In this document: positions 1 through 60,950 of the stretch, one piece after another
How positions within the stretch are numbered: the stretch's first letter is position 1
How the letters are laid out: each line of letters begins with the position of its first letter
Assembly: GCA_017548275.1 (NCBI GenBank)
Contig: JAFZAH010000016.1
Coordinates: forward strand, 1 to 60,950
Reading direction: 5' to 3'
DNA from: Prevotella sp.
Lineage (GTDB): Bacteria > Bacteroidota > Bacteroidia > Bacteroidales > Bacteroidaceae
Length of the DNA: 60,950 nucleotides
Program-made: the position numbers and the translations under genes
Notes under the pieces: generated by a model
Databases searched by the model: none
The model's input: only the letters and a program-made list of their open reading frames with translations
Told to the model about the DNA's origin: nothing

Positions 1-147
1 CACTTCCGACCTTGAAAGCGTCGAGTCACGGTGATAATTGCGCTTTTTACCCTCCTTTATGGTATATTTTGCCATCATGGCATCAAAAAACTTGCAGAAA
101 TCGTCTGCAATACAAAATAATTCCGTAACTTTGTCCTCGGTAATCAT
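1..147 (-). CDS. IS982-family transposase, N-terminal part (runs off the window)
   Basis: Forty-nine codons are readable on the minus strand from an ATG at 145-147 to the window edge. The translation starts MITEDKVTELFCIADDF and continues with KYTIKEGKKRNYHRDSTLSRSEV. I recognise this as the N-terminus of IS982-family transposases common in Bacteroides and Prevotella; the family is a DDE transposase that cuts and pastes its own IS. The catalytic residues lie beyond the edge, so it cannot be judged intact. I could not place the IS terminal inverted repeat in 148-299. Family assignment rests on remembered N-terminal similarity only. Confidence 0.8.
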   Translation of the reverse strand, partial: MITEDKVTELFCIADDFCKFFDAMMAKYTIKEGKKRNYHRDSTLSRSEV

Positions 148-299
148 AGCGATTATTGTTTGTAAAACTTTGTATTTCAACACTATAAAGTTACAACAAT
201 TTTCGCTAATCACCAAATTTTCAGACAGTTATATTTCGTCGAACTCACGTTACTTACTACAAATATTATGTATTTCACGAATGTGATTGGGATGAAGAA
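148..299. other. Intergenic strip between the IS982 transposase start and the C10 peptidase end
   Basis: AT-rich, with no convincing gene. It should contain the left IS end and the transposase promoter. No clear terminal inverted repeat or target duplication can be called because the other IS end lies outside the window. Confidence 0.4.
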
Positions 300-2844
300 T
301 CATGGGTTGGTGGATGAGCCTTGTCCATGCAGGATGATATTGGCGATGCCTGTTAAGTCGGCTATATCAATACTGCCGTCGGGGCTTCCGTCAGCGGATC
401 CTGCCACATCGGCCGCCCTTATGATAAACGTCGCAGGATTCTGTCCCAACAGGTAGCATGCCATCAGAGTAAAATCCGCCACATCCACCTCACCGTCCCC
501 ATTCACATCACCGGGGATAACATTTATGATTTCCACTTGCGTAGAACCCAACACATTCAACGCCCGTCTGTCGGCCCCAATCCACAGGTTCCACACACCG
601 CTCTGTTGTGGTGTAAAATTAAAAGTGACCGTCTCCGTGGCACCGGCGGTTATTGTCAGATTCAAACGTGCGATGTTAAGGCCCATGTCGTCAGTCTGTG
701 AGGCATAGAGGCAGACGTCGCGATTGAAGTCGCCGCCGGGGTTGTGAATGGTGACGTTGATTTGTTGTGTGGAATGAACGCACCTGTCGCCGACAATTTC
801 TATATTTTCCACTTCCAGATTGAGTATTTCCAATGACCCGGACCATAGCACTCCGGAGCCGTTTTGATTGCGCGTAATCCACACGTTCCAATGTCCCGGC
901 AATGAGGGCGCAAACGCAGACCCCAACACGACCGTCTCATTCCTAGGGACATTGACCCCCCTGAAAGTGACATAGTATCCTTTATTGTTCGTTTGTGACT
1001 GGAAAATATAGAAGGTGGATTTGAAATCCTCGTCAAACGGGTTTTCTATTGTCATGTCAAAGTTTTGGGAGCATGAAGCCAGCATATTGCCCTTAAATTC
1101 CACATTTGTAATAGATACCGTTCCTACTTTAAACGTGGTGCTCCCGATGGGATATTCCCTCTGACGATCCCGATAGACAGTCAGGGTGTATGTGCCACTG
1201 CTTTCTGGTGTGAAATAATACGTGACGACATCAGAACCGTCTTTTGGTATAGCGGCATCGGCGGCCAGCATTTTACCGTCAGGATAGACATACATATAGA
1301 GAGTATTCCAAAATTCTGCCCCGTGGTTTTCCACCGTGACATCCACCTGGTGCTTCGTGCCAGACATCCTGCTTCCTGTAATTTGGAAGTTAACGGCTTC
1401 GAGGTTTATACGCTGCGTTACCTTGGTCGTCATGGCGAGCACCTCGGCTTTCCCTTTTGTACAGAGTTGATATGTGAACTCGCCATTTTCAGGAGGTCCC
1501 ATCAGATACAACTTGACTGCAAAATCTCTCGTGGCGCCAGCCTTGAGTCTGACAGGGAGTTCAGCCATCTCGAAACTGCCTTGATAGACATACAAGGTGT
1601 CGGAATAGTTATCACCCAGGTTGGTAAGTGTGAACCGCGCCTGATAACCGTCATCAATATAAAAGGTGTCAACACGCAGGTTCATGACGGGATTGTCGGG
1701 TTGTTGCCCATCGTCGCGCCAATCCCAGTCTTCCAACGGCCAGCCATTCGGTTGGAGTCCAAATACCGCATTCTGCATGTAGATATAACCGGGGGAGTTG
1801 ACGTCGGAATTTTTATCAGGATTCAGCGCCTGAAGACGGAAGAACCCGTCTCCTGCACCATTCCACCCCCAATTAAAATGGTAACTGCCGGCGCCGTCAT
1901 ACCCGTCGCACAGGAAAGCATGTCCTACATTGGACGTGCCGTTGTAGAGGACAGGGCGTCCCATCTCCAACTCGTGGTATAACAGCGAGTCCCACCCCTC
2001 GATGGAATGGTGTTCTCTGGATATATGCCGCACGTTTGTGCCATCATAGTCAAAATAACGGATCATCGCATTCACCATATTGCCGGGTTGGCCGCCGGAA
2101 CCGCTCATTCCATATTTCAGTTTTGCAGCATACCCGCAATAGAGCATGAGTTCCGCGACGGCGGTCTTAGCCTGCTGGTCACCAACAGAATAATAATTAG
2201 GTACCATGTGTTCCCAATCGAAAACGATGGACGGGAGATCCTGGGAGGTGTCAGCACTGCTGCCGTCCTCATATCCGGGAATGACGGGAGTGGGTGTCTT
2301 CGGATGTTGGTAATAATACATCAACTGCGCGCCTGCGGTGGCCACGCAACCCGTGACCGCCCGGTAACTGCCGATGTAGGGGCATAAATCGTTAAACGGG
2401 GATGTCTGGCCCCATCGCGACTGTATGAGAGGTGCAATGGCCGCATGTGAAGGCGCACGCCTCGGGGCAGACTGGTTGCCTGTGCCGGACGATTTGTCCA
2501 ACGATTCTATTTCAGCGGCGAGCCCTTCTACCCATGCCTTGAAATTCTCGGGCATGTCATCGCATGTAAATGACCCTTCCTTGGAATAACCAAGAACAGC
2601 CTCGGCACGATCGTCGCCCGCCACGATGACAAACCCTTTCCCTACCTTCGCATTATATATATAAAGGTTGGTCATCTGAGTCGGTTTTCTGTCCCGGTGC
2701 CCTATTTGGTTCACTTTGCGGCACAGCGCCCCATTTCGACATGGTACTTTCGGCGACTAACTTCGCCTGCTGTTTTCCTATCGGACCCGCAGACACCGAA
2801 ATTGTCGCCAACAACAAAACTATCATTAATAAATACTTCTTCAT
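300..2844 (-). pseudogene. Secreted SpeB-like C10 cysteine peptidase, reading frame broken at a (TA)5 repeat
   Basis: Two overlapping frames make one gene. The first (2844 to 2653) encodes a signal peptide (MKKYLLMIVLLLATISVSAG) and the start of the propeptide, and stops right after QPLYI. The second (from 2714 down to 300) resumes with NLYIYNAKVGKGFVIVAGDD, the usual C10 propeptide continuation. In the second frame the catalytic Cys is C123 (AVTGCVATAGAQ) and the catalytic His is H265 (VGHAFLCDGYDG), followed by FNWGWNGAGDGFF as in streptopain. Several beta-sandwich modules follow, then a dockerin-like calcium-binding tail (GDVNGDGEVDVADF and DGSIDIADL). The family is a secreted papain-like protease with an inhibitory propeptide. 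One extra TA unit at 2654-2663 would join the frames into about 849 residues, so this is a recent pseudogene, a phase-variable gene or an assembly error. Confidence 0.85.
2654..2663. repeat. (TA)5 dinucleotide repeat at the C10 peptidase frameshift
   Basis: Five TA units lie exactly where the reading frame of the C10 peptidase breaks. Six units would give an uninterrupted Q-P-L-Y-I-Y-N-A-K reading on the minus strand. Confidence 0.8.
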
Positions 2845-2886
2845 GGTAATAACAATTTGTCAGTCAATAGATTTTGGTTTTCGGGA

Positions 2887-2918
2887 CAAATATACATATT
2901 ATTTTTCAAACCGCCCAA
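2887..2918 (-). promoter_or_regulatory. Predicted promoter of the C10 peptidase gene
   Basis: On the minus strand a TATATTTG -7 box (2887-2894) has a TTG -33 element (2916-2918) 21 bp upstream. The ATG at 2844 lies about 40 nt downstream. Confidence 0.5.
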
Positions 2919-2963
2919 CATATCTAAAAAAAATTTTTTTAGAAAAAAATCATAGAATTTTTG

Positions 2964-2993
2964 TTTGTGATTATAGAAATTTTTATACCTTTG
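2964..2993 (+). promoter_or_regulatory. Predicted promoter of nrdDG
   Basis: TTTG (2964-2967), an 18-bp spacer and TACCTTTG (2986-2993) match the Bacteroidetes -33/-7 consensus. Transcription would start near 3000, leaving a leader of about 110 nt before nrdD. Confidence 0.7.
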
Positions 2994-3010
2994 CAAACGG
3001 AAAAAGTTGA

Positions 3011-3062
3011 CCGTTTTGGAAAACTTTTGGAAGGAGGTTTTCAAAAAAGTTTCCCAAAACGG
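3011..3062 (+). promoter_or_regulatory. Long leader hairpin upstream of nrdD
   Basis: 3011-3028 pairs with 3045-3062 at 17 of 18 positions (one A-C mismatch), closing a 16-nt loop (3029-3044) that contains GGAGG. No T-run follows, so it is not a simple terminator. It lies wholly in the nrdD leader, about 48 nt before the ATG. It could control mRNA stability or translation, or be a protein-binding dyad in DNA. Function is inferred only from position. Confidence 0.6.
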
Positions 3063-3110
3063 ATAACTTTCTGACGGAAAATATCTATCAACATTGAAGA
3101 AAACAGCATA

Positions 3111-5207
3111 ATGGAAATTAAAAACTTTACCATCACCAAACGCGACGGTTCGAAAGACCGTTTTTCTCTTGACAAGATTATGAATGCCATCGTGAAGGCA
3201 TTCGAGAGTGTGGGCCACCCGGCGGAGTTGGGCACTATCTCTAAGATAATCAGTCATTTAGACATTCAGAACGACATCAAGGTAGAAGACATTCAGAATC
3301 AGGTGGAGGAAGCCCTGATGCGCGAAGGATTCTATCAGGTGGCCAAATCATTCATGCTTTACCGTCAACAGCACTCGGAAGACCGCGAGACGCTGGCGAA
3401 GTTGCAATTCCTCTCAGAGTATTGCGAGTCGGTGAACGCGGCCACCGGTTCGAAGTACGACGCCAATGCCAACGTTGAACATAAAAACATCGCGACGTTG
3501 ATTGGCGAGTTGCCCAAATCGAACTTTATCCGTCTGAACCGCCGTCTTTTGACCGACCGCATCAAGAAGATGTACGGCAAACCGTTGGCCGACGAGTACA
3601 TCGACAAACTGACCCATCATTTCATCTACAAGAACGACGAGACGAGCCTTGCCAACTATTGCGCCTCCATCACGATGTATCCGTGGCTCATCGGCGGCAC
3701 TGCCTCCATCGGCGGCAACTCCACGGCACCTACCAACCTGAAGAGTTTCTGCGGCGGATTCGCCAACATGGTGTTCATGGTGTCGAGCATGTTGTCGGGT
3801 GCCTGTGCCACACCGGAGTTCTTGATGTATATGAACTATTTCGTGGGCAAGGAATATGGTTTGGATTATTACCAGCGCGCCGACGAAGTGGTTGACCTGA
3901 GTCTGAAACACCGCACCATCGACAAAATCATCACAGACTGTTTCGAGCAGATAGTCTATACGTTGAACCAGCCAACAGGCGCACGCAACTATCAGGCGGT
4001 ATTCTGGAACGTGGCTTATTATGACCGCTATTATTTTGAGAGCATCTTCGGCAACTTCTACTTCCCCGACGGCAGCAAACCCGACTGGAACGGTCTGTCA
4101 TGGTTGCAGAAACGGTTCATGAAGTGGTTTAATAAGGAACGCACGAAGACCCCGCTCACTTTCCCGGTGGAGACGATGGCGCTGCTCACGACCAAAGAAG
4201 GCGAGCCGATGGACGAGGAATGGGGCGAGTTCACCGCCGAGATGTATTCCGAGGGGCACTCGTTCTTCACCTACATGAGCGACAATGCCGACTCGCTGTC
4301 ATCATGCTGCCGTTTGCGCAACGAGATAACCGACAACGGTTTCAGTTACACGCTTGGCGCCGGCGGTGTATCAACCGGTTCGAAGAGCGTGCTGACCATC
4401 AACCTGAACCGCTGCATTCAGTATGCCGTAAATCACAAGTTGGATTATCTGGAGTATCTGGGCGAGATTATCGACCTCTGCCACAAGGTACAATTGGCAT
4501 ACAACGAGAATCTGAAAGAGTTGCAAGAGCATGGTATGTTACCGCTGTTTGACGCGGGTTACATCAACATCAACCGCCAATACCTGACCATCGGTATCAA
4601 CGGATTGGTGGAAGCCGCAGAGTTCATGGGCTTGAAAATCACTCCCAACGACGATTATCTGCACTTCGTGCAAGGCATTCTTGGTTTGATAGAGGAATAC
4701 AACAAGAAATACCGCACCAAGGAGGTGATGTTCAACTGCGAGATGATTCCCGCCGAGAATGTGGGCGTGAAACATGCAAAATGGGACCGCGAGGACGGCT
4801 ATTTCGTTCCGCGCGACTGTTACAACTCCTATTTCTATGTGGTGGAAGACGACTCACTGAGCATCATCGACAAGTTCAAGTTGCATGGCGCACCGTACAT
4901 TGAGCACCTGACCGGCGGCAGCGCGTTGCACATGAACTTGGATGAGCACTTGAGCAAAGCGCAGTATCTGAAACTGCTGAAGGTGGCTGCGAAAGAGGGT
5001 TGCAACTACTTCACATTCAACATCCCCAACACCATCTGCAACGAGTGCGGCACCATCGACAAGCGCTATCTGAAGGAGTGCCCGCACTGCCACTCGAAGA
5101 ACGTGGACTATATGACCCGTATCATCGGTTATCTGAAACGAGTGAGCAATTTCTCACAGCCCCGTCAGGAGGAGGCTGCCCGCCGTTTCTACGCCCATAT
5201 GAAATAA
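3111..5207 (+). CDS. nrdD: Anaerobic ribonucleoside-triphosphate reductase (class III)
   Basis: Reduces ribonucleoside triphosphates to deoxyribonucleotides under anoxia using a glycyl radical, in the cytoplasm. The N-terminus is an ATP-cone (ITKRDGSKDRFSLDKI) for allosteric control. The C-terminus has the zinc-binding cysteines (CNECGTIDKRYLKECPHC) and the glycyl-radical motif RIIGYL, with the radical glycine at about residue 673 of 698. Length is normal for the family. The radical must be installed by the activase encoded immediately downstream with almost no gap, so the two form an operon. A consensus promoter and a long structured leader precede it. Identification is firm. Confidence 0.97.
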   Translation: MEIKNFTITKRDGSKDRFSLDKIMNAIVKAFESVGHPAELGTISKIISHLDIQNDIKVEDIQNQVEEALMREGFYQVAKSFMLYRQQHSEDRETLAKLQFLSEYCESVNAATGSKYDANANVEHKNIATLIGELPKSNFIRLNRRLLTDRIKKMYGKPLADEYIDKLTHHFIYKNDETSLANYCASITMYPWLIGGTASIGGNSTAPTNLKSFCGGFANMVFMVSSMLSGACATPEFLMYMNYFVGKEYGLDYYQRADEVVDLSLKHRTIDKIITDCFEQIVYTLNQPTGARNYQAVFWNVAYYDRYYFESIFGNFYFPDGSKPDWNGLSWLQKRFMKWFNKERTKTPLTFPVETMALLTTKEGEPMDEEWGEFTAEMYSEGHSFFTYMSDNADSLSSCCRLRNEITDNGFSYTLGAGGVSTGSKSVLTINLNRCIQYAVNHKLDYLEYLGEIIDLCHKVQLAYNENLKELQEHGMLPLFDAGYININRQYLTIGINGLVEAAEFMGLKITPNDDYLHFVQGILGLIEEYNKKYRTKEVMFNCEMIPAENVGVKHAKWDREDGYFVPRDCYNSYFYVVEDDSLSIIDKFKLHGAPYIEHLTGGSALHMNLDEHLSKAQYLKLLKVAAKEGCNYFTFNIPNTICNECGTIDKRYLKECPHCHSKNVDYMTRIIGYLKRVSNFSQPRQEEAARRFYAHMK

Positions 5208-5210
5208 GTG

Positions 5211-5681
5211 ATGCTGAAATACGTCAACACTGGAATTGTCTTCCAAGAGATTCCCGACGAGGTGACGTTAGCCATCAACATCAGCAACTGTCCGTGCCGC
5301 TGTCCCGGTTGTCACAGTCATTATCTCTGGGAAGACATCGGCCTGCCCCTCAATCCCGATGCAATAGACGCATTCGTTGAGGAGTATGGCACAGACATCA
5401 CTTGTATCGCTTTCATGGGCGGCGACGGCGACCCTAAAGGGGTGAATATGCTGGCGGAATACATCCACGAGGAACACCCGCAGTTTCATGTGGCATGGTA
5501 TAGCGGCAGGCTTCGCATCCCCTCGACAATCAAGAAGACGGATTTCGACTACATCAAGATCGGTCCCTATATCCGCCATCTAGGTCCGCTGAGTAAACCG
5601 ACGACCAACCAGCGTCTGTACCGGCGCGACGAAGACGGCACATTTGAGGACATCACATCGCGTTTTTGGCGCAAGCAATAA
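5211..5681 (+). CDS. nrdG: Anaerobic ribonucleotide reductase activating protein (radical SAM)
   Basis: Radical-SAM activase that generates the glycyl radical on NrdD from S-adenosylmethionine. The sequence shows the CX3CX2C cluster motif (CPCRCPGC near residue 30) that binds a 4Fe-4S cluster. A GTG at 5208 sits directly before the ATG at 5211; either could start the protein, and I chose ATG. It begins 3 bp after the nrdD stop, so it is translationally coupled. About 156 residues, typical for NrdG. A strong terminator follows directly. Confidence 0.95.
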   Translation: MLKYVNTGIVFQEIPDEVTLAINISNCPCRCPGCHSHYLWEDIGLPLNPDAIDAFVEEYGTDITCIAFMGGDGDPKGVNMLAEYIHEEHPQFHVAWYSGRLRIPSTIKKTDFDYIKIGPYIRHLGPLSKPTTNQRLYRRDEDGTFEDITSRFWRKQ

Positions 5682-5684
5682 TTT

Positions 5685-5725
5685 ATCCGGGCAGAAGACG
5701 AAACGGTCTTCTGCCCGGATTTTTG
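5685..5725 (+). terminator. Rho-independent terminator after nrdDG
   Basis: A 15-bp perfect stem (5685-5699 with 5706-5720) closes a 6-nt loop and runs into TTTTT. It ends the nrdDG operon. Confidence 0.9.
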
Positions 5726-5835
5726 TCGGAAGAATCAGATTAATCGGAGGATTGGGAATAATCGGACAAATCTGATTTATCCGAACATATAGATTGTGAT
5801 GATTATCAATTATTATAAAAACGTGGCATAGAAAA

Positions 5836-5867
5836 TGTTGTGATTTGAGAAAAAATCATTATATTTG
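5836..5867 (+). promoter_or_regulatory. Predicted promoter of the Na/Pi cotransporter gene
   Basis: TATATTTG (5860-5867) forms the -7 box and TGTTG (5836-5840) the -33 element, with 19 bp between. The box overlaps the in-frame TTG at 5865, which therefore cannot be the start codon; ATG 5889 is. Confidence 0.65.
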
Positions 5868-5888
5868 CAGCAACAAATAAAACTAATC

Positions 5889-7610
5889 ATGGAACAGAAC
5901 TATCTGATCATCGCGTTAAAGTTGTTAGGTTCATTGGCATTGCTGATATTCGGCATGAAAATGATGAGTGAGACATTGCAGAAGATGGCGGGTCCCCAGT
6001 TGCGCCACATTTTGGGTCGTATGACCACGAACCGTTTTACGGGAATGCTGACGGGCGTGTTTGTGACCGCAGCCGTACAGAGCAGTACCGCCACGACGGT
6101 GATGACCGTATCGTTTGTCAACGCGGGGTTGCTGACGTTGGCGCAAGCCATCTCCGTCATCATGGGAGCCAATATCGGTACGACGATGACGGCATGGATT
6201 ATGTCTGTGGGCTTCTCCTTCAACATCACCGATTTTGTGTGGCCTACGTTTTTCATCGCGTTGATACTCATCTACCGCAAACGCCATGAGAGCATCGGCG
6301 ATTTCCTTTTCGGCATCGCATTCCTGCTGCTGGGTCTGGGAACCCTTCGTCAGACCGGCGTAGATATGAACTTGGGCGAAAACCAGACATTGCTCAACTT
6401 CTTCTCAAGTTTCGACCCCAACAGTTACGTTACCACCATCATCTTCCTTTTGATTGGCGGCATACTGACCATGTGCGTACAGTCGTCGGCAGCGGTGATG
6501 GCCATCACGATGATACTCTGCTCGAGCGGCGCACTGCCCATCTATCAGGGTATCGCACTGGTGATGGGTGAAAACATCGGAACAACCGTGACATCGAACC
6601 TGGCAGCATTGACCGCAAGCACACAAGCGCGGCGCGCCGCCTTCGCCCATATGTTCTTCAACCTGTTTGGCGTGTTCTGGATATTGATTTTGTTCCGTCC
6701 CTTCATCAATATGGTGTGCGGATTTGTCGGTTTTGACACAGAACTGACCCGCGAGGCAGGCGAGACCGCCTTCCTGGCCAACGCCGCCAAACTGAGCGTG
6801 GTGCTGGCTACATTCCACACCTGTTTCAATGTGATGAACACCGCAGTCCTTATCTGGTTTATCCCGCAGATAGAGAAAATCGTGTGTAAGGTAATCAAGC
6901 CGAAAGCAGCCAAGGGCGGAACCGAGGATGCAGATGAGCCTGAGCGTCTGAAGTACATCGACGGCGGTCTGATGCGCACACCGGAAATTTCAGTGTTGCA
7001 GGCTCAGAAAGAAATCAATCTGATGGGCGACAGGATGCAACGTATGTTTGGTTTTGTGCAGACACTGTTGGAAGAGAAAAACAGCGAAGAGTTTGAGAAA
7101 CAATATGAGCGTATCGAGAAATACGAGGGCATCAGTGACAACATGGAATTGGAAATCGCCACGTATTTAGAGAAGGTGAGCGACGCCCACTTGAGCGACG
7201 ACACCAAAGGCAAGATACGTTCCATGATGCGCGAGGTGAGCGAGTTGGAGAGCATCGGCGACTCCTGTTACAACATGGCCCGCACGCTCAAACGCCGCAA
7301 CAACGAGAAAATCGACTTCACCGAAGAGTTATATCAGCGTATCCACGAGATGATGCGTCTGGCAGAAAGGAGTCTGACCCAGATGAACATCGTGCTGAAG
7401 GGTCGCCGCGAAGACTTGAACATGAAGCAGACGCTTGACATCGAGGAAGAAATCAACGAGTTGCGCACCGATTTGAAGAAACGCAACATTGAAGACATCA
7501 ACGACCGCCGCTACGACTACTCCGTCGGCACTGCCTACATCGACCTGATAGCCGAATGTGAGAAACTGGGCGACTATGTGGTGAACGTGGTCGAGGCGAA
7601 GTTGATGTAA
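5889..7610 (+). CDS. Na+/phosphate cotransporter with PhoU-like tail
   Basis: Inner-membrane sodium-coupled phosphate transporter of the NptA/YjbB type. The N-terminal half holds two inverted repeats of membrane helices, each marked by the QSS signature (QSSTATTVMTVSFV and QSSAAVMAITM). After about residue 370 the protein becomes a soluble helical PhoU-like region (ISDNMELEIATYLEKVSD, MREVSELESIGDSCYNMAR) thought to link transport to phosphate status. The reading frame is open further upstream, but the promoter -7 box overlaps that part, so ATG 5889 (573 residues) is chosen. Monocistronic, followed by a palindromic repeat. Confidence 0.93.
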   Translation: MEQNYLIIALKLLGSLALLIFGMKMMSETLQKMAGPQLRHILGRMTTNRFTGMLTGVFVTAAVQSSTATTVMTVSFVNAGLLTLAQAISVIMGANIGTTMTAWIMSVGFSFNITDFVWPTFFIALILIYRKRHESIGDFLFGIAFLLLGLGTLRQTGVDMNLGENQTLLNFFSSFDPNSYVTTIIFLLIGGILTMCVQSSAAVMAITMILCSSGALPIYQGIALVMGENIGTTVTSNLAALTASTQARRAAFAHMFFNLFGVFWILILFRPFINMVCGFVGFDTELTREAGETAFLANAAKLSVVLATFHTCFNVMNTAVLIWFIPQIEKIVCKVIKPKAAKGGTEDADEPERLKYIDGGLMRTPEISVLQAQKEINLMGDRMQRMFGFVQTLLEEKNSEEFEKQYERIEKYEGISDNMELEIATYLEKVSDAHLSDDTKGKIRSMMREVSELESIGDSCYNMARTLKRRNNEKIDFTEELYQRIHEMMRLAERSLTQMNIVLKGRREDLNMKQTLDIEEEINELRTDLKKRNIEDINDRRYDYSVGTAYIDLIAECEKLGDYVVNVVEAKLM

Positions 7611-7654
7611 AGCCTCACCCCCAACCCCTCTCCAAAGGGCGAGGGGAGTAATTA
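7611..7654. repeat. Dispersed GC-rich palindromic repeat, copy A
   Basis: This 44-bp element contains CCCCTCTCC-AAAG-GGCGAGGGG and is almost identical to 20341-20385. It starts right after the cotransporter stop. Related shorter palindromes occur in many spacers of this window. Confidence 0.7.
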
Positions 7655-7714
7655 GCCTCGCTATCAGATTTGAATAATAATTGTTAGATTTCTGCCACGG
7701 AGTGGTGATGATTG

Positions 7715-8617
7715 TTATCCTCTTATCTTTGCCATCATCTTCCGTAAATGGCGGGAGGGCATGACAAGGAATAAGCGTTGGCGTATGGTCTTGCTGATAC
7801 CGGCACGGTCCATATCTTTGCATAGTTGCAAATAGAATGGACTATTGACCCAATCATTCCTTGACGAGCAAACAGCGACAGCAAAAAGATTGGCCATACG
7901 GTCTTCGATGGTGTCGGCGAGATAATCATTGCGCACAGCCTCAGGTATGGAGGTCCATCGGAAATGATTCAGGCGGGCAGCATAATCAGCCGTCCATACA
8001 AAGGCGTTGCTGGTGTGCTCCTCGCCTTTGTTATATACAGTTTTATAAACCACATTGACAGGTTTGTCGGTCGTAAACACCAGCCTGAGCCAGAAGATAT
8101 AATCCTCGCCATTGAGAATCTCACGCGGCAAATCGAAGAGATAGTCGCCGAGCACGCTGCGCCGGTACATGCTGCCCCAAGGCACCCCGATGGTCCCTAC
8201 CCCTCTGACGGCAAGATGACGGAAATCATCCATAGGTATGTATGCCCGGTTTTCTCCTGCCAATGTATGCCCGTTGCCAAACACGATATCGGTGTCGGCA
8301 GCAGTTTTCTCATACAGATCTCTCAGGCTGTTGACAGGCAAGGTATCGTCAGAATCGACGAAGCAGAGCCATTCTCCCTCAGCCCTTCTCACGCCGACGG
8401 CACGTGCCTCGGTGCGTCCTTTGTTGGGCTGATGTATCACCACCACACGCGGGTCGGTCTCAGCAGCATGGTCGCAGATGTCGCCCGACGCATCGGTTGA
8501 GCCGTCATCGACCAACACCAATTGCAGGTCGTCAAGCGACTGCGCCAAGATGCTGTCGATGCACGCCTGAACCGTGTCGGCAGACTGATAAACGGGAACG
8601 ACAACGGATACTTTCAT
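7715..8617 (-). CDS. Family 2 glycosyltransferase
   Basis: Transfers a sugar from a nucleotide donor to a growing surface glycan; the exact sugar cannot be told. The GT-A fold is clear from the N-terminal MKVSVVVPVYQSADTVQ, the nucleotide-binding LVLVDDGSTDASG, and the metal-binding FVDSDD near residue 93. The C-terminal third is basic (RQRLFLVMPSRHLRKMMAKI), typical of GT2 enzymes that sit on the inner membrane. Its ATG overlaps the stop codon of the upstream flippase gene by 4 bp, so the two are one minus-strand operon. Confidence 0.9.
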   Translation of the reverse strand: MKVSVVVPVYQSADTVQACIDSILAQSLDDLQLVLVDDGSTDASGDICDHAAETDPRVVVIHQPNKGRTEARAVGVRRAEGEWLCFVDSDDTLPVNSLRDLYEKTAADTDIVFGNGHTLAGENRAYIPMDDFRHLAVRGVGTIGVPWGSMYRRSVLGDYLFDLPREILNGEDYIFWLRLVFTTDKPVNVVYKTVYNKGEEHTSNAFVWTADYAARLNHFRWTSIPEAVRNDYLADTIEDRMANLFAVAVCSSRNDWVNSPFYLQLCKDMDRAGISKTIRQRLFLVMPSRHLRKMMAKIRG

Positions 8618-10104
8618 GATTTTTTACGCCAGATTTTTGCTTTGAGCGCCTCCCAAAGACGAGTCTTCGACTTGAGCACTTTGACGGAATACCATGTGCT
8701 GGCACCAATGAGCAAGATGCCGATGGCATAGGAGAGGTAACAGTTTCCGATGAACGTGGTGGCATAGGTCAATGCCCCCAATCCAATCTGCACCACAGCA
8801 TATTTTATCACGGGAACGGAAAGGCGGTAACGGTATTTGACACCGATGCAGACGTTGAGGATGATGAAATCAATGACAGACATCAGCGTGATGGCCAATC
8901 CCGCGCCCCACAGTCCGTGACGGCTGAATCCGAGTATGGTGAGCACGACCAGTCCGACTGCATAAATCGCCTCCATGATAAAATAGAAGAGGGAGTCGCC
9001 CCTTGCCAAAGGAATATACTGAACCGGCAGTTTGACAGCCCTGAAATAAAGCGCCAACAGGATGATTTGCACCATCGGTATCACCGAGTTAAAATCCGGG
9101 CTGTACAAAAGGGGTATGATGATAGGCATGAACACAATCATCGCCACCAACATGGGCGAGATGAGCAGGATAGACACCTCTATCTGACGGTTGACCACCT
9201 GATTGAGTTCCGCTCCCGCCTCCTTCACTGCAGAGAGCCTCGGGAAATAATCCGTCTCCATCGCCGCGAAGACGAGACTGGAATAGACGATGGCCAGCAT
9301 ATAACCGGCGTTGTAAAGACCAACGGTCTCAAGTGTGCCCGCCGTATTGAGGTACGACCTGATGAGGAACTCAGAGACATAACCCAGCGAGACCGCCGCA
9401 ACCAGACCGAGTCCCAACCGAATCATTCCCGCACCTTGGCCTATGGTCTTCTTCGAGAATGACAATGACAGGGGGATTCTCCGGTAAGAGAAAATCATGG
9501 CGAGCACCATCTGCACAAACGCGAGCAGGAAGATGGATGGCACGATACCCGCTTCGCCAAAGAAGAAATAGATAGGAACGGTGATAATCAACGCCATGAT
9601 GACGTGGTAGATGGACACACGCGCCAAGGCACGCAACTGACGTGTGGCTTTGAGCACGGCCATCTCGCCACCGGCGAGCGCCATGACCGCCACCACGGGC
9701 GAAAGCAATACAAAATGGAGCGTATGATTACCCCAGTTGAAGGTCCAGTCGTTGAGCCACGGACTGAGCACGGCACATATAACCATCCCTAAGACAGCAG
9801 CGATGACGCTCCATGTTCGAATCACACGAACCTTGTCGCGCAAACGTTGTTCGTCGCCCTCCTCGTATGCCGCCGACACATCGCGCACGGCACTGGTGGG
9901 GATGCCCAGTCCGGTGATTTCAGAAACCATACGGATGGTGGACTGAAACAACGTGATGAGTCCCATTCCCGCAGGTCCGAGAATGAGCGCCACCAATTTG
10001 TTGCGTATCAGTCCTACGAGGATAGATATCACCTGTACGCCGGCGAAGAGACCGGTGTATTTAACAACATGTGAATATTCCTCTTTGTGGTCCGTATTTT
10101 TCAT
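8614..10104 (-). CDS. Wzx-type oligosaccharide flippase
   Basis: A polytopic membrane protein of 496 residues with about 12-14 hydrophobic segments. The start (YTGLFAGVQVISILVGLIRNKLVALILGPAGMGLITLF) matches the polysaccharide transport/MOP superfamily, which flips undecaprenyl-linked O-antigen or exopolysaccharide units across the inner membrane. The downstream GT2 gene overlaps it by 4 bp. Together with the glycosyltransferases at 14.6-17.7 kb it suggests a surface-polysaccharide locus now interrupted by the DGR. The substrate is unknown. No clear -7 box lies directly upstream. Confidence 0.88.
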   Translation of the reverse strand: MKNTDHKEEYSHVVKYTGLFAGVQVISILVGLIRNKLVALILGPAGMGLITLFQSTIRMVSEITGLGIPTSAVRDVSAAYEEGDEQRLRDKVRVIRTWSVIAAVLGMVICAVLSPWLNDWTFNWGNHTLHFVLLSPVVAVMALAGGEMAVLKATRQLRALARVSIYHVIMALIITVPIYFFFGEAGIVPSIFLLAFVQMVLAMIFSYRRIPLSLSFSKKTIGQGAGMIRLGLGLVAAVSLGYVSEFLIRSYLNTAGTLETVGLYNAGYMLAIVYSSLVFAAMETDYFPRLSAVKEAGAELNQVVNRQIEVSILLISPMLVAMIVFMPIIIPLLYSPDFNSVIPMVQIILLALYFRAVKLPVQYIPLARGDSLFYFIMEAIYAVGLVVLTILGFSRHGLWGAGLAITLMSVIDFIILNVCIGVKYRYRLSVPVIKYAVVQIGLGALTYATTFIGNCYLSYAIGILLIGASTWYSVKVLKSKTRLWEALKAKIWRKKS

Positions 10105-10563
10105 ATTTTATATGAAAAGAACGGAAATTTCGCGGGTTTATTGTGTGGAGAGGGGGACAAAATAAGCCCCTCATCGAGGGGAGGGCGCAGTTACCAAAGA
10201 GAATGTCGTAAAACAACGGATTACACAGATTTCACGAATATCACACCACGATGTAGGGGCTTACTTTATTTCGGACAAAAATCAATAAAGGGCACCAGCC
10301 TGTTCTCCTCCAAAGGAGATAGGGGTGGTTTAAAAAAATGACGCAACTGATGAAATACCTTATACTCAATCAGTTTCATACCCCGCCCCTGCCCCGCCCC
10401 TTAAGGGGTGGGGAACTGGCTAACGCCCTTGAGATCGTTTGATATCATTTAGCGGACACCAATATTTCGCTATATATGAAGTAACTACTCCCCTCTCCCA
10501 TCGGAGAGGGATGGAACTTGAATGTTAGGGAGGAACTATGGTGAGAGGACTCTTTCTGTATGA
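10105..10563. other. Gene-free spacer rich in GC palindromes
   Basis: No convincing gene. It holds at least four short GC-rich inverted repeats of the dispersed family: around 10165-10180, 10305-10331, 10380-10420 (CCCCGCCCCTTAAGGGGTGGGG) and 10486-10512 (CCCTCTCCCATCGGAGAGGG). The DGR template RNA, transcribed leftward, would run into this region. Confidence 0.6.
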
Positions 10564-10586
10564 ACCTACTCAAGCCCTTCACCTAA

Positions 10587-10623
10587 ATACAATCGCCGCC
10601 ACGCCGGCGGTCGGGAATTGTAT
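10587..10623 (-). promoter_or_regulatory. Hairpin downstream of the DGR template repeat
   Basis: ATACAAT (10587-10593) pairs with ATTGTAT (10617-10623), and inside it CCGCC pairs with GGCGG around the ACGCC loop. It lies about 40 nt past the TR end in the direction of transcription. No T-run follows, so it may be a structural part of the template RNA rather than a terminator. Inferred. Confidence 0.45.
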
Positions 10624-10663
10624 CCTGTTCTCCCTCTTTCAGAACTATGCTGGCGAGGCAGGG

Positions 10664-10793
10664 CTATAAGGCGAGGCGCAACCCGAGGTTGTTGTTCGTG
10701 TTGTCGGGCGTGTTGTAGTTGCGGTTCGACACGCGACAGTTCTCGGCGTTGTTGTTCCAACTGCCGCCCCGGTTCACGCGGTTAGAGGCCTTG
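10664..10793 (-). repeat. DGR template repeat (TR)
   Basis: 130 bp that align without gaps to 12344-12473 (offset 1680). All 94 non-adenine positions (minus strand) are identical and all 24 differences fall on template adenines, the hallmark of adenine-specific DGR mutagenesis. Read in the target frame, the TR is rich in AAC (Asn) codons, giving blocks such as NNN before AEN and TNNN before LGLRLAL. AAC codons can mutate to many residues without giving stops. The 5' end of the TR (10782-10793) overlaps the last codons and stop of the reverse transcriptase. The first 25 bp on the plus-strand side (10664-10688) match the VR exactly, as expected for the initiation-of-homing region. Confidence 0.96.
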
Positions 10794-11795
10794 CGGATAC
10801 AATCCCTTTCGGCAGGTCATCTGTCTTTTGAACGGACTTGCCTCTGCCTTATCTATGAAAGCCATCATGCACGATGCGCGCATAGCGTATTGTTGTTGTG
10901 TGATGCTACCCTGCTCCACGTCAACCGTGAGCGAAGCCATCTTATGCACAAACCTTTTCCTGCTTCTGTTGTTAAGTCTCAGCCGATTATGATACACTAC
11001 ATATCCCAAAAAGGGAACGCCGAAACACGTTTTATTGATGACAGGTTCATGGAGAGACAACTGGAGATGCTCATTCGTGAACTTCGTCAGCGCAGTGACA
11101 TAACCTTTCAGTTGTTCGTTGTTATCAGCAAAGATGAGTATATCATCCATATATCTCACCATCGCCTTGATGCGCAGTTGCTCTTTGGCGAAATGGTCGG
11201 CCACAGCGAGATAATGATTGGCAAAATATTGCGAAGTAAGATTGCCTATGGGCAGCCCCCGCCCCGGCTCCACTTCGTAGCCCAGTATCAGGTCAGAGAA
11301 ATAACGGAGCAGCAGCGGGTCTTTGAACAAACGAGACAGTTGGCAGAAAAGGACATTATGGTCTATGCTGTCGAAATATTTACGAACATCCATTTTTGCA
11401 AACCATTTGTATTTGCGGCAACACTTCTTTGCTTGCTCCAATGCCTTGTATTGACCACGCCCCAGTCGCGATGCAAAACTGTCGTTGGTTTGGAAGTCAT
11501 CGAATACAGGATGACAAATGCGCATGATGGCATGAAAGGCCACCCTCTCGGGAAACGACGCGGCGCAGATGGTACGCTGTTTGGGGTCATAGATGGTAAA
11601 GAAGTGATACTGTCCGAAACGGAATGAGCCATCGGCAAGTTTACGGCCCATGTCAGCAAGATTCTCGTCGAGTTGCCTCCTAAACAGAATGACTGCCTTA
11701 CGGGTACATTTGCCCCTTGCCGCCCTGAGAAAAGCCTCGTGCAGATTTTCAAGACTGCATATCCTCGGCATCAGGTTGCCTGCCCGTTTCACCAT
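10782..11795 (-). CDS. DGR reverse transcriptase
   Basis: Copies the TR RNA into adenine-mutated cDNA that replaces the VR. Conserved RT blocks are visible in order: AAFPERVAFHAIM (about 78-91), the first metal-binding Asp in FAKMDVRKYFDSI (D136), the DGR-type box 4 GNLTSQ (184-189; retron and group II intron RTs have QG...SP here), the catalytic YMDD (215-218) and PFLGYVV (261-267). At 337 residues it has no maturase or endonuclease domain. The start at 11795 overlaps the HRDC gene by 47 bp; ATG 11771 is an alternative. The gene lies downstream of the target and accessory genes on the same strand, and its stop lies inside the TR. Confidence 0.95.
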   Translation of the reverse strand: MVKRAGNLMPRICSLENLHEAFLRAARGKCTRKAVILFRRQLDENLADMGRKLADGSFRFGQYHFFTIYDPKQRTICAASFPERVAFHAIMRICHPVFDDFQTNDSFASRLGRGQYKALEQAKKCCRKYKWFAKMDVRKYFDSIDHNVLFCQLSRLFKDPLLLRYFSDLILGYEVEPGRGLPIGNLTSQYFANHYLAVADHFAKEQLRIKAMVRYMDDILIFADNNEQLKGYVTALTKFTNEHLQLSLHEPVINKTCFGVPFLGYVVYHNRLRLNNRSRKRFVHKMASLTVDVEQGSITQQQYAMRASCMMAFIDKAEASPFKRQMTCRKGLYPQGL

Positions 11796-12228
11796 CTGTC
11801 ACCACAAAAAAAGATTCCACATAGTTCTTCAGTCTCGCAGGCGCTATTCCTTTCACGTCTTTCACCGTGTCGGCCCGCAATTCAGGCACACGTGCCAATG
11901 AAGCCAGTTCCTCGTTGGTGAAAACGGTGTATGCGGGAATGCCGTTGGCTGTTGAGATTTGTCGTCGAATGGTGCGGAAATGCTCAAAGCGGGCTTTCTC
12001 CTCTTCGCTCATTCCTGCCGTCACATCTTTGTCTCGCCTATGTGCGGGAGGTACCTCTGCCAACGGATTTTGGTCGGCATATTCCACCGCCACCGCCCAA
12101 TAGCCGCCGTTGTCAGGACAGAAATGCCGCTCGGTGGTCAGCACACGGTGCGAGCGGAGGAATTTGTTGAGTTCCTCTTCGCTTTGCGCACTGTCTAATA
12201 GTGATATCTTATAAAACTTGTATTGCAT
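11749..12228 (-). CDS. HRDC-domain DGR accessory protein
   Basis: 159 residues. The N-terminal half (1-60) has no fold I can name (MQYKFYKISLLDS, then GGYWAVAVEYAD). Residues about 78-142 look like an HRDC helical domain (RFEHFRTIRRQISTANGIPA, NEELASLARVPE, VKGIAPARLKNYVESF), a nucleic-acid-binding module of RecQ helicases and RNase D. HRDC proteins are known as DGR accessories in lineages lacking the Avd protein, so this one probably helps the RT bind RNA or the target during retrohoming. It sits between target and RT and overlaps the RT start. The accessory role is inferred from position and family precedent. Confidence 0.82.
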   Translation of the reverse strand: MQYKFYKISLLDSAQSEEELNKFLRSHRVLTTERHFCPDNGGYWAVAVEYADQNPLAEVPPAHRRDKDVTAGMSEEEKARFEHFRTIRRQISTANGIPAYTVFTNEELASLARVPELRADTVKDVKGIAPARLKNYVESFFVVTDGETGRQPDAEDMQS

Positions 12229-12255
12229 TTCAATATTTTTTTAATCGTCAATTCA

Positions 12256-12312
12256 CAGACCTATGCTCGTCGGCGGCCTTTTATATTTTGGCCGCCGTGC
12301 TCACACAGGTCT
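12256..12312 (-). promoter_or_regulatory. GC-rich hairpin just past the variable repeat
   Basis: CGGCGGCC (12271-12278) pairs perfectly with GGCCGCCG (12290-12297) around an 11-nt AT-only loop. An outer AGACCT/AGGTCT pair (12256-12261 with 12307-12312) extends it across a bulge. On the minus strand it starts about 31 nt beyond the target stop codon. In the Bordetella phage DGR a hairpin/cruciform at this place is needed for efficient target recognition. It lacks a terminator T-run. Role inferred by analogy. Confidence 0.65.
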
Positions 12313-12343
12313 CCGACTTGACAATCTGTTTTTTGAGGGAGAA

Positions 12344-12473
12344 CTATAAGGCGAGGCGCAACCCGAGGCCGTCGAACGTGCTGACGGGCGTGCCGCAGTA
12401 GCGGAGCGACACGCGACAGAGCCCGGCGTCGTCGTACCAACTGCCGCCCCGGGACACGCGGAAAGAGGCCTGG
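12344..12473 (-). repeat. DGR variable repeat (VR) at the 3' end of the kinase gene
   Basis: Gapless match to the TR at 10664-10793. It encodes the last 42 residues of the target. Sixteen residues from 627 to 658 differ from the TR translation (N627F, N630S, N636Y, N637D, N638D, E640G, N641L, N646L, N648Y, Y649C, N650G, D653V, N654S, N656F, N657D, N658G), plus K624Q at the edge. The constant scaffold RGGSW and LGLRLAL is that of C-type-lectin-fold DGR targets. Confidence 0.96.
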
Positions 12474-14341
12474 GTGTTGTTGCATGGGTTATTTTGTGGC
12501 GACTTGCCATAGTAGTTATCGTCATACCAGTCCTGGCACCACTCATACACGTTGCCGCTCATGTCGTAGAGACCTAACTCGTTGGGCGACTTCTTGGCAA
12601 CGGGATGAGTCTTACAGTTGTTTTCACTTAATTTGTCAAAACTCCAATTGCTATCATCCAACATCTGGTCTCCACTATTCTCGTAATACCATCCCACGGA
12701 TATCATGCTGTTTCCGCCCGCATATTTGGTGTGGTTGCTCTTGTTGCCGCCCCGTGCCGCGAACTCCCACTCCGCCTCGGTGGGCAGGCGGAACTCACGG
12801 CCTTCGGGCCGCTGACCCTCAGTCGCTGCGTTCAGTTTGCGGATGAATGACTGGCAATCGTCCCAAGACACCGTCTCCACAGGAAGGTCTTCACCCTTAA
12901 AATTCGACGGATTGCTGCCCATGACGGCCTTCCAAAGGGCTTGCGTCACCTCCGTCTCGCCGATGCTGTAGTCGGAGAGTGTCACTAGGTGGGCGGGGTT
13001 CTCGTCATCTCCTGCATCATTTCCCTGCTCGGAGGTTGCTCCCATGGTGAACGTGCCGCCCTCGACGGGCATCATATTGAATGAAATACCATCGACCGTA
13101 AAGGTTTGACCATCGAATTGTGCTGTCAGATTATCATCTTGTACTACTGTAGTAGAATCTGCGGATTTTCCTCCTGGTTTTAATATAAAGAACAAGATGC
13201 CCGCCAAGCATGCGACTGCAGCCAAGGCTATCCATAGTTTCTTCTTACTCGGTGACGGCGGCTCGTTGTCAGGCGTAGGGGCGGCGTCTTCGTGCTTGTC
13301 AACCCTGTTATCAGACCTTTCTTTTTGAAGGATTTGTGTCTCTTGACTCGCTTCCGCTCGTTCGGGCGGGCACGGGGGCACCGCCCCTACAGGTGAGGAG
13401 GGTTTCTTTGTCGTTTGTACAATAGTCGCATCATTTGAGGCATCATTATCCCTATTATCATTAGCCTTCAATAACTCCTTCATATCCTCCACATTTTGCG
13501 GACGCTTACGGGGCAAGGGATTCATCATCTTCGAAATGGCCTTGCGCATTTCCGTGCTCACACCATCGGGATAGTCGAACATACGACTGTCATCGTCAGT
13601 ATCATCGGGTTCCACCTCGGGCGGCCGCTCGCCTGTGAGCAGACTATAAAGCGTGGCGCCCACGGCGTAGAAGTCCGTCCACGGGCCAATGCTCTTCGTG
13701 CGCTGTCCCTCCTGTTCGATGGGCGCGTAGCCTGGCGTGTAGGCCATGCCCGACGCTGACAGCGAGGTGCGCTCCATGGCGCTCATCTGCTTCGACGCAC
13801 CGAAGTCGATGAGCGTGCAGTGGCCCTTCTTGTCTGTCATGATATTGCCGGGCTTCACATCCAGATGGTAGAAACCCGCCTTGTGGACGGCATCGAGCGC
13901 ATCGAGCAACTGGTCGGCCACATCCCTGACCTCTGTCTCGGTCATGGACTGCCGCTTCACACGGTCTTTGAGCGACTCGCCCTCGATGAAGTCCATGACA
14001 TAATATGACGTGCCGTTGGCATCAAAGAGGTCGATGACATGCACAATGTGGTCGTTGCGCATGTTGAAGATGCGCTGTGCCTCGCGCCGGAACTTGTTGA
14101 GTTGTTGGTCGAAGCCTTCCTGATTGGCGGCGTTGCTCACCAATACGGTGCTGTGATCCTCGGCGCGATGGTTGGTGCCGCGCATGAAGAACTCTTTCAC
14201 CGCCACATTGCTGTTGAAACGTGTGTCGAAAGCCATGTAGGTATTGCCGAAACCGCCCGAAGCGAGGTATTTTTCAATGCGGTAACGACCGTCGAGCATC
14301 GTGCCGACGGGGAGCATCTGAGATGAGGAAAAATCTGCCAT
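12344..14341 (-). CDS. Membrane Ser/Thr kinase with DGR-diversified FGE-sulfatase/C-type-lectin domain
   Basis: A 665-residue fusion. Residues 15-290 form a eukaryotic-like protein kinase: glycine loop ASGGFGNTY (27-35), VAVK with Lys49, catalytic loop HLDVKPGNIM (Asp161; HLD instead of HRD), DFG (179-181) and the YTPGYAPIEQ activation-segment end. Residues 291-367 are a low-complexity linker, and 369-387 a single transmembrane helix (WIALAAVACLAGILFFIL) after three lysines. Residues 420-665 are an FGE-sulfatase-type domain (MVPVEGG-like start, FRLPTEAEWEFAARGG, GLYDMSGNVYEWCQDWY, RGGSWYDDAG) whose end is the VR. The lysines and helix put the kinase in the cytoplasm and the variable domain outside the inner membrane. 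It is probably a ligand-binding domain, not an active formylglycine-generating enzyme. The ligand and the kinase substrate are unknown. Confidence 0.95.
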   Translation of the reverse strand: MADFSSSQMLPVGTMLDGRYRIEKYLASGGFGNTYMAFDTRFNSNVAVKEFFMRGTNHRAEDHSTVLVSNAANQEGFDQQLNKFRREAQRIFNMRNDHIVHVIDLFDANGTSYYVMDFIEGESLKDRVKRQSMTETEVRDVADQLLDALDAVHKAGFYHLDVKPGNIMTDKKGHCTLIDFGASKQMSAMERTSLSASGMAYTPGYAPIEQEGQRTKSIGPWTDFYAVGATLYSLLTGERPPEVEPDDTDDDSRMFDYPDGVSTEMRKAISKMMNPLPRKRPQNVEDMKELLKANDNRDNDASNDATIVQTTKKPSSPVGAVPPCPPERAEASQETQILQKERSDNRVDKHEDAAPTPDNEPPSPSKKKLWIALAAVACLAGILFFILKPGGKSADSTTVVQDDNLTAQFDGQTFTVDGISFNMMPVEGGTFTMGATSEQGNDAGDDENPAHLVTLSDYSIGETEVTQALWKAVMGSNPSNFKGEDLPVETVSWDDCQSFIRKLNAATEGQRPEGREFRLPTEAEWEFAARGGNKSNHTKYAGGNSMISVGWYYENSGDQMLDDSNWSFDKLSENNCKTHPVAKKSPNELGLYDMSGNVYEWCQDWYDDNYYGKSPQNNPCNNTQASFRVSRGGSWYDDAGLCRVSLRYCGTPVSTFDGLGLRLAL

Positions 14342-14366
14342 GATAGATAGATTATGGTTGGTGATG

Positions 14367-14398
14367 CAAAGATAAAGAATAAAAAAGGAATAAACAAA
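14367..14398 (-). promoter_or_regulatory. Promoter of the DGR kinase gene
   Basis: On the minus strand, TTTG (14395-14398), a 20-bp spacer and TATCTTTG (14367-14374) match the consensus. The ATG at 14341 is about 25 nt past the -7 box. The whole DGR cassette down to the TR could be read from here. Confidence 0.75.
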
Positions 14399-14416
14399 TA
14401 AAAGGGTAATTATTTA

Positions 14417-14450
14417 GCCCCCTCCCCCGGCCCTCCACGGGGGGTGGGGC
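14417..14450. repeat. GC-rich palindromic repeat
   Basis: CCCCCTCCCCCGG-CCCTCCACGGGGGGTGGGG, a member of the dispersed palindrome family, lies between the divergent kinase and GT2 genes. Confidence 0.5.
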
Positions 14451-14581
14451 GTAGATACACTTAACGCATAAAAGCGTGGTGTAATTGAAAAAATGGAGAA
14501 AACGGGATACTATGAACGGGGCTTTTAAGTGTTTTAAGCATAAAATCGTAAGAGAGTGGAGTGAATTTGGCAATTTATATG

Positions 14582-14589
14582 TATTTTTG
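14582..14589 (+). promoter_or_regulatory. -7 box very close to the GT2 start codon
   Basis: TATTTTTG ends 5 nt before the ATG at 14595, so a transcript from it would be leaderless or nearly so. No well-spaced -33 box is seen. Confidence 0.4.
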
Positions 14590-14594
14590 CATCG

Positions 14595-15530
14595 ATGAAA
14601 CTGAGTATCGTGATACCTGTGTATAACGCGGAGGCGACGTTGGAGCGTTGTCTGGAGAGTGTGTTGTCGCAGAATTACGATGACTACGAACTGATATTGG
14701 TGGATGACGGTTCGACCGACGGTTCACCCGCTATTTGCGACGATTATGCCGTAGGGCGTCCGTATATCAATGTCATCCATCAGCGCAATACCGGACTGTC
14801 GGCAGCCCGAAATGCCGGCATCGCGGCTGCGCGCGGTGAATACATCACCTTCATCGACAGCGACGACCTGTTGGCCGACTACACACTGGCTGTGCTGATG
14901 ACACGTCTTGGTGCCCATCCCGACCTCGACATTTTGGAATTTCCGGTGTGGTGGCATTGGGGCGATGAAGACCAGCGACTGTTGACTTTCGGTGTACATG
15001 AATACCACGACATGCGTGAATACTGGTTGGACTGCAAGGCCTACACCCATGCATACGTGTGGAACAAAATCTTCCGCCGCGAACTGTTTGACAAGGTGCG
15101 TTTCCCCGTGGGACGCGTGTTTGAAGACGTTCAGACCCTGCCGTTGCTGTTGGAGGAAGCCCGCACGGTGGGAACGACCGAGGAGGGAGCATACTGCTAT
15201 GTGCTGAACAACGACGGCATCACACAAAACGCATCTGGTGAGGAACTGACATGGCTGCTCGAGGCTCACGTGTCGCAACTGAAGAAACTGGGGCTGACCG
15301 AACGTGCTTCGGAGTATTACGCACATGTGCTGAATATACAGATTGACGTATATGACCAGACGAGAGACAACCTCATTCTGCCAGAGTTGGACGACCTGAC
15401 CCACCGCGACATCCGCCATCTGCCGGTGAATCGTAAGATGCGTCGCAAGATGCATTTACTCAAGACATTAGGACTGAAACATTTATGCCAACTGATGAGA
15501 TGCTTCCACAAACTGAGACGACGCCGCTGA
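14595..15530 (+). CDS. Family 2 glycosyltransferase
   Basis: 311 residues. A GT-A enzyme using a nucleotide sugar: MKLSIVIPVYNAEATLERCL, LILVDDGSTDGSPAICD, the NTGLSAARNAGI acceptor-side motif and the metal-binding TFIDSDD near residue 93. FEDVQTLPLLLEEA fits the (E)ED catalytic region of this family. The basic tail (NRKMRRKMHLLKTLGLKHL) suggests membrane association. First gene of a three-glycosyltransferase plus-strand cluster, divergent from the DGR. It overlaps the next gene by 46 bp. Sugar specificity cannot be predicted from the sequence alone. Confidence 0.92.
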   Translation: MKLSIVIPVYNAEATLERCLESVLSQNYDDYELILVDDGSTDGSPAICDDYAVGRPYINVIHQRNTGLSAARNAGIAAARGEYITFIDSDDLLADYTLAVLMTRLGAHPDLDILEFPVWWHWGDEDQRLLTFGVHEYHDMREYWLDCKAYTHAYVWNKIFRRELFDKVRFPVGRVFEDVQTLPLLLEEARTVGTTEEGAYCYVLNNDGITQNASGEELTWLLEAHVSQLKKLGLTERASEYYAHVLNIQIDVYDQTRDNLILPELDDLTHRDIRHLPVNRKMRRKMHLLKTLGLKHLCQLMRCFHKLRRRR

Positions 15531-16462
15531 TCAGTTTTGTGATTACGACCTACAACCTGCCCCCCTCGTTGTTGCGTGAGTGTCTGGACAGTGTCATGGC
15601 TCTGCCTCTGAGTGATGCGGAGCGTGAGATTGTGCTTGTTGACGACGGGTCGGAACATTCGCCCATGCCAGAATTGAGCGACTATGCCGACCACATCCTA
15701 TATATCCGCAAACAGAATGGTGGCCAAAGCACTGCGCGCAACACCGGCATCCATTGTTGTCACGGCACTTACATCCAGTTTATCGACGGCGATGACCTGC
15801 TCATCAGCGACGTCTATGCGCAATGTATCGGTCTTCTCCGCCGGGAGTCGCCTGACATGGTGTTGTGGCGCTACTCCGACAAGCCCGAGAATGATGTGGC
15901 GGTAAGTTTTGAGGGACCTCAGGAGGGTGCGGAGTACATGCGCCACTACAATCTGCGTGTGGGCCCCGGCGGATATGTGTTCCGCAAATCGCTCTTGATG
16001 GGGTTGCGTTTCCGCGAGGGCATCATCATGGAAGACGAGGAGTTCACACCTTTGTTGTTCTTGCGTGTGGAGCGCCTGTTCTTCACCGACGCGAAAGCCT
16101 ATTATTACCGCCAACGCGAGGGCTCGACCATGCACAAACGCGACTCCGGATGGATAGAAAAACGGTTGGACAACACACTCACGGTGTTGTTGAACCTGCA
16201 AGAAAAGGCCGACCGTATGCCTTACGCCGACCGCGAAGCCTTACAACGGCGCATCGACCAGTTGACCATGGACTATGTGTATAACATCATGACGCTGACA
16301 GGCGACCAACAGTGTCTGGAAGAACGGGTAAGTGTGCTGCATGAGCACGGGCTCTTCCCCCTGCCCGACCGCGATTACACCACGAAATACAAGTGGTTTC
16401 GCAGGATGACGAAAACGGCAACAGGCAGAAAGTTCGTGATGAGAATCTTGTTTAAACAGTGA
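15485..16462 (+). CDS. Family 2 glycosyltransferase
   Basis: 325 residues. Shows LISFVITTYNLPPSLLRECL, EIVLVDDGSEHSPMPE, NGGQSTARNTGI and FIDGDDLL, the ordered GT2 donor and metal motifs (DGD replaces the usual DSD). MEDEEFTPLLFLRV is the likely catalytic-base region. The start at 15485 lies inside the previous gene; ATG 15500 is an alternative, and either keeps the overlap, so translation is probably coupled. It is presumably the second sugar transferase of the same surface-glycan pathway. A palindromic repeat follows the stop codon. Confidence 0.9.
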   Translation: MPTDEMLPQTETTPLISFVITTYNLPPSLLRECLDSVMALPLSDAEREIVLVDDGSEHSPMPELSDYADHILYIRKQNGGQSTARNTGIHCCHGTYIQFIDGDDLLISDVYAQCIGLLRRESPDMVLWRYSDKPENDVAVSFEGPQEGAEYMRHYNLRVGPGGYVFRKSLLMGLRFREGIIMEDEEFTPLLFLRVERLFFTDAKAYYYRQREGSTMHKRDSGWIEKRLDNTLTVLLNLQEKADRMPYADREALQRRIDQLTMDYVYNIMTLTGDQQCLEERVSVLHEHGLFPLPDRDYTTKYKWFRRMTKTATGRKFVMRILFKQ

Positions 16463-16491
16463 CTGAAGGAGAAGGCGTTAATGCGTTAATA

Positions 16492-16530
16492 AGCCACCCC
16501 TGCCCCTCCTTAAAAAGGAGGGGAGTGGCT
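16492..16530. repeat. GC-rich palindromic repeat
   Basis: CCCCTCCTT-AAAA-AGGAGGGG flanked by AGCCAC/GTGGCT, giving a long inverted repeat in the gap between two glycosyltransferase genes. Without a T-run it belongs with the dispersed palindromes. Confidence 0.55.
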
Positions 16531-16561
16531 GGCGCCATCGAAAATACGAGATACGAAGTAT

Positions 16562-16604
16562 CCTAAACCTCAAATCTCAAACCTCAAACCTCAAATCTCA
16601 AACC
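16562..16604. repeat. CTCAAAY minisatellite
   Basis: About six tandem 7-bp units CTCAAA(C/T) lie directly before the glycosyltransferase start at 16613, taking the place of a normal leader. Confidence 0.6.
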
Positions 16605-16612
16605 AAGAGTAG

Positions 16613-17728
16613 ATGTCAAAGATACTGCTGATAGGCGAATACAGTAATGTTCACGCAACGCTGGCCGAGGGTCTGAAGACGCTTGGCCATGAGGTGACCG
16701 TGCTGTCGAACGGCGATTTCTGGAAGGACTATCCCCGCGATATCGACCTAGTGCGCCGTCCCGGCAAGATTGGCGGCATCGCCTATATGACACGTCTCTA
16801 CCGTCTGCTGCCCCGATTACGCGGTTATGATGTGGTGCAAGTCATCAATCCGATGTTCTTGGAAATAAAAGCACACCGCATCCTACCTGTTTACAAGTAT
16901 TTGCGCCGGCATAACAAAAAAGTGCTGATGGGAGCCTTCGGCATGGATTACTATTGGGTGAACGAATGTGTGACCCGCCGTCCGCTGCGCTACAGCGATT
17001 TCAATATCGGCGACACACTACGCACCGATGCCGACGCCATGAGAGAGCGCAACGACTGGACAGGCACCGACAAGGAACGACTGAACCGCTATATCGCAGA
17101 AGACTGCGACGGCATTGTGGCCGGACTCTATGAATACTGGGTATGCTATCAACCGCATTTCCCCGAAAAGACAGTGTTCATACCCTACCCCATCACCACA
17201 GAAACGACGCCAGACATGGTAGCGCCTGTACACCATCCTTTGCGGCTGTTCATCGGCATCAACCGTGAACGCAGCACCTATAAAGGCACCGACATCATGC
17301 TTCGCGCCGCCGAAAAGGTGGTGGCAGCGCATCCGGGCGAGGTGGTGCTGGAGAAAGCCGAATCAGTGCCTTTTGCACAATATCAGGAGATGATGAACGG
17401 CAGCGACGTGATACTCGACCAGTTGTACAGTTACACCCCGTCGATGAACTCACTTCTCGCCATGTCGAAAGGCATCGTGTGTGTCGGTGGGGGCGAGGAG
17501 GAACACTATGAATTGCTGGGAGAACACGAATTACGCCCCATCGTGAATGTGGAACCGACGGAGGAGAGTGTCATTGTGGCTCTGGAGCGATTAGTGACCC
17601 ACCCTGAAGAGGTGACACGGTTGAAACGCGAGAGTGTAGAATACATCCTCCGCCATCATGAATATCAAAAAGTGGCAAAAAAATGGACACAATACGTTGA
17701 ACATGGAACGTTGAACGTGGAACATTGA
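16613..17728 (+). CDS. GT-B fold glycosyltransferase (family 4-like)
   Basis: 371 residues. The N-terminal Rossmann start (MSKILLIGEYSNVHATLAEGLKTLG) followed by a C-terminal nucleotide-sugar half (RLFIGINRERSTYKGTDIMLRAAEKV; DVILDQLYSYTPSMNSLLAMSKG) indicates a GT-B enzyme. The loop around GGGEEEHYELLGE occupies the place of the family's EXFGXXXXE-like motif. It is third in the plus-strand glycosyltransferase cluster. The last eleven codons (YVEHGTLNVEH) are encoded by a heptanucleotide repeat array, so the natural C-terminus has been replaced or extended by the repeat. Confidence 0.82.
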   Translation: MSKILLIGEYSNVHATLAEGLKTLGHEVTVLSNGDFWKDYPRDIDLVRRPGKIGGIAYMTRLYRLLPRLRGYDVVQVINPMFLEIKAHRILPVYKYLRRHNKKVLMGAFGMDYYWVNECVTRRPLRYSDFNIGDTLRTDADAMRERNDWTGTDKERLNRYIAEDCDGIVAGLYEYWVCYQPHFPEKTVFIPYPITTETTPDMVAPVHHPLRLFIGINRERSTYKGTDIMLRAAEKVVAAHPGEVVLEKAESVPFAQYQEMMNGSDVILDQLYSYTPSMNSLLAMSKGIVCVGGGEEEHYELLGEHELRPIVNVEPTEESVIVALERLVTHPEEVTRLKRESVEYILRHHEYQKVAKKWTQYVEHGTLNVEH

Positions 17729-17835
17729 ACGTGGAACATTGAACGTGGAACGTGGAACGTTGAACATTGAACGTGGAACGTTGAACGTGGAACATTGAAC
17801 ATGGAACGTTGAACGTGGAACATTGAACGTGGAAC
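17696..17835. repeat. (RTKGAAC)20 heptanucleotide repeat array
   Basis: Twenty uninterrupted 7-bp units (GTTGAAC, GTGGAAC, ATTGAAC, ATGGAAC) run from 17696 to 17835. The glycosyltransferase stop codon (17726-17728) lies inside it. The same motif occurs inverted at 57496-57523. Copy number should be unstable. Confidence 0.9.
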
Positions 17836-17871
17836 ATTTTCGGGATAATGGGATAATTGGGAGAAGACAAT

Positions 17872-17898
17872 AAAAAAGGCCGGCAAAATTGCCGACCT
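17872..17898 (-). terminator. Rho-independent terminator of rpsP
   Basis: On the minus strand a 10-bp stem with one G-T wobble (17889-17898 with 17877-17886) closes a 2-nt core loop and is followed by six Ts. Confidence 0.85.
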
Positions 17899-17921
17899 TT
17901 ATGCTTTTGTTAAGATGGTGA

Positions 17922-18443
17922 TTAAGCCTCAGCGGGTGCTTCCTCAGTGGCAGGAGCCTCGGCCTCAGCCTGAGCGGCAGCCTGAGCAGCCTTTTTCTCA
18001 GCCACTTTCTGAGCAATAGCCTCGTTGACTTTCTTCTCAGCCTCTAACTCTTTGGCAGCAGCAGCCTTCTTAGCCTTAGCCTCTTCCTGACGAATCTTGT
18101 CCAGACCTTTCTGTTTGTCAGCCTTCCAAGCGTCGAATCTCTTCTGGGCAGTAGCCTCGTCGAAAGCGCCTTTTTTCACGCCGCCTTTGAGATGCTTCAT
18201 CATGTACACGCCCTCGCCTTTGAGGATGTTACGTACGGTGTCCGTGGGCTGTGCGCCAACTTCTACCCAATACAAAGCACGCTCAAAATTCAAATCTACT
18301 GTAGCAGGATTTGTGTTAGGATTGTAAGTACCTAACTTCTCAGTGAATCTACCATCACGTGGTGCACGAGCGTCAGCGATAACGATGCGATAAACCGCAT
18401 AGCCTTTACGACCGCCGCGCTGCAATCTGATTTTTGTTGCCAT
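17922..18443 (-). CDS. rpsP: 30S ribosomal protein S16 with long charged tail
   Basis: Small-subunit ribosomal protein needed for 30S assembly. The S16 core is clear ([54 protein letters not shown]) in the first ~85 residues. The rest, to residue 173, is a Lys/Ala/Glu-rich tail ([19 protein letters not shown]), a C-terminal extension usual in Bacteroidetes S16. The frame is open 21 codons further upstream, but MATKIRLQ is the conserved start, so ATG 18443 is chosen. Preceded by a TACCTTTG -7 box and followed by a terminator; monocistronic. Confidence 0.97.
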
Positions 18444-18503
18444 TTTGTAAAATAAATTTATTAAATAGGTTTGAATATTGCTGCCATCTCGTGACAGCGG
18501 CTG

Positions 18504-18511
18504 CAAAGGTA
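18504..18511 (-). promoter_or_regulatory. -7 box of the rpsP promoter
   Basis: TACCTTTG on the minus strand, giving a leader of about 55 nt. No clear TTTG is seen at -33. Confidence 0.55.
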
Positions 18512-18635
18512 CTGCAAATTTTAAGAATGGGAAAATAATGAAATTATAAAACCGTCGATTTTGGATAAATTAACACTTTCAGTGCGATGTGTAAGGGAAA
18601 AACGATAATTAATTGGGCTTTTAATCGTTTTTTTT

Positions 18636-18660
18636 GTACTTTTGACTTCATCGAAAGTAC
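18636..18660. promoter_or_regulatory. Promoter-embedded dyad, copy 1
   Basis: GTACTTT and AAAGTAC face each other across 11 bp, and the left arm contains the -7 box TACTTTTG (18637-18644, plus strand). A TTG lies about 21 bp upstream. The element and about 25 bp around it recur at 18876-18900. It looks like an operator over a promoter, but no gene starts directly after it. Confidence 0.5.
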
Positions 18661-18875
18661 TCACGCTCTGAACCATAGGTCATCGGCCACGAAGTGGGAA
18701 AGATAAAAGCACAAATAAATTTGGCTTTCAGCCGAATTATGTCACGACTCAGCAGAAATATGTACATATTCTGCTTTCGTTGCTCCAAAATTTGGCATTT
18801 CCATCGCTTATTGCATAAAAATCTCCCGCTCGACAAATTAAAACTTTAATTTGTTCTCGCTTAATCGATTTTTTT

Positions 18876-18900
18876 GTACTTTTGATTTCATCGAAAGTAC
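18876..18900. promoter_or_regulatory. Promoter-embedded dyad, copy 2
   Basis: Same GTACTTT-N11-AAAGTAC dyad with -7 box TACTTTTG (18877-18884), inside a ~50-bp direct repeat of copy 1 that shares ATTTCATCGAAAGTACTCAC. GCACAAATAAATTTGG follows here (18915-18930) and also occurs after copy 1 (about 18709-18724). Confidence 0.5.
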
Positions 18901-18925
18901 TCACGCTCGGAAAAGCACAAATAAA

Positions 18926-18957
18926 TTTGGCATTTCACTCGCTTATTTGTACTTTTG
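18926..18957 (+). promoter_or_regulatory. Promoter of the MATE exporter gene
   Basis: TTTG (18926-18929), a 20-bp spacer and TACTTTTG (18950-18957) match the consensus; the ATG at 18979 lies about 21 nt downstream. Confidence 0.75.
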
Positions 18958-18978
18958 CAGTCACTTTTCATTAAGAGT

Positions 18979-20385
18979 ATGGATAACAAGAAAGCGACAC
19001 TCGAATTGGGAACCCGTCCGGTAGGCCGATTGCTGGTGCAATATGCCGTGCCGGCGATTATAGCGATGACCGCTTCGAGTCTTTATAATATCATCGACCG
19101 CGCCTTTATCGGTCAGCAGGTGGGTCCAGACGCTATTGCCGGTCTGGGTGTCACCTTTCCCTTCATGAACCTGAGCGCGGCATTCGGTGCCGCCGTAGGT
19201 GTGGGTTCCTCCACCACCATCAGTGTGAAACTGGGCCAGCGCGATTATTCCACGGCACAGAACCTTCTCGGCAATACCGTGACGCTCAACCTGATAATCG
19301 GTGTGGCGTTTGCCGTCATCAGTTTTATCTTCCTTGACCCCATCCTGCGGTTCTTCGGCGCCAGCGACCAGACCCTGCCTTACGCCCGTGAATTCATGGA
19401 AATCATTTTGGCGGGCAATGTCATCACCCACATGTATTTCGGAATGAACGCGGTGCTGCGTGCCGCATCGAAGCCCCGCCATGCCATGTATGCCACAATT
19501 TTCACGGTGGCGATGAACATTCTGTTGGACGTTGTGTTCATCTGGTGGTGGCGCTGGGGCATCCGTGGTGCCGCTTTCGCCACAATTATCTCTCAGACAC
19601 TGGCCATGATTTGGCAGTTGTGGTTGTTCTCCGACAAGAAGGAACTGCTTCATCTGAAACGCGGCATCTACCGTCTGAAATCCAATCTGGTGAAAAACAT
19701 CATCTCCATCGGCATCTCACCCTTCCTGATGAACGCCTGCGCCTGCCTGATAGTGATATTCATGAACAACCAGTTTGTGCATTACGGAGGCGACATGGCC
19801 GTGGGCGCATATTCCATTGCGAACTCCATCGCCATGATGTTTGTCATGTTTGTGATGGGCGTGAACCAAGGTATGCAACCTATTGCGGGCTACAACTATG
19901 GCGCACAACAAAACGACCGCTTGATGCGCGTGTTGAAACTGGCTATCATCGCAGCCACCTGCATCATGTTGACGGGTTGGCTCATCGCAATGTTTTTCCC
20001 ATATTATTGCGCACGTCTCTTCACCACCGACCCCACACTCATTAACCTGAGTGTCGATGGTATCCGCATCAATATGATGCTATTCCCCGTCATCGGTTTC
20101 CAGATGGTCATCACCAATTTCTTCCAATGCATCGGCAAGGTGAAAATCAGCATTTTCCTCTCGCTCTCACGCCAATTGCTGTTTCTGTTGCCACTCTTGC
20201 TCATCTTCCCCATGTTCTTCGGATTGAATGGTGTATGGGCATCGCTTCCGACCTCTGACGGTATCGCTGCCATCGTGGCATTCTGCATGATGTATTGGTT
20301 TATGAAGAAATTAAGGAAAAACCCACCCCAACCCTCCCAAAGCCTCACCCCCGACCCCTCTCCAAAGGGCGAGGGGAGTGATTAG
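18979..20385 (+). CDS. MATE family multidrug/metabolite exporter
   Basis: Twelve-helix inner-membrane antiporter of the MATE/NorM type that exports organic cations or drugs using an ion gradient. The N-terminal half has GRLLVQYAVPAIIAMTASSL and FIGQQVGPDAIAGLGVTFP; the second half has the pseudo-symmetric VNQGMQPIAGYNYGAQ. The frame is open from 18955, but that TTG is part of the -7 box, so ATG 18979 (468 residues) is used. The last ~13 residues (LTPDPSPKGEGSD) are encoded by a dispersed palindromic repeat, an acquired tail. Confidence 0.92.
   Translation: MDNKKATLELGTRPVGRLLVQYAVPAIIAMTASSLYNIIDRAFIGQQVGPDAIAGLGVTFPFMNLSAAFGAAVGVGSSTTISVKLGQRDYSTAQNLLGNTVTLNLIIGVAFAVISFIFLDPILRFFGASDQTLPYAREFMEIILAGNVITHMYFGMNAVLRAASKPRHAMYATIFTVAMNILLDVVFIWWWRWGIRGAAFATIISQTLAMIWQLWLFSDKKELLHLKRGIYRLKSNLVKNIISIGISPFLMNACACLIVIFMNNQFVHYGGDMAVGAYSIANSIAMMFVMFVMGVNQGMQPIAGYNYGAQQNDRLMRVLKLAIIAATCIMLTGWLIAMFFPYYCARLFTTDPTLINLSVDGIRINMMLFPVIGFQMVITNFFQCIGKVKISIFLSLSRQLLFLLPLLLIFPMFFGLNGVWASLPTSDGIAAIVAFCMMYWFMKKLRKNPPQPSQSLTPDPSPKGEGSD
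20341..20385. repeat. Dispersed GC-rich palindromic repeat, copy B, inside the MATE gene end
   Basis: Nearly identical to 7611-7654. It supplies the last codons and stop of the MATE gene. Confidence 0.75.
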
Positions 20386-20399
20386 AACGATATACAACG

Positions 20400-20450
20400 C
20401 TCAACCCTAAACCATAAGCACTCAACCCTAAACCATAAACACTCAACCCT
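20400..20450. repeat. 21-bp tandem repeat before the cytidylate-kinase-like gene
   Basis: About 2.5 copies of CTCAACCCTAAACCATAARCA with a 21-bp period, ending at the ATG at 20451. Confidence 0.65.
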
Positions 20451-21080
20451 ATGAAAATCATTATCAACGTAGGCAGACAACTCGGCTCAGGCGGCCGTGT
20501 GATAGCCAAACTATTGGCAGACGAGTTCGGTTGTCAGTTTTATGACCGCGAGATACTGAACCTTGCCGCGAAAGAGAGCGGATTCAGCGAGGAATTTTTT
20601 GAGCAGAATGACGAGCACAAAGGATTTTTGCGGTCATTGTTTCATGTTCGTCTGCCCTATGTAAGCGATAACGACATCCATGCCAACCGTTTCTCGCAGG
20701 AGAGTCTGTTTCAGTTTCAGAGCGATGCCATCCGTCGTGCCGCCGAAGCGGGTTCGTGTGTGTTTGTGGGCCGTTGCGCCGATTATGTGTTGCGCGACAT
20801 GGAAAACGTCATCAATATTTTCATCACCGCCCCACTCGACTACCGCATCCGCCAGGTACGTGAGCGCCATGGATGCGATGAGGCAGCCGCACGAAAAATC
20901 ATCACCGACCAAGAGAAAGACCGCGCTTCCTATTACAATTTCTACACTGGCAAACGTTGGGGCGACAGCGCATCCTATGACCTCTGCGTAGATGCCTCCA
21001 TCCTCGGTCAGGAAAAGACGGCAAAGTGGATTGCGGAGTTTATCAGAAAGAGTATTGAAGGGAAGAGTGCGGGAGTATAG
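20451..21080 (+). CDS. Cytidylate kinase-like protein
   Basis: 209 residues of the cytidylate-kinase-like P-loop family. The N-terminus (MKIIINVGRQLGSGGRVIAKLLADEF) has a glycine-rich phosphate loop lacking the canonical GK(S/T), as in this family. YDREILNLAAKESGF and the lid region ERHGCDEAAARKIITDQEKD follow, then YDLCVDASILG. It probably phosphorylates a nucleotide or related small molecule, but the substrate is not established. It is a stand-alone paralogue, not the main Cmk. The start directly abuts a tandem repeat, with no visible Shine-Dalgarno. Confidence 0.8.
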   Translation: MKIIINVGRQLGSGGRVIAKLLADEFGCQFYDREILNLAAKESGFSEEFFEQNDEHKGFLRSLFHVRLPYVSDNDIHANRFSQESLFQFQSDAIRRAAEAGSCVFVGRCADYVLRDMENVINIFITAPLDYRIRQVRERHGCDEAAARKIITDQEKDRASYYNFYTGKRWGDSASYDLCVDASILGQEKTAKWIAEFIRKSIEGKSAGV

Positions 21081-21152
21081 GAGTGCCGGGGGTTAGACAT
21101 TTGTTCCAGGGCGGAATCAAAACGATTTGCACCTTGACGTATTACACTAATT

Positions 21153-21659
21153 ATGAAAAAGATAGGCATCATCAGCGATACACATTCCTATTGGGACGAT
21201 AAATACCTGCATTATTTCGAGCCATGCGATGAGATTTGGCATGCGGGCGACATCTGCTCCGTGGAATTGGCTGAGCGGTTGGCTGCATTCCGTCCGTTGC
21301 GCGCTGTCTGCGGCAATTGCGACGGCGGCGACCTGCGACGAATGTTTCCCGAGATACTGCGTTGGAAATGCGAGGATGTAGATGTGCTGATGAAACATAT
21401 CGGCGGCTATCCCGGACGCTATGACGCTTCCATCCGTCCGCATATATACGCCTCGCCGCCAAAACTGTTTATCAGCGGACATTCACACATTTTGAAGGTA
21501 CAATATGACAAGTCATTGGGGGTGTTGCACATCAACCCCGGAGCAGCAGGGATGCAAGGATGGCAGAAAGAGCGAACACTGGTGCGCCTGACTATCGACG
21601 GCGACCGTTTTTCCGACTGCGAGGTTATCACATTAGGAAAAGGATTGATGGGAGGATAA
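21153..21659 (+). CDS. YfcE/MJ0936-type metallophosphoesterase
   Basis: 168-residue calcineurin-like phosphodiesterase. The two-metal site residues are visible in order: SDTHS near residue 9, HAGDIC near 31, GNCDGG near 53, then a lone His (KHIGG), and GHSHI near 109. Its members hydrolyse phosphodiesters; the natural substrate is unclear. It lies 72 bp after the cytidylate-kinase-like gene on the same strand, with no terminator seen between. Confidence 0.9.
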   Translation: MKKIGIISDTHSYWDDKYLHYFEPCDEIWHAGDICSVELAERLAAFRPLRAVCGNCDGGDLRRMFPEILRWKCEDVDVLMKHIGGYPGRYDASIRPHIYASPPKLFISGHSHILKVQYDKSLGVLHINPGAAGMQGWQKERTLVRLTIDGDRFSDCEVITLGKGLMGG

Positions 21660-21752
21660 GCCCTTATAGTCCTCAATGTTCTAAATTCCCAAGAAACTAT
21701 AACATACAGATTAACAACAATATCTAAAATATCATTAAAGAATCTATTAAAT

Positions 21753-23105
21753 ATGAGACGTCAACTATTCATTGTCCTTTTGTCCGTATTCTGCATGGGA
21801 CTGTCAGCACAGACAGCCCATGAGGAGTTAGCAGCCGACCCGCATCTGGCCGGGAGCAATTATCTGGCCTACCCCACCCCTACGAAACCGCTCACGCCTG
21901 CGCCCAAAGGGTACAAGCCATTTTATCTCAGCCATTATGGACGGCACGGATCGCGTTTTCTCATCAACAGACATGAGTACACCACACCGGTACACATTCT
22001 GCAACACGCTGACAGTTTGGGTAAACTGACCGAGAAAGGCAAGGAGACGCTGAATAAGATACGTATCATGTCACTCGAAGCAGACATGAGACTGGGCGAA
22101 TTGACACCTCTGGGCGCCGAACAGCATCGAGGCATTGCTCGAAGAATGTTTGAGCGGTTCCCTGAAATATTTGAGGGCAACGTGTACATCAATGCCAAAT
22201 CGACCATCGTAATACGTTGTATCCTGTCGATGAGCAATGAACTGTTGGAATTGTATGCCCGTAACCCGCAGTTGCGCATTGTCCATGATGCCTCCATGCA
22301 CGACATGTACTACCTGAATCTGAGAGACGAGGTTCTCAATAAGCAACGTGAGAATGACGCGACGAAAGAGGCCATCAAGGCATGGGAGGAGCGTCATCCG
22401 ATAGATAACACCCCATTGATGCTCAGGTTGTTTAACGACCCGCAGTATGTCCGCGACAGTATCAATGCAGACTATATGGCCAGCCGTCTTTTCGACTTGG
22501 CTAATATCCTTCAGAACACGGAGGCAAGACGGCAGTTCGATCTATATGACCTGTTTACTCCCGACGAGTTGTACCGTCATTGGCAGGGAAGCAACCGCTG
22601 GTGGTACACCCACTATGGCGCCTCGCCCTACAACGGCGGAACACAACCCTTTACTCAGCGTAACCTGCTGCGTAAAATCATCGAAGAGACCGACAATTGT
22701 TTCCGTGTGAACAACGTTAACTACGAAAACGACAGTTACATCAAAGAACAACTTGGAACATCCATGCCCCGCATTGGTGCCACACTTCGATTCGGACATG
22801 AGACGGTAGTGATGCCGCTGGTATGCCTGCTCGGCATCAACGGATATGACCAAGTGATTGATAATCTGGACGATTTGGAAGATAAAGGTTGGATTTGTTA
22901 TCGGGTGTTTCCCATGGGTGCCAATCTGCAATTCGTGTTCTACCGTCGCGACGCCAACGATCAAGACATCTTGTTCAAGGTGATGCTCAATGAGGAAGAG
23001 GCCACCCTGCCCCTTCCATCCGAAAATAAGCCTTATTACCGTTGGAGCGATTTCCGCGAATATTATCTGAAGAAACTTGACTCTTACAACGGCGCTGGTC
23101 AATGA
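21753..23105 (+). CDS. Secreted histidine acid phosphatase (phytase-like, branch 2)
   Basis: 450 residues with a signal peptide (MRRQLFIVLLSVFCMGLSAQ). The phosphate-binding RHG motif appears as SHYGRHGSRFL near residue 65, where the His forms the phosphohistidine. A FGHETVVMPL segment near residue 347 fits the acid/base region of branch 2 histidine phosphatases. It probably releases phosphate from an organic substrate in the periplasm or outside. Its 3' end overlaps the convergent phosphoethanolamine-transferase-like gene by 7 bp. Confidence 0.87.
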   Translation: MRRQLFIVLLSVFCMGLSAQTAHEELAADPHLAGSNYLAYPTPTKPLTPAPKGYKPFYLSHYGRHGSRFLINRHEYTTPVHILQHADSLGKLTEKGKETLNKIRIMSLEADMRLGELTPLGAEQHRGIARRMFERFPEIFEGNVYINAKSTIVIRCILSMSNELLELYARNPQLRIVHDASMHDMYYLNLRDEVLNKQRENDATKEAIKAWEERHPIDNTPLMLRLFNDPQYVRDSINADYMASRLFDLANILQNTEARRQFDLYDLFTPDELYRHWQGSNRWWYTHYGASPYNGGTQPFTQRNLLRKIIEETDNCFRVNNVNYENDSYIKEQLGTSMPRIGATLRFGHETVVMPLVCLLGINGYDQVIDNLDDLEDKGWICYRVFPMGANLQFVFYRRDANDQDILFKVMLNEEEATLPLPSENKPYYRWSDFREYYLKKLDSYNGAGQ

Positions 23106-24901
23106 CGCTTATAGGGTATCGTACCCATCAACATGCGTGGTTGCGAAGAATCGTATGACGGATTGAGCAAGTCGTCGTCAGGGCGATAGTCAGGACATGA
23201 TATACCAGCCAACCCCAAAAGCAACATATCGAGGTTGTCGGTCATGAACGGTTTATCCTTGGCTTCGTTAACCTGCCGACAAATGTCAGGATGGTTCTTC
23301 CGGTAAGCGTCGGACATCCATATCCAAAACGGAATCTCAAACTGCTGGCGCACCTGACTGTCGGTGGTCACATCCATGGTGCGGCCGAACGATTCGCCAT
23401 ATTCGCCACTGCCCTCATGGTCAAACATCATCTCACCATGATCGGGCATATAGATGACGATGGCATCCTTGTCGGCGAAGAGCGCGACGATACGGCGCAT
23501 CACCTCGTCATTATAAAGTGTGGAATTATCATATTCCGACAGTATCTCCCGCTCATGCTCCGTCAGGTCGGGGCGATTGTAATCCGCGGTATGGAAGCGG
23601 TCATATCCATCGGGATAACGCTCATTGTAATTGACGTGTTGCCCCATCAGATGGAAGATGATGAGATTATGGTCGGTCTGCCGTGTTCGGAGCGAATCGT
23701 AATCAGCCAGCAAATCCTCGTCATAGTCATGTAAGGTCGTGTTGCGGTCACTAAACTGCGACCGACTGAGCGACGGTTCGTTGATAATGTTGCTGCCACC
23801 GAAATCCCACGTGTTCTGTATGGGCGACTGCACATACTGGTTGGTGATGAACGTCACATGGTAACCCGCCTTGAGAAACAGTTGGGTGAAGAGCGGATAA
23901 TCGGCCATGGAACCCTTCTCGCCGTATGCATAAAGCGAGAACGCCAGTTTGAACACCTCCGAGGTCTGATGGAAAGGCGCCACCACATCCGTGAACACCG
24001 TGATGACGCTGTCGCGCGCCGCCTCCGACTGCCATGGCGTGGTGGGCTTGTCATATCCATAGAAAGCGGCGTGATGGCGGTTGTAACTCTCACCGATAAC
24101 CAGCACGATATTGGATGAGCGGAACGAGCAACTGTACACTTTCGCCTTGTCGGCACGTTCCACCAACGTTTCAATCTCATTTTGAGAGATACGTACCACG
24201 TTGACGGCATGGAGCAGGCGATAGACAGGCAGGTAGAAATCCGTTACCGTCGGATATTTCTGCAAATAATACTGCATCTCAAGGTTAGTATCAGCCTTGC
24301 AGATGTTGTAATATAGAAAACGCTTATCTTGCCATGTGATGAAGATGCTCAGCACGGTTGCCACGAGACATGCGGCGCCTGCTATCGGTTCTTTCTTGGC
24401 AGGCAATCGCCAATGCAGCCATCTGCCAAAAGCGGAAGAGGGGTTGCACCGGGCACGACACACGGTGGTAACGATATGAGCAATAAGCAGTGCGACAATC
24501 ACAAGCACAGGGGTGCAAATACTCTGCCAAGTGACGTATGAAGAAAGAGCCTCGGACGCCTCGCGCGGGTTGGTCTGTAAGACGTTTTGCAGCAATGACG
24601 GGCCAATAGCGCCCCCCAGACGGTAGTAGCAAAACACATCAATGAGCGCCAAACCGTAAAATACCACATAAAGCAACGCACGAACCCATCCCCTGATGCG
24701 TCGGGGAAAAATCAGCAGCAATGCGCAAAGCAGATAGAGGTCGAGAAAGAGATCAACAGGCGAACGGTGCTTGCCGGTGCGCAATACCAGCAACACACAT
24801 GCCATGCCCAGAAGATACATCCAGAAGAAGAACCAGAGATTGTTCTTCACTGGCGCATACATCGCCGTGCATATCCGTTTCAACCACTTTTTCATACTCA
24901 T
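23099..24901 (-). CDS. EptA-like phosphoethanolamine transferase (sulfatase fold)
   Basis: 600 residues. About five N-terminal transmembrane helices (NLWFFFWMYLLGMACVLLVL onward to about residue 210) precede a periplasmic alkaline-phosphatase/sulfatase-fold domain. The nucleophile region is VLVIGESYNRHHAAFYGYD, with TTPW after it, and a metal site MPDHGEMMFDHEGSGEYGE. Such enzymes move phosphoethanolamine from phosphatidylethanolamine to lipid A or surface glycans. The target here is unknown. MSMKKW gives two possible starts, 24901 or 24895. Confidence 0.87.
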   Translation of the reverse strand: MSMKKWLKRICTAMYAPVKNNLWFFFWMYLLGMACVLLVLRTGKHRSPVDLFLDLYLLCALLLIFPRRIRGWVRALLYVVFYGLALIDVFCYYRLGGAIGPSLLQNVLQTNPREASEALSSYVTWQSICTPVLVIVALLIAHIVTTVCRARCNPSSAFGRWLHWRLPAKKEPIAGAACLVATVLSIFITWQDKRFLYYNICKADTNLEMQYYLQKYPTVTDFYLPVYRLLHAVNVVRISQNEIETLVERADKAKVYSCSFRSSNIVLVIGESYNRHHAAFYGYDKPTTPWQSEAARDSVITVFTDVVAPFHQTSEVFKLAFSLYAYGEKGSMADYPLFTQLFLKAGYHVTFITNQYVQSPIQNTWDFGGSNIINEPSLSRSQFSDRNTTLHDYDEDLLADYDSLRTRQTDHNLIIFHLMGQHVNYNERYPDGYDRFHTADYNRPDLTEHEREILSEYDNSTLYNDEVMRRIVALFADKDAIVIYMPDHGEMMFDHEGSGEYGESFGRTMDVTTDSQVRQQFEIPFWIWMSDAYRKNHPDICRQVNEAKDKPFMTDNLDMLLLGLAGISCPDYRPDDDLLNPSYDSSQPRMLMGTIPYKRH

Positions 24902-24915
24902 ACCCTTTCAACGTG

Positions 24916-24923
24916 CAAAGGTA
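24916..24923 (-). promoter_or_regulatory. -7 box of the EptA-like gene
   Basis: TACCTTTG on the minus strand, 15-20 nt before the start. The -33 element is not clear. Confidence 0.5.
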
Positions 24924-24991
24924 AGGAATTTACTTCATCAATTGTTCATTTACAAGAAATAATATTTCATTGTTTTTTCCGTTATAAAAAT

Positions 24992-25411
24992 ATGAAAGCA
25001 AAGATTGGGAAAATCATTGAACTGAAAAAGATAGTCGATCCCCGTGGCAACCTGACCGTGACGGAGGAGAAGATTGATGTGCCTTTTGAGATACGTCGCG
25101 TGTATTGGGTGTACGACGTGCCGAGCGGAGAGAGCCGCGGCGGACATGCCCATAAGCAATGCCGCGAGTTGATTGTCGCCATCAGCGGCAGTTTTCACGT
25201 CACGCTCGACAACGGCACCTCCAAGGAAACTTATCTGTTGAACCACCCTTATCAAGGTTTGGTGGTTGAGACCGGCATCTGGCGGACCCTCGACGATTTC
25301 TCCTCGGGAGCCGTTTGTCTGGTTTTGGCTTCTGATTTATTTGAAGAAGAGGATTATATCCGTGAATATGACGAGTTTTTGAAAAGCGTCGCCCCTATAG
25401 ATGGTCGATAA
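24992..25411 (+). CDS. FdtA/WxcM-type sugar 3,4-ketoisomerase (cupin)
   Basis: 139-residue cupin resembling FdtA/QdtA, which isomerises dTDP-4-keto-6-deoxyglucose to the 3-keto sugar on the way to dTDP-Fuc3N or Qui3N. RRVYWVYDVP, RGGHAHKQCRELIVAISGSF (the catalytic His region) and GLVVETGIWRTLDDFS are the family's conserved blocks. The frame is open upstream, but MKAKIGKIIELKKI is the conserved start. It is followed 12 bp later by an acyltransferase, a usual pairing. The 4,6-dehydratase and the 3-aminotransferase are not in the window. Confidence 0.87.
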   Translation: MKAKIGKIIELKKIVDPRGNLTVTEEKIDVPFEIRRVYWVYDVPSGESRGGHAHKQCRELIVAISGSFHVTLDNGTSKETYLLNHPYQGLVVETGIWRTLDDFSSGAVCLVLASDLFEEEDYIREYDEFLKSVAPIDGR

Positions 25412-25423
25412 ACCGATTTCGCC

Positions 25424-26374
25424 ATGCAAATTGTCAGATACCAATCCGAGCGTGCCGATGAATGGAATGCGTTTGTGAAAGCGTCGAAAAACGGCACTTT
25501 CCTCATCGACCGCCGCTATATGGACTATCATCAGGAGCGGTTCGACGACCACTCGCTGATGTTTTACGACGACCGACAATTGTTGGCCGTCCTTCCTGCT
25601 CATGTGGAAGGCGACACGCTTCATTCTCACCAAGGTCTGACATACGGCGGGCTGATTATGAGCGAGCAATGCACCGTCAAAACTGTTTGCGACATCTTTG
25701 GGGCACTGAAAAACTATTTATCTCAAGCAGGCATCAACCGAGTCGTGTATAAGACCATCCCCCATATCTATCACCGCCAACCGTCGGAAGAGGATTTATA
25801 TGCGCTGTTCAAAGTGTGTCATGCCCGTCTCATCGGGCGCGACGTGGCGTCGGTCATCCATACTGCCGACGCTGCTAAATGGCACCGTGACAGGCGATAT
25901 GCCGCCAACAAATCACATACCAATGGCATTTTGGTTGACAAGTGCGATGACTACGGAGTGTTCTGGCCGATACTTAGGGATAACCTCCAACGCACATATG
26001 GAGCAGAACCCGTGCATAGTTTAGAGGAAATAGAGAGATTACATGCTCTTTTTCCTAACAACATTCGTTTGTTTGTGGCACGGAAAAGCGACGGTACACC
26101 ATTGGCAGGAACTGTATTATATGTCACTCCTCAGGTGGTACATGCGCAGTATATCTCTGCCTCGCCCGATGGAAAACGTCTGCACGCCGTCGATGCACTT
26201 TACGACCGCATCATCCGTCATGACTTCGCCCAGTGGTCTTTTATCGATTTCGGCAAATCATCGGAAGAAGACGGGCATGTACTCAATGAATCACTTATCT
26301 GGCAAAAAGAAGGTTTCGGAGCAAGAGCGGTGTGTTATGACAGGTATGAGATAAGCACTATCGAGAAGTTATGA
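25424..26374 (+). CDS. FemAB/GNAT-like acyltransferase
   Basis: 316 residues with the bipartite GNAT layout of FemAB-type acyltransferases. The first half (EWNAFVKASKNGTFLIDRRYMDYHQERF) is typical of the group; the second half has RLFVARKSDGTPLAGTVLYV and an acetyl-transferase core ending DFGKSSEEDGHVLNESLIWQ. It probably N-acylates the amino sugar made through the preceding ketoisomerase, because the genes are 12 bp apart. A peptidoglycan or lipid acylation role is the alternative. No signal peptide, so cytoplasmic. Confidence 0.78.
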   Translation: MQIVRYQSERADEWNAFVKASKNGTFLIDRRYMDYHQERFDDHSLMFYDDRQLLAVLPAHVEGDTLHSHQGLTYGGLIMSEQCTVKTVCDIFGALKNYLSQAGINRVVYKTIPHIYHRQPSEEDLYALFKVCHARLIGRDVASVIHTADAAKWHRDRRYAANKSHTNGILVDKCDDYGVFWPILRDNLQRTYGAEPVHSLEEIERLHALFPNNIRLFVARKSDGTPLAGTVLYVTPQVVHAQYISASPDGKRLHAVDALYDRIIRHDFAQWSFIDFGKSSEEDGHVLNESLIWQKEGFGARAVCYDRYEISTIEKL

Positions 26375-26560
26375 TGAGGAGTTATCAAGGGGAGTTATGA
26401 TGAGGAGTTAAAATGAGCCAAATGTCTTAAGGACTAAAACCTGTATTCGTTCAACTTACACAAATTTTCCATAAATCAGGTGGCGTTTCGGAAAAAAGAA
26501 TTTCTTATTAATTTCACTCAACTTCCACTAATTTTCCATAAAATAGACTGCACCTCAACA
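26375..26560. repeat. Spacer with two kinds of short direct repeats
   Basis: GATGAGGAGTTA appears as a near-tandem repeat around 26372-26410, followed by ATGAGCCAAATGT (also at 44465-44477). CAACTT..AC.AATTTTCCATAAA is repeated at about 26454-26479 and 26519-26543. No gene is visible. Confidence 0.5.
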
Positions 26561-26587
26561 AAAAAAACACAAAACATAGTTTTATAT

Positions 26588-26618
26588 TTTGTTTTGTCTT
26601 CACTTTATACTACTTTTG
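26588..26618 (+). promoter_or_regulatory. Promoter of the DUF2723 gene
   Basis: TTTG (26588-26591), a 19-bp spacer and TACTTTTG (26611-26618). The start at 26661 lies about 42 nt downstream. Confidence 0.65.
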
Positions 26619-26660
26619 CACCTAATTATTTCGAAATAGTATTATTATAGTCTTTTTTTG

Positions 26661-29600
26661 ATGAAAAAGTACAGATTGGTGGACAATATCTGCGGATGGG
26701 TAGCATTTTTGATAGCCGCATTCGTTTATTGCTCCACAGTGGAACCGACAGCCAGTTTTTGGGACTGTCCGGAATTTATCACTACCGGTTATAAACTTGA
26801 AGTAGGTCACCCGCCAGGCGCGCCCTTCTTCATGCTCACCGCCAACCTTTTCTCACAGTTTGCCAGCAGTCCTGAGAACGTGGCCTACATGGTGAATATC
26901 ATGAACGCGCTGCTCAGTGCGCTGTGTATCTTGTTCCTGTTTTGGACCATCACACACCTGGCACGCCGTCTGATACTGAAAGACTGGGATTCGCTGACCA
27001 CCTCGAAACTGATAGCCATCGAGGCGTCGGGTATGGTAGGTGCATTGATTTACACCTTCAGCGACACGTTCTGGTTCAGTGCTGTTGAGGGCGAGGTATA
27101 TGCCTTCTCTTCGGCTTTCACCGCCGTGGTATTCTGGCTGATATTGAAATGGGAAGACCATGCCGATGAACCTCATAGCGACCGTTGGCTGGTGCTCATC
27201 GCCTATATGACAGGCTTGAGTATCGGTGTGCACCTGCTCAACCTGTTGTGTATCCCCGCTATCGTACTGGTGTTCTATTACAAGCGTTTCCCCAATGCCA
27301 ACGTGAAAGGGTCATTGTTGGCACTGTGTGTGTCAGCACTCATCGTGTGCGCGGTGCTTTATGGTGTGGTGCCGGGCATCATCACTGTGGGCGGCTGGTT
27401 TGAATTGTTCTTCGTCAACAGTCTGGGCATGCCGTTCAATACGGGTCTGATTATCTACATCATTTTGGCTGTCGCCATCGTGATATGGGCTATCTATGAG
27501 AGTTATACCGACAAGAACCTGAACCGTCAGAATGTGTCATTCCTTTTGGCTATCGCCATGCTGGGCATCCCCTTTTACGGTTTCGGTTGGGGCGCCTTCT
27601 TCACGGGAGTACTTGTGTTGGCTGTCATCGCCGCGCTTATATGGTACAAGCGCAATGGTATACCGATGGTCACCGCACGCATCAAGAATACCATTACACT
27701 GTGTCTGCTGATGTTGATGATAGGTTACTCCACGTATGCTGTCATCGTGATTCGTTCATCAGCCAACCCCCCGATGGATCAGAACTCACCCGAGGATATC
27801 TTCACATTGGGTTCTTATCTGAGCCGCGACCAATATGGCGACCGTCCGTTGTTGTGGGGTCAGGCATATACCTCGGAAGTGAAATACGGCGATGACGGCT
27901 ATGCCGTGTATGACGAGGGAGCACCCATCTGGCAGCGCAAGGAAAAAGCGTCGGCCAACGAGCCCGACCAGTATGTGGTGGTCTATAAGAAGAAGACGCT
28001 GCAATATTCGCAGAACATGTTCTTCCCCCGTATGTATTCAAGCGACCATGCGGGAGCCTACGAAGACTGGATGGGCGGTGTGGAAGGCACTATGGTGCCA
28101 TCGTCACTACCCGAGCCTTATAACACCAATCCGGTGAAGATGCCCACCTTCATCGAGAATCTGCAATTCTTCTTCTCCTACCAGTGCAACTTCATGTATT
28201 GGCGTTACTTCATGTGGAACTTTGCCGGTCGCCAGAACGATTTCCAAGGCAATGGCGAACTGACTCATGGTAACTGGATAACAGGGATACCGTTTATCGA
28301 CAATGCCAGATTGGGCGACCAGAGCACACTGCCTGACGAGTTGAAAGACAACAAGGGGCACAATGTGTTCTACTGTCTGCCGCTGTTGCTGGGTCTGCTG
28401 GGTATGTTCTGGCAGTCATTCCGCGGACAGCGCGGCATCCGCCAGTTCTGGGTGGTGTTCTTCCTGTTCTTCATGACCGGTCTGGCCATCGTGCTCTACC
28501 TTAACCAGACACCGCAACAACCGCGTGAGCGCGACTACGCCTATGCCGGTTCGTTCTACGCCTTCGCCATCTGGTGTGGACTGGGCGTGGTGGCATTGAT
28601 TGACCTGTTGAAACGCGTCAAGATTAAAGGCACCGTGGCAGCCTCAGTTATCAGTGCCGCATGTCTGCTCGTTCCGATACAGATGGCTACACAAACCTGG
28701 GACGACCATGACCGCAGCGGACGCTATGCCTGCCGCGACTTCGGCGAGAACTACCTCAACTCACTGCCCGAGCAGGGTTATCCCATTATCTTCACCAACG
28801 GCGACAACGACACCTTCCCGCTCTGGTATAATCAGGAGGTGGAAGGCAACCGCACAGATGCGCGCGTTTGTAACCTGAGTTATTTGCAAACCGATTGGTA
28901 TATCGACCAGATGAAGCGTCCGGCCTATGACTCGCCTTCCATGCCCATCACCTGGCCCCGCTTGGACTATTGCACGGGGACAAACGAGTCTGCTGATATC
29001 ATACCCGCTGTAAAGCAGTTAATCAATGGATGGTATCAAGACGACCCGGAGGGAGCAAAACAAATGTTTGGCGATAATCCTTATGAGTTGAAGACCATAC
29101 TCAACGTATGGGTGCGCGGCGCAGGTACCAAAGAGCAGAACGACCTGATTAAGAGCATCACCGACACCTATGAGTTGCCCAAGCACTTCATCCCCACCGA
29201 CACGCTGTATATCACCGTCGACAAGGATGCCGTGCGCCGTAGCGGCATGAAGATTGGCAATGACTCTATACCCGATCGTATGGTTATCTCGCTGAAGGAC
29301 CAGAACCGCCTCATCAAAAATGACCTGATGATGCTGGAGATGCTGGCGGAATCGAACTGGAGCCGTCCTATGTTTGTCGCTTCGACCGTAGGATCTGACA
29401 ACTATCGCCCGTTGGCTAAGAATATCATCCGCGAGGGTCTGAACTACCGCATCGTTCCTTACACCACCAACGGTGAGATGACCATCGATGCCGACAAGAC
29501 CTACGACCTGATGATGAACAAGTTCTTGTATGGCAATGTGGCCGGCGAGGGTGTCTATCTCGACCAGACGGTTTATCGCATGTGCTGTACGCACCGCCGT

Positions 29601-30200
29601 CTGTTTGCCGAGGCTGCCGCCGCCCTGATAGCCGACGGCAAGAACGACAAGGCCGCCAAACTGTTGGCTAAGATGGAAGAGGTATTGCCCGATCGCATCA
29701 TGACCAACGATTATATCAGCGGTGCCATCGACATCATCAACGCCTATCTGAGTATCGGCGACAAGAAACATGCCTTGGACAAGACCGAGAAGACTTGGAA
29801 GAATGCTGAACAGTATATCGACTGGTATAGTGCTTTGGACGAGTCGCGCCGCATGAGCGAGGAGATGGAATGTCTGACCGTCTGTCGCACGAATGTGGAC
29901 ATACCGCTGTTCTATTACCGTGCAGGTCTGAAAGACAAAGCGATGAAGGCCGCTGACAAATTATGGAATACCACCACATGGTATCTCGACCGGTTTATGA
30001 TGCAACCCAGCAATATGACAGCCTCCCGTCAGTCAATGTTTGAGCGTTACTACGTGAGCACGTTGTATGGACTGGCCCAGTCGATGATTGACGTGGATGA
30101 GAATTGGGCTGAGCAACATGCAAAGATATTCAATGAATACTATCAACGTTTTCAGTTCGCTCTCTACCAGCAAAACCAGATACCCACTATTGGAGAGTAA
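26661..30200 (+). CDS. DUF2723 large membrane protein, probable GT-C glycosyltransferase
   Basis: 1179 residues. The N-terminal DUF2723 domain starts CGWVAFLIAAFVYCSTVEPTASFWDCPEFI, with acidic residues in the first loop, and KLEVGHPPGAPFF, features shared with protein O-mannosyltransferase-like GT-C enzymes using lipid-linked sugars. About 12 membrane helices extend to roughly residue 680. The rest is a periplasmic region (NGDNDTFPLWYNQE) ending in helical TPR-like pairs (GKNDKAAKLLAKMEEVLPDR). A role in protein or envelope glycosylation is inferred. The open frame begins at TTG 26658; ATG 26661 directly follows and is used. It is followed 6 bp later by the deacetylase gene. Confidence 0.85.
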   Translation: MKKYRLVDNICGWVAFLIAAFVYCSTVEPTASFWDCPEFITTGYKLEVGHPPGAPFFMLTANLFSQFASSPENVAYMVNIMNALLSALCILFLFWTITHLARRLILKDWDSLTTSKLIAIEASGMVGALIYTFSDTFWFSAVEGEVYAFSSAFTAVVFWLILKWEDHADEPHSDRWLVLIAYMTGLSIGVHLLNLLCIPAIVLVFYYKRFPNANVKGSLLALCVSALIVCAVLYGVVPGIITVGGWFELFFVNSLGMPFNTGLIIYIILAVAIVIWAIYESYTDKNLNRQNVSFLLAIAMLGIPFYGFGWGAFFTGVLVLAVIAALIWYKRNGIPMVTARIKNTITLCLLMLMIGYSTYAVIVIRSSANPPMDQNSPEDIFTLGSYLSRDQYGDRPLLWGQAYTSEVKYGDDGYAVYDEGAPIWQRKEKASANEPDQYVVVYKKKTLQYSQNMFFPRMYSSDHAGAYEDWMGGVEGTMVPSSLPEPYNTNPVKMPTFIENLQFFFSYQCNFMYWRYFMWNFAGRQNDFQGNGELTHGNWITGIPFIDNARLGDQSTLPDELKDNKGHNVFYCLPLLLGLLGMFWQSFRGQRGIRQFWVVFFLFFMTGLAIVLYLNQTPQQPRERDYAYAGSFYAFAIWCGLGVVALIDLLKRVKIKGTVAASVISAACLLVPIQMATQTWDDHDRSGRYACRDFGENYLNSLPEQGYPIIFTNGDNDTFPLWYNQEVEGNRTDARVCNLSYLQTDWYIDQMKRPAYDSPSMPITWPRLDYCTGTNESADIIPAVKQLINGWYQDDPEGAKQMFGDNPYELKTILNVWVRGAGTKEQNDLIKSITDTYELPKHFIPTDTLYITVDKDAVRRSGMKIGNDSIPDRMVISLKDQNRLIKNDLMMLEMLAESNWSRPMFVASTVGSDNYRPLAKNIIREGLNYRIVPYTTNGEMTIDADKTYDLMMNKFLYGNVAGEGVYLDQTVYRMCCTHRRLFAEAAAALIADGKNDKAAKLLAKMEEVLPDRIMTNDYISGAIDIINAYLSIGDKKHALDKTEKTWKNAEQYIDWYSALDESRRMSEEMECLTVCRTNVDIPLFYYRAGLKDKAMKAADKLWNTTTWYLDRFMMQPSNMTASRQSMFERYYVSTLYGLAQSMIDVDENWAEQHAKIFNEYYQRFQFALYQQNQIPTIGE

Positions 30201-30206
30201 CAGCGA

Positions 30207-30818
30207 ATGATTCTCGAACAGCCGTCATTCTGGTTGCGCTGGCTTTTCCCCAGAGCCATTTGGCGCATGGACAAGAACGAACGTTCGGTATATCTGACGT
30301 TCGATGACGGCCCTATCCCTGAATCAACACCATTCATTCTGGAAACGCTCGCCCGCTATGGCATCAAAGCCACGTTTTTCATGGTGGGCGACAATGTGCG
30401 CAAGTATCCCGAACTGTATCAGCAGATAGTAGATGCCGGGCATCAGGTGGGAAACCACACTCATAATCACTTGGGCGCGTTCAAACATTGGACGACCACG
30501 TATATCATCAACACGTTCAAGGCCAACGAACTGATACACGCCCATCTGTTTCGTCCGCCGCATGGTGTGATGCGCCACAGTGAATACTATTGGTTGGGCA
30601 AGGAGTTTAAGATTGTGATGTGGGACTTGGTGACGCGTGATTACTCTAAATGGATGACCGCCGAGGATGTGGTAAACAACGTGAAGCGGTATGCGCGCAA
30701 CGGGTCGATTATCACCTTTCACGACTCGCTGAAAAGCATCGACAAACTGCAGACCGCCTTGCCTGAGAGCATCGAATGGTTGAAAAGCGAAGGTTATGAG
30801 TTTAAGATATTCGAGTGA
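30207..30818 (+). CDS. Polysaccharide deacetylase (NodB family, CE4)
   Basis: 203 residues with the NodB homology domain: LTFDDGPIPES (catalytic base and metal Asp), GNHTHNHLGA (metal His pair), FRPPHGV (motif 3) and IITFHDSLKS (motif 5 His). The family removes N- or O-acetyl groups from glycans such as peptidoglycan or chitin-like polymers. No signal peptide is obvious; the first ~15 residues (PSFWLRWLFPRAIW) could be a membrane-associating segment. Starts 6 bp after the DUF2723 gene and overlaps queG by 23 bp, so the three may be co-transcribed. Confidence 0.92.
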   Translation: MILEQPSFWLRWLFPRAIWRMDKNERSVYLTFDDGPIPESTPFILETLARYGIKATFFMVGDNVRKYPELYQQIVDAGHQVGNHTHNHLGAFKHWTTTYIINTFKANELIHAHLFRPPHGVMRHSEYYWLGKEFKIVMWDLVTRDYSKWMTAEDVVNNVKRYARNGSIITFHDSLKSIDKLQTALPESIEWLKSEGYEFKIFE

Positions 30819-31788
30819 TATTAAAGCCGAGGCATTGTGTCTCGGCTTTTTCGCCTGTGGTATAGCGCGGGCCGAGCCTGTGGATGAAGCCGTGGCAGCG
30901 TCATTCAGGGAATGGCTCCGTCAAGGTGGTCATGCCGGCATGGGTTATATGGACAACCATACCGACATGCGGCTGAACCCGCGACTATTGATGCCTGAGG
31001 TGAAAAGCATCATCAGCGTGGCACTCAACTACGCGCCGGCGGAACGCATTCCCAAGGGTCAACCACAATTGGCCGTCTATGCATACGGACAAGACTATCA
31101 CGATGTGGTGAAACAAAAATTGCACCAATTGGCCGCAGCGATGGATGTGACTTGTTACCGCGCCTTCTGCGACAGCGCGCCTGTGTTGGAACGCTATTGG
31201 GCGGTGAAGGCTGGATTAGGATGGACCGGACGCAACCATCAACTCATTATCCCCCGTGCGGGCAGTATGTTCTTCCTCGGCGAGTTGTTTGTCGATATCG
31301 AACTCGACTATGACACACCTATGAAGAACTGTTGCGGTCATTGTCATGCGTGCATTGACGCTTGCCCGACAGGTGCCATCTGCGTGTCGGAAGAGGGGCG
31401 GTCTCTCTTCGACGCGAACTATTGCTTGTCGTATCAGACCATCGAGAACCGGGGTGATATCCCCCACTCTATCGCTGAGAAGATGGGCGATATGATTTAT
31501 GGTTGCGACCGTTGTCAAGAGGTTTGTCCGTGGAACCGCTTTGCCACACCGACCACCGAGCCGTTGCTGCAACCCAGACCCGAACTGCTCGGCATGACCC
31601 GCAAACGATGGGCAGAACTGACCGTCGAGGAATATCGCGCATTGTTCAAAGGAAGTGCTGTGAAAAGGGCGAAATATGAGGGGTTGATGAGGAATATAAA
31701 GGAAAGTATCAGACCTAACACTCATCCCGATTGTCTCGAAGAAAAGGGAGAGAATACCCACCCCGACCCTCCCGAAGGGAGGGAGTAA
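30796..31788 (+). CDS. queG: Epoxyqueuosine reductase
   Basis: Reduces epoxyqueuosine to queuosine in tRNA anticodons, the last pathway step; a cytoplasmic, cobalamin-dependent iron-sulfur enzyme. Two 4Fe-4S motifs are present: CGHCHACIDACPTGAI and CDRCQEVCPWN. The N-terminal domain has AGMGYMDNH and VALNYAP; the central region has RYWAVKAGLGWTGRNHQLI. 330 residues, near family size. The last ~20 residues (NTHPDPPEGRE) are encoded by a dispersed palindromic repeat, not a native tail. Overlaps the preceding deacetylase gene by 23 bp. Confidence 0.95.
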   Translation: MSLRYSSDIKAEALCLGFFACGIARAEPVDEAVAASFREWLRQGGHAGMGYMDNHTDMRLNPRLLMPEVKSIISVALNYAPAERIPKGQPQLAVYAYGQDYHDVVKQKLHQLAAAMDVTCYRAFCDSAPVLERYWAVKAGLGWTGRNHQLIIPRAGSMFFLGELFVDIELDYDTPMKNCCGHCHACIDACPTGAICVSEEGRSLFDANYCLSYQTIENRGDIPHSIAEKMGDMIYGCDRCQEVCPWNRFATPTTEPLLQPRPELLGMTRKRWAELTVEEYRALFKGSAVKRAKYEGLMRNIKESIRPNTHPDCLEEKGENTHPDPPEGRE

Positions 31789-31790
31789 AA
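31756..31790. repeat. GC-rich palindromic repeat at the queG 3' end
   Basis: CCCACCCCGACCCTCCCGAAGGGAGGGAGT, of the same family as 7611-7654. It encodes the queG tail and stop. Confidence 0.65.
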
Positions 31791-31896
31791 GCCTCGCCTA
31801 TGCTCTACTGAATCTCTAACTACAACCTGCCTCTCTAAAAAAAAAGCAGACTGACGTCTTTGAGTCGTTTTTATAATACTTTAGTGGGGGTCATTG

Positions 31897-31926
31897 ATTG
31901 TTTCTCACATATTTGCATTACCTTTG
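31897..31926 (+). promoter_or_regulatory. Promoter of the threonine aldolase gene
   Basis: TTG (31898-31900), an 18-bp spacer and TACCTTTG (31919-31926). The ATG at 31946 is 20 nt downstream; the in-frame upstream codons overlap the promoter and are rejected. Confidence 0.7.
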
Positions 31927-31945
31927 CAACAAGAAACCTAATTTT

Positions 31946-32995
31946 ATGCTCTATTTCGATACAGATTATAATAACGGCTTGCATCCACAGTTGTTGCAAC
32001 GCTTGAGCGAGACCAACGACCAACGGACCATCGGTTATGGTTTCGATGAGTTTTCGACCCAAGCCAAACAAAAGATACGCGAGGCATGCGAATGTGCCGA
32101 GGCTGATGTGTTCCTGCTTACTGGCGGCACGCAGACCAACTCCACGGTCATCAGCGCAATGCTGCATGCCGTGGAGGGTGTGGTATGTGCCGACACCGGT
32201 CACATCAACGTGCACGAGGCGGGAGCCGTGGAATATACGGGGCATAAGGTCATTGCATTGCCCAATCATGACGGCAGGTTATCGGCTATGGATTTGGATC
32301 GTTGCCTGACCGAGTTTGCCGCCGAACCCACCGCCGACCATTGTGTGCGCCCCGGAATGGCATATATCTCCTTCCCGACGGAAGTAGGCACGCTCTATTC
32401 AGCCGATGAACTCAACACACTTTATCAGACTTGTCAGAAGCATCAGATACCGCTGTTTATTGACGGGGCAAGACTTGGCTACGGCTTGACAAGCGACGCA
32501 TCGGACGTGACACTGCCCTATATTGCCCGGCATTGCGACGTGTTTTATATCGGCGGCACAAAGGTGGGAGCACTCTGCGGCGAGGCAGTAGTCTTTCCGA
32601 AGGGAAACGCCCCACGCCACTTCTTCAGCATCATCAAGCAACACGGGGCATTGTTGGCAAAGGGACGGCTCACGGGCATACAGTTCGAGGCGCTCTTCAC
32701 TGATAGTCTGTATCTGAAGATTGCCCGACATGCCAACCTGCAGGCCAAGCGCCTGCGCGCCATCATGACCCAGAACGGACTGCGACCCTACAATGACTCA
32801 CCCACCAATCAGCAGTTTTTCATCATTCCCAACGAAATGATTAAAAAGATGGAGCAGGAAGTGGTGTTCGAGACCTGGGGCAGTTACGACGAGGGGCACA
32901 CCACTTGCCGTTTTGTCACCAGTTGGGCGACCACCGACGAGGAACTGGAGGCACTGGAGGGAGTGGTTCGAAAGTTCAGAAGTAAAGGACATTAA
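31946..32995 (+). CDS. Low-specificity threonine aldolase (PLP enzyme)
   Basis: 349-residue beta-eliminating-lyase-fold enzyme cleaving threonine or allo-threonine to glycine and acetaldehyde. The cofactor lysine lies in DVFYIGGTKVGALCGE; LTGGTQTNSTVISAML and HINVHEAGAVEYTGHKV are the conserved N-terminal blocks, with IPLFIDGARLGYGL holding the PLP-ring-contacting Asp. Start chosen as MLYFDTDYNNG because the frame further upstream overlaps the promoter. Stands alone between queG and GH9. Confidence 0.9.
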   Translation: MLYFDTDYNNGLHPQLLQRLSETNDQRTIGYGFDEFSTQAKQKIREACECAEADVFLLTGGTQTNSTVISAMLHAVEGVVCADTGHINVHEAGAVEYTGHKVIALPNHDGRLSAMDLDRCLTEFAAEPTADHCVRPGMAYISFPTEVGTLYSADELNTLYQTCQKHQIPLFIDGARLGYGLTSDASDVTLPYIARHCDVFYIGGTKVGALCGEAVVFPKGNAPRHFFSIIKQHGALLAKGRLTGIQFEALFTDSLYLKIARHANLQAKRLRAIMTQNGLRPYNDSPTNQQFFIIPNEMIKKMEQEVVFETWGSYDEGHTTCRFVTSWATTDEELEALEGVVRKFRSKGH

Positions 32996-33039
32996 AAAGT
33001 TAAGCAATAAACCTATTACACTCATCATTACACAAAGAC

Positions 33040-34755
33040 ATGAGCAAATCATTTCTATTAGCACTGCTGACGACGATGACACTGTCTGTCAGCGCACAAC
33101 AAACCGTGCAAATCCGTGTGAACCAAGTCGGTTACTACCCCGACCAGGAGAAAACGGCTGTGGTGGAAGGTATTAACCAAAACACCAAGATTGTGTTCAA
33201 AAACGAGAAAGGCAAATCGGTGTTGAAGACCAAACCCGTACGCATGGCGAAATCGCCGTGGGGAGACAAGGAGCGTTATATCGTGGATTTCAGTAGTCTC
33301 AAGAAACCGGGCAATTACCGGATGGAGGTCAACGGTCAATCGCAGGCATTTACTGTGCGCAATGGTGCACTGAATGACCTCTCACGTGCTGCCCTGAAAC
33401 TGTTTTACCTGATCCGTTCGGGTGTGCCTATCGAGAAAGAGTTTGCTGGCGAATATGCGCGTCCTGCCGGGCATCTAGACACCCATGTGCTTGTGCATCC
33501 GTCGGCAGCTACAGAGCAACGCCCCGAGGGGTTTGTCATCAGTTCGCCTTACGGATGGTACGATGCGGGCGACTATAACAAATATATCGTCAATTCGGCT
33601 TATACTGTGGCGGTGATGCTGCTGTCGTACGCGGAAAACGAAGCATATTACAAAGGACTGGACACCCATATCCCTGAAAGCGGCAACGGCACCGCCGACC
33701 TGCTCGACGAGGTGATGTTCAACCTGAAATGGATGCTCACCATGCAAGACCCTAACGACGGCGGTGTGTATCATAAGTTGACCACGCCCAATTTCGAGGG
33801 TTTCATCATGCCGAAAGACTGTCAGCAGCAGCGCTATGTGGTGGCGAAGAGTGTGACCGCCACCTACGATTTCGCGGCAGTGATGGCGCAGGCGGCACGT
33901 ATCTTCCGCGGCAACCCCGACTATGCCGGTTTTGCCGCACAGGCCGAGCAGCAGGCTGTCAAGGCTTACCAATGGGCGCAGGCGAATCCCAAAGCGTTTT
34001 ACAACCAGATGGCACTCTCGCGCGAGTTTAAGCCGGCAGTGAACACGGGTACCTACGGCGACTTCAATGCGCAGGACGAGCAGTTCTGGGCCGCTACGGA
34101 GTTGTACCTGCTGACGCGCGACGGATCCTATCTGGCAGACGCCCGTAACAGCATGCCTAAGGCGTTCACCACACCCACATGGGGCATGGTGGCCAGTCTG
34201 GGCGCGCTGGAATGGGTGAAATCAGCCAATGAGCCGCTCACGCAAGAGATGAGGAATCAACTGAAGGAATACGCCGACAAACGCATCGAAAAGGTTGGTG
34301 AGTCATCGTTCCAGGCACCGTTTGGCGACAGCAAAGGCGATTTCGGATGGGGATGTCTGGCCGAACAGTGCTGCATGCCCGCCATCGCCCTGCTCTATGC
34401 CGACAAGTATCTCGACAAGGGGAAATACATGGTTCATGCCATGCAGAACGTGGATTATATGTTAGGCCGTAATGCACTGGGCTACTGCTATGTGACGGGC
34501 TTCGGACAAAAGAGTCCCATGCATCCGCACCACCGCATCTCTGAGGCCGACGGCATCGAGGCTCCCTTCCCGGGAATGTTGGTCGGTGGTCCTAACGCCG
34601 GGCAACAGGACAAAGGTGCCGGTATAACCTATCTGTCGAACCTGCCCGACGAGTCCTACCTCGATGTGATGGACTCCTATGCCTCGAACGAGATAGCCAT
34701 CAACTGGAACGGCGCACTGGTAGCGCTTCTAGGATGGCTGGACGCAATATACTAG
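33040..34755 (+). CDS. Secreted GH9 endoglucanase-like enzyme
   Basis: 571 residues with signal peptide (MSKSFLLALLTTMTLSVSAQ). An N-terminal Ig-like CelD module (IRVNQVGYYPDQEKTAVVEG) precedes a GH9 catalytic (alpha/alpha)6 barrel: GWYDAGDYNKYIVN holds the catalytic-base Asp pair, GFGQKSPMHPHHRIS the substrate-binding His, and DSYASNEIAINWNGAL the acid Glu near the C-terminus. The family hydrolyses beta-1,4-glucans with inversion. Exported across the inner membrane; final location not determined. A bidirectional terminator follows. Confidence 0.93.
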   Translation: MSKSFLLALLTTMTLSVSAQQTVQIRVNQVGYYPDQEKTAVVEGINQNTKIVFKNEKGKSVLKTKPVRMAKSPWGDKERYIVDFSSLKKPGNYRMEVNGQSQAFTVRNGALNDLSRAALKLFYLIRSGVPIEKEFAGEYARPAGHLDTHVLVHPSAATEQRPEGFVISSPYGWYDAGDYNKYIVNSAYTVAVMLLSYAENEAYYKGLDTHIPESGNGTADLLDEVMFNLKWMLTMQDPNDGGVYHKLTTPNFEGFIMPKDCQQQRYVVAKSVTATYDFAAVMAQAARIFRGNPDYAGFAAQAEQQAVKAYQWAQANPKAFYNQMALSREFKPAVNTGTYGDFNAQDEQFWAATELYLLTRDGSYLADARNSMPKAFTTPTWGMVASLGALEWVKSANEPLTQEMRNQLKEYADKRIEKVGESSFQAPFGDSKGDFGWGCLAEQCCMPAIALLYADKYLDKGKYMVHAMQNVDYMLGRNALGYCYVTGFGQKSPMHPHHRISEADGIEAPFPGMLVGGPNAGQQDKGAGITYLSNLPDESYLDVMDSYASNEIAINWNGALVALLGWLDAIY

Positions 34756-34784
34756 CCCCCTCCCTAAGTTAAAATACTCAAACC

Positions 34785-34817
34785 AAAAGCGCCGCACGTT
34801 TTTCGTGCGGCGCTTTT
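34785..34817. terminator. Bidirectional rho-independent terminator
   Basis: A 14-bp perfect stem AAAAGCGCCGCACG (34785-34798) with 34804-34817 closes a 5-nt loop. It ends in Ts on both strands and separates the convergent GH9 and SH3 genes. Confidence 0.9.
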
Positions 34818-34841
34818 AATTATAGGTGGATACAATCCTTT

Positions 34842-35336
34842 TTACCTGACAATTTTCACATCGGATTTCTTGACGTATAAGTTGTCATGAGCGGTGACGA
34901 GCATGTAATATGCGCCATCCTCCTTGTACGTGTCGGCAATGATGGTGCCCTTGCTAACCGTCGCAAACAAGACGTTAATGCCACCATCTTTCAAGTTGTC
35001 GGTGTAGATGGGGGTGTTCACTTTGTTTGCCACCAACCGAGGTTGCCCGTTGCCCTCATACCAAGTCTGTTCGCCGACATACTTACTGTATGCCCATCCG
35101 GTAAACTTTCCCACACGTACCTTGGACCAGTTTCCGCTCTTTCCGAGAAGGATGCCAGAACCCAAGCCGTGCATCGGCTCATAGAGTTTGGTCAGTACCG
35201 CCGCTTTCATGGAGGGTTTCTGCCGCACATTGACAAATCCGTCATCGGAGGTGGCATACACGACTGTGAAGACATTCTGCGCCCACATGGCACTGCTCAT
35301 CATGAAGGCTACGAAAATAAAAAAGAAACGTTTCAT
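34842..35336 (-). CDS. Secreted bacterial SH3-domain protein
   Basis: 164 residues with signal peptide (MKRFFFIFVAFMMSSAMWAQ). An SH3b fold follows: DGFVNVRQKPSMKAAVLTKL, then GKSGNWSKVRVGKFTGWAYSKYVG. SH3b domains bind cell-wall peptides or other ligands, so an envelope role is likely; there is no catalytic domain. The C-terminal half (VNTPIYTDNLKDGGINVLFATVSKG) may be a second SH3-like fold. Convergent with GH9 and preceded by a minisatellite-rich spacer. Confidence 0.82.
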   Translation of the reverse strand: MKRFFFIFVAFMMSSAMWAQNVFTVVYATSDDGFVNVRQKPSMKAAVLTKLYEPMHGLGSGILLGKSGNWSKVRVGKFTGWAYSKYVGEQTWYEGNGQPRLVANKVNTPIYTDNLKDGGINVLFATVSKGTIIADTYKEDGAYYMLVTAHDNLYVKKSDVKIVR

Positions 35337-35374
35337 ATTATTTTATTTTGAGATTTGAGATTTTTCTAGGAGTG

Positions 35375-35440
35375 AAAGGAGTGAGGGAGTTTAGGAGTCT
35401 GGGAGTATAGGAGTTTAGACAATAGTCCGCTAATTGTTAG
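35375..35440. repeat. GGAGTNTAG minisatellite plus AGACAATAGT module
   Basis: Irregular GGAGT(T/A)TA(G) units followed by AGACAATAGTCCGCTAATTG. The same module recurs at about 41427-41477 and 57375-57430. Confidence 0.6.
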
Positions 35441-35484
35441 GCGAAGAGGGGCTGCAACTGTGTTGAAGCATACAGAACGGCTTC

Positions 35485-37686
35485 TTATTTCACCACTATC
35501 TTCTTGCCGTGGTGGATGTAGATGCCACGCTGGGTAGGAGTGGCGTCGAGGGGCCGGCCGTCGAGGGTGTAATAACGGTCGTCGGTGTAATGGCGGCCTT
35601 CGGTAGCGGGTTCAACGGTCACCTCATCGATGCCGCTGGGGATGACGCCCTCGTAATCCACGTAATCACCGTCTTTCAGGGCCTTGACGTTCCAGTTCTT
35701 CGCCTTGGCTTCGTTCACCTGTCGAGTGTTGATGACGTTGCCGTCGGCTTTCGAGTTGTTGAACGGTACGAACACGCCCGGGGTGCCACTGACAGTCGGC
35801 ATACTCTTCACCAGTTTGTCCATGGCCTCCTCACCGATTTGGTTATTGCAACACTCGAGGGTCGTCAGTTTCTTGTTGTTGGTCACGGTGAGAGTGGTCA
35901 GTTGGTTTTCGTTGCATTTGAACTCGGTCAGCAGTGTGTTCTTCGAGACGTTGAGCGTGGTCAACTTATTCGATGAGCAGACCAGTCTCCAGAGTTTTGT
36001 GTTCTTCGTCACATTGAGCGAGGGGAGTTGATTACTTGAACAGTTGAGGTTCTCCAACTTGGTGTTCTTGGTCAAATCGAGCGTTTTCAGTTTGTTGGAG
36101 TTGCATGCGAGCCGCGTCAGTTGGGTGTTCTTCGTCACATCCAATGCTGTGATTTTGTTCGTATAGCAATACAGTTCTTTCAGTGCGGTGAAGCGTTCCA
36201 CGCCTTTTAGGCTGGTGATGCCCTTGTTGTGGACATCGATCTTCGTCACGGCCGCTATCTCCTCATCGGTGAGAATGTCGTCACCGTCGCTTTGACAGTT
36301 TGCCTTCACATACGCGCGGAAGGTGGCGTCGGGGAAGTTGGTCTTAGTGACAGGAAGGCCTGTGGGATCGACACCCTCGTATGAAACAGAAGAGAATTCT
36401 TCATTTAACAAGTAAACATTCCACCCTTTCCCTTTGGCTATAGCCACTTGCTCTTTGGTTATTACATTGCCTTCAATTTGTCCCTCATCTTCACCTTCAT
36501 TATAGACTGTGAGCCATTTACCGGAGCCTCCATCAGGCAGACTCATCACGAACTCAAACATCGCCGCTTCGCCTATCTGGTTTGTATAACAACTGATTCT
36601 GTTAAGAGCTGTATTATTCGTCACATCGAGTCCTTTCAGACGATTGTAAGAGCAACTCACATAAGTCAGCGAGGTATTCTTTGACAAATCAAGCGAGGTG
36701 AGTTGGTTATTACTGCAGGAAAATAATATCAATGCGGTGTTCTTTGACAAATCAAGTGAGGTCAACTGGTTACTGTAGCAGTGCAATATCTTCAGTTTGG
36801 TGTTCTTTGACAGGTCAAGAGAGGTCAACTTGTTTGAGAAGCAGTTCAAAGTATCCAATGTGGTGTTCTGCGCCAAATTGAGCGAGGTCAATTGGTTATA
36901 AGAACAATCAAGGTTTTGCAGCGCGGTATTTTTCGTCACATTCACCGAGGTCAAATTGTTATGGTAACAATTGAGGTATGTCAGCGCTGTGTTCTTCGTC
37001 ACATCAAGTGATGTCAGTTTATTGCCACTGCAATTGAGACTTACCAATGCGGTGTTCTTCGTCACGTCGAGACTGGGCAAACCAATGGTGAGGCAGCGTA
37101 GTTTTACCAACTTTGTATTGTTTGTCAAGTCAAGCGTAGTCAATTGGGTAACGGAGCAGTCCAAATATTTCAGATTGACATTCTTCGACAAATCAAGCGA
37201 TTTTATTTGGTAGTTACAATTACAGTCCAACGTTTCGAGCGCAGTGAAAAACTCCACACCCTTGAGGCTAGTGATATTTTTTTCTATTACAGAAATCTCT
37301 TTTACCGCCGCAATCTCCACGTTGGAAAGATGATCGTTGTCATCGTCGCTTTGGCTGTTTTCCGCCACATACGTGCGGAAGGTGTTGTCGGGGAAGTTGG
37401 CGGCATTGATGTCGACACGTAATTCGGCTGTGGCGCCTTTGTCATTCAGTTTAGCAACAAGGTCCTGCGTCTCCGCCTGCGTTCTGCCATGCGCCACGCA
37501 GCATGGGGCTGCATTCACTAAGTTCTGGGCTTCCGACAATGTGATACCCAGTTCGTTTTTGAGCAGTTTTATCACTTCCATCTTTTGACTTCCATAGTTT
37601 TCGAGCCAAGTGCTAAAACTTTCTTCAGCGCGTGCTCCCATGATAATGGTCAGGAGTACGAAAAAGAGGGTAAAAAGGCGTTTCAT
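35485..37686 (-). CDS. Secreted leucine-rich-repeat protein with N-terminal L7/L12-like domain
   Basis: 733 residues with signal peptide (MKRLFTLFFVLLTIIMGARA). Residues about 32-88 resemble the ribosomal L7/L12 C-terminal domain (KMEVIKLLKNELGITLSEAQ, then VNAAPCCV, LVAKLNDKGATAEL). Two blocks follow, each starting NFPD.TFR.YV with EEIAAV, then internalin-like repeats of 21-23 residues (LTSLDLSKNTALILFSCSNNQ). The end (YYTLDGRPLDATPTQRGIYI, then HHGKKIVVK) is the short tail of many Prevotella secreted proteins. Probably a surface or secreted binding protein; ligand unknown. The repeats make the DNA itself repetitive. Confidence 0.88.
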   Translation of the reverse strand: MKRLFTLFFVLLTIIMGARAEESFSTWLENYGSQKMEVIKLLKNELGITLSEAQNLVNAAPCCVAHGRTQAETQDLVAKLNDKGATAELRVDINAANFPDNTFRTYVAENSQSDDDNDHLSNVEIAAVKEISVIEKNITSLKGVEFFTALETLDCNCNYQIKSLDLSKNVNLKYLDCSVTQLTTLDLTNNTKLVKLRCLTIGLPSLDVTKNTALVSLNCSGNKLTSLDVTKNTALTYLNCYHNNLTSVNVTKNTALQNLDCSYNQLTSLNLAQNTTLDTLNCFSNKLTSLDLSKNTKLKILHCYSNQLTSLDLSKNTALILFSCSNNQLTSLDLSKNTSLTYVSCSYNRLKGLDVTNNTALNRISCYTNQIGEAAMFEFVMSLPDGGSGKWLTVYNEGEDEGQIEGNVITKEQVAIAKGKGWNVYLLNEEFSSVSYEGVDPTGLPVTKTNFPDATFRAYVKANCQSDGDDILTDEEIAAVTKIDVHNKGITSLKGVERFTALKELYCYTNKITALDVTKNTQLTRLACNSNKLKTLDLTKNTKLENLNCSSNQLPSLNVTKNTKLWRLVCSSNKLTTLNVSKNTLLTEFKCNENQLTTLTVTNNKKLTTLECCNNQIGEEAMDKLVKSMPTVSGTPGVFVPFNNSKADGNVINTRQVNEAKAKNWNVKALKDGDYVDYEGVIPSGIDEVTVEPATEGRHYTDDRYYTLDGRPLDATPTQRGIYIHHGKKIVVK

Positions 37687-37689
37687 ATG

Positions 37690-37730
37690 GTTTAGGGTTT
37701 AGGGTAGAGGGATTAGTGTTCTATCTGTTG
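37690..37730. repeat. TTTAGGG-type spacer repeat, copy 1
   Basis: GGTTTAGGGTTTAGGGTAGAGGGATTAGTGTTCTATC, nearly the same as 39755-39797. Both lie just upstream of minus-strand genes. Confidence 0.6.
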
Positions 37731-37834
37731 ATATGTAAGTATTTCACTACGATGAGTGGGGTATTTAGAGGGTCTTCACATATTAAGGATAATATGAAAG
37801 TTAGAGGTCATTGAACATATAGTGGTTGCATTTG

Positions 37835-37842
37835 CAAAGATA
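37835..37842 (-). promoter_or_regulatory. -7 box, probably of the LRR gene
   Basis: TATCTTTG on the minus strand, about 150 nt before the LRR gene start. A -33 box is not evident. Confidence 0.4.
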
Positions 37843-38111
37843 ATAAAAAAATCTGCCATGATAGCCTATGAATTGTTAAAGAGTCTTAATAGAGAAGAAA
37901 AAAGCCCCCTCCGGCTCCCCCGAGAGGGAGAGACGGGAAGAAAGGGAACTAATGGGAGCAACGGGAATAATGGGAGCAACGGGAATGATGGGAGCGATGG
38001 GAATGGGTGGGGAAAAAGATTACTCCTCCAATAGCGGATACTATTGGAGGAGTAATTACCCCCTCCACTCGGAGAGTGATGGGGAGGGGGCTTTAGGCTT
38101 TCGGATTTGGA
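37843..38111. other. Spacer with 9-bp minisatellite and perfect hairpins
   Basis: No gene seen. 37940-38010 is a degenerate 9-bp repeat of GGGARNAAY type (GGGAGCAAC, GGGAATAAT, GGGAATGAT). 38020-38034 pairs perfectly with 38041-38055 (15-bp stem, loop CGGATA) but has no T-run. 37905-37928 and 38058-38090 are GC-rich palindromes. Confidence 0.6.
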
Positions 38112-39749
38112 CTATTGCAACCCTGCATCACAATAAGTCCAACCGTAGAGACAGTAGAGGTCGATAAGGTGGCGGAGACGACGGAGGAAAGCTTGGTAGT
38201 TCTTCTTCTCAGGCTGGAGCCACTGTAGTTCACAGAGGGCCGCGATACGGGGAAGAATTTGATACTCAGCCAGTTCCTCGGTGACGATGTATTCCGTCCA
38301 GAGATTTGCCTGCACACCGATGATGTGGCTCTTGGCCTCGGGAGAGAGGTCGGCGGGCGCCGGCTCGTAAGCATAGACATTCTCGAGGGGACAGAATCCG
38401 CCGATGAGGAAAGGACGGTTCCACACGCTGTCGTGCGTCTGGTAATAATCGAAATACAAGGGGTCAGTAGGCACTTTGATGATGTCGTGACCGCGCTCGG
38501 CAGCACGGATGACATCCTCCTTCGACTGCCAACTTCGCCAGTTCATGATGGTGGCACTGGCATCAACATTGCAGTCGATGAGCTCGTCCCATCCGATGAT
38601 TTTGCGTCCACGGCTTTGCACGAATTTCTCCACACGACGGGTGAAATAGCCCTGTAACAGGTCTTCGGCGGAACGCTTGCCGTCGCCTTGGAGACCCTCA
38701 TCGCTGATACGCTTCTGACACTGCGGGCATACCTTCCAACGGGTGCGGGGTGACTCATCGCCACCGATGTGGATATACTCCGAAGGGAAGAGCGCCATGA
38801 CCTCGTCGAGCACATCGCAGATGAACTGGAAGGTCTGTTCCTTGCCCGGGCAGAGCACATCGTCGAACACACCCCAATTTTTCTCCACCTCATAAGGACC
38901 GCCAGTGCACCCCAGTTCGGGGTATGCGGCAAGCGCAGCCTCCATGTGTCCGGGCATATCAATCTCGGGGATGATGGTGATATATCGCTCCTGCGCATAA
39001 CGCACGATATCACGAATCTGTTCGGTGGTATAGAAACCGCCGTAGCGTTGATGGTCGTAAAGGCCGGCATTGCGCCCGATGACAGTCTCGTCGCGCCATG
39101 CGCCCACCTCGGTCAGGCGGGGATATTTTGCCACAGGAAAGCGCCAGCCCTGGTCGTCGGTGATATGCCAATGGAAAGTGTTCATCTGGTGGAGCGCCAT
39201 CATATCGATGTACTGCTTCACGAAATCAACACTGAAGAAATGTCGGCTCACATCAAAATGCAAGCCCCGATAGCCGAAGCGGGGCGTAGCACTTACCCTA
39301 ACGGGAGGAATGACAACGCGGTCGGACGACACCTGAGGCAGAGCCTTGCGGAACGCCTGAATACCATAGAACACGCCCTTGGGAGTAGCGCCCTCGATAC
39401 GGATAGACTTCTTCCCCACCTCGATGACATAACCCTCAGGTGCAGTCATCTTCTTGTTGATACCGAGCAGGATAGCAGGGATATTGCGCGAACAGTCAAT
39501 CTGTACGGGCAACTTCTCGCCAGTCATCTCCTCGATGTAAGCGGACAGGAAGCGCGCATTGCGTATCATCAGTTCGTCGTTGACGCCATAGCATATGCAC
39601 TCCAGTTTGTTGAGGTTGACGGGTTGCGCGCCAGCGACCTGTGTCACCGCATCGGGTAGCGGCACGATATTATCGAAATCAGCCTCGACGGTCTGTGCCT
39701 TTGCTGACATAAAGAGCACAGACAACAGGGAAAGAAAGAGGATTCGCAT
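38112..39749 (-). CDS. Secreted GH20 beta-N-acetylhexosaminidase
   Basis: 545 residues with signal peptide (MRILFLSLLSVLFMSAKAQ). An N-terminal GH20b helper domain (NIPAILLGINKKM, GVFYGIQAFRKAL) precedes the (beta/alpha)8 barrel: YRGLHFDVSRHFF, FHWHITDDQGWRF, IPEIDMPGHMEAAL and the catalytic IHIGGDESPRTRW, whose D-E pair acts by substrate assistance. Removes terminal GlcNAc or GalNAc from host glycans, chitooligomers or peptidoglycan. Probably periplasmic or surface-located. It stops at about the end of the barrel, with no extra C-terminal modules. Confidence 0.95.
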   Translation of the reverse strand: MRILFLSLLSVLFMSAKAQTVEADFDNIVPLPDAVTQVAGAQPVNLNKLECICYGVNDELMIRNARFLSAYIEEMTGEKLPVQIDCSRNIPAILLGINKKMTAPEGYVIEVGKKSIRIEGATPKGVFYGIQAFRKALPQVSSDRVVIPPVRVSATPRFGYRGLHFDVSRHFFSVDFVKQYIDMMALHQMNTFHWHITDDQGWRFPVAKYPRLTEVGAWRDETVIGRNAGLYDHQRYGGFYTTEQIRDIVRYAQERYITIIPEIDMPGHMEAALAAYPELGCTGGPYEVEKNWGVFDDVLCPGKEQTFQFICDVLDEVMALFPSEYIHIGGDESPRTRWKVCPQCQKRISDEGLQGDGKRSAEDLLQGYFTRRVEKFVQSRGRKIIGWDELIDCNVDASATIMNWRSWQSKEDVIRAAERGHDIIKVPTDPLYFDYYQTHDSVWNRPFLIGGFCPLENVYAYEPAPADLSPEAKSHIIGVQANLWTEYIVTEELAEYQILPRIAALCELQWLQPEKKNYQAFLRRLRHLIDLYCLYGWTYCDAGLQ

Positions 39750-39754
39750 GATAT

Positions 39755-39845
39755 GAGGGTTTAGGGTAGAGGGTTTAGGGGTTAGTGTTCTATCAGAGGA
39801 GTGTAGGAGGGGATTATGGGAGTTGTGGGAGCAATGGGAAGAGGG
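39755..39845. repeat. TTTAGGG-type repeat copy 2 and GGGA minisatellite
   Basis: GGGTTTAGGGTAGAGGGTTTAGGGGTTAGTGTTCTATC (39755-39797) is the sister of 37690-37730. A short GGGAGYNATGGGA run follows (39818-39842). Confidence 0.55.
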
Positions 39846-40003
39846 GCATCTGCGGAATCGCTGCTTACAGAGAGGGAGGTATTATCTTGTACCTTTCGCT
39901 ATAATGAACTCGCTGTCGCTTGTGCGGGCGGACACAGGGGCGCCGTCCCTACAGGAGGAGTTTTCTTGCCCCTTGCTCCCTGTCCCTTGCCTCTGGTCAG
40001 TGA

Positions 40004-41410
40004 TTACTGCATATCATACACCACCTGCATGAGTTGCTTGCCGAGGGCGTCGGCCTCTTCCATGGTCGGAGCCTCGCTATACACGCGGATGATGGGTTCG
40101 GTATTGGATTTGCGCAGATGTACCCACTTGTCGGGAAAATCAATTTTCACACCGTCAATGTCATTGACCTGCTGGTCGGCGAACATCTCCTTCACCTTGA
40201 CAAGAATGGCATCGACATCTGTCGAAGGCGTGAGGTCAATGCGATTCTTGGCGATGAAATAATCGGGCAGTTCCTTGCGCCATTCACTCACTTTGCAGCC
40301 TTTCTTAGCCAAAGCAGTGAGGAAGAGTGCAATGCCCACAAGTGCGTCGCGTCCGTAATGGCTCTCGGGATAAATGACACCGCCATTGCCCTCGCCGCCG
40401 ATGACAGCACCCGTCTCTTTCATCTTTGTGGTGACATTCACCTCGCCCACGGCCGCAGCATTATAGGTGCCGCCGTGCCGCTCAGTGATATCACGCAGCG
40501 CACGGGTGGAAGACAGGTTGGAAACGGTGTTTCCGGGAGTGTGGCTCAACACATAGTCGGCCACGGACACCAATGTATATTCTTCGCCAAACATCTTTCC
40601 GTCCTCACAGATAAACGCCAAACGGTCCACATCGGGATCGACAACGATGCCCAAATCATACTTTCGGGTGCGCATCTCGTCCATGATGCCTTGCAGGTTC
40701 TTCTCCAGCGGTTCGGGGTTATGGGCGAAGTCACCGTTGGGCTCGCCATTGAGGATTGTGTATTCCACTCCGAGGGCATCAAACAGTTTTGGCAAGATAA
40801 TGCCGCCCACGGAGTTGATGGTGTCGACACATACGCGGAAACGGGCATTTTTGACCGCCTCGACATCCACGAGTTCCAATCCCAAGACATCCTCCACGTG
40901 CCAATCGTCAGCCTCGTCGCAATTGATGTAATGACCAAGCGACTCCACATCAGCGTAAGTGAAATCCTCACGCGCGGCAATGTCGAGCACCTGGGCACCG
41001 TCGACAGCGGTGAGGAACTCACCCTCTCGGTTGAGCAGTTTCAGCGCATTCCACTGACGGGGATTATGGCTGGCCGTGATGATGATACCACCGTCGGCAC
41101 CGAGATTGCGTACGGTGAGTTCGGTTGTAGGTGTGGTGGCCAGTCCGATGTTGACCACATCATAGCCCATGCCCATGAGAGTGCCGCAGACGACGCTATC
41201 GACCATGAGGCCAGAGATGCGAGCATCGCGCCCCACCACGATGGTCGGCCGGTTTTGGTTGAAGTCGGCGTCGCGCCCGTCACCTCCATTGCTGCGGATG
41301 AATGTGGCATAAGCCGATGTAAATTTCACGATATCTAACGGATTGAGTGTATCGCCGGCGGGGCCTCCGATGGTGCCGCGTATGCCGGATATAGATTTGA
41401 TAAGGGTCAT
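40004..41410 (-). CDS. glmM: Phosphoglucosamine mutase / phosphohexomutase
   Basis: 468-residue alpha-D-phosphohexomutase. Conserved blocks in order: SISGIRGTIGG, the phosphoserine loop IIITASHNPRQWNALK, the metal site VDPDVDRLAFI, the sugar-binding GGEGNGGVIYPE, and the phosphate-binding RKSNTEPIIRVYSEA. It most likely makes glucosamine-1-phosphate for UDP-GlcNAc, peptidoglycan and LPS, but phosphoglucomutase or phosphomannomutase activity cannot be excluded. No adjacent biosynthetic partner; flanked on both sides by repeat-rich spacers. Confidence 0.88.
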   Translation of the reverse strand: MTLIKSISGIRGTIGGPAGDTLNPLDIVKFTSAYATFIRSNGGDGRDADFNQNRPTIVVGRDARISGLMVDSVVCGTLMGMGYDVVNIGLATTPTTELTVRNLGADGGIIITASHNPRQWNALKLLNREGEFLTAVDGAQVLDIAAREDFTYADVESLGHYINCDEADDWHVEDVLGLELVDVEAVKNARFRVCVDTINSVGGIILPKLFDALGVEYTILNGEPNGDFAHNPEPLEKNLQGIMDEMRTRKYDLGIVVDPDVDRLAFICEDGKMFGEEYTLVSVADYVLSHTPGNTVSNLSSTRALRDITERHGGTYNAAAVGEVNVTTKMKETGAVIGGEGNGGVIYPESHYGRDALVGIALFLTALAKKGCKVSEWRKELPDYFIAKNRIDLTPSTDVDAILVKVKEMFADQQVNDIDGVKIDFPDKWVHLRKSNTEPIIRVYSEAPTMEEADALGKQLMQVVYDMQ

Positions 41411-41677
41411 TGTTTTATTGTTTTTGGGAGTTTAGGAGTTTAGGAGTTCGGGAGTTTAGACAATAGTTGACTAATTGGGAGGGGGTTGGGAGGGATGGGA
41501 GTGATGGGAACTATGGGAACACTGGGAGATGGGAAAAATGGGAGATGGGGGCAGCGGTGGAACCGCTACTTACGGAGAAGAGGCAGACAAGAGGGTAACA
41601 TCTTACTTCTCACCTCTTACCTCTTACTTCTCACCTCTTGCCGCTTACTTCTCACCTCTTGCCGCTTGCCGCTAAAG
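41411..41677. other. Spacer made almost entirely of minisatellites
   Basis: 41427-41477: GGAGTTTAG units and AGACAATAGTTGACTAATTG. 41477-41550: TGGGARNNA 9-bp units. 41600-41673: (CTTACTTCTCAC/CTCTTGCCG) pyrimidine-rich units. No gene. Confidence 0.65.
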
Positions 41678-42307
41678 TTACAGCCCTCGTTCGAAGGTGA
41701 TGTCATAATAATAAGGGTTGACACTTTGTGAGGCATATTGCTGTCCTTGCTCAGCGGGCACAATCAGCCTGACTCGGGCTACCTCATCGTCTTCTTTGAC
41801 AGGTCTTCCGATATTGACGTATGGCAGGGCGGCCAGCCAACCGTTGGGCACAGCCGCGCCATAGGTGCTATACATCAGCCCACTGGTAAACGAACCCTGA
41901 TAAGTGCCAGACGTGTTCTGCACCGTCATGATATCGGGCATGGAAGAGTAATAAATGGTATTGTTGGAGAGCACGAGGGAGTCTCTGAGAAGATTCGTCT
42001 CAGTGAAACGGCAGATGACACTTGCCGTCTCGCCCGTCTTAATGGGTTCGCCGCATCCTTTTCTCACGATTTGCAGATACACACCAGTGCCGTCGAACAG
42101 CACAAACTCGTTTCTGTTGAGGTCGGTCTGGTAATTGGCAGTTTTGAACGCCTCCTCTGTGATGGTGTTGATATGGGATTCCGCGATGAACGCATTGATG
42201 GCTTTCACCTCTTTATCACGTTTCTCGGTATAAGTCTCGGTGTCATCGCATGCGCTGAACAACAGCACAGCACATACACTCATAATCAGATAATTAAATC
42301 TCTTCAT
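41678..42307 (-). CDS. DUF4827 lipoprotein (FKBP-like)
   Basis: 209 residues. The N-terminus MKRFNYLIMSVCAVLLFSAC is a lipoprotein signal ending in a lipobox Cys at about residue 20. The rest (NEFVLFDGTGVYLQIVRKGC, GETASVICRFTETNLL, YVNIGRPVKEDDEVARVRLIV) matches the Bacteroidetes DUF4827 family, related in fold to FKBP-type peptidyl-prolyl isomerases. No function is known. It is the last gene of a three-gene operon with the DHH phosphoesterase (7-bp gap) and the nucleotidyltransferase. Confidence 0.85.
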   Translation of the reverse strand: MKRFNYLIMSVCAVLLFSACDDTETYTEKRDKEVKAINAFIAESHINTITEEAFKTANYQTDLNRNEFVLFDGTGVYLQIVRKGCGEPIKTGETASVICRFTETNLLRDSLVLSNNTIYYSSMPDIMTVQNTSGTYQGSFTSGLMYSTYGAAVPNGWLAALPYVNIGRPVKEDDEVARVRLIVPAEQGQQYASQSVNPYYYDITFERGL

Positions 42308-42314
42308 TGATGAA

Positions 42315-43349
42315 TTATGAATAAGTGTTTTTAAATTCTTCTATTGCTTCACGTGTGATACGCACCGCCTCGTCGATGCCGCAATCGAGACTTCCTCCGG
42401 CAGCATTGACATGTCCGCCGCCGTTGAAGTATTTCTCGGCCAACTGATTGCAATAATAATGGTCGACAGAGCGCAGGCTGACCCACACTTTGTTCTCGCG
42501 CTCGGTGTCTTCGCGCAGTGAGACGGCGAGTCTCATGCCTTTGATGCGTAGCGGCTCATTGACGAGACCCTCGGCATCGCCCTTGATGAAGCGGAAACGC
42601 TTCATCTCGCCCTTAGTGATGGTGAAATACGACGCATGGGCATCGGCCAGCACATTGAGTTTCTGATAGAGCACATATCCGCGGAAACGGATGCACCAGT
42701 CACTGTAGTTGTTATAGACGTTGCGGTAAATCTTGTCTTTGTTAACTCCCTTTGTGAGCAGTTGACTGATGATAAAGAAAATCTCGCTTCGTGTGGAGTT
42801 GAACGTAAATCCTCCCGTATCGGTCATCATGCCGCAATAGATAGACGCCGCGCAATGTCGCGACATGGTGTCGAAGGCACCCAACTGCCAGATGATGCGG
42901 AAGAGCAACTCACACGTAGCGCTCATCTCAGGATGAGAGATGGTCAGTTGTGTCTCGACGGTGGGACCTACGTGATGGTCGATGAGCACCTTTGTCGCAC
43001 TCGTGGATTCGAGCAGCGGCTGCATATCGGCCACGCGGTTGGCAGTATTGAAATCGAGACAGAACACGGTGTCGGCATCAGCGAAAGCCTCCGCCACCCT
43101 CTCGGGATGTTTGTCATAACGCACGATACGTTCCACGCCCGGCATCCAACGGAGGAAGTCAGGAAACGCATCGGGAATGGCTATCATCGGCTGCTTATCC
43201 ATCGAGCGGAGGTAGTCGGCCCAAGCCAACGACGCACCGAGAGCATCGCCGTCAGGACTTTTATGACAACAGATGATAATGTTTTTCGCCTCGCTGATGA
43301 TGGCCTTCAACTGTGTCAGTTCGCTGTCATTCAGAATGTTGATGTCCAT
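42315..43349 (-). CDS. DHH/DHHA1 phosphoesterase (NrnA-like)
   Basis: 344 residues. The DHH domain shows CCHKSPDGDALGASLAW, VFCLDFNTANR and the signature LIDHHVGP; the DHHA1 domain ends GGGHVNAAGGSLD. NrnA-like members degrade nanoRNAs and dephosphorylate pAp; others hydrolyse cyclic dinucleotides, so the exact substrate is uncertain. The frame is open further upstream, but ATG 43349 comes 2 bp after the stop of the nucleotidyltransferase gene and starts the conserved sequence (MDINILNDSEL). Middle gene of the operon. Confidence 0.92.
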   Translation of the reverse strand: MDINILNDSELTQLKAIISEAKNIIICCHKSPDGDALGASLAWADYLRSMDKQPMIAIPDAFPDFLRWMPGVERIVRYDKHPERVAEAFADADTVFCLDFNTANRVADMQPLLESTSATKVLIDHHVGPTVETQLTISHPEMSATCELLFRIIWQLGAFDTMSRHCAASIYCGMMTDTGGFTFNSTRSEIFFIISQLLTKGVNKDKIYRNVYNNYSDWCIRFRGYVLYQKLNVLADAHASYFTITKGEMKRFRFIKGDAEGLVNEPLRIKGMRLAVSLREDTERENKVWVSLRSVDHYYCNQLAEKYFNGGGHVNAAGGSLDCGIDEAVRITREAIEEFKNTYS

Positions 43350-43351
43350 CT

Positions 43352-44293
43352 TTAGAACAGTTGTGCGGGATAGGTGCCTTCGTCGATGAGTTGCTGTATG
43401 CGGTCGACGGTAGATTGACGGTCGGCAGCATAGGTCACACCAAACCATTTGCTGGTGGTGTCGAGCACCTGCACGGTTGAAGTCTTCTCAACGATGAGTT
43501 TGTTGACCATCAGGGGGATGAAGAACTCCGCCTTCAGGTTGGCCATGTTTTTCGGGTCGCTGAGGAACTCCTTGAAATAAGCCTCGCTGTACTCAAAATA
43601 ATCGGGTGTGAAGCCCCACATATTCATCGACACGGGTGTGTTTTCATCGACGACAACCCATTTGCCCTCCTCGTCCTTGTAGCGGATGGGCTGTGCCGCA
43701 TCACCCTGCTGCGATCCGTCTTCAGCACAACGCACGATTTCGGTGCGCTCTACCACGGTGGTCAAATTGTCCTGTTCGTCTTTCGAGCAGATGCCTCGCG
43801 CCACAGTACCGTTCTCCGAAAGGGTGTTTCCCACGCGGAACCCGACCATGGCATAGCGGTTGCGGCTCCCCTCGGGCAGTTCGCTCAAGAATCGTCCGAT
43901 GACCATGAACGCGTCGCGATTGTAGAAGTCGTCGCAATTGATGACACAGAACGGCTCCTTGATGGTTTTGGCAGCCATCATCACGGCATGATTGGTGCCC
44001 CAAGGTTTCTGGCGGCCTTCAGGCACATTAAATCCCTCGGGCAGCGCGTCGAGTCCTTGGAAACACAGTTCGGCGGGTATATGTCCTTCGTATTTGCTGA
44101 GTATCTTGTCGCGGAAATCCTGTTCAAAATCTTTTCTGATGACGAAAACGATTTTTCCGAATCCCGCTTTGATGGCGTCATAAATGGAATAGTCCATGAT
44201 GGTCTCACCATTGGGGCCCAGACCGTCTAACTGTTTCAATCCTCCGTAGCGGCTGCCCATGCCGGCAGCGAGTAACAATAATGTAGGTTTCAT
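43352..44293 (-). CDS. Sugar-1-phosphate nucleotidyltransferase family protein
   Basis: 313 residues. The NTP-transferase signature LLLAAGMGSRYGGLKQLDGLGPNGE is at the N-terminus, with FCVINCDDFYNRDAF giving the metal-binding Asp. It resembles the UTP-glucose-1-phosphate/MurU-type families and would make an NDP-sugar, but the sugar and nucleotide cannot be predicted. First gene of a minus-strand operon with the DHH phosphoesterase and the DUF4827 lipoprotein. A -7 box is 27 nt upstream. Confidence 0.85.
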   Translation of the reverse strand: MKPTLLLLAAGMGSRYGGLKQLDGLGPNGETIMDYSIYDAIKAGFGKIVFVIRKDFEQDFRDKILSKYEGHIPAELCFQGLDALPEGFNVPEGRQKPWGTNHAVMMAAKTIKEPFCVINCDDFYNRDAFMVIGRFLSELPEGSRNRYAMVGFRVGNTLSENGTVARGICSKDEQDNLTTVVERTEIVRCAEDGSQQGDAAQPIRYKDEEGKWVVVDENTPVSMNMWGFTPDYFEYSEAYFKEFLSDPKNMANLKAEFFIPLMVNKLIVEKTSTVQVLDTTSKWFGVTYAADRQSTVDRIQQLIDEGTYPAQLF

Positions 44294-44320
44294 AACTTTG
44301 CTTGTTTATAAAATATCATG

Positions 44321-44328
44321 CAAAGGTA
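44321..44328 (-). promoter_or_regulatory. -7 box of the nucleotidyltransferase operon
   Basis: TACCTTTG on the minus strand. The -33 box is not clear. Confidence 0.5.
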
Positions 44329-44384
44329 TGAAAAATATCCTCATAATCCGCCATTTGCCATTTGGCTTAACATTATTTAATGAC

Positions 44385-44530
44385 TTTAGGAGTTATGGGG
44401 GGGGAAGTAAAAAAGGAGTTATGAGGGGGAGTTAAAAACGGGAGTTATGAGGAGAAGTTAAGATGAGCCAAATGTATCAATATCGAACAACTGCTCATTT
44501 TAACTCCTCATATTCTCCCCAAAAATGCAA
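44385..44530. repeat. GGAGTTATGRGG minisatellite
   Basis: Tandem GGAGTTA(T/A) units (GGAGTTATGGGGG, GGAGTTATGAGGGG, GGAGTTATGAGGAG) then AGTTAAGATGAGCCAAATGTA. The last 20 bases nearly match 26405-26424. AACTCCTCAT appears inverted at the right end, so the block could fold. Confidence 0.55.
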
Positions 44531-44545
44531 ATCGCCGCATAAGAC

Positions 44546-46738
44546 CTATCTCAACACCACTTTCTTGCCGTTGATGATATAGATGCCGGGCTGGAGCGTG
44601 TTGAGGTTGGTGCCCAGATAGCGACCGTCGAGGGAGAAAATGCGGTTGTCAGAGGCAACGGAATGGCTGATCTCACGAATACCTTCCACAACGGGCACTT
44701 TCTTCTGGCGCACCTTCACTTCGTCGAGGAAGAACCTTCCGGATGGCGAGAAGGTCAACGACAAGCTTTTCGGGGCCCTTCTCGGCATACCGGTTTGGTC
44801 TGAACTGCCGTCTGTGTCGCCATTGTCGTCGTCATCAGTTGTTGTCAACGTGATGTTGAAATTGTTCCATTGACTGTTTAACAGGGGCAATTCACTTTCA
44901 CTGACTGTGGCATCGCCATTGACGGTGAGTAACAGTTTTGAATCGATATTTCCCCAGGGAGCAGCACGGAAGAGAACTTCCGCCTCACCCTCCAGTTCAA
45001 ATGCGGGCGATGTAACAATGCCTGTTTTTGTAGAAGTGCCGAAACGTGCGCACTTGTTCGCACCATACATGGCATTGTCTTCATTTACCCAACCCTCCAA
45101 GTCGGGGATGAACAAATCGACAGCCACCGAACCGCTGAACTTGTAGTCGTTGCCACCACTTCCCTGACATTTGTCGAATGACTCGTATAAAAGGACATCA
45201 TAACCTTCATCATCAGGGATGACAGGGTCGGTCACTTTTTTAAACACAAACGACATGGTGCCGTCTTGGCGGCGTGTGATTTTGCTCACCTCGATATTCA
45301 TATACAGGGAGCCGTCAACATTGGGATGCCACAATGTGGCGGCGGGCGTTGACGTATTGGAGAAGATATTGTTCCCATTCGCCGGATAAGGGTCGCCCGA
45401 CTGTGTGTTGGTCCATCCGCTGTCTTCCTTGTTGTCGGCATGGAAGATGGTCAACCGTTGATGGTCATTGGTGATGTCGTAATAAGGAGTTGTGGAGTTG
45501 GGCATGTTGTATTCCCACAGAATGGGGTCATAGTCGCAATAAAGGATGAGCATGCCACGACCTGGGAGATATTGGTCCCAACCCGTTTTCTGCCTGTTTT
45601 CCAATATATAGCACTCGTCAGGATGTGCTTTGTTATAGATGATGAAAGCGTCGCCGCCCTCATTGACAGGCAGCATATTCTCTACGATGGTGTCATTGAG
45701 CAGTTCGACGGGTTCGAGCCATCCACACTCCCACCGCTCGTAAGAAGAGTATTCGGGCGGGCAATAGCCATCACCGTTGTACGGACCGGAATCCATGAGG
45801 TCGAACGAGCCCATGCCGAAATTGCCGCTGTCGCCGGTGTCATACATATCAGGGAAGCCCATACAGTGGGAGAACTCATGACAGAAAGTGCCCACGCCGG
45901 CGATGTTGCCATTGCCCTGTATCTCATTGCTGCACGCATACACGTCAATAATCATGTCGTCGAGTTTGAGGGGCTGCCCGTAGTCGCCGGCCGAGAGGGC
46001 AAACATGTGCGGCCAGATGGTGTTGCGGTCATGGTAGTCGGCCTGTCCGTGACCGGCATAGAGCACATACACTTCCTCGACGACACCGTCATCGTCCCAG
46101 TCATACCGGCTGAAATCCACTTCCTCGTCAATCATCTGGCAGGCTGTGGCCACCATCTCGCCGGGGTGTGAGTCATTGCCCTCACCATCGCTGTCTTTGC
46201 CATAATAAGCATAGGTTTTCGGCATGGTCACAGGTCCGACGACATCGAAGGAGAGGTCGAATTTCCCGTAACTTTGGTCATTGAAATAGTCGCGCACGCT
46301 GCCCACGAAACTGCCCTCGTTATATCCGCGCTCATTGATGATACGGTCATAGAGTTCCTGGTCATGACTTTTAGCAAACGATTTGTTGCTGAACTCCACA
46401 AGTATGATCAGTCCTTTTTTCTCACCTTGGAAGATGGACGTGTCTTTGTTTTGCAGAGCCCGACGCGAAGGCATCTTAGCCGCCCTGCGCGCTTTGACCT
46501 GCCCGTATCGCCGGGTCATTTCGTCGCGGCTCACACGATGATAGTCGTCGCCGTCGCAGACATAGCACAGCCCAGCGGCATCGGTATAGTAGCGGAAATG
46601 CTCATCGCCACGGAGTTCCACCTTCACCTGTGTGCCGTCGGCCAGAGTCACGGTTCTCCACTGACCACGCTTGGCGGGCACGGCACCAGCCACGACCGCC
46701 ATCAGCAATAATATGGTTGTAAAAAAGAGTTTTTTCAT
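44546..46738 (-). CDS. Secreted M6-family metalloprotease
   Basis: 730 residues with signal peptide (MKKLFFTTILLLMAVVAGA) and a propeptide. The zinc site is HEFSHCMGFPDMYD (HExxHxxGxxD, near residue 288), the immune-inhibitor-A/M6 arrangement. VRDYFNDQSYGKFDLSFDVVGPV and DWDDDGVVEEVYVLYAGHG are typical M6 features. A beta-sandwich module follows (about 520-670), and the C-terminal tail (DNRIFSLDGRYLGTNLNTL, then GIYIINGKKVVLR) is the Prevotella-type ending. It cleaves extracellular proteins. A second secreted protease in the window besides the C10 peptidase. Confidence 0.93.
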   Translation of the reverse strand: MKKLFFTTILLLMAVVAGAVPAKRGQWRTVTLADGTQVKVELRGDEHFRYYTDAAGLCYVCDGDDYHRVSRDEMTRRYGQVKARRAAKMPSRRALQNKDTSIFQGEKKGLIILVEFSNKSFAKSHDQELYDRIINERGYNEGSFVGSVRDYFNDQSYGKFDLSFDVVGPVTMPKTYAYYGKDSDGEGNDSHPGEMVATACQMIDEEVDFSRYDWDDDGVVEEVYVLYAGHGQADYHDRNTIWPHMFALSAGDYGQPLKLDDMIIDVYACSNEIQGNGNIAGVGTFCHEFSHCMGFPDMYDTGDSGNFGMGSFDLMDSGPYNGDGYCPPEYSSYERWECGWLEPVELLNDTIVENMLPVNEGGDAFIIYNKAHPDECYILENRQKTGWDQYLPGRGMLILYCDYDPILWEYNMPNSTTPYYDITNDHQRLTIFHADNKEDSGWTNTQSGDPYPANGNNIFSNTSTPAATLWHPNVDGSLYMNIEVSKITRRQDGTMSFVFKKVTDPVIPDDEGYDVLLYESFDKCQGSGGNDYKFSGSVAVDLFIPDLEGWVNEDNAMYGANKCARFGTSTKTGIVTSPAFELEGEAEVLFRAAPWGNIDSKLLLTVNGDATVSESELPLLNSQWNNFNITLTTTDDDDNGDTDGSSDQTGMPRRAPKSLSLTFSPSGRFFLDEVKVRQKKVPVVEGIREISHSVASDNRIFSLDGRYLGTNLNTLQPGIYIINGKKVVLR

Positions 46739-46773
46739 CTAGTTGTTGTGTGATAATCAAACAAAAAGGGCTG

Positions 46774-46781
46774 CAAAGGTA
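46774..46781 (-). promoter_or_regulatory. -7 box of the M6 protease gene
   Basis: TACCTTTG on the minus strand, 35 nt before the ATG. A TTTG at 46805-46808 is 23 bp upstream, slightly far. Confidence 0.5.
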
Positions 46782-46870
46782 ATCATTTTACATGAAATAT
46801 GCATCAAAGAACAAATGTTTCTCTGATTTTTCGCATTTTTAAGCAAAAAGCCATTGTCAGACAGCGGGTT

Positions 46871-47482
46871 TCAATTTTCCAAGATATGTGTAGCCAGACC
46901 GTCGGCACACTGTATGATGGCTGTGAGGGGGAACTCGTCGCTGGCCGTGGAGATGCTGCTTTTCATCTCATAACTCTGGAAAGGCAAGTCCCATGCCGAC
47001 ATGTGCCAGCGGATGGCGACAATCTCGTCATTGGTCAGTTCTAATCCGAGACGGAGCAGCATGATGACCGATTTCTCGCCATGACCCACGGGGAAACGGC
47101 CGTAATCGACCTCGTAGGTGTCGTACTGTTCCCAGCGGTCCTCCTCATTCTTACGCCATTTCTTGGCTTTCTTATAGATATTGGTTTTGCACACATCGTG
47201 CAGCAGTGCGGCGATAACCACGCTGTGCTCAGGCAACTTCTTTTCGACCTCGGGTTTCATGGCAATCATCTGCTCACGCAGGCGCTTCGCCGTGTGATAC
47301 ACGTTGAGCGAGTGCTGAGCCAGTCCGCCCTCCTCGTTGAGGTGTCTGTTCACTGAGGCAGGAGCCATGAAAAAGCCCGCCTTTTCCAAATACATGATGA
47401 CAGCGTCCATCCCCTTCCGGCCTGTTGCCCGCAACAAGCCGAGAATCTCTTCCTTCTTGTAATTAATTGTGTCTGTGTTCAT
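46871..47482 (-). CDS. HD-domain phosphohydrolase-like protein
   Basis: 203 residues. The HD superfamily metal motif appears as GGLAQHSLNVYHTAKRL, AALLHDVCKTNIY (H...HD) and a later RWHMSAWD. Such proteins hydrolyse nucleotides or phosphoesters in the cytoplasm; the substrate is unknown. A TTG at 47491 is in frame, but it is part of the -7 box TACCTTTG (47489-47496), so ATG 47482 is the start. Only 6 nt separate the -7 box from the ATG, so the mRNA is predicted leaderless. Confidence 0.85.
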   Translation of the reverse strand: MNTDTINYKKEEILGLLRATGRKGMDAVIMYLEKAGFFMAPASVNRHLNEEGGLAQHSLNVYHTAKRLREQMIAMKPEVEKKLPEHSVVIAALLHDVCKTNIYKKAKKWRKNEEDRWEQYDTYEVDYGRFPVGHGEKSVIMLLRLGLELTNDEIVAIRWHMSAWDLPFQSYEMKSSISTASDEFPLTAIIQCADGLATHILEN

Positions 47483-47488
47483 AGTGTG

Positions 47489-47496
47489 CAAAGGTA
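47489..47496 (-). promoter_or_regulatory. -7 box immediately before the HD-domain gene
   Basis: TACCTTTG on the minus strand ends 6 nt from the ATG, predicting a leaderless transcript. Confidence 0.55.
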
Positions 47497-48205
47497 AAAA
47501 AAAATGAGGGCATAACCAAAGAAACCGTTACTTTTTTATACCGAGAGTGAGTATCTTATGCGAAGTAAAGGAAAACCAAGTAATTTTGCGTTTCGTTCCT
47601 TGCATCACTGGAGCAGACAATAAAACATCTCATGGCAACAGCAATTTCACCCAGAAAAAGAAATTGTCCCATGACAACAATATGGCTAACCCCCATATGA
47701 TATAGCATGTAGGCAACTGCTGTAAAAATGTTCACCGAATCAGAAAAAGAGTCGCCTACGTCGAGAAATCCCACAAATCTGCTCAAAATCTCTCAAATCT
47801 ATTGCTCTTATTTGGATTAGCAGATTTGCATGATTTCTGTACCGAAAGGGGGCACTTCTACATTATATGGGTAGTTACCTTCGGAAAAAACGATTTTGGC
47901 ATGCTGTACTGATAGCCATACGACGTACGCCGAAGACCCAGAACTTTGTCGAAAACGGGACCCCAAATGACTGGAAAATTGCTCTCTCACATGAAAAATG
48001 CCTCCAAAAGGAGTGTTTTTCTCAGATTTTATGTTTACCTTTGCCATGTCTACAGATGATTCCGCTTGTTTGGAAATGCAGCACTAAAGTAAGTGAAATT
48101 TCTAACATGGCAAAATCCCGAGCAACTCTTTGTCGCTCAGAAACTTATAAAGAATATTTAACCAAAGTATTACGGAATTAGGTGATTTAATCACATTGTT
48201 CGAAT
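47497..48205. other. ~700-bp AT-rich spacer before the sacsin-like/helicase gene
   Basis: No recognisable gene. 48036-48043 is a TACCTTTG box (plus strand), followed by a 13-codon ORF (48047-48088) and a 24-codon ORF (48108-48182, starting MAKSRATLCRSETYKEY). They could be leader peptides or remnants. This box is the best candidate promoter for the gene at 48206. Confidence 0.45.
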
Positions 48206-51200
48206 ATGAGCCCAAAACTTACTACCATAGAACGTGAGAACTTTGATCTTCTGCATAATGATAGAGTTTTAGTTGCAAAGGCTCTCGACCGTCCTGACTT
48301 CAGGGGATTCTGGGCAAGCGTTACTGACAAATACAAGGAAAAGGCTCACTTCGTTTATGAGCTTCTGCAAAACGCTGATGATGCACAAGCCACCGAAGCT
48401 GTCTTTAGGATGGAGTACAAACGTCTTGTGTTCCGCCATAATGGAAAGGTACATTTCTCCGTGGTTTCTCCTACTGAAACAAAGAAGAAAGGTCATATCA
48501 ATGCTATTACTGGTGTTGGTTTTTCCACAAAAGAAGGCTCTGATGGCAATACCATTGGTAAGTTTGGTGTTGGCTTCAAAGCTGTATTTCAATATACCGA
48601 CACACCATATATCTATGATGATAAGTTTTGGTTCAAGATAGAGCAGTATATCATACCAACAATGTTAGAGGATGATTTCCCGGACAGGAACGATGGTGAA
48701 ACAGTTTTTTCATTCCCATTCACCTCGCCCGCCACTGCTCACAAAGAGATTGTCAACCGACTGAAAACGCTCGAAAACCCTATTCTCTTCCTGCATCACC
48801 TTCAAAAGGTGACGATTGAGATACCTGGGGAAAATGCTATAACTTATACGAAGAATGTATTGTATGAGCACCAACACGGCTCTATAAAGCATGATCTTCT
48901 TTCCGTGAGAAACAACGGTAGTATCAAAAAGATACACATGTTTACGGAAAACATAGACGTAGAAGACGAAAATGGCGTTGAAACCAGACAATACATTTCC
49001 GTTGGCTATTTCCTGAAAGATAATGAAGATTTAGACGATGAGATAAAGGGGCAAGTGTTTTGTTTCTTCCCGACCGCAGAAGATTTCAAACTGCATTGCA
49101 TCGTTCATGCACCGTTCCTGTTGGTTGATAGCCGCCAGCAATTGAAAGATGAAAATCTTAACGACCAGTTCAAGGGCTTTCTTGCGGAATTAGCAGCTAA
49201 TGCCTTACCAATATTAAGGGACTACGGCAAGAAAAACAATCACCTGCTCATTACTGAAAACATCTTCAACCTAATACCGAAGAAAGAATATTGGTATAGC
49301 AAGGACAATCAGTTCCGAGACGAGTATATAATGGCTATCAGAAACAATAAGCTGCTTCTTGGCAGAGGAAACCGATATATATCCCATGAGGGCGCATTGA
49401 TTTGTCGTCCAATCTCCATGATGAGTGTTGTCGATGACAAGCAACTCCAGATGTTGCATGAAGACAAAGAATCACATGATAACATTCAATTTACTTTCCT
49501 GCGTGAAGAAACACAGAGGCTTTGTACACAGAAATATGTGCAGAGTATCTTGGAAGAGCTGGAAATAGATGAATATGACGGCAAAGACCTTGCTTCTGAG
49601 ATTACTCCAGAATTTATGGAGAAATACGGATTCAAGTGGGCAAAGAAGTTGTATAACCACCTTCGCCATGAGCAGGTTAAGTTATGGAAGAAACCAGCAA
49701 ATACAAAACTGAATGTTGAGGACACTCCTTTCTGTGTAAGCCCTATCATTCTTACAACCAAAGGGACATGGGAAAAGCCATATAATAGCAATGGTTCGCT
49801 CAATGTTTATTTGCCTTTGATTTCGGACATCGACAAGTACCTTTTCATAGCTCCTGAGTATTTGAAAGAAAAGGAAACAAAGACATTCTTAGAAGATTTG
49901 GGACTGAAAGAACCTGATTCCTGGGACTATATCCAAAGTGTAATACTGAAGAAACATGAGCAGGATGACCAGTTTGATGTCGAAGAAATCTGTGATGACC
50001 TGTGTCTGGTGTATGACTACATCTCTAAGATTGACAACGAACGCGAGAAAAAAGAAAAAACATCTGTCATTGCGAAGAACTTACTCTTGATGGATGAAGA
50101 TGCGGACTTATATGTTGCATCGGAATTATACGAAAACACCCCTGCGCTGAAGCAATACTTCCGTGCCACGCAATGCTACATCGGTGAAGAGAAATACAGG
50201 AAATTTATTGACAAGTATTCCGTTCAAGAGTTTCATGCCTTTATTCAGCAACTCGGTGTTGCAAAACATCCTCGTATCTTGAAAAAGGAGAGGCATTGGC
50301 TGGACTATGGGGAGACACAGAGGCTCTCTATAGGAAGATACACATCTTGCCACTTTGATGACTTTATACTTGAAGGATTTGAAAAGACAAGAAATAGAGG
50401 GATGGAAACATCCAAAATAGTGTGGGAGTGGCTTTCTGAGTTTGAGAATTTGGAAATGTATCGGACTACCACCTTCCATTATTTCTATTACACTTCTCAT
50501 TCGAAAGAAATACCCACTACGTTCTTTCATCAGTTAGTCAACTATGAATGGGTGTATCTGAAAGACGGAAGGGCGCACAAACCGACTGATATAAGTCTTG
50601 AAGACCTCGAAGATGCCGAGTATAAGATAGATTATCGACTTATCAAATTATTTGGCATCGAAAGGAAATCCAAATCATTGGAGGAGCTGGGCGCATCTGA
50701 AAGCCAAATCCGTCAGAATGAAATAGGAAAACTTGCAGCAGAACTTGGCCTCACTACTGCCGAGGATTTGAAAGAGGCTTTTCAGGCTCTTGTTGAAAAG
50801 AGACAGAAGAAAGCAGCTGTGAGTCGTGCGCCGCTAGAACAAACAAATAGGCATCAAAAGGAAGAAGATAACAGCAATTCACTTCACTCCAATCAGAGGA
50901 AAACGGATTTAGGAGAGATGTCATCTTCTTCAAACCAATATCCAGACCGCACTCCAAAGGTGGAGCGTAGTCAAGACGAAAGAGTGAGCGACATTACCCA
51001 GAAACTGGCAGATGAAGCAAACAAACGTATAGAAGAAGAGAACAAACGGGCGCAAGTTAGCGATTTGGAGAAGTATTCAAAAGTATGGTTTAGAACACTG
51101 CTTGAATTGGAATATAATTCATCGCCAGAGCCTTCTTGCAACAGGAACGGTGTAAAGATAACCTTTGAACGTTTTCATAAAGAAGAGGGTTCAGAAAGAA

Positions 51201-53551
51201 TTTACCAGCTGACAAACCCATCTCGTAACATCCCAATTTGGATCGAAGACCTTGGAGGTTTCGCCGTAAAGTTCACGTTCTTCAACCGAGACGATATAAC
51301 GTTTGACTTTGAAGTGGCCAATGTGAAAGACTTTACCCTACGAGTAAAGGCTAAAGCAAGTGACGTGGAGCTGATTGACAAGATTGATTGGTCGCGATGC
51401 TCAAAGGCCGTGATAGATGTCAACAGTCCTATTGAAATCATGCACAAGCTGAAAACCGAGTTTGAGAACTTGCCTTATGAGGATGATTATAATTTCAAGG
51501 AAGGGTTGAGCGACAATCTAAGTTTCGTGTTCGGACCTCCAGGAACTGGAAAGACTACACGGCTTGCAGAAATCATTCGTCATAAGATGGAATTAGACAA
51601 TTGCAGGATATTGGTACTTGCCCCGACTAACAAGGCTTGCGATGTACTCACTCGTAAGCTAATGGAAACGTCTGAGGACGATTATAGTTGGCTTGGGCGA
51701 TTTGTTGCTACAGGCGAAGAATATATTGAAAACAGCGGTGCTCTCATAGACCGTGCAAGCGACCTGTATACACAAAACAAGTGCTGCATTGTTTCAACAA
51801 TGGCAAGACTTCCATACGATGGTTTCACTCAATCGCCAGAACATGAATTATTGCGCGATATAGAATGGGACTTCATCATTGTTGATGAAGCATCGATGAT
51901 TCCTTTGGTGCAAATGGTCTATGCCATTTACAAACTTGACACCAAGATTATAGTTGCGGGTGACCCGCTCCAGATAGCTCCGATAGTAAGGGAAGAAGGA
52001 TGGATAGGAGAAAATATCTATACAATGGTTGAACTGGACAATTTTGAAACCCCAAAGACTGTCCCCATCCAATTTAATGTTGAGAAGCTTGGTTTGCAAT
52101 ACCGCTCCTTGCCTTCAATAGGCACACTATATAGTGAATATTGCTATAACGGAAAGCTGAAGCATAATAGGACACAGAAGGATTCCCGTAACCTACCAAC
52201 AGGGAGTATTAAAGCAAAGCAAGTCAATTTCGTGCCTTTTAGAGTAGAACGATTTGATAGCATCTACGGTGCGAAAAAGCTACAAGGTAGTAATGTGCAT
52301 GTCTATTCGGCAATCTTCTCCGTAGAGATGTGTGCTTATTTTGCGAAAGCGCAAGTGACAGATGATGTCCGTATAGGTGTAATTTGTCCTTATGCTCCAC
52401 AAGCCCAACTCATCAATAAGATGATTGAGCAACGAACTGATATTCCATCAAATGTTGAGATATTGGTGGGTACTATACACGGTTTCCAAGGTGACCAGTG
52501 CGACATAATTATTACCGTGTTCAATCCACCAACAGGCATTAAGGTCGCCGCAGACAGGATAATGCTCAATAATCGTAACATCCTTAACGTGGCTATCAGT
52601 CGTGCGAGCGACTATCTGTTTGTTCTCCTACCGCATCCTGACAGTTACGGTTATGAGAATCTAATTGAAATAAATAAGCTGTGTGGCATTGCTAACCGCA
52701 AGTGTTCATCTGTTGCACTCTTCAATTCAGAGGAGATTGAAAGAGCAATTTTCAACAGAAGAGACTTTATCGAGTCAAACACTTTTGTAACAACACACCA
52801 AATTGCAAATGTGTACACAAGCGCATCAGGCTTATATGAAGTGAGAATTGATGAGAATGCGGTTGACATTCAAACATCAGGTGAAAGCTATCAACCTCAA
52901 AGAACAGTGCTTATAGATACCGCACCAGCAACTGCAACACCTCCGGCAGACGTAGTAGTAAGAACTACCGCAGTACCAGAGCCGGTCTTGGATGAAGCCA
53001 AGCCTAAGCAAGAACCTGTAAACCAAGAGGCAAAACCTCAGGAAATGGTCAGCACTAACGTTTTCAATTCTGAAGAACAATACTATAAGTACTTTAAAGA
53101 GAACAACATTGACTTGGATAACGCGCTGATAACTTTGTTTAAGGACAAGACATTTTGTGCTCTATATACTGTTATGCGCATCTTCGGTAACAGCGACATA
53201 TCAAGAGAACTGGGATGGGGCAGATTATTTGAGGAAGACGTAAAACGATGCCGCAAAATATCAAGTTATTCTGAATTGGGCAGCCTTATTTACCCATTTC
53301 TATTCTTTGCTATTCGTGGACAAAGGATTCCAATGAAGGAGGTCGGCCATAAAAAGATAACAGAAATATCCCTTCCTGAATTTGAAAGATCTGTTAAGGC
53401 TACAATAGAACGAAGGAAGACGAAAAAGAAGAGACATCGCATTCAAGAAAAAATAAGCAAACCTAGTTCTACATATGCCCCATCATACCAACGCAAAGAA
53501 TCATCAGGAAATCTCTATGATACATTTGAATATGGGATGAGTGATTGGTAA
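48206..53551 (+). CDS. Giant Hsp90/sacsin-like ATPase fused to SF1 helicase, possible defence protein
   Basis: 1781 residues. The N-terminal ~250 form a GHKL/sacsin-type ATPase: FVYELLQNADDAQATEAVF (N-box), ITGVGFSTK and TIGKFGVGFKAVFQYTDTP (glycine-rich lid). Residues ~250-950 are unassigned, with a charged linker. An SF1 DNA2/NAM7-type helicase follows: Walker A FGPPGTGKTTRLAEII (~1110), DEASMIPLVQ (~1225), GDPLQIAPIV (~1253), LQYRSLPSIG, GTIHGFQGDQCDIIITVF (~1424) and NVAISRASDYLFVLL (~1462). The last ~220 residues have no domain I recognise. Codons are much more AT-rich than in neighbouring genes, suggesting transfer. Such ATPase-helicase fusions occur among bacterial conflict systems; that role is inferred, and no partner gene is seen. 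Confidence 0.85.
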   Translation: MSPKLTTIERENFDLLHNDRVLVAKALDRPDFRGFWASVTDKYKEKAHFVYELLQNADDAQATEAVFRMEYKRLVFRHNGKVHFSVVSPTETKKKGHINAITGVGFSTKEGSDGNTIGKFGVGFKAVFQYTDTPYIYDDKFWFKIEQYIIPTMLEDDFPDRNDGETVFSFPFTSPATAHKEIVNRLKTLENPILFLHHLQKVTIEIPGENAITYTKNVLYEHQHGSIKHDLLSVRNNGSIKKIHMFTENIDVEDENGVETRQYISVGYFLKDNEDLDDEIKGQVFCFFPTAEDFKLHCIVHAPFLLVDSRQQLKDENLNDQFKGFLAELAANALPILRDYGKKNNHLLITENIFNLIPKKEYWYSKDNQFRDEYIMAIRNNKLLLGRGNRYISHEGALICRPISMMSVVDDKQLQMLHEDKESHDNIQFTFLREETQRLCTQKYVQSILEELEIDEYDGKDLASEITPEFMEKYGFKWAKKLYNHLRHEQVKLWKKPANTKLNVEDTPFCVSPIILTTKGTWEKPYNSNGSLNVYLPLISDIDKYLFIAPEYLKEKETKTFLEDLGLKEPDSWDYIQSVILKKHEQDDQFDVEEICDDLCLVYDYISKIDNEREKKEKTSVIAKNLLLMDEDADLYVASELYENTPALKQYFRATQCYIGEEKYRKFIDKYSVQEFHAFIQQLGVAKHPRILKKERHWLDYGETQRLSIGRYTSCHFDDFILEGFEKTRNRGMETSKIVWEWLSEFENLEMYRTTTFHYFYYTSHSKEIPTTFFHQLVNYEWVYLKDGRAHKPTDISLEDLEDAEYKIDYRLIKLFGIERKSKSLEELGASESQIRQNEIGKLAAELGLTTAEDLKEAFQALVEKRQKKAAVSRAPLEQTNRHQKEEDNSNSLHSNQRKTDLGEMSSSSNQYPDRTPKVERSQDERVSDITQKLADEANKRIEEENKRAQVSDLEKYSKVWFRTLLELEYNSSPEPSCNRNGVKITFERFHKEEGSERIYQLTNPSRNIPIWIEDLGGFAVKFTFFNRDDITFDFEVANVKDFTLRVKAKASDVELIDKIDWSRCSKAVIDVNSPIEIMHKLKTEFENLPYEDDYNFKEGLSDNLSFVFGPPGTGKTTRLAEIIRHKMELDNCRILVLAPTNKACDVLTRKLMETSEDDYSWLGRFVATGEEYIENSGALIDRASDLYTQNKCCIVSTMARLPYDGFTQSPEHELLRDIEWDFIIVDEASMIPLVQMVYAIYKLDTKIIVAGDPLQIAPIVREEGWIGENIYTMVELDNFETPKTVPIQFNVEKLGLQYRSLPSIGTLYSEYCYNGKLKHNRTQKDSRNLPTGSIKAKQVNFVPFRVERFDSIYGAKKLQGSNVHVYSAIFSVEMCAYFAKAQVTDDVRIGVICPYAPQAQLINKMIEQRTDIPSNVEILVGTIHGFQGDQCDIIITVFNPPTGIKVAADRIMLNNRNILNVAISRASDYLFVLLPHPDSYGYENLIEINKLCGIANRKCSSVALFNSEEIERAIFNRRDFIESNTFVTTHQIANVYTSASGLYEVRIDENAVDIQTSGESYQPQRTVLIDTAPATATPPADVVVRTTAVPEPVLDEAKPKQEPVNQEAKPQEMVSTNVFNSEEQYYKYFKENNIDLDNALITLFKDKTFCALYTVMRIFGNSDISRELGWGRLFEEDVKRCRKISSYSELGSLIYPFLFFAIRGQRIPMKEVGHKKITEISLPEFERSVKATIERRKTKKKRHRIQEKISKPSSTYAPSYQRKESSGNLYDTFEYGMSDW

Positions 53552-53592
53552 TCACTGAATTCATCTTATCAAGATTGATAACGTAACAGACA

Positions 53593-53634
53593 AACCCACT
53601 GATTTTCAACAGTAATCGCTGAGGGCAGTGGGTT
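53593..53634. promoter_or_regulatory. Inverted repeat after the helicase gene
   Basis: AACCCACTG (53593-53601) and CAGTGGGTT (53626-53634) form a 9-bp stem across a 24-nt loop, about 40 bp past the stop. There is only a weak T-run, so this could be a poor terminator or an element end. Confidence 0.4.
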
Positions 53635-53692
53635 ACTTGTTCCCGAAATTTATCACACAGTCTCCTGCTTTTCGAAGTTTTTTTCCGTTTAT

Positions 53693-53723
53693 TTTGCTGT
53701 TAGAAATAGAATTTGTACATTTG
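53693..53723 (+). promoter_or_regulatory. Promoter of the DUF6057/TolB-like pair
   Basis: TTTG (53693-53696), a 19-bp spacer and TACATTTG (53716-53723). The ATG at 53772 lies about 48 nt downstream. Confidence 0.7.
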
Positions 53724-53771
53724 TAGCCGAAATAAATAACTCGTAATACTCGAATAATAAGACAGTCCCAG

Positions 53772-55391
53772 ATGGAGAAGCGAAAATGGAATGCCAAGAA
53801 CTTATGGCCGATGTTGGCAATCATAGGTGTGGCGGTGGTATGCTTCTGTTTTTTCCAACTACTATATCCCTATCATTTTTTCTTTAAGGGTCAGAACCAG
53901 TTGTTTCTGATGTCGTGGTCGTACGTGGGCACACTGTTCGACAAGCCGGCTTGGGCTGCCTGTCTGGCGGGGGAATTCCTGACCCAATTCTATTATTACG
54001 ATGTGGCAGGTGCTGTGATTCTGACATTATCGCTCACTCTGTTGTTTTGGCTGGCATATAAGTCACTCAGCAGTTTGAAACTCAAAGACCTGAAGTACGG
54101 CAAACAGATCATACTGATAGCGGCTCTGTTCGTTGCCGTGCGCGAGGCATCGTGTCATCTGCACTATGGCTATACGCTGTCGTCCACATTCGCCCTAATT
54201 GGCGGACTGTCGATGTTTCTATTGCTACGCAGACTGATGACACGTCGATGGCCTTGGGCTTTGTTGGCTGTGCTGACAGGCACGCTGCTTTGTTACTGGC
54301 TGTTCGGTTATGGTGTATGGCCTTTCCTGCTGTTGTCAGCGTTGACCGTCTGGATAGTAACGGTGCCTGTCGCAGCGGCTTTTATCTTTCTATTGCCCTC
54401 GTTGAGAAGTTACTACAACCTGACCTTTTCCAACCTGTGCCAGTATCCGGGTGTTGAGCGTATGCATACCCCGGATTTCAACAGAGAAACCGACTTGCAC
54501 ATGATACATAGTTACCAGACGGGCGACTGGGACGATGTGGTGGAAACGGCCGAGTCGGACCCGGTGCTGAACAGTCTGAAGGTAGGAGACACACAAAAGA
54601 TTCTCACTCCGGAAGAACAGGTGTCGTCGACCGTCCGCCGATTCATCTATAACCTGGTTCAGGCGCAGAGAGGCAACCTGCCTGATGTGCTCATGACCTA
54701 TTTTCCCAACTATCTGGGCACCTTCACGAGCATGATAGGCACGAACATACCCATGATGATGTTCATGAATCTGCACGAGTTCTACTATGCCATCGGCGAC
54801 ATCTCCCGTGCTGAGCGCGGGGCATTCATGTCGTGCGTATCCGTGGCAGGCAACCGCAACGCATACGACATCAAGCGACTGGCAGAGTGCGCATTGGTGA
54901 GGAACGACCAGAAAGCCGCAGAGAAATTTCTCGGGTTGTTGCGCCAGACAATACCTTACAGGGAATGGGCAGAAAACGCTCCCAACGATGAGCGCTATAG
55001 GCAGAAAGCACAGTTCATCAATCTGCAGGACTCCATCACCCCAAGCGAAGACTCACACAACATCATGGTGCAACTGCTCGAATCGAACCCAGAGAACGAG
55101 GTGGCGCTCGACTATATGTTGTGCAGTCTGCTGCTGAAGAAAGACATAGACGGATTCAAACATGACTATGACCAATTCTGCACAGAGCGTCCACGCATCA
55201 AGAAACTCTATCAGGAAGCCCTCTGCATCTGGTTGATGAAACAACAGGCCACGGAGGAAGAGTGGCAGAAGTATATCAAGGATGAACAGGTGAAGAACCG
55301 TTTGAAGGAATATATGACGGACAGGTCAAACACAAGGTTCGCCGACACCTATTGGTTCTATTTCGACTTTTTCAACCTCGATGTCCATTAA
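53772..55391 (+). CDS. DUF6057 membrane protein
   Basis: 539 residues. About seven hydrophobic helices occupy the first ~220 residues (LWPMLAIIGVAVVCFCFFQL; VILTLSLTLLFWLAYKSL; LLCYWLFGYGVWPFLLLSAL). The remainder is a soluble, helical region with tetratricopeptide-like spacing (ADSEP-type turns, YDIKRLAECALVRNDQKAAE). I recognise it as the Bacteroidales DUF6057 family; function unknown. It is followed 15 bp later by a PD40/TolB-like lipoprotein gene and shares its promoter, so they likely act together at the inner membrane. Confidence 0.8.
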   Translation: MEKRKWNAKNLWPMLAIIGVAVVCFCFFQLLYPYHFFFKGQNQLFLMSWSYVGTLFDKPAWAACLAGEFLTQFYYYDVAGAVILTLSLTLLFWLAYKSLSSLKLKDLKYGKQIILIAALFVAVREASCHLHYGYTLSSTFALIGGLSMFLLLRRLMTRRWPWALLAVLTGTLLCYWLFGYGVWPFLLLSALTVWIVTVPVAAAFIFLLPSLRSYYNLTFSNLCQYPGVERMHTPDFNRETDLHMIHSYQTGDWDDVVETAESDPVLNSLKVGDTQKILTPEEQVSSTVRRFIYNLVQAQRGNLPDVLMTYFPNYLGTFTSMIGTNIPMMMFMNLHEFYYAIGDISRAERGAFMSCVSVAGNRNAYDIKRLAECALVRNDQKAAEKFLGLLRQTIPYREWAENAPNDERYRQKAQFINLQDSITPSEDSHNIMVQLLESNPENEVALDYMLCSLLLKKDIDGFKHDYDQFCTERPRIKKLYQEALCIWLMKQQATEEEWQKYIKDEQVKNRLKEYMTDRSNTRFADTYWFYFDFFNLDVH

Positions 55392-55406
55392 ACGCTAACC
55401 GGATTT

Positions 55407-56840
55407 ATGAAGAGAAAAGACATCTATACATACATGGCCACTGCCTTTCTGATGCTGCTGACGGCTTGCACCCCCACACCGCAAGACGTGAAGCAGAGCG
55501 ACCAGGAGGCAGATATATATCCCGACTACAAGGATGTGACCATACCCGTGAATATCGCCCCGATGAATTTCCTGGTGAGGGACGCTGAAGCCGTGGAAGT
55601 GACGGCCGGCGACCTGACGGTCAGGAGCCGTGGCGGCAATGTTGAATTCGGAAAGGGAGAGTGGCGCGAACTGTTGGAGGGGAACGACACGATAGCGGTG
55701 AAAGTGACGGCTCTGAAAGACGGGCAATGGACAGCATACAAGCAATTTCACTGGTATGTGGTCGCTGACAGTATTGACAGTTATCTGACCTACCGACTGA
55801 TAGAACCGGGCTACTCCGTTTGGAACCGGCTGCAAATCATCCAGCGTTGTGTGGAGAATTTCGATGAGTATGCTTTGGCAGACTACAACTTGCAAGAGAA
55901 CCGCTGTATGAACTGCCACACGCCATGCAGTAAGAACCCTCAGTTGTCGATGTTGTATGTGAGAGGAGAAGGCGGCGGAGCCATCCTCAACCAGAACGGG
56001 CGATTGAGAAAACTGAACATCAAAACTCCGGAGATGGTGGCGACTTCCACATATTTCCAGTTCTCCCCGTCAGGACGGTATATTGTGTTCTCATCGAATG
56101 TGGTTGTTCCGGCAGTTCATTCCATGCCGCAAAGGCGGTTGGAGGTCTATGACACAGAGTCGGACATTTATGTGGCAGACCTTGAGAAGAATTTGATTAT
56201 CCACTCTGAACTGTTGGCCCTACCCGACCGTCTGGAGACATTCCCCGCATTTTCACCTGACGGGAAATACATCTACTATTGCACATCGCCGAAAGTGGAA
56301 CTGCCTGAGGACTACAAGAGTCTGAAGTATGCGTTGGCAAGAATACCTTTCGACGAAACCACAGGCACCATCGGCACACAAGTTGACACGCTGTTCACAG
56401 AGCGGAGCGTATGCCATCCAAGAGTCTCTCCAGATGGGGAGCGGATACTTTTCTCGGTGCAGGACTTTGCGACTTTTCCGATATGGCATAAAGAGGCCGA
56501 TTTGTGGATGATAGACCTTCGGACAGGGGCGACAGACACGTTGCAAGTGGTGAACTCGGACATGTGCGAAACCTATCACAGTTGGTCAAGTAACTCGCGT
56601 TGGTTTGTATTCGCCTCGAAACGGGACGACGGACTCTATGGCAAACCTTATTTTTGCTATGTTGACCGCAACGGCAAGGCACATAAGCCATTCTGTCTGC
56701 CGCAGAAAGATCCTACGTTCTACGATGACTTCCTAAAATCATTTAATGCTCCTGAGATGGCCAAGGGCAAAATCCCTTTCAATGCCGTGGATGTAGCGGA
56801 AATCATGAAACGCCCTGCGGAAGCATTCAAATGGGAATGA
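55407..56840 (+). CDS. TolB/PD40-type beta-propeller lipoprotein with a CxxCH motif
   Basis: 477 residues with a lipoprotein signal (YMATAFLMLLTACTPT, lipid Cys about residue 21). The middle and C-terminal parts hold PD40/WD40-like propeller strands (YFQFSPSGRYIVFSSN, FPAFSPDGKYIYYCTSPK, HPRVSPDGERILFSVQDF). RCMNCHTPC near residue 172 has a CxxCH heme-c attachment motif, so covalent heme is possible, though one motif alone is weak evidence. Paired with the DUF6057 gene 15 bp upstream. Substrate or partner unknown. Confidence 0.8.
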   Translation: MKRKDIYTYMATAFLMLLTACTPTPQDVKQSDQEADIYPDYKDVTIPVNIAPMNFLVRDAEAVEVTAGDLTVRSRGGNVEFGKGEWRELLEGNDTIAVKVTALKDGQWTAYKQFHWYVVADSIDSYLTYRLIEPGYSVWNRLQIIQRCVENFDEYALADYNLQENRCMNCHTPCSKNPQLSMLYVRGEGGGAILNQNGRLRKLNIKTPEMVATSTYFQFSPSGRYIVFSSNVVVPAVHSMPQRRLEVYDTESDIYVADLEKNLIIHSELLALPDRLETFPAFSPDGKYIYYCTSPKVELPEDYKSLKYALARIPFDETTGTIGTQVDTLFTERSVCHPRVSPDGERILFSVQDFATFPIWHKEADLWMIDLRTGATDTLQVVNSDMCETYHSWSSNSRWFVFASKRDDGLYGKPYFCYVDRNGKAHKPFCLPQKDPTFYDDFLKSFNAPEMAKGKIPFNAVDVAEIMKRPAEAFKWE

Positions 56841-56948
56841 CAGAGGCAATTTTCACCTTATAATCATAAAACCTCACGGCCTCACAACCATAAAGCCGGG
56901 AAAAAAGGATATATCTTCAATTTTTGATGAATATTCTTTCAAAAAATT

Positions 56949-56978
56949 TTTGTGGTTCGCAAAAAAGTTGTACCTTTG
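56949..56978 (+). promoter_or_regulatory. Promoter of rpsO
   Basis: TTTG (56949-56952), an 18-bp spacer and TACCTTTG (56971-56978), with the ATG at 57022 about 43 nt downstream. Confidence 0.75.
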
Positions 56979-57021
56979 CAGCCGCATTTAGCAAAACCAA
57001 TATTTTTATCATTATTAAACC

Positions 57022-57291
57022 ATGTATTTAGACAAGGCAAAAAAACAAGAAATCTTTGGACAGTACGGAAAGTCTAACACTGATACTGGTTCCGCTGAGA
57101 GCCAGATAGCATTGTTCTCATACCGTATTTCCCATTTGACGGAGCATCTGAAAAAGAACCGTAAAGATCATACTACCGCACGGTCACTGACCCAATTGGT
57201 AGGAAAACGCCGCGCTTTGTTGAACTACCTGTACGACCGCGACATCGAGCGCTATCGTGCGATTATCAAGGCCCTGGGTCTGCGTAAATAA
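57022..57291 (+). CDS. rpsO: 30S ribosomal protein S15
   Basis: 89 residues, standard length. Binds 16S rRNA helices during 30S assembly. [24 protein letters not shown] and [21 protein letters not shown] are the conserved S15 helices. It has its own promoter and terminator, so it is monocistronic; in other bacteria S15 represses its own translation, and no obvious structure for that is seen in the short leader. Confidence 0.98.
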
Positions 57292-57317
57292 TCCTGGTAA
57301 GACAACAATGAAAGAAC

Positions 57318-57355
57318 ATCTCCGCTTGACTGCGTGTCAGGCGGAGATTTTTTTA
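57318..57355 (+). terminator. Rho-independent terminator of rpsO
   Basis: ATCTCCGCTTGAC (57318-57330) pairs with GTCAGGCGGAGAT (57336-57348) with one wobble, then TTTTTTT. Confidence 0.92.
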
Positions 57356-57374
57356 TACCCACCTAAACCTTTCA

Positions 57375-57430
57375 GTAGTGAAGGAGTGGAGGAGTGAAGG
57401 AGTGGAGACAATAGTGCGCTAATTGTGAGT
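57375..57430. repeat. GGAGTGRAG minisatellite plus AGACAATAGT module
   Basis: GGAGTGGAGGAGTGAAGGAGTGGAGACAATAGTGCGCTAATTG, the third copy of the module seen at 35375-35440 and 41427-41477. Confidence 0.6.
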
Positions 57431-57495
57431 TGACGGGAATTGATGTGAATTCTAGGGTGTCTTGGGAGTTCTGGGGAGAATGTCTAATCATAATG

Positions 57496-57523
57496 CTCAA
57501 CGTTCAATGTTCAACGTTCAATG
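57496..57523. repeat. Short inverse copy of the heptanucleotide repeat
   Basis: Four GTTCAA(C/T)-type units, the reverse complement of the array at 17696-17835. Confidence 0.65.
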
Positions 57524-57607
57524 TACCCCCGGGGAGAGCGCTCTACACGCAACCAAATTATTGTGCAGAAAAAATGACAAAGACTAAAATAAACGACAAA
57601 AAATCAT

Positions 57608-57615
57608 TATCTTTG
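57608..57615 (+). promoter_or_regulatory. -7 box of the GH3 gene
   Basis: TATCTTTG, 30 nt before the ATG at 57646. The -33 box is unclear. Confidence 0.5.
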
Positions 57616-57645
57616 CAAACAGAAACACACTATCACTACTATCAC

Positions 57646-60240
57646 ATGAAAATTTACACTATTATCGCATTGTGCTGTATGACATTGACAGCCGCCGCAC
57701 AAGACCATCCTTATCAGAATCCGTCGCTCTCCGCTAATGAGCGGGCGAAGGACCTCTGCAGTCTGTTATCCCTGGAGGAGAAAGCCATGCTGATGCTCGA
57801 CGAGAGCCCGGCCATTCCCCACCTCGGCATCAAGAAGTTTTTTTGGTGGAGCGAGGCACTTCACGGGGCAGCCAACATGGGCAACGTCACTGTTTTCCCT
57901 GAGCCCATAGCCATGGCGGCATCGTTCAACCCCGATTTGCTCTATCGGGTGTTTGACGCCACGAGCACAGAGTTTCGTGCCCAATACAACGAGCGTATGC
58001 AACGCGGTTCGGGCATTGACGAGAAGTTTCACAGTCTCTCTGTTTGGACACCAAACGTGAACATTTTCCGCGACCCGCGCTGGGGACGCGGTCAGGAGAC
58101 CTACGGCGAAGACCCCTACCTCACCTCGGTGATGGGTACCCAGGTGGTCAAAGGATTGCAAGGTCCTGAGGACGCCAAATACCGCAAACTGTGGGCCTGC
58201 GCCAAGCACTATGCCGTACACAGCGGCCCGGAATACACACGCCACACCGCCAACCTTAACAACGTGTCGCCGCGCGATTTCTGGGAGACCTATATGCCCG
58301 CCTTCAAGACATTGGTGCAAGACGCGAAGGTGCGCGAAGTGATGTGCGCCTACCAAAGATTGGACGATGACCCTTGCTGCGGTTCGCAACGACTGTTGCA
58401 AACCATACTGCGCGACGAATGGGGATTCCAGTATCTCGTAGTCAGCGACTGCGGTGCCGTCTCCGACTTCTACGAGTCGCATAAGTCGTCATCAAATGCC
58501 GTGCATGCCTCCGCCAAAGCCACTATCGCCGGCACTGACGTAGAGTGCGGCTACGGCTACGCCTACCGCAGCATCCCCGAAGCGGTGAAACGCGGGCTCA
58601 TCTCCGAGGCAGAGGTTGACAAGCATGTCATCCGCCTGTTGGAAGGCCGTTTCGACTTGGGCGAGATGGATGACCCGTCGCTGGTGGAATGGTCGAAAAT
58701 CCCCTACTCTGCCATGGATTCTAAGGAGCACCGTCAACTCGCCCTCGACATGGCCCGCCAGACGATTGTCTTGCTGCAGAACAAGAACAACATCCTGCCG
58801 CTGCAAAAGAACAAAGAGAAAATAGCCGTCATCGGTCCCAATGCCGACAATGCACCGCTGATGTGGGGCAACTACAACGGCATGCCCAACCACACCGTGA
58901 CCATTCTCGACGGCATCAAGGCAAAACAGAAGAAACTGTTTTATGCACCCGGCTGCGACTTGACCTACGACAAGGTGATGGACTGCCTGATGGAATCGCA
59001 GTGCAGTTTTGAAGGCAAGAAAGGTTTGAAAGGGACGTTCTGGAACAACCGTAAGATGGAAGGCAAGCCCGTGACCACACAGTATTACACCACCCCGGTA
59101 GCCGTGACCACCGCAGGCATGCACAACTTCGCACCAGGCGTGCAACTGGAGGATTTCTCCGCCAAATATGAGACGGTGTTCACACCGAAGGAGTCGGGCG
59201 AATATGTGGTGAACGTGGACGGTTGCGGACACTTCGAACTCTATATCAACGGCGAGCGTAAATTCATGCACCACATCTGGCGCACCACGCCCAACCGTGT
59301 GCCCATCCAGGCAGAGAAAGGAAAGAGTTACAACATCGAGGTGCGATTCTCGCATATCGAGACCTACAACGCCAATCTGAAAATCAATGTGGCTAAAGAA
59401 CTGCCAATCGACTATCAGCAAACTATCCGTCAACTCGACGGCATCGAGAAGGTCATCTTCGTGGGCGGTATCTCATCTGCACTTGAAGGTGAGGAAATGC
59501 CCGTGGAAATCGAGGGATTCAAAGGCGGCGACCGCACAAACATCGAACTTCCGAAAGTGCAGCGTGATTTCCTCAAGGCACTGAAAGATGCGGGTAAAAA
59601 GGTCATCTTCGTCAACTGCTCGGGATCGGCTATCGCACTGGAGCCTGAAACTCAGAATTGCGAAGCCATTGTGCAGGCATGGTATGCCGGTGAAGAGGGT
59701 GGCACAGCCATCGCCGACGTGCTGTTCGGCGACTACAACCCCGAAGGCAAACTGCCGGTCACCTTCTATAAGAACAGCAGCCAGTTGCCCGACTATGAGG
59801 ACTATTCGATGAAAGGCCGTACTTACCGTTATTTCAACGACCCTCTCTACGCATTCGGTTACGGACAGAGTTACACGACGTTTGAGATTGGTAAAGCAAA
59901 TATCAAGAATTATCCTCACGACACCTTCGACGGCATCCGTTTTGATGTGAGCATACCCGTCAAGAATACGGGCAAATATGAAGGCAAAGAGGTAGTGCAA
60001 CTGTATATCCGCAACCTGTCCGACCCGAACGGTCCGCTGAAGTCGCTGCGCGCATTCCAGGGTGTTCGCGTCAAACCCGGCCAAACGGAGACAGTCACAC
60101 TGACACTCGACAAAAAGAGTTTTGAGTTCTGGGACGATGGAACGAACTCTATGCACACCAAGGTTGGTCAGTATGAGATTCTCTACGGCAACAGTTCGCG
60201 CGACCAAGATCTGAAGCGTACGACGGTCACAGTGGAGTAA
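57646..60240 (+). CDS. Secreted GH3 beta-glucosidase/xylosidase with PA14 domain
   Basis: 864 residues with signal peptide (MKIYTIIALCCMTLTAAAQ). GH3 N-domain: FFWWSEALHGAANMGNVTVF, SVWTPNVNIFRDPRWGRGQETYGEDPYL and the nucleophile LVVSDCGAVSDF. The C-domain (TIVLLQNKNNILPL, VIGPNADN) is split by a PA14 insertion (GTFWNNRKMEGKPVTTQYY to HFELYINGERKF), and an FN3-like domain ends the protein (VKNTGKYEGKEVVQLYI). The same layout is known from Prevotella xylan-degrading GH3 enzymes, so beta-xylosidase is as likely as beta-glucosidase. The open frame extends upstream into repeats; the signal peptide fixes ATG 57646. Confidence 0.93.
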   Translation: MKIYTIIALCCMTLTAAAQDHPYQNPSLSANERAKDLCSLLSLEEKAMLMLDESPAIPHLGIKKFFWWSEALHGAANMGNVTVFPEPIAMAASFNPDLLYRVFDATSTEFRAQYNERMQRGSGIDEKFHSLSVWTPNVNIFRDPRWGRGQETYGEDPYLTSVMGTQVVKGLQGPEDAKYRKLWACAKHYAVHSGPEYTRHTANLNNVSPRDFWETYMPAFKTLVQDAKVREVMCAYQRLDDDPCCGSQRLLQTILRDEWGFQYLVVSDCGAVSDFYESHKSSSNAVHASAKATIAGTDVECGYGYAYRSIPEAVKRGLISEAEVDKHVIRLLEGRFDLGEMDDPSLVEWSKIPYSAMDSKEHRQLALDMARQTIVLLQNKNNILPLQKNKEKIAVIGPNADNAPLMWGNYNGMPNHTVTILDGIKAKQKKLFYAPGCDLTYDKVMDCLMESQCSFEGKKGLKGTFWNNRKMEGKPVTTQYYTTPVAVTTAGMHNFAPGVQLEDFSAKYETVFTPKESGEYVVNVDGCGHFELYINGERKFMHHIWRTTPNRVPIQAEKGKSYNIEVRFSHIETYNANLKINVAKELPIDYQQTIRQLDGIEKVIFVGGISSALEGEEMPVEIEGFKGGDRTNIELPKVQRDFLKALKDAGKKVIFVNCSGSAIALEPETQNCEAIVQAWYAGEEGGTAIADVLFGDYNPEGKLPVTFYKNSSQLPDYEDYSMKGRTYRYFNDPLYAFGYGQSYTTFEIGKANIKNYPHDTFDGIRFDVSIPVKNTGKYEGKEVVQLYIRNLSDPNGPLKSLRAFQGVRVKPGQTETVTLTLDKKSFEFWDDGTNSMHTKVGQYEILYGNSSRDQDLKRTTVTVE

Positions 60241-60287
60241 AGCCATTTATTGTCCCAAACGAATGTTTATGGAAAGAATAGAATCAT

Positions 60288-60617
60288 ATGAGCACAATAT
60301 CTGCAAATAAACTTCTTTTTAATGCTTTCTTACTGTACTATCCGGAAGGTAAGACAAAAGAGTCCACGCGTGTGACACAGGGATATCGACTGAACGCGTT
60401 TTATGACTATCTCAAAGATTTGGGACAAGAAAACACGCCGAAAAACTTAACCCAGGAGAACATCAACGGCTATTCAGAGTTTCTGAAGAAAAGAGGCATA
60501 TCCCCAACAGCACGTCAACAGTATGTGCAACTCGTTTGCCGGCTTATCAACAAGGTTTTGGCTGTAAAAAGCGAATTCCGCGAATATGACATATCACCCG
60601 TCACAATTGACAAGTGA
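60288..60617 (+). CDS. Stand-alone integrase N-terminal (core-binding/SAM-like) domain
   Basis: 109 residues. The sequence (FLLYYPEGKTKESTRVTQGYRLNAFYDYLK; NLTQENINGYSEFLKKRGIS; TARQQYVQLVCRLINKVL) resembles the helical core-binding domain at the N-terminus of tyrosine recombinases. The catalytic domain with R-H-R-Y is missing; the frame stops naturally at a TGA, and a hairpin follows 26 nt later. It is either a decayed integrase fragment or a small DNA-binding protein. No recombination is expected from it alone. Confidence 0.6.
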   Translation: MSTISANKLLFNAFLLYYPEGKTKESTRVTQGYRLNAFYDYLKDLGQENTPKNLTQENINGYSEFLKKRGISPTARQQYVQLVCRLINKVLAVKSEFREYDISPVTIDK

Positions 60618-60642
60618 AGGTAATATTTCATTTACAATAATG

Positions 60643-60670
60643 TAGGGACAGGAGTAATCTCTTGTCCCTA
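60643..60670 (+). terminator. Stem-loop after the integrase-like gene
   Basis: TAGGGACAGGAG (60643-60654) pairs with 60659-60670, one wobble, with a 4-nt loop. The following T-run is weak, so it is a possible terminator only. Confidence 0.5.
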
Positions 60671-60715
60671 TATTGATGAACTTGGAGTTTTCCCCCTTTA
60701 AGTTTAGGGAAAGTC

Positions 60716-60756
60716 CCCCCGCACTTTAGGAGTAATCCTTTGTGCGGGGGATTTTT
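60716..60756 (+). terminator. Terminator-like hairpin overlapping the next promoter
   Basis: CCCCCGCAC (60716-60724) pairs with GTGCGGGGG (60742-60750), with an inner AGGA/TCCT pair, then ATTTTTC. Its right arm contains the -33 box of the next promoter. Confidence 0.75.
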
Positions 60757-60770
60757 CTGCCCTATATTTG
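60739..60770 (+). promoter_or_regulatory. Promoter of the last gene
   Basis: TTTG (60739-60742), a 20-bp spacer and TATATTTG (60763-60770) fit the consensus exactly. The ATG at 60817 is about 46 nt downstream. Confidence 0.75.
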
Positions 60771-60816
60771 CAGCAGAGAAACAAACAATATGTCTCACAT
60801 TTTAACACATACGACT

Positions 60817-60950
60817 ATGAAGAAAATGATGACACTGGCAGTGATGATGACGATAGCCATCCGTGCCGCAGCAATGACATATACCGAGGCTCGTAACGAA
60901 GCCCTGTTCCTCAGCGACAAAATGGCATACGAACTGGGTCTGAGCAACGC
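60817..60950 (+). CDS. Secreted protein of unknown function, N-terminal part
   Basis: 44 codons before the window ends. MKKMMTLAVMMTIAIRAAAM looks like a signal peptide, then TYTEARNEALFLSDKMAYEL. I recall similar starts in small secreted Prevotella/Bacteroides proteins of unknown function. Nothing can be said of the rest. Confidence 0.7.
   Translation, partial: MKKMMTLAVMMTIAIRAAAMTYTEARNEALFLSDKMAYELGLSN

Follow-up and report, generated by a model that had tools for sequence, protein, structure and literature searches.

A complete DGR in Prevotella appears to diversify a lectin-fold domain at the C-terminus of a Ser/Thr kinase that spans the membrane. In the reading that we favor, at a probability of roughly 0.6, this variable domain would sit in the periplasm and bind some molecule there, and binding would alter the activity or the oligomeric state of the cytosolic kinase. 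DGR-varied kinases were proposed as tunable sensors in cyanobacteria in 2020 (PMC7517822), so the concept of a sensor kinase diversified by a DGR has a precedent.

Organization of the DGR

The kinase, HRDC and RT genes all lie on the minus strand of the window (the whole stretch of 60,950 nucleotides that was analyzed), which together with the TR/VR pair bears out the preliminary description of a complete DGR on one strand within 3.8 kb. The target gene (12344-14341) encodes a kinase of 665 aa, and its last 42 codons, stop included, constitute the VR (12344-12471) as delimited by repeat comparison. Just 3' of the VR, DNA folding places a nested hairpin (12244-12325, minus strand) with the core CGGCGGCC-11 nt-GGCCGCCG at 12271-12297. 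This is followed by the gene of an HRDC-domain accessory protein (159 aa, 11749-12228), overlapping the start of the gene for a DGR-type reverse transcriptase (RT; 337 aa, 10782-11795) with the motifs GNLTSQ and YMDD. The TR (10664-10791, minus strand) overlaps the final bases of the RT gene. A match to a Bacteroidota-type promoter, TTTG-N20-TATCTTTG (14367-14398, minus strand), lies upstream of the kinase gene, its end some 25 bp from the start codon. The general pattern, TTTG-N18 to 21-TANNTTTG, which we take to be the Bacteroidota consensus, matches exactly at 9 places in the window where 0.49 would be expected; none of 100 shuffles reaches this number.

Only one family of direct repeats of at least 30 nt was found in the region, with a length of 137 nt and an offset of 1680. 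Its core, i.e. TR and VR, spans 128 bp with 35 TR adenines and 23 mismatches. All 23 mismatches sit at TR adenines (10 A>T, 10 A>G and 3 A>C), while none of the 93 non-A positions differ; the chance that 23 randomly placed mismatches would all hit A is 6.0e-17. The figures originally given, 130 bp with 24 mismatches, all at A, and 94 matching non-A positions, are reproduced by adding A10792 (changed) and 10793 (same). At the level of sequence, these counts show that the VR, with which the kinase gene ends, is an adenine-mutated copy of the TR. Sixteen residues differ between TR and VR, in keeping with the 16-17 variable residues claimed earlier; a stop cannot arise by mutation in any of the 16 codons, which together span about 1.25e17 combinations. 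No conspecific sequence was found in the searched genome collections, which hold one genome per species.

The RT matches RVT_1 (Pfam, 2.3e-17), and its best solved relative is 8ub7 (2e-41), presumably the BPP-1 DGR RT, followed by a group II intron RT (2.6e-18). The accessory protein is of the HRDC type (Pfam HRDC, 5.5e-08), and an HRDC homolog was found in 80 out of 80 related loci. As expected of a DGR, the VR is followed by a hairpin/cruciform (fold z -6.08; none of 200 shuffles equally stable), while the 124 nt after the TR contain no perfect stem of at least 6 (loop 3-14). Compared with BPP-1, the hairpin has a larger loop and sits farther from the VR, so the analogy is only partial. Together, these features support a chromosomal, complete DGR that bears clean signs of recent homing in its sequence.

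The target kinase and its variable domain

The target is a predicted Hanks-type Ser/Thr kinase, as judged from its profile match (Pkinase at residues 20-282, 3.9e-36) and the typical catalytic motifs VAVK, HLDVKPGN and DFG. Hydropathy predicts one helix (residues ~369-387) between the kinase and the C-terminal variable domain: the best 19-residue window, from residue 369, has a mean Kyte-Doolittle value of 2.76, against 0.75 for the next best in the protein. The helix is directly preceded by KKK and followed by two K, and the charge difference across it is small; the topology is accordingly based on hydropathy and on the kinase's need for the cytosol. Its relatives assign the genome to Prevotella, and given the two-membrane envelope of this genus, a kinase facing inwards would place the variable domain in the periplasm, not on the cell surface. 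Hypermutation of the external sensor of a kinase, as suggested in the preliminary description, is therefore supported in part: the complete DGR, the one-helix kinase target and the VR in a lectin-fold domain stand, sensing is a putative role, and "external" needs correction, since the predicted location is the periplasm. A two-membrane envelope restricts what a periplasmic domain can encounter. Against the periplasmic reading, a kinase-FGE paralog elsewhere in the genome (on C27) is without a membrane helix (best window 0.88), and FGE domains of this family can hence function in the cytosol.

The variable domain is an FGE-sulfatase domain (residues 423-664, Pfam, 2.7e-51) with the VR at the C-terminus of its lectin fold, as in other C-type-lectin variable proteins of DGRs. 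The structure prediction that had been called for in this C-terminal region yields a model in which the VR-bearing domain adopts a DGR lectin fold. Although the domain is predicted to have the FGE fold, FGE enzyme activity is unlikely, as the active-site cysteine pair was not found: in an alignment to the S. coelicolor FGE, the first cysteine corresponds to D637, a diversified residue, and the second to C642. Mutants of human C336 and C341, which we take to be the catalytic pair of the formylglycine-generating enzyme, appear in the titles of structural matches.

The same anatomy would also suit a variable domain that is no sensor of free ligands but a docking or partner-choice module, picking an envelope neighbor and hence the phosphorylation target. 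This alternative has been put forward for the kinase targets of cyanobacteria (PMC7517822, section 7), and the FGE-fold relatives of the target domain include PorK, a structural component of the T9SS ring. With the helix between it and the cytosolic substrates, however, the variable domain could choose membrane partners only, and we regard docking as unlikely.

Comparison with known systems

The cyanobacterial Ser/Thr kinase targets (PMC7517822) likewise combine an N-terminal kinase with a C-terminal variable lectin fold, and were discussed as ligand-controlled kinases. They belong to another phylum, where, according to the main text, most DGR targets are predicted to be cytosolic, whereas the Prevotella kinase has a helix between its domains and lies in a polysaccharide cluster; the comparison is with the main-text description, the helix data being in the supplement. 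Thiohalocapsa PB-PSB1 (PMC10907252) has, in the portion of the article available, similar multi-domain, sensor-like targets, some with lectin domains predicted to be periplasmic, and a legend names Pkinase among the target domains; unlike the Prevotella locus, the systems described there are chiefly of the MoxR and STAND conflict types. The Treponema denticola TvpA DGR (PMC4891356; structure 2y3c) shares an HRDC accessory overlapping the RT and a variable protein that is of the FGE type and has the same fold. Its accessory gene lies between TR and RT, its target is TvpA-like, and the word "kinase" does not occur in the available part of that text.

Closer relatives are 11 DGRs of Prevotella and other Bacteroidales (L058-L068), with RTs 52-66% identical to the RT here. 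In all 11 the HRDC gene ends at or within the RT start, as in the window, and the TR pattern matches in those displayed. A VR was found in 10 of them (all except L060), and these targets are FGE proteins without a kinase, nine with signal- or lipoprotein-like starts as judged by eye and one (L068) without its 5' end. A kinase-helix-FGE target was found in a Lewinellaceae locus (L118, CANHEE010000169.1), but its RT and FGE are on branches distant from those of the Prevotella locus, and the 5' end of its gene is off the contig. The targets of this cassette family comprise secreted proteins, NACHT-type proteins (NACHT in 9 out of 82) and, twice, membrane kinases.

The NACHT-bearing targets are compatible with an invader-detecting kinase, whose hypermutable domain would recognize molecules of phages or rivals that have entered the periplasm, and whose kinase would trigger a protective or suicidal response. 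FGE domains with DGRs have been proposed as invader sensors in the available text of two papers (PMC8195603, PMC10907252), and the top matches in a defense library are the MAD6 and PD-T4-6 kinases (7.4e-47 and 5.9e-46). The best defense matches, however, lie in the kinase domain, some extending across the helix up to roughly residue 400 and none, among the matches listed, into the variable domain, and may therefore mirror kinase kinship alone. The neighbors that were read are polysaccharide and housekeeping-type genes, and this explanation appears quite unlikely.

Paralogs and evolutionary history

The analysis supports the kinase as the sole clear DGR target in its genome. A paralog on C2 was considered as another live target and rejected. 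Its end shares 77% with the TR but differs at 12 of the 93 non-A positions (11 over a slightly shifted stretch), and the stem after this VR-like end is a palindrome present at 25 genome sites. Nine of the 12 changes are at third codon positions, which is compatible with an old target or a plain paralog; C2 is a possible former target.

A DGR that is inactive now, its copying into the gene being over and the protein working with a fixed domain, would fit a case known from one genome only, and a congener holds a cassette remnant (L226) with its TR kept and no RT in view. The absence of non-A differences between TR and VR and the intact appearance of RT, HRDC and hairpin make this improbable. The counts refute a reading of TR and VR as plain FGE paralogs: six congener FGE genes without a close RT, with 70-76% DNA identity to the TR, differ from it at 14-17 non-A positions and the VR at none of 93. 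In their TR match, these six genes resemble C2.

The FGE domain of the window likely groups with the kinase FGEs of C2 and C27, as judged from trees with support 99/86 (68 rows) and 90/82, not starred, in 39 of those rows, after 29 rows (five outlying groups and others) were left out. An AU test that constrained it to group with the target FGEs of 11 relatives (p 4.5e-71) is uninformative, since these relatives do not form a natural group; pairwise tests rejected it as sister of L138 (p 8e-6), L020 (0.0015) and L064 (0.0056). A phage origin of the DGR was rejected: among 71 pattern matches in viral_contigs there was no confirmed RT relative, the VR pattern had no match there, and all 136 RT matches in phage records were below 60% identity. 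An Acaryochloris plasmid also carries a kinase-FGE gene, with no RT gene annotated in the 18 kb inspected, in an incomplete gene table.

Genomic neighborhood

Kinase and DGR are located within a surface-polysaccharide gene cluster. Downstream, on the minus strand, are a polysaccharide flippase-like gene (8614-10104; Pfam Polysacc_synt_3 and Polysacc_synt) and a family-2 glycosyltransferase (7715-8617; Pfam). On the plus strand, divergent from the kinase, two family-2 glycosyltransferases (Pfam) and a third glycosyltransferase-like protein, with matches below the cut-offs, occupy 14595-17728. This location suggests that the kinase output may bear on envelope polysaccharide, a guess that is rather unlikely to hold. 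Against such a link, out of the five kinase genes in the genome whose surroundings were inspected, mostly by eye, two (the target and C2) are in polysaccharide loci and three are not; three weaker kinase matches lie outside this count.

More tentatively, and doubtful as a whole, a membrane receptor kinase encoded by the host in a polysaccharide cluster may have acquired the DGR, with the result that the periplasmic recognition surface of the receptor varies within a lineage and the receptor controls the cell's own envelope coat; such an arrangement would have two or more origins within this DGR clade. If true, bacteria would have a counterpart of signaling receptors that vary somatically. Random rewriting of one kinase patch could let the bacterium try new detection specificities. 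If the sensing proposed here is right, DGRs would alter what makes a cell signal across its membrane, beyond what it binds, and would do so in a genus outside cyanobacteria that is common in gut and rumen. With four parts in 3.8 kb, a putative promoter of its own and a measurable kinase output, the locus would make the question whether DGRs evolve sensors directly testable. The source Prevotella is akin to rumen strains.

Organization and signs of activity of the retroelement

A complete diversity-generating retroelement (DGR) with a kinase target had been reported in the preliminary description, and this was confirmed by the open reading frames (ORFs), the repeats and the mismatches, all of which fall on adenines of the template repeat (TR). 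The parts lie on the minus strand, namely the kinase target (12344-14341), an HRDC accessory (11749-12228) and the reverse transcriptase (RT, 10782-11795), each identified as an ORF with a profile match, and the TR (10664-10791), identified as a direct repeat. The RT gene overlaps the HRDC gene and has its own end overlapped by the TR. Over 128 bp, the TR and the variable repeat (VR) differ at 23 positions, 23/23 of them among the 35 TR adenines (p = 6.0e-17 for random placement); the earlier count of 24 mismatches in 130 bp, with A10792 included, is equally valid. The kinase departs from the template at sixteen residues (627, 630, 636-638, 640, 641, 646, 648-650, 653, 654 and 656-658), and 13 of the corresponding 16 TR codons are AAC. 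No stop codon can be reached by mutation from any varied codon, and the 16 residues span about 1.25e17 combinations. All 93 non-A positions are unchanged, including 42/42 at third codon positions, so the rewriting of the VR is recent compared with ordinary divergence. We put the probability that the DGR is complete and recently active at about 0.95.

About 25 bp separate the kinase start codon from the end of an upstream TTTG-N20-TATCTTTG element, and nine elements of this kind were observed in the window against 0.49 expected. Between the VR and the HRDC gene lies a nested hairpin (12244-12325; DNA fold z -6.08), as stable as which none of 200 shuffles was found to be, while a scan of the 124 nt after the TR gave no perfect stem of at least 6. 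Similar GC stems with A-rich loops occur 3' of the target gene in four of the loci with the nearest RT relatives (L058, L061, L062 and L067); the stem in L059 is 6 bp, and the same stem scan gave none after the target gene in L064 and L068. Stems of at least 7 were found in 23 of the 67 loci examined vs 34 of 670 shuffles. Parts of PMC3240598 describe a hairpin after the VR as needed for efficient homing in BPP-1, although that hairpin has a shorter loop and is nearer the VR than the one in the window.

Predicted topology and proposed function of the variable domain

The variable domain had been described as an external sensor on a signalling kinase. As the kinase must be cytosolic and is followed by a single membrane helix, the variable domain is placed beyond the inner membrane, a predicted topology that we consider very likely. 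Prevotella has an outer membrane, so the domain should face the periplasm, which is the main correction to the earlier reading. The kinase-sensor reading is partly supported, and we lean towards a ligand-sensing role of the domain for the kinase. The catalytic loop of the kinase (12347-14341) reads HLD, not HRD, as it does in the paralogues on contigs C2, C27 and C35 of the same genome; non-RD kinases are common among plant immune receptors.

Kinase-lectin DGR targets are published for cyanobacteria, together with the proposal that the activating input of such a kinase is retuned by DGR variation; most of the variable proteins in that study are predicted to be cytosolic, and a few have membrane or signal segments (parts of PMC7517822). 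For Thiohalocapsa, passages of PMC10907252 name Pkinase among the target domains and predict some lectin domains to be periplasmic, and Treponema is known to have HRDC accessories (PMC4891356, in part). The word 'kinase' occurs 0 times in the main text of a global DGR survey (PMC8144416), and our searches of the open-licence literature yielded no kinase-helix-FGE DGR target in Bacteroidota, which is no proof of absence.

Relatives and probable origin of the kinase target

An RT scan of one genome per species (84,980 species) gave 146 confirmed relatives. Among the best 80 of these 146, all 80 loci had an HRDC homolog and 68 a TR/VR pair, the latter providing 81 VR-bearing ORFs of at least 130 aa (five shorter ones were left out). 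Together with the window protein, FGE was matched in 80/82, NACHT in 9/82 and Pkinase in 2/82, i.e. in the window and in L118, a Lewinellaceae locus. In the two ORFs lacking FGE, the VR call is probably false. Of the nearest RT relatives (L058 to L068), L060 alone yielded no VR; by eye, the targets start like secreted or lipoproteins in nine of the other ten loci, and the L068 target lacks its 5' end.

The RTs of the window and L118 are not sisters (AU p 2.5e-42; 37 rows, i.e. the window and 36 of the 80 loci) and their FGE domains are far apart in the tree, so a kinase was probably recruited twice. With the VR omitted, the window FGE domain clusters with two kinase-FGE proteins of its own genome and not with targets of near cassettes (support 99/86 and 90/82 in two trees; pairwise AU tests rejected L138, L020 and L064 as its sisters). 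Takeover of a host kinase gene by a DGR cassette would be the simplest history, and has moderate support.

The C2 paralogue is 76% identical to the window kinase over the whole protein and has the membrane helix (hydropathy 1.95). It was not counted as a DGR target: its VR-like end differs at 19 A and 12 non-A positions, near the values of six FGE genes from five genomes (15-18 and 14-17, respectively). These five genomes had no RT match at 1e-30, with weaker matches in two.

Some loci appeared to be degraded or of other kinds. In L226 (G385:C24, match 1501-1624), a TR directly follows sequence matching HRDC residues 1-46, with no RT match in the 3.1-kb locus or, at 1e-30, in that genome; this is a deleted cassette with its TR retained. 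Another possible remnant is G009:C2:135545-136530, where a second FGE gene is closely followed by a short fragment matching RT residues 2-33 only. L050 and L051 (congeners G113 and G133) have distant RTs adjoining phage-like genes and candidate lectin-like targets by eye, and are probably prophage DGRs. In L054 (G125:C12:58500-69500), a 757-aa RT protein, which by eye looks like an RT-Cas1 fusion, lies beside a 730-aa protein that carries an R-X4-H motif and is a candidate Cas13b-like protein.

Genomic setting

Matches to the flippase-like gene downstream of the DGR (E <= 1e-60) occur in 170 of the 200 genomes of the genus. In 12 examples, this gene lies 45-359 bp from the ortholog of the glycosyltransferase at 14595-15530 in six, is separated from it by other genes in two, and lacks this neighbor at the threshold used in four. 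The two genes are separated by 4.5 kb in the window, where the kinase-DGR unit occupies the gap. The equivalent gap in two congeners (L209, 8554-12576; L211, 8523-12462) holds two glycoside-hydrolase-like genes each by eye, suggesting an insertion-prone spot.

The C2 paralogue is also in a polysaccharide locus, adjoined by flippase, EpsG, family-4 glycosyltransferase, acyltransferase and Wzi matches, whereas the surroundings of the C23, C27 and C35 kinase genes are, by eye, unlike such loci. With two kinase loci in polysaccharide clusters and three outside them, the envelope-polysaccharide link is only suggestive, and control of polysaccharide by the kinase seems rather unlikely.

Lastly, the palindrome CCCTCTCC-N3 to 5-GGAGAGGG, for which the reversed control pattern had no occurrence in the genome, is an intergenic repeat family found at 25 places, including 10491-10510 of the window.
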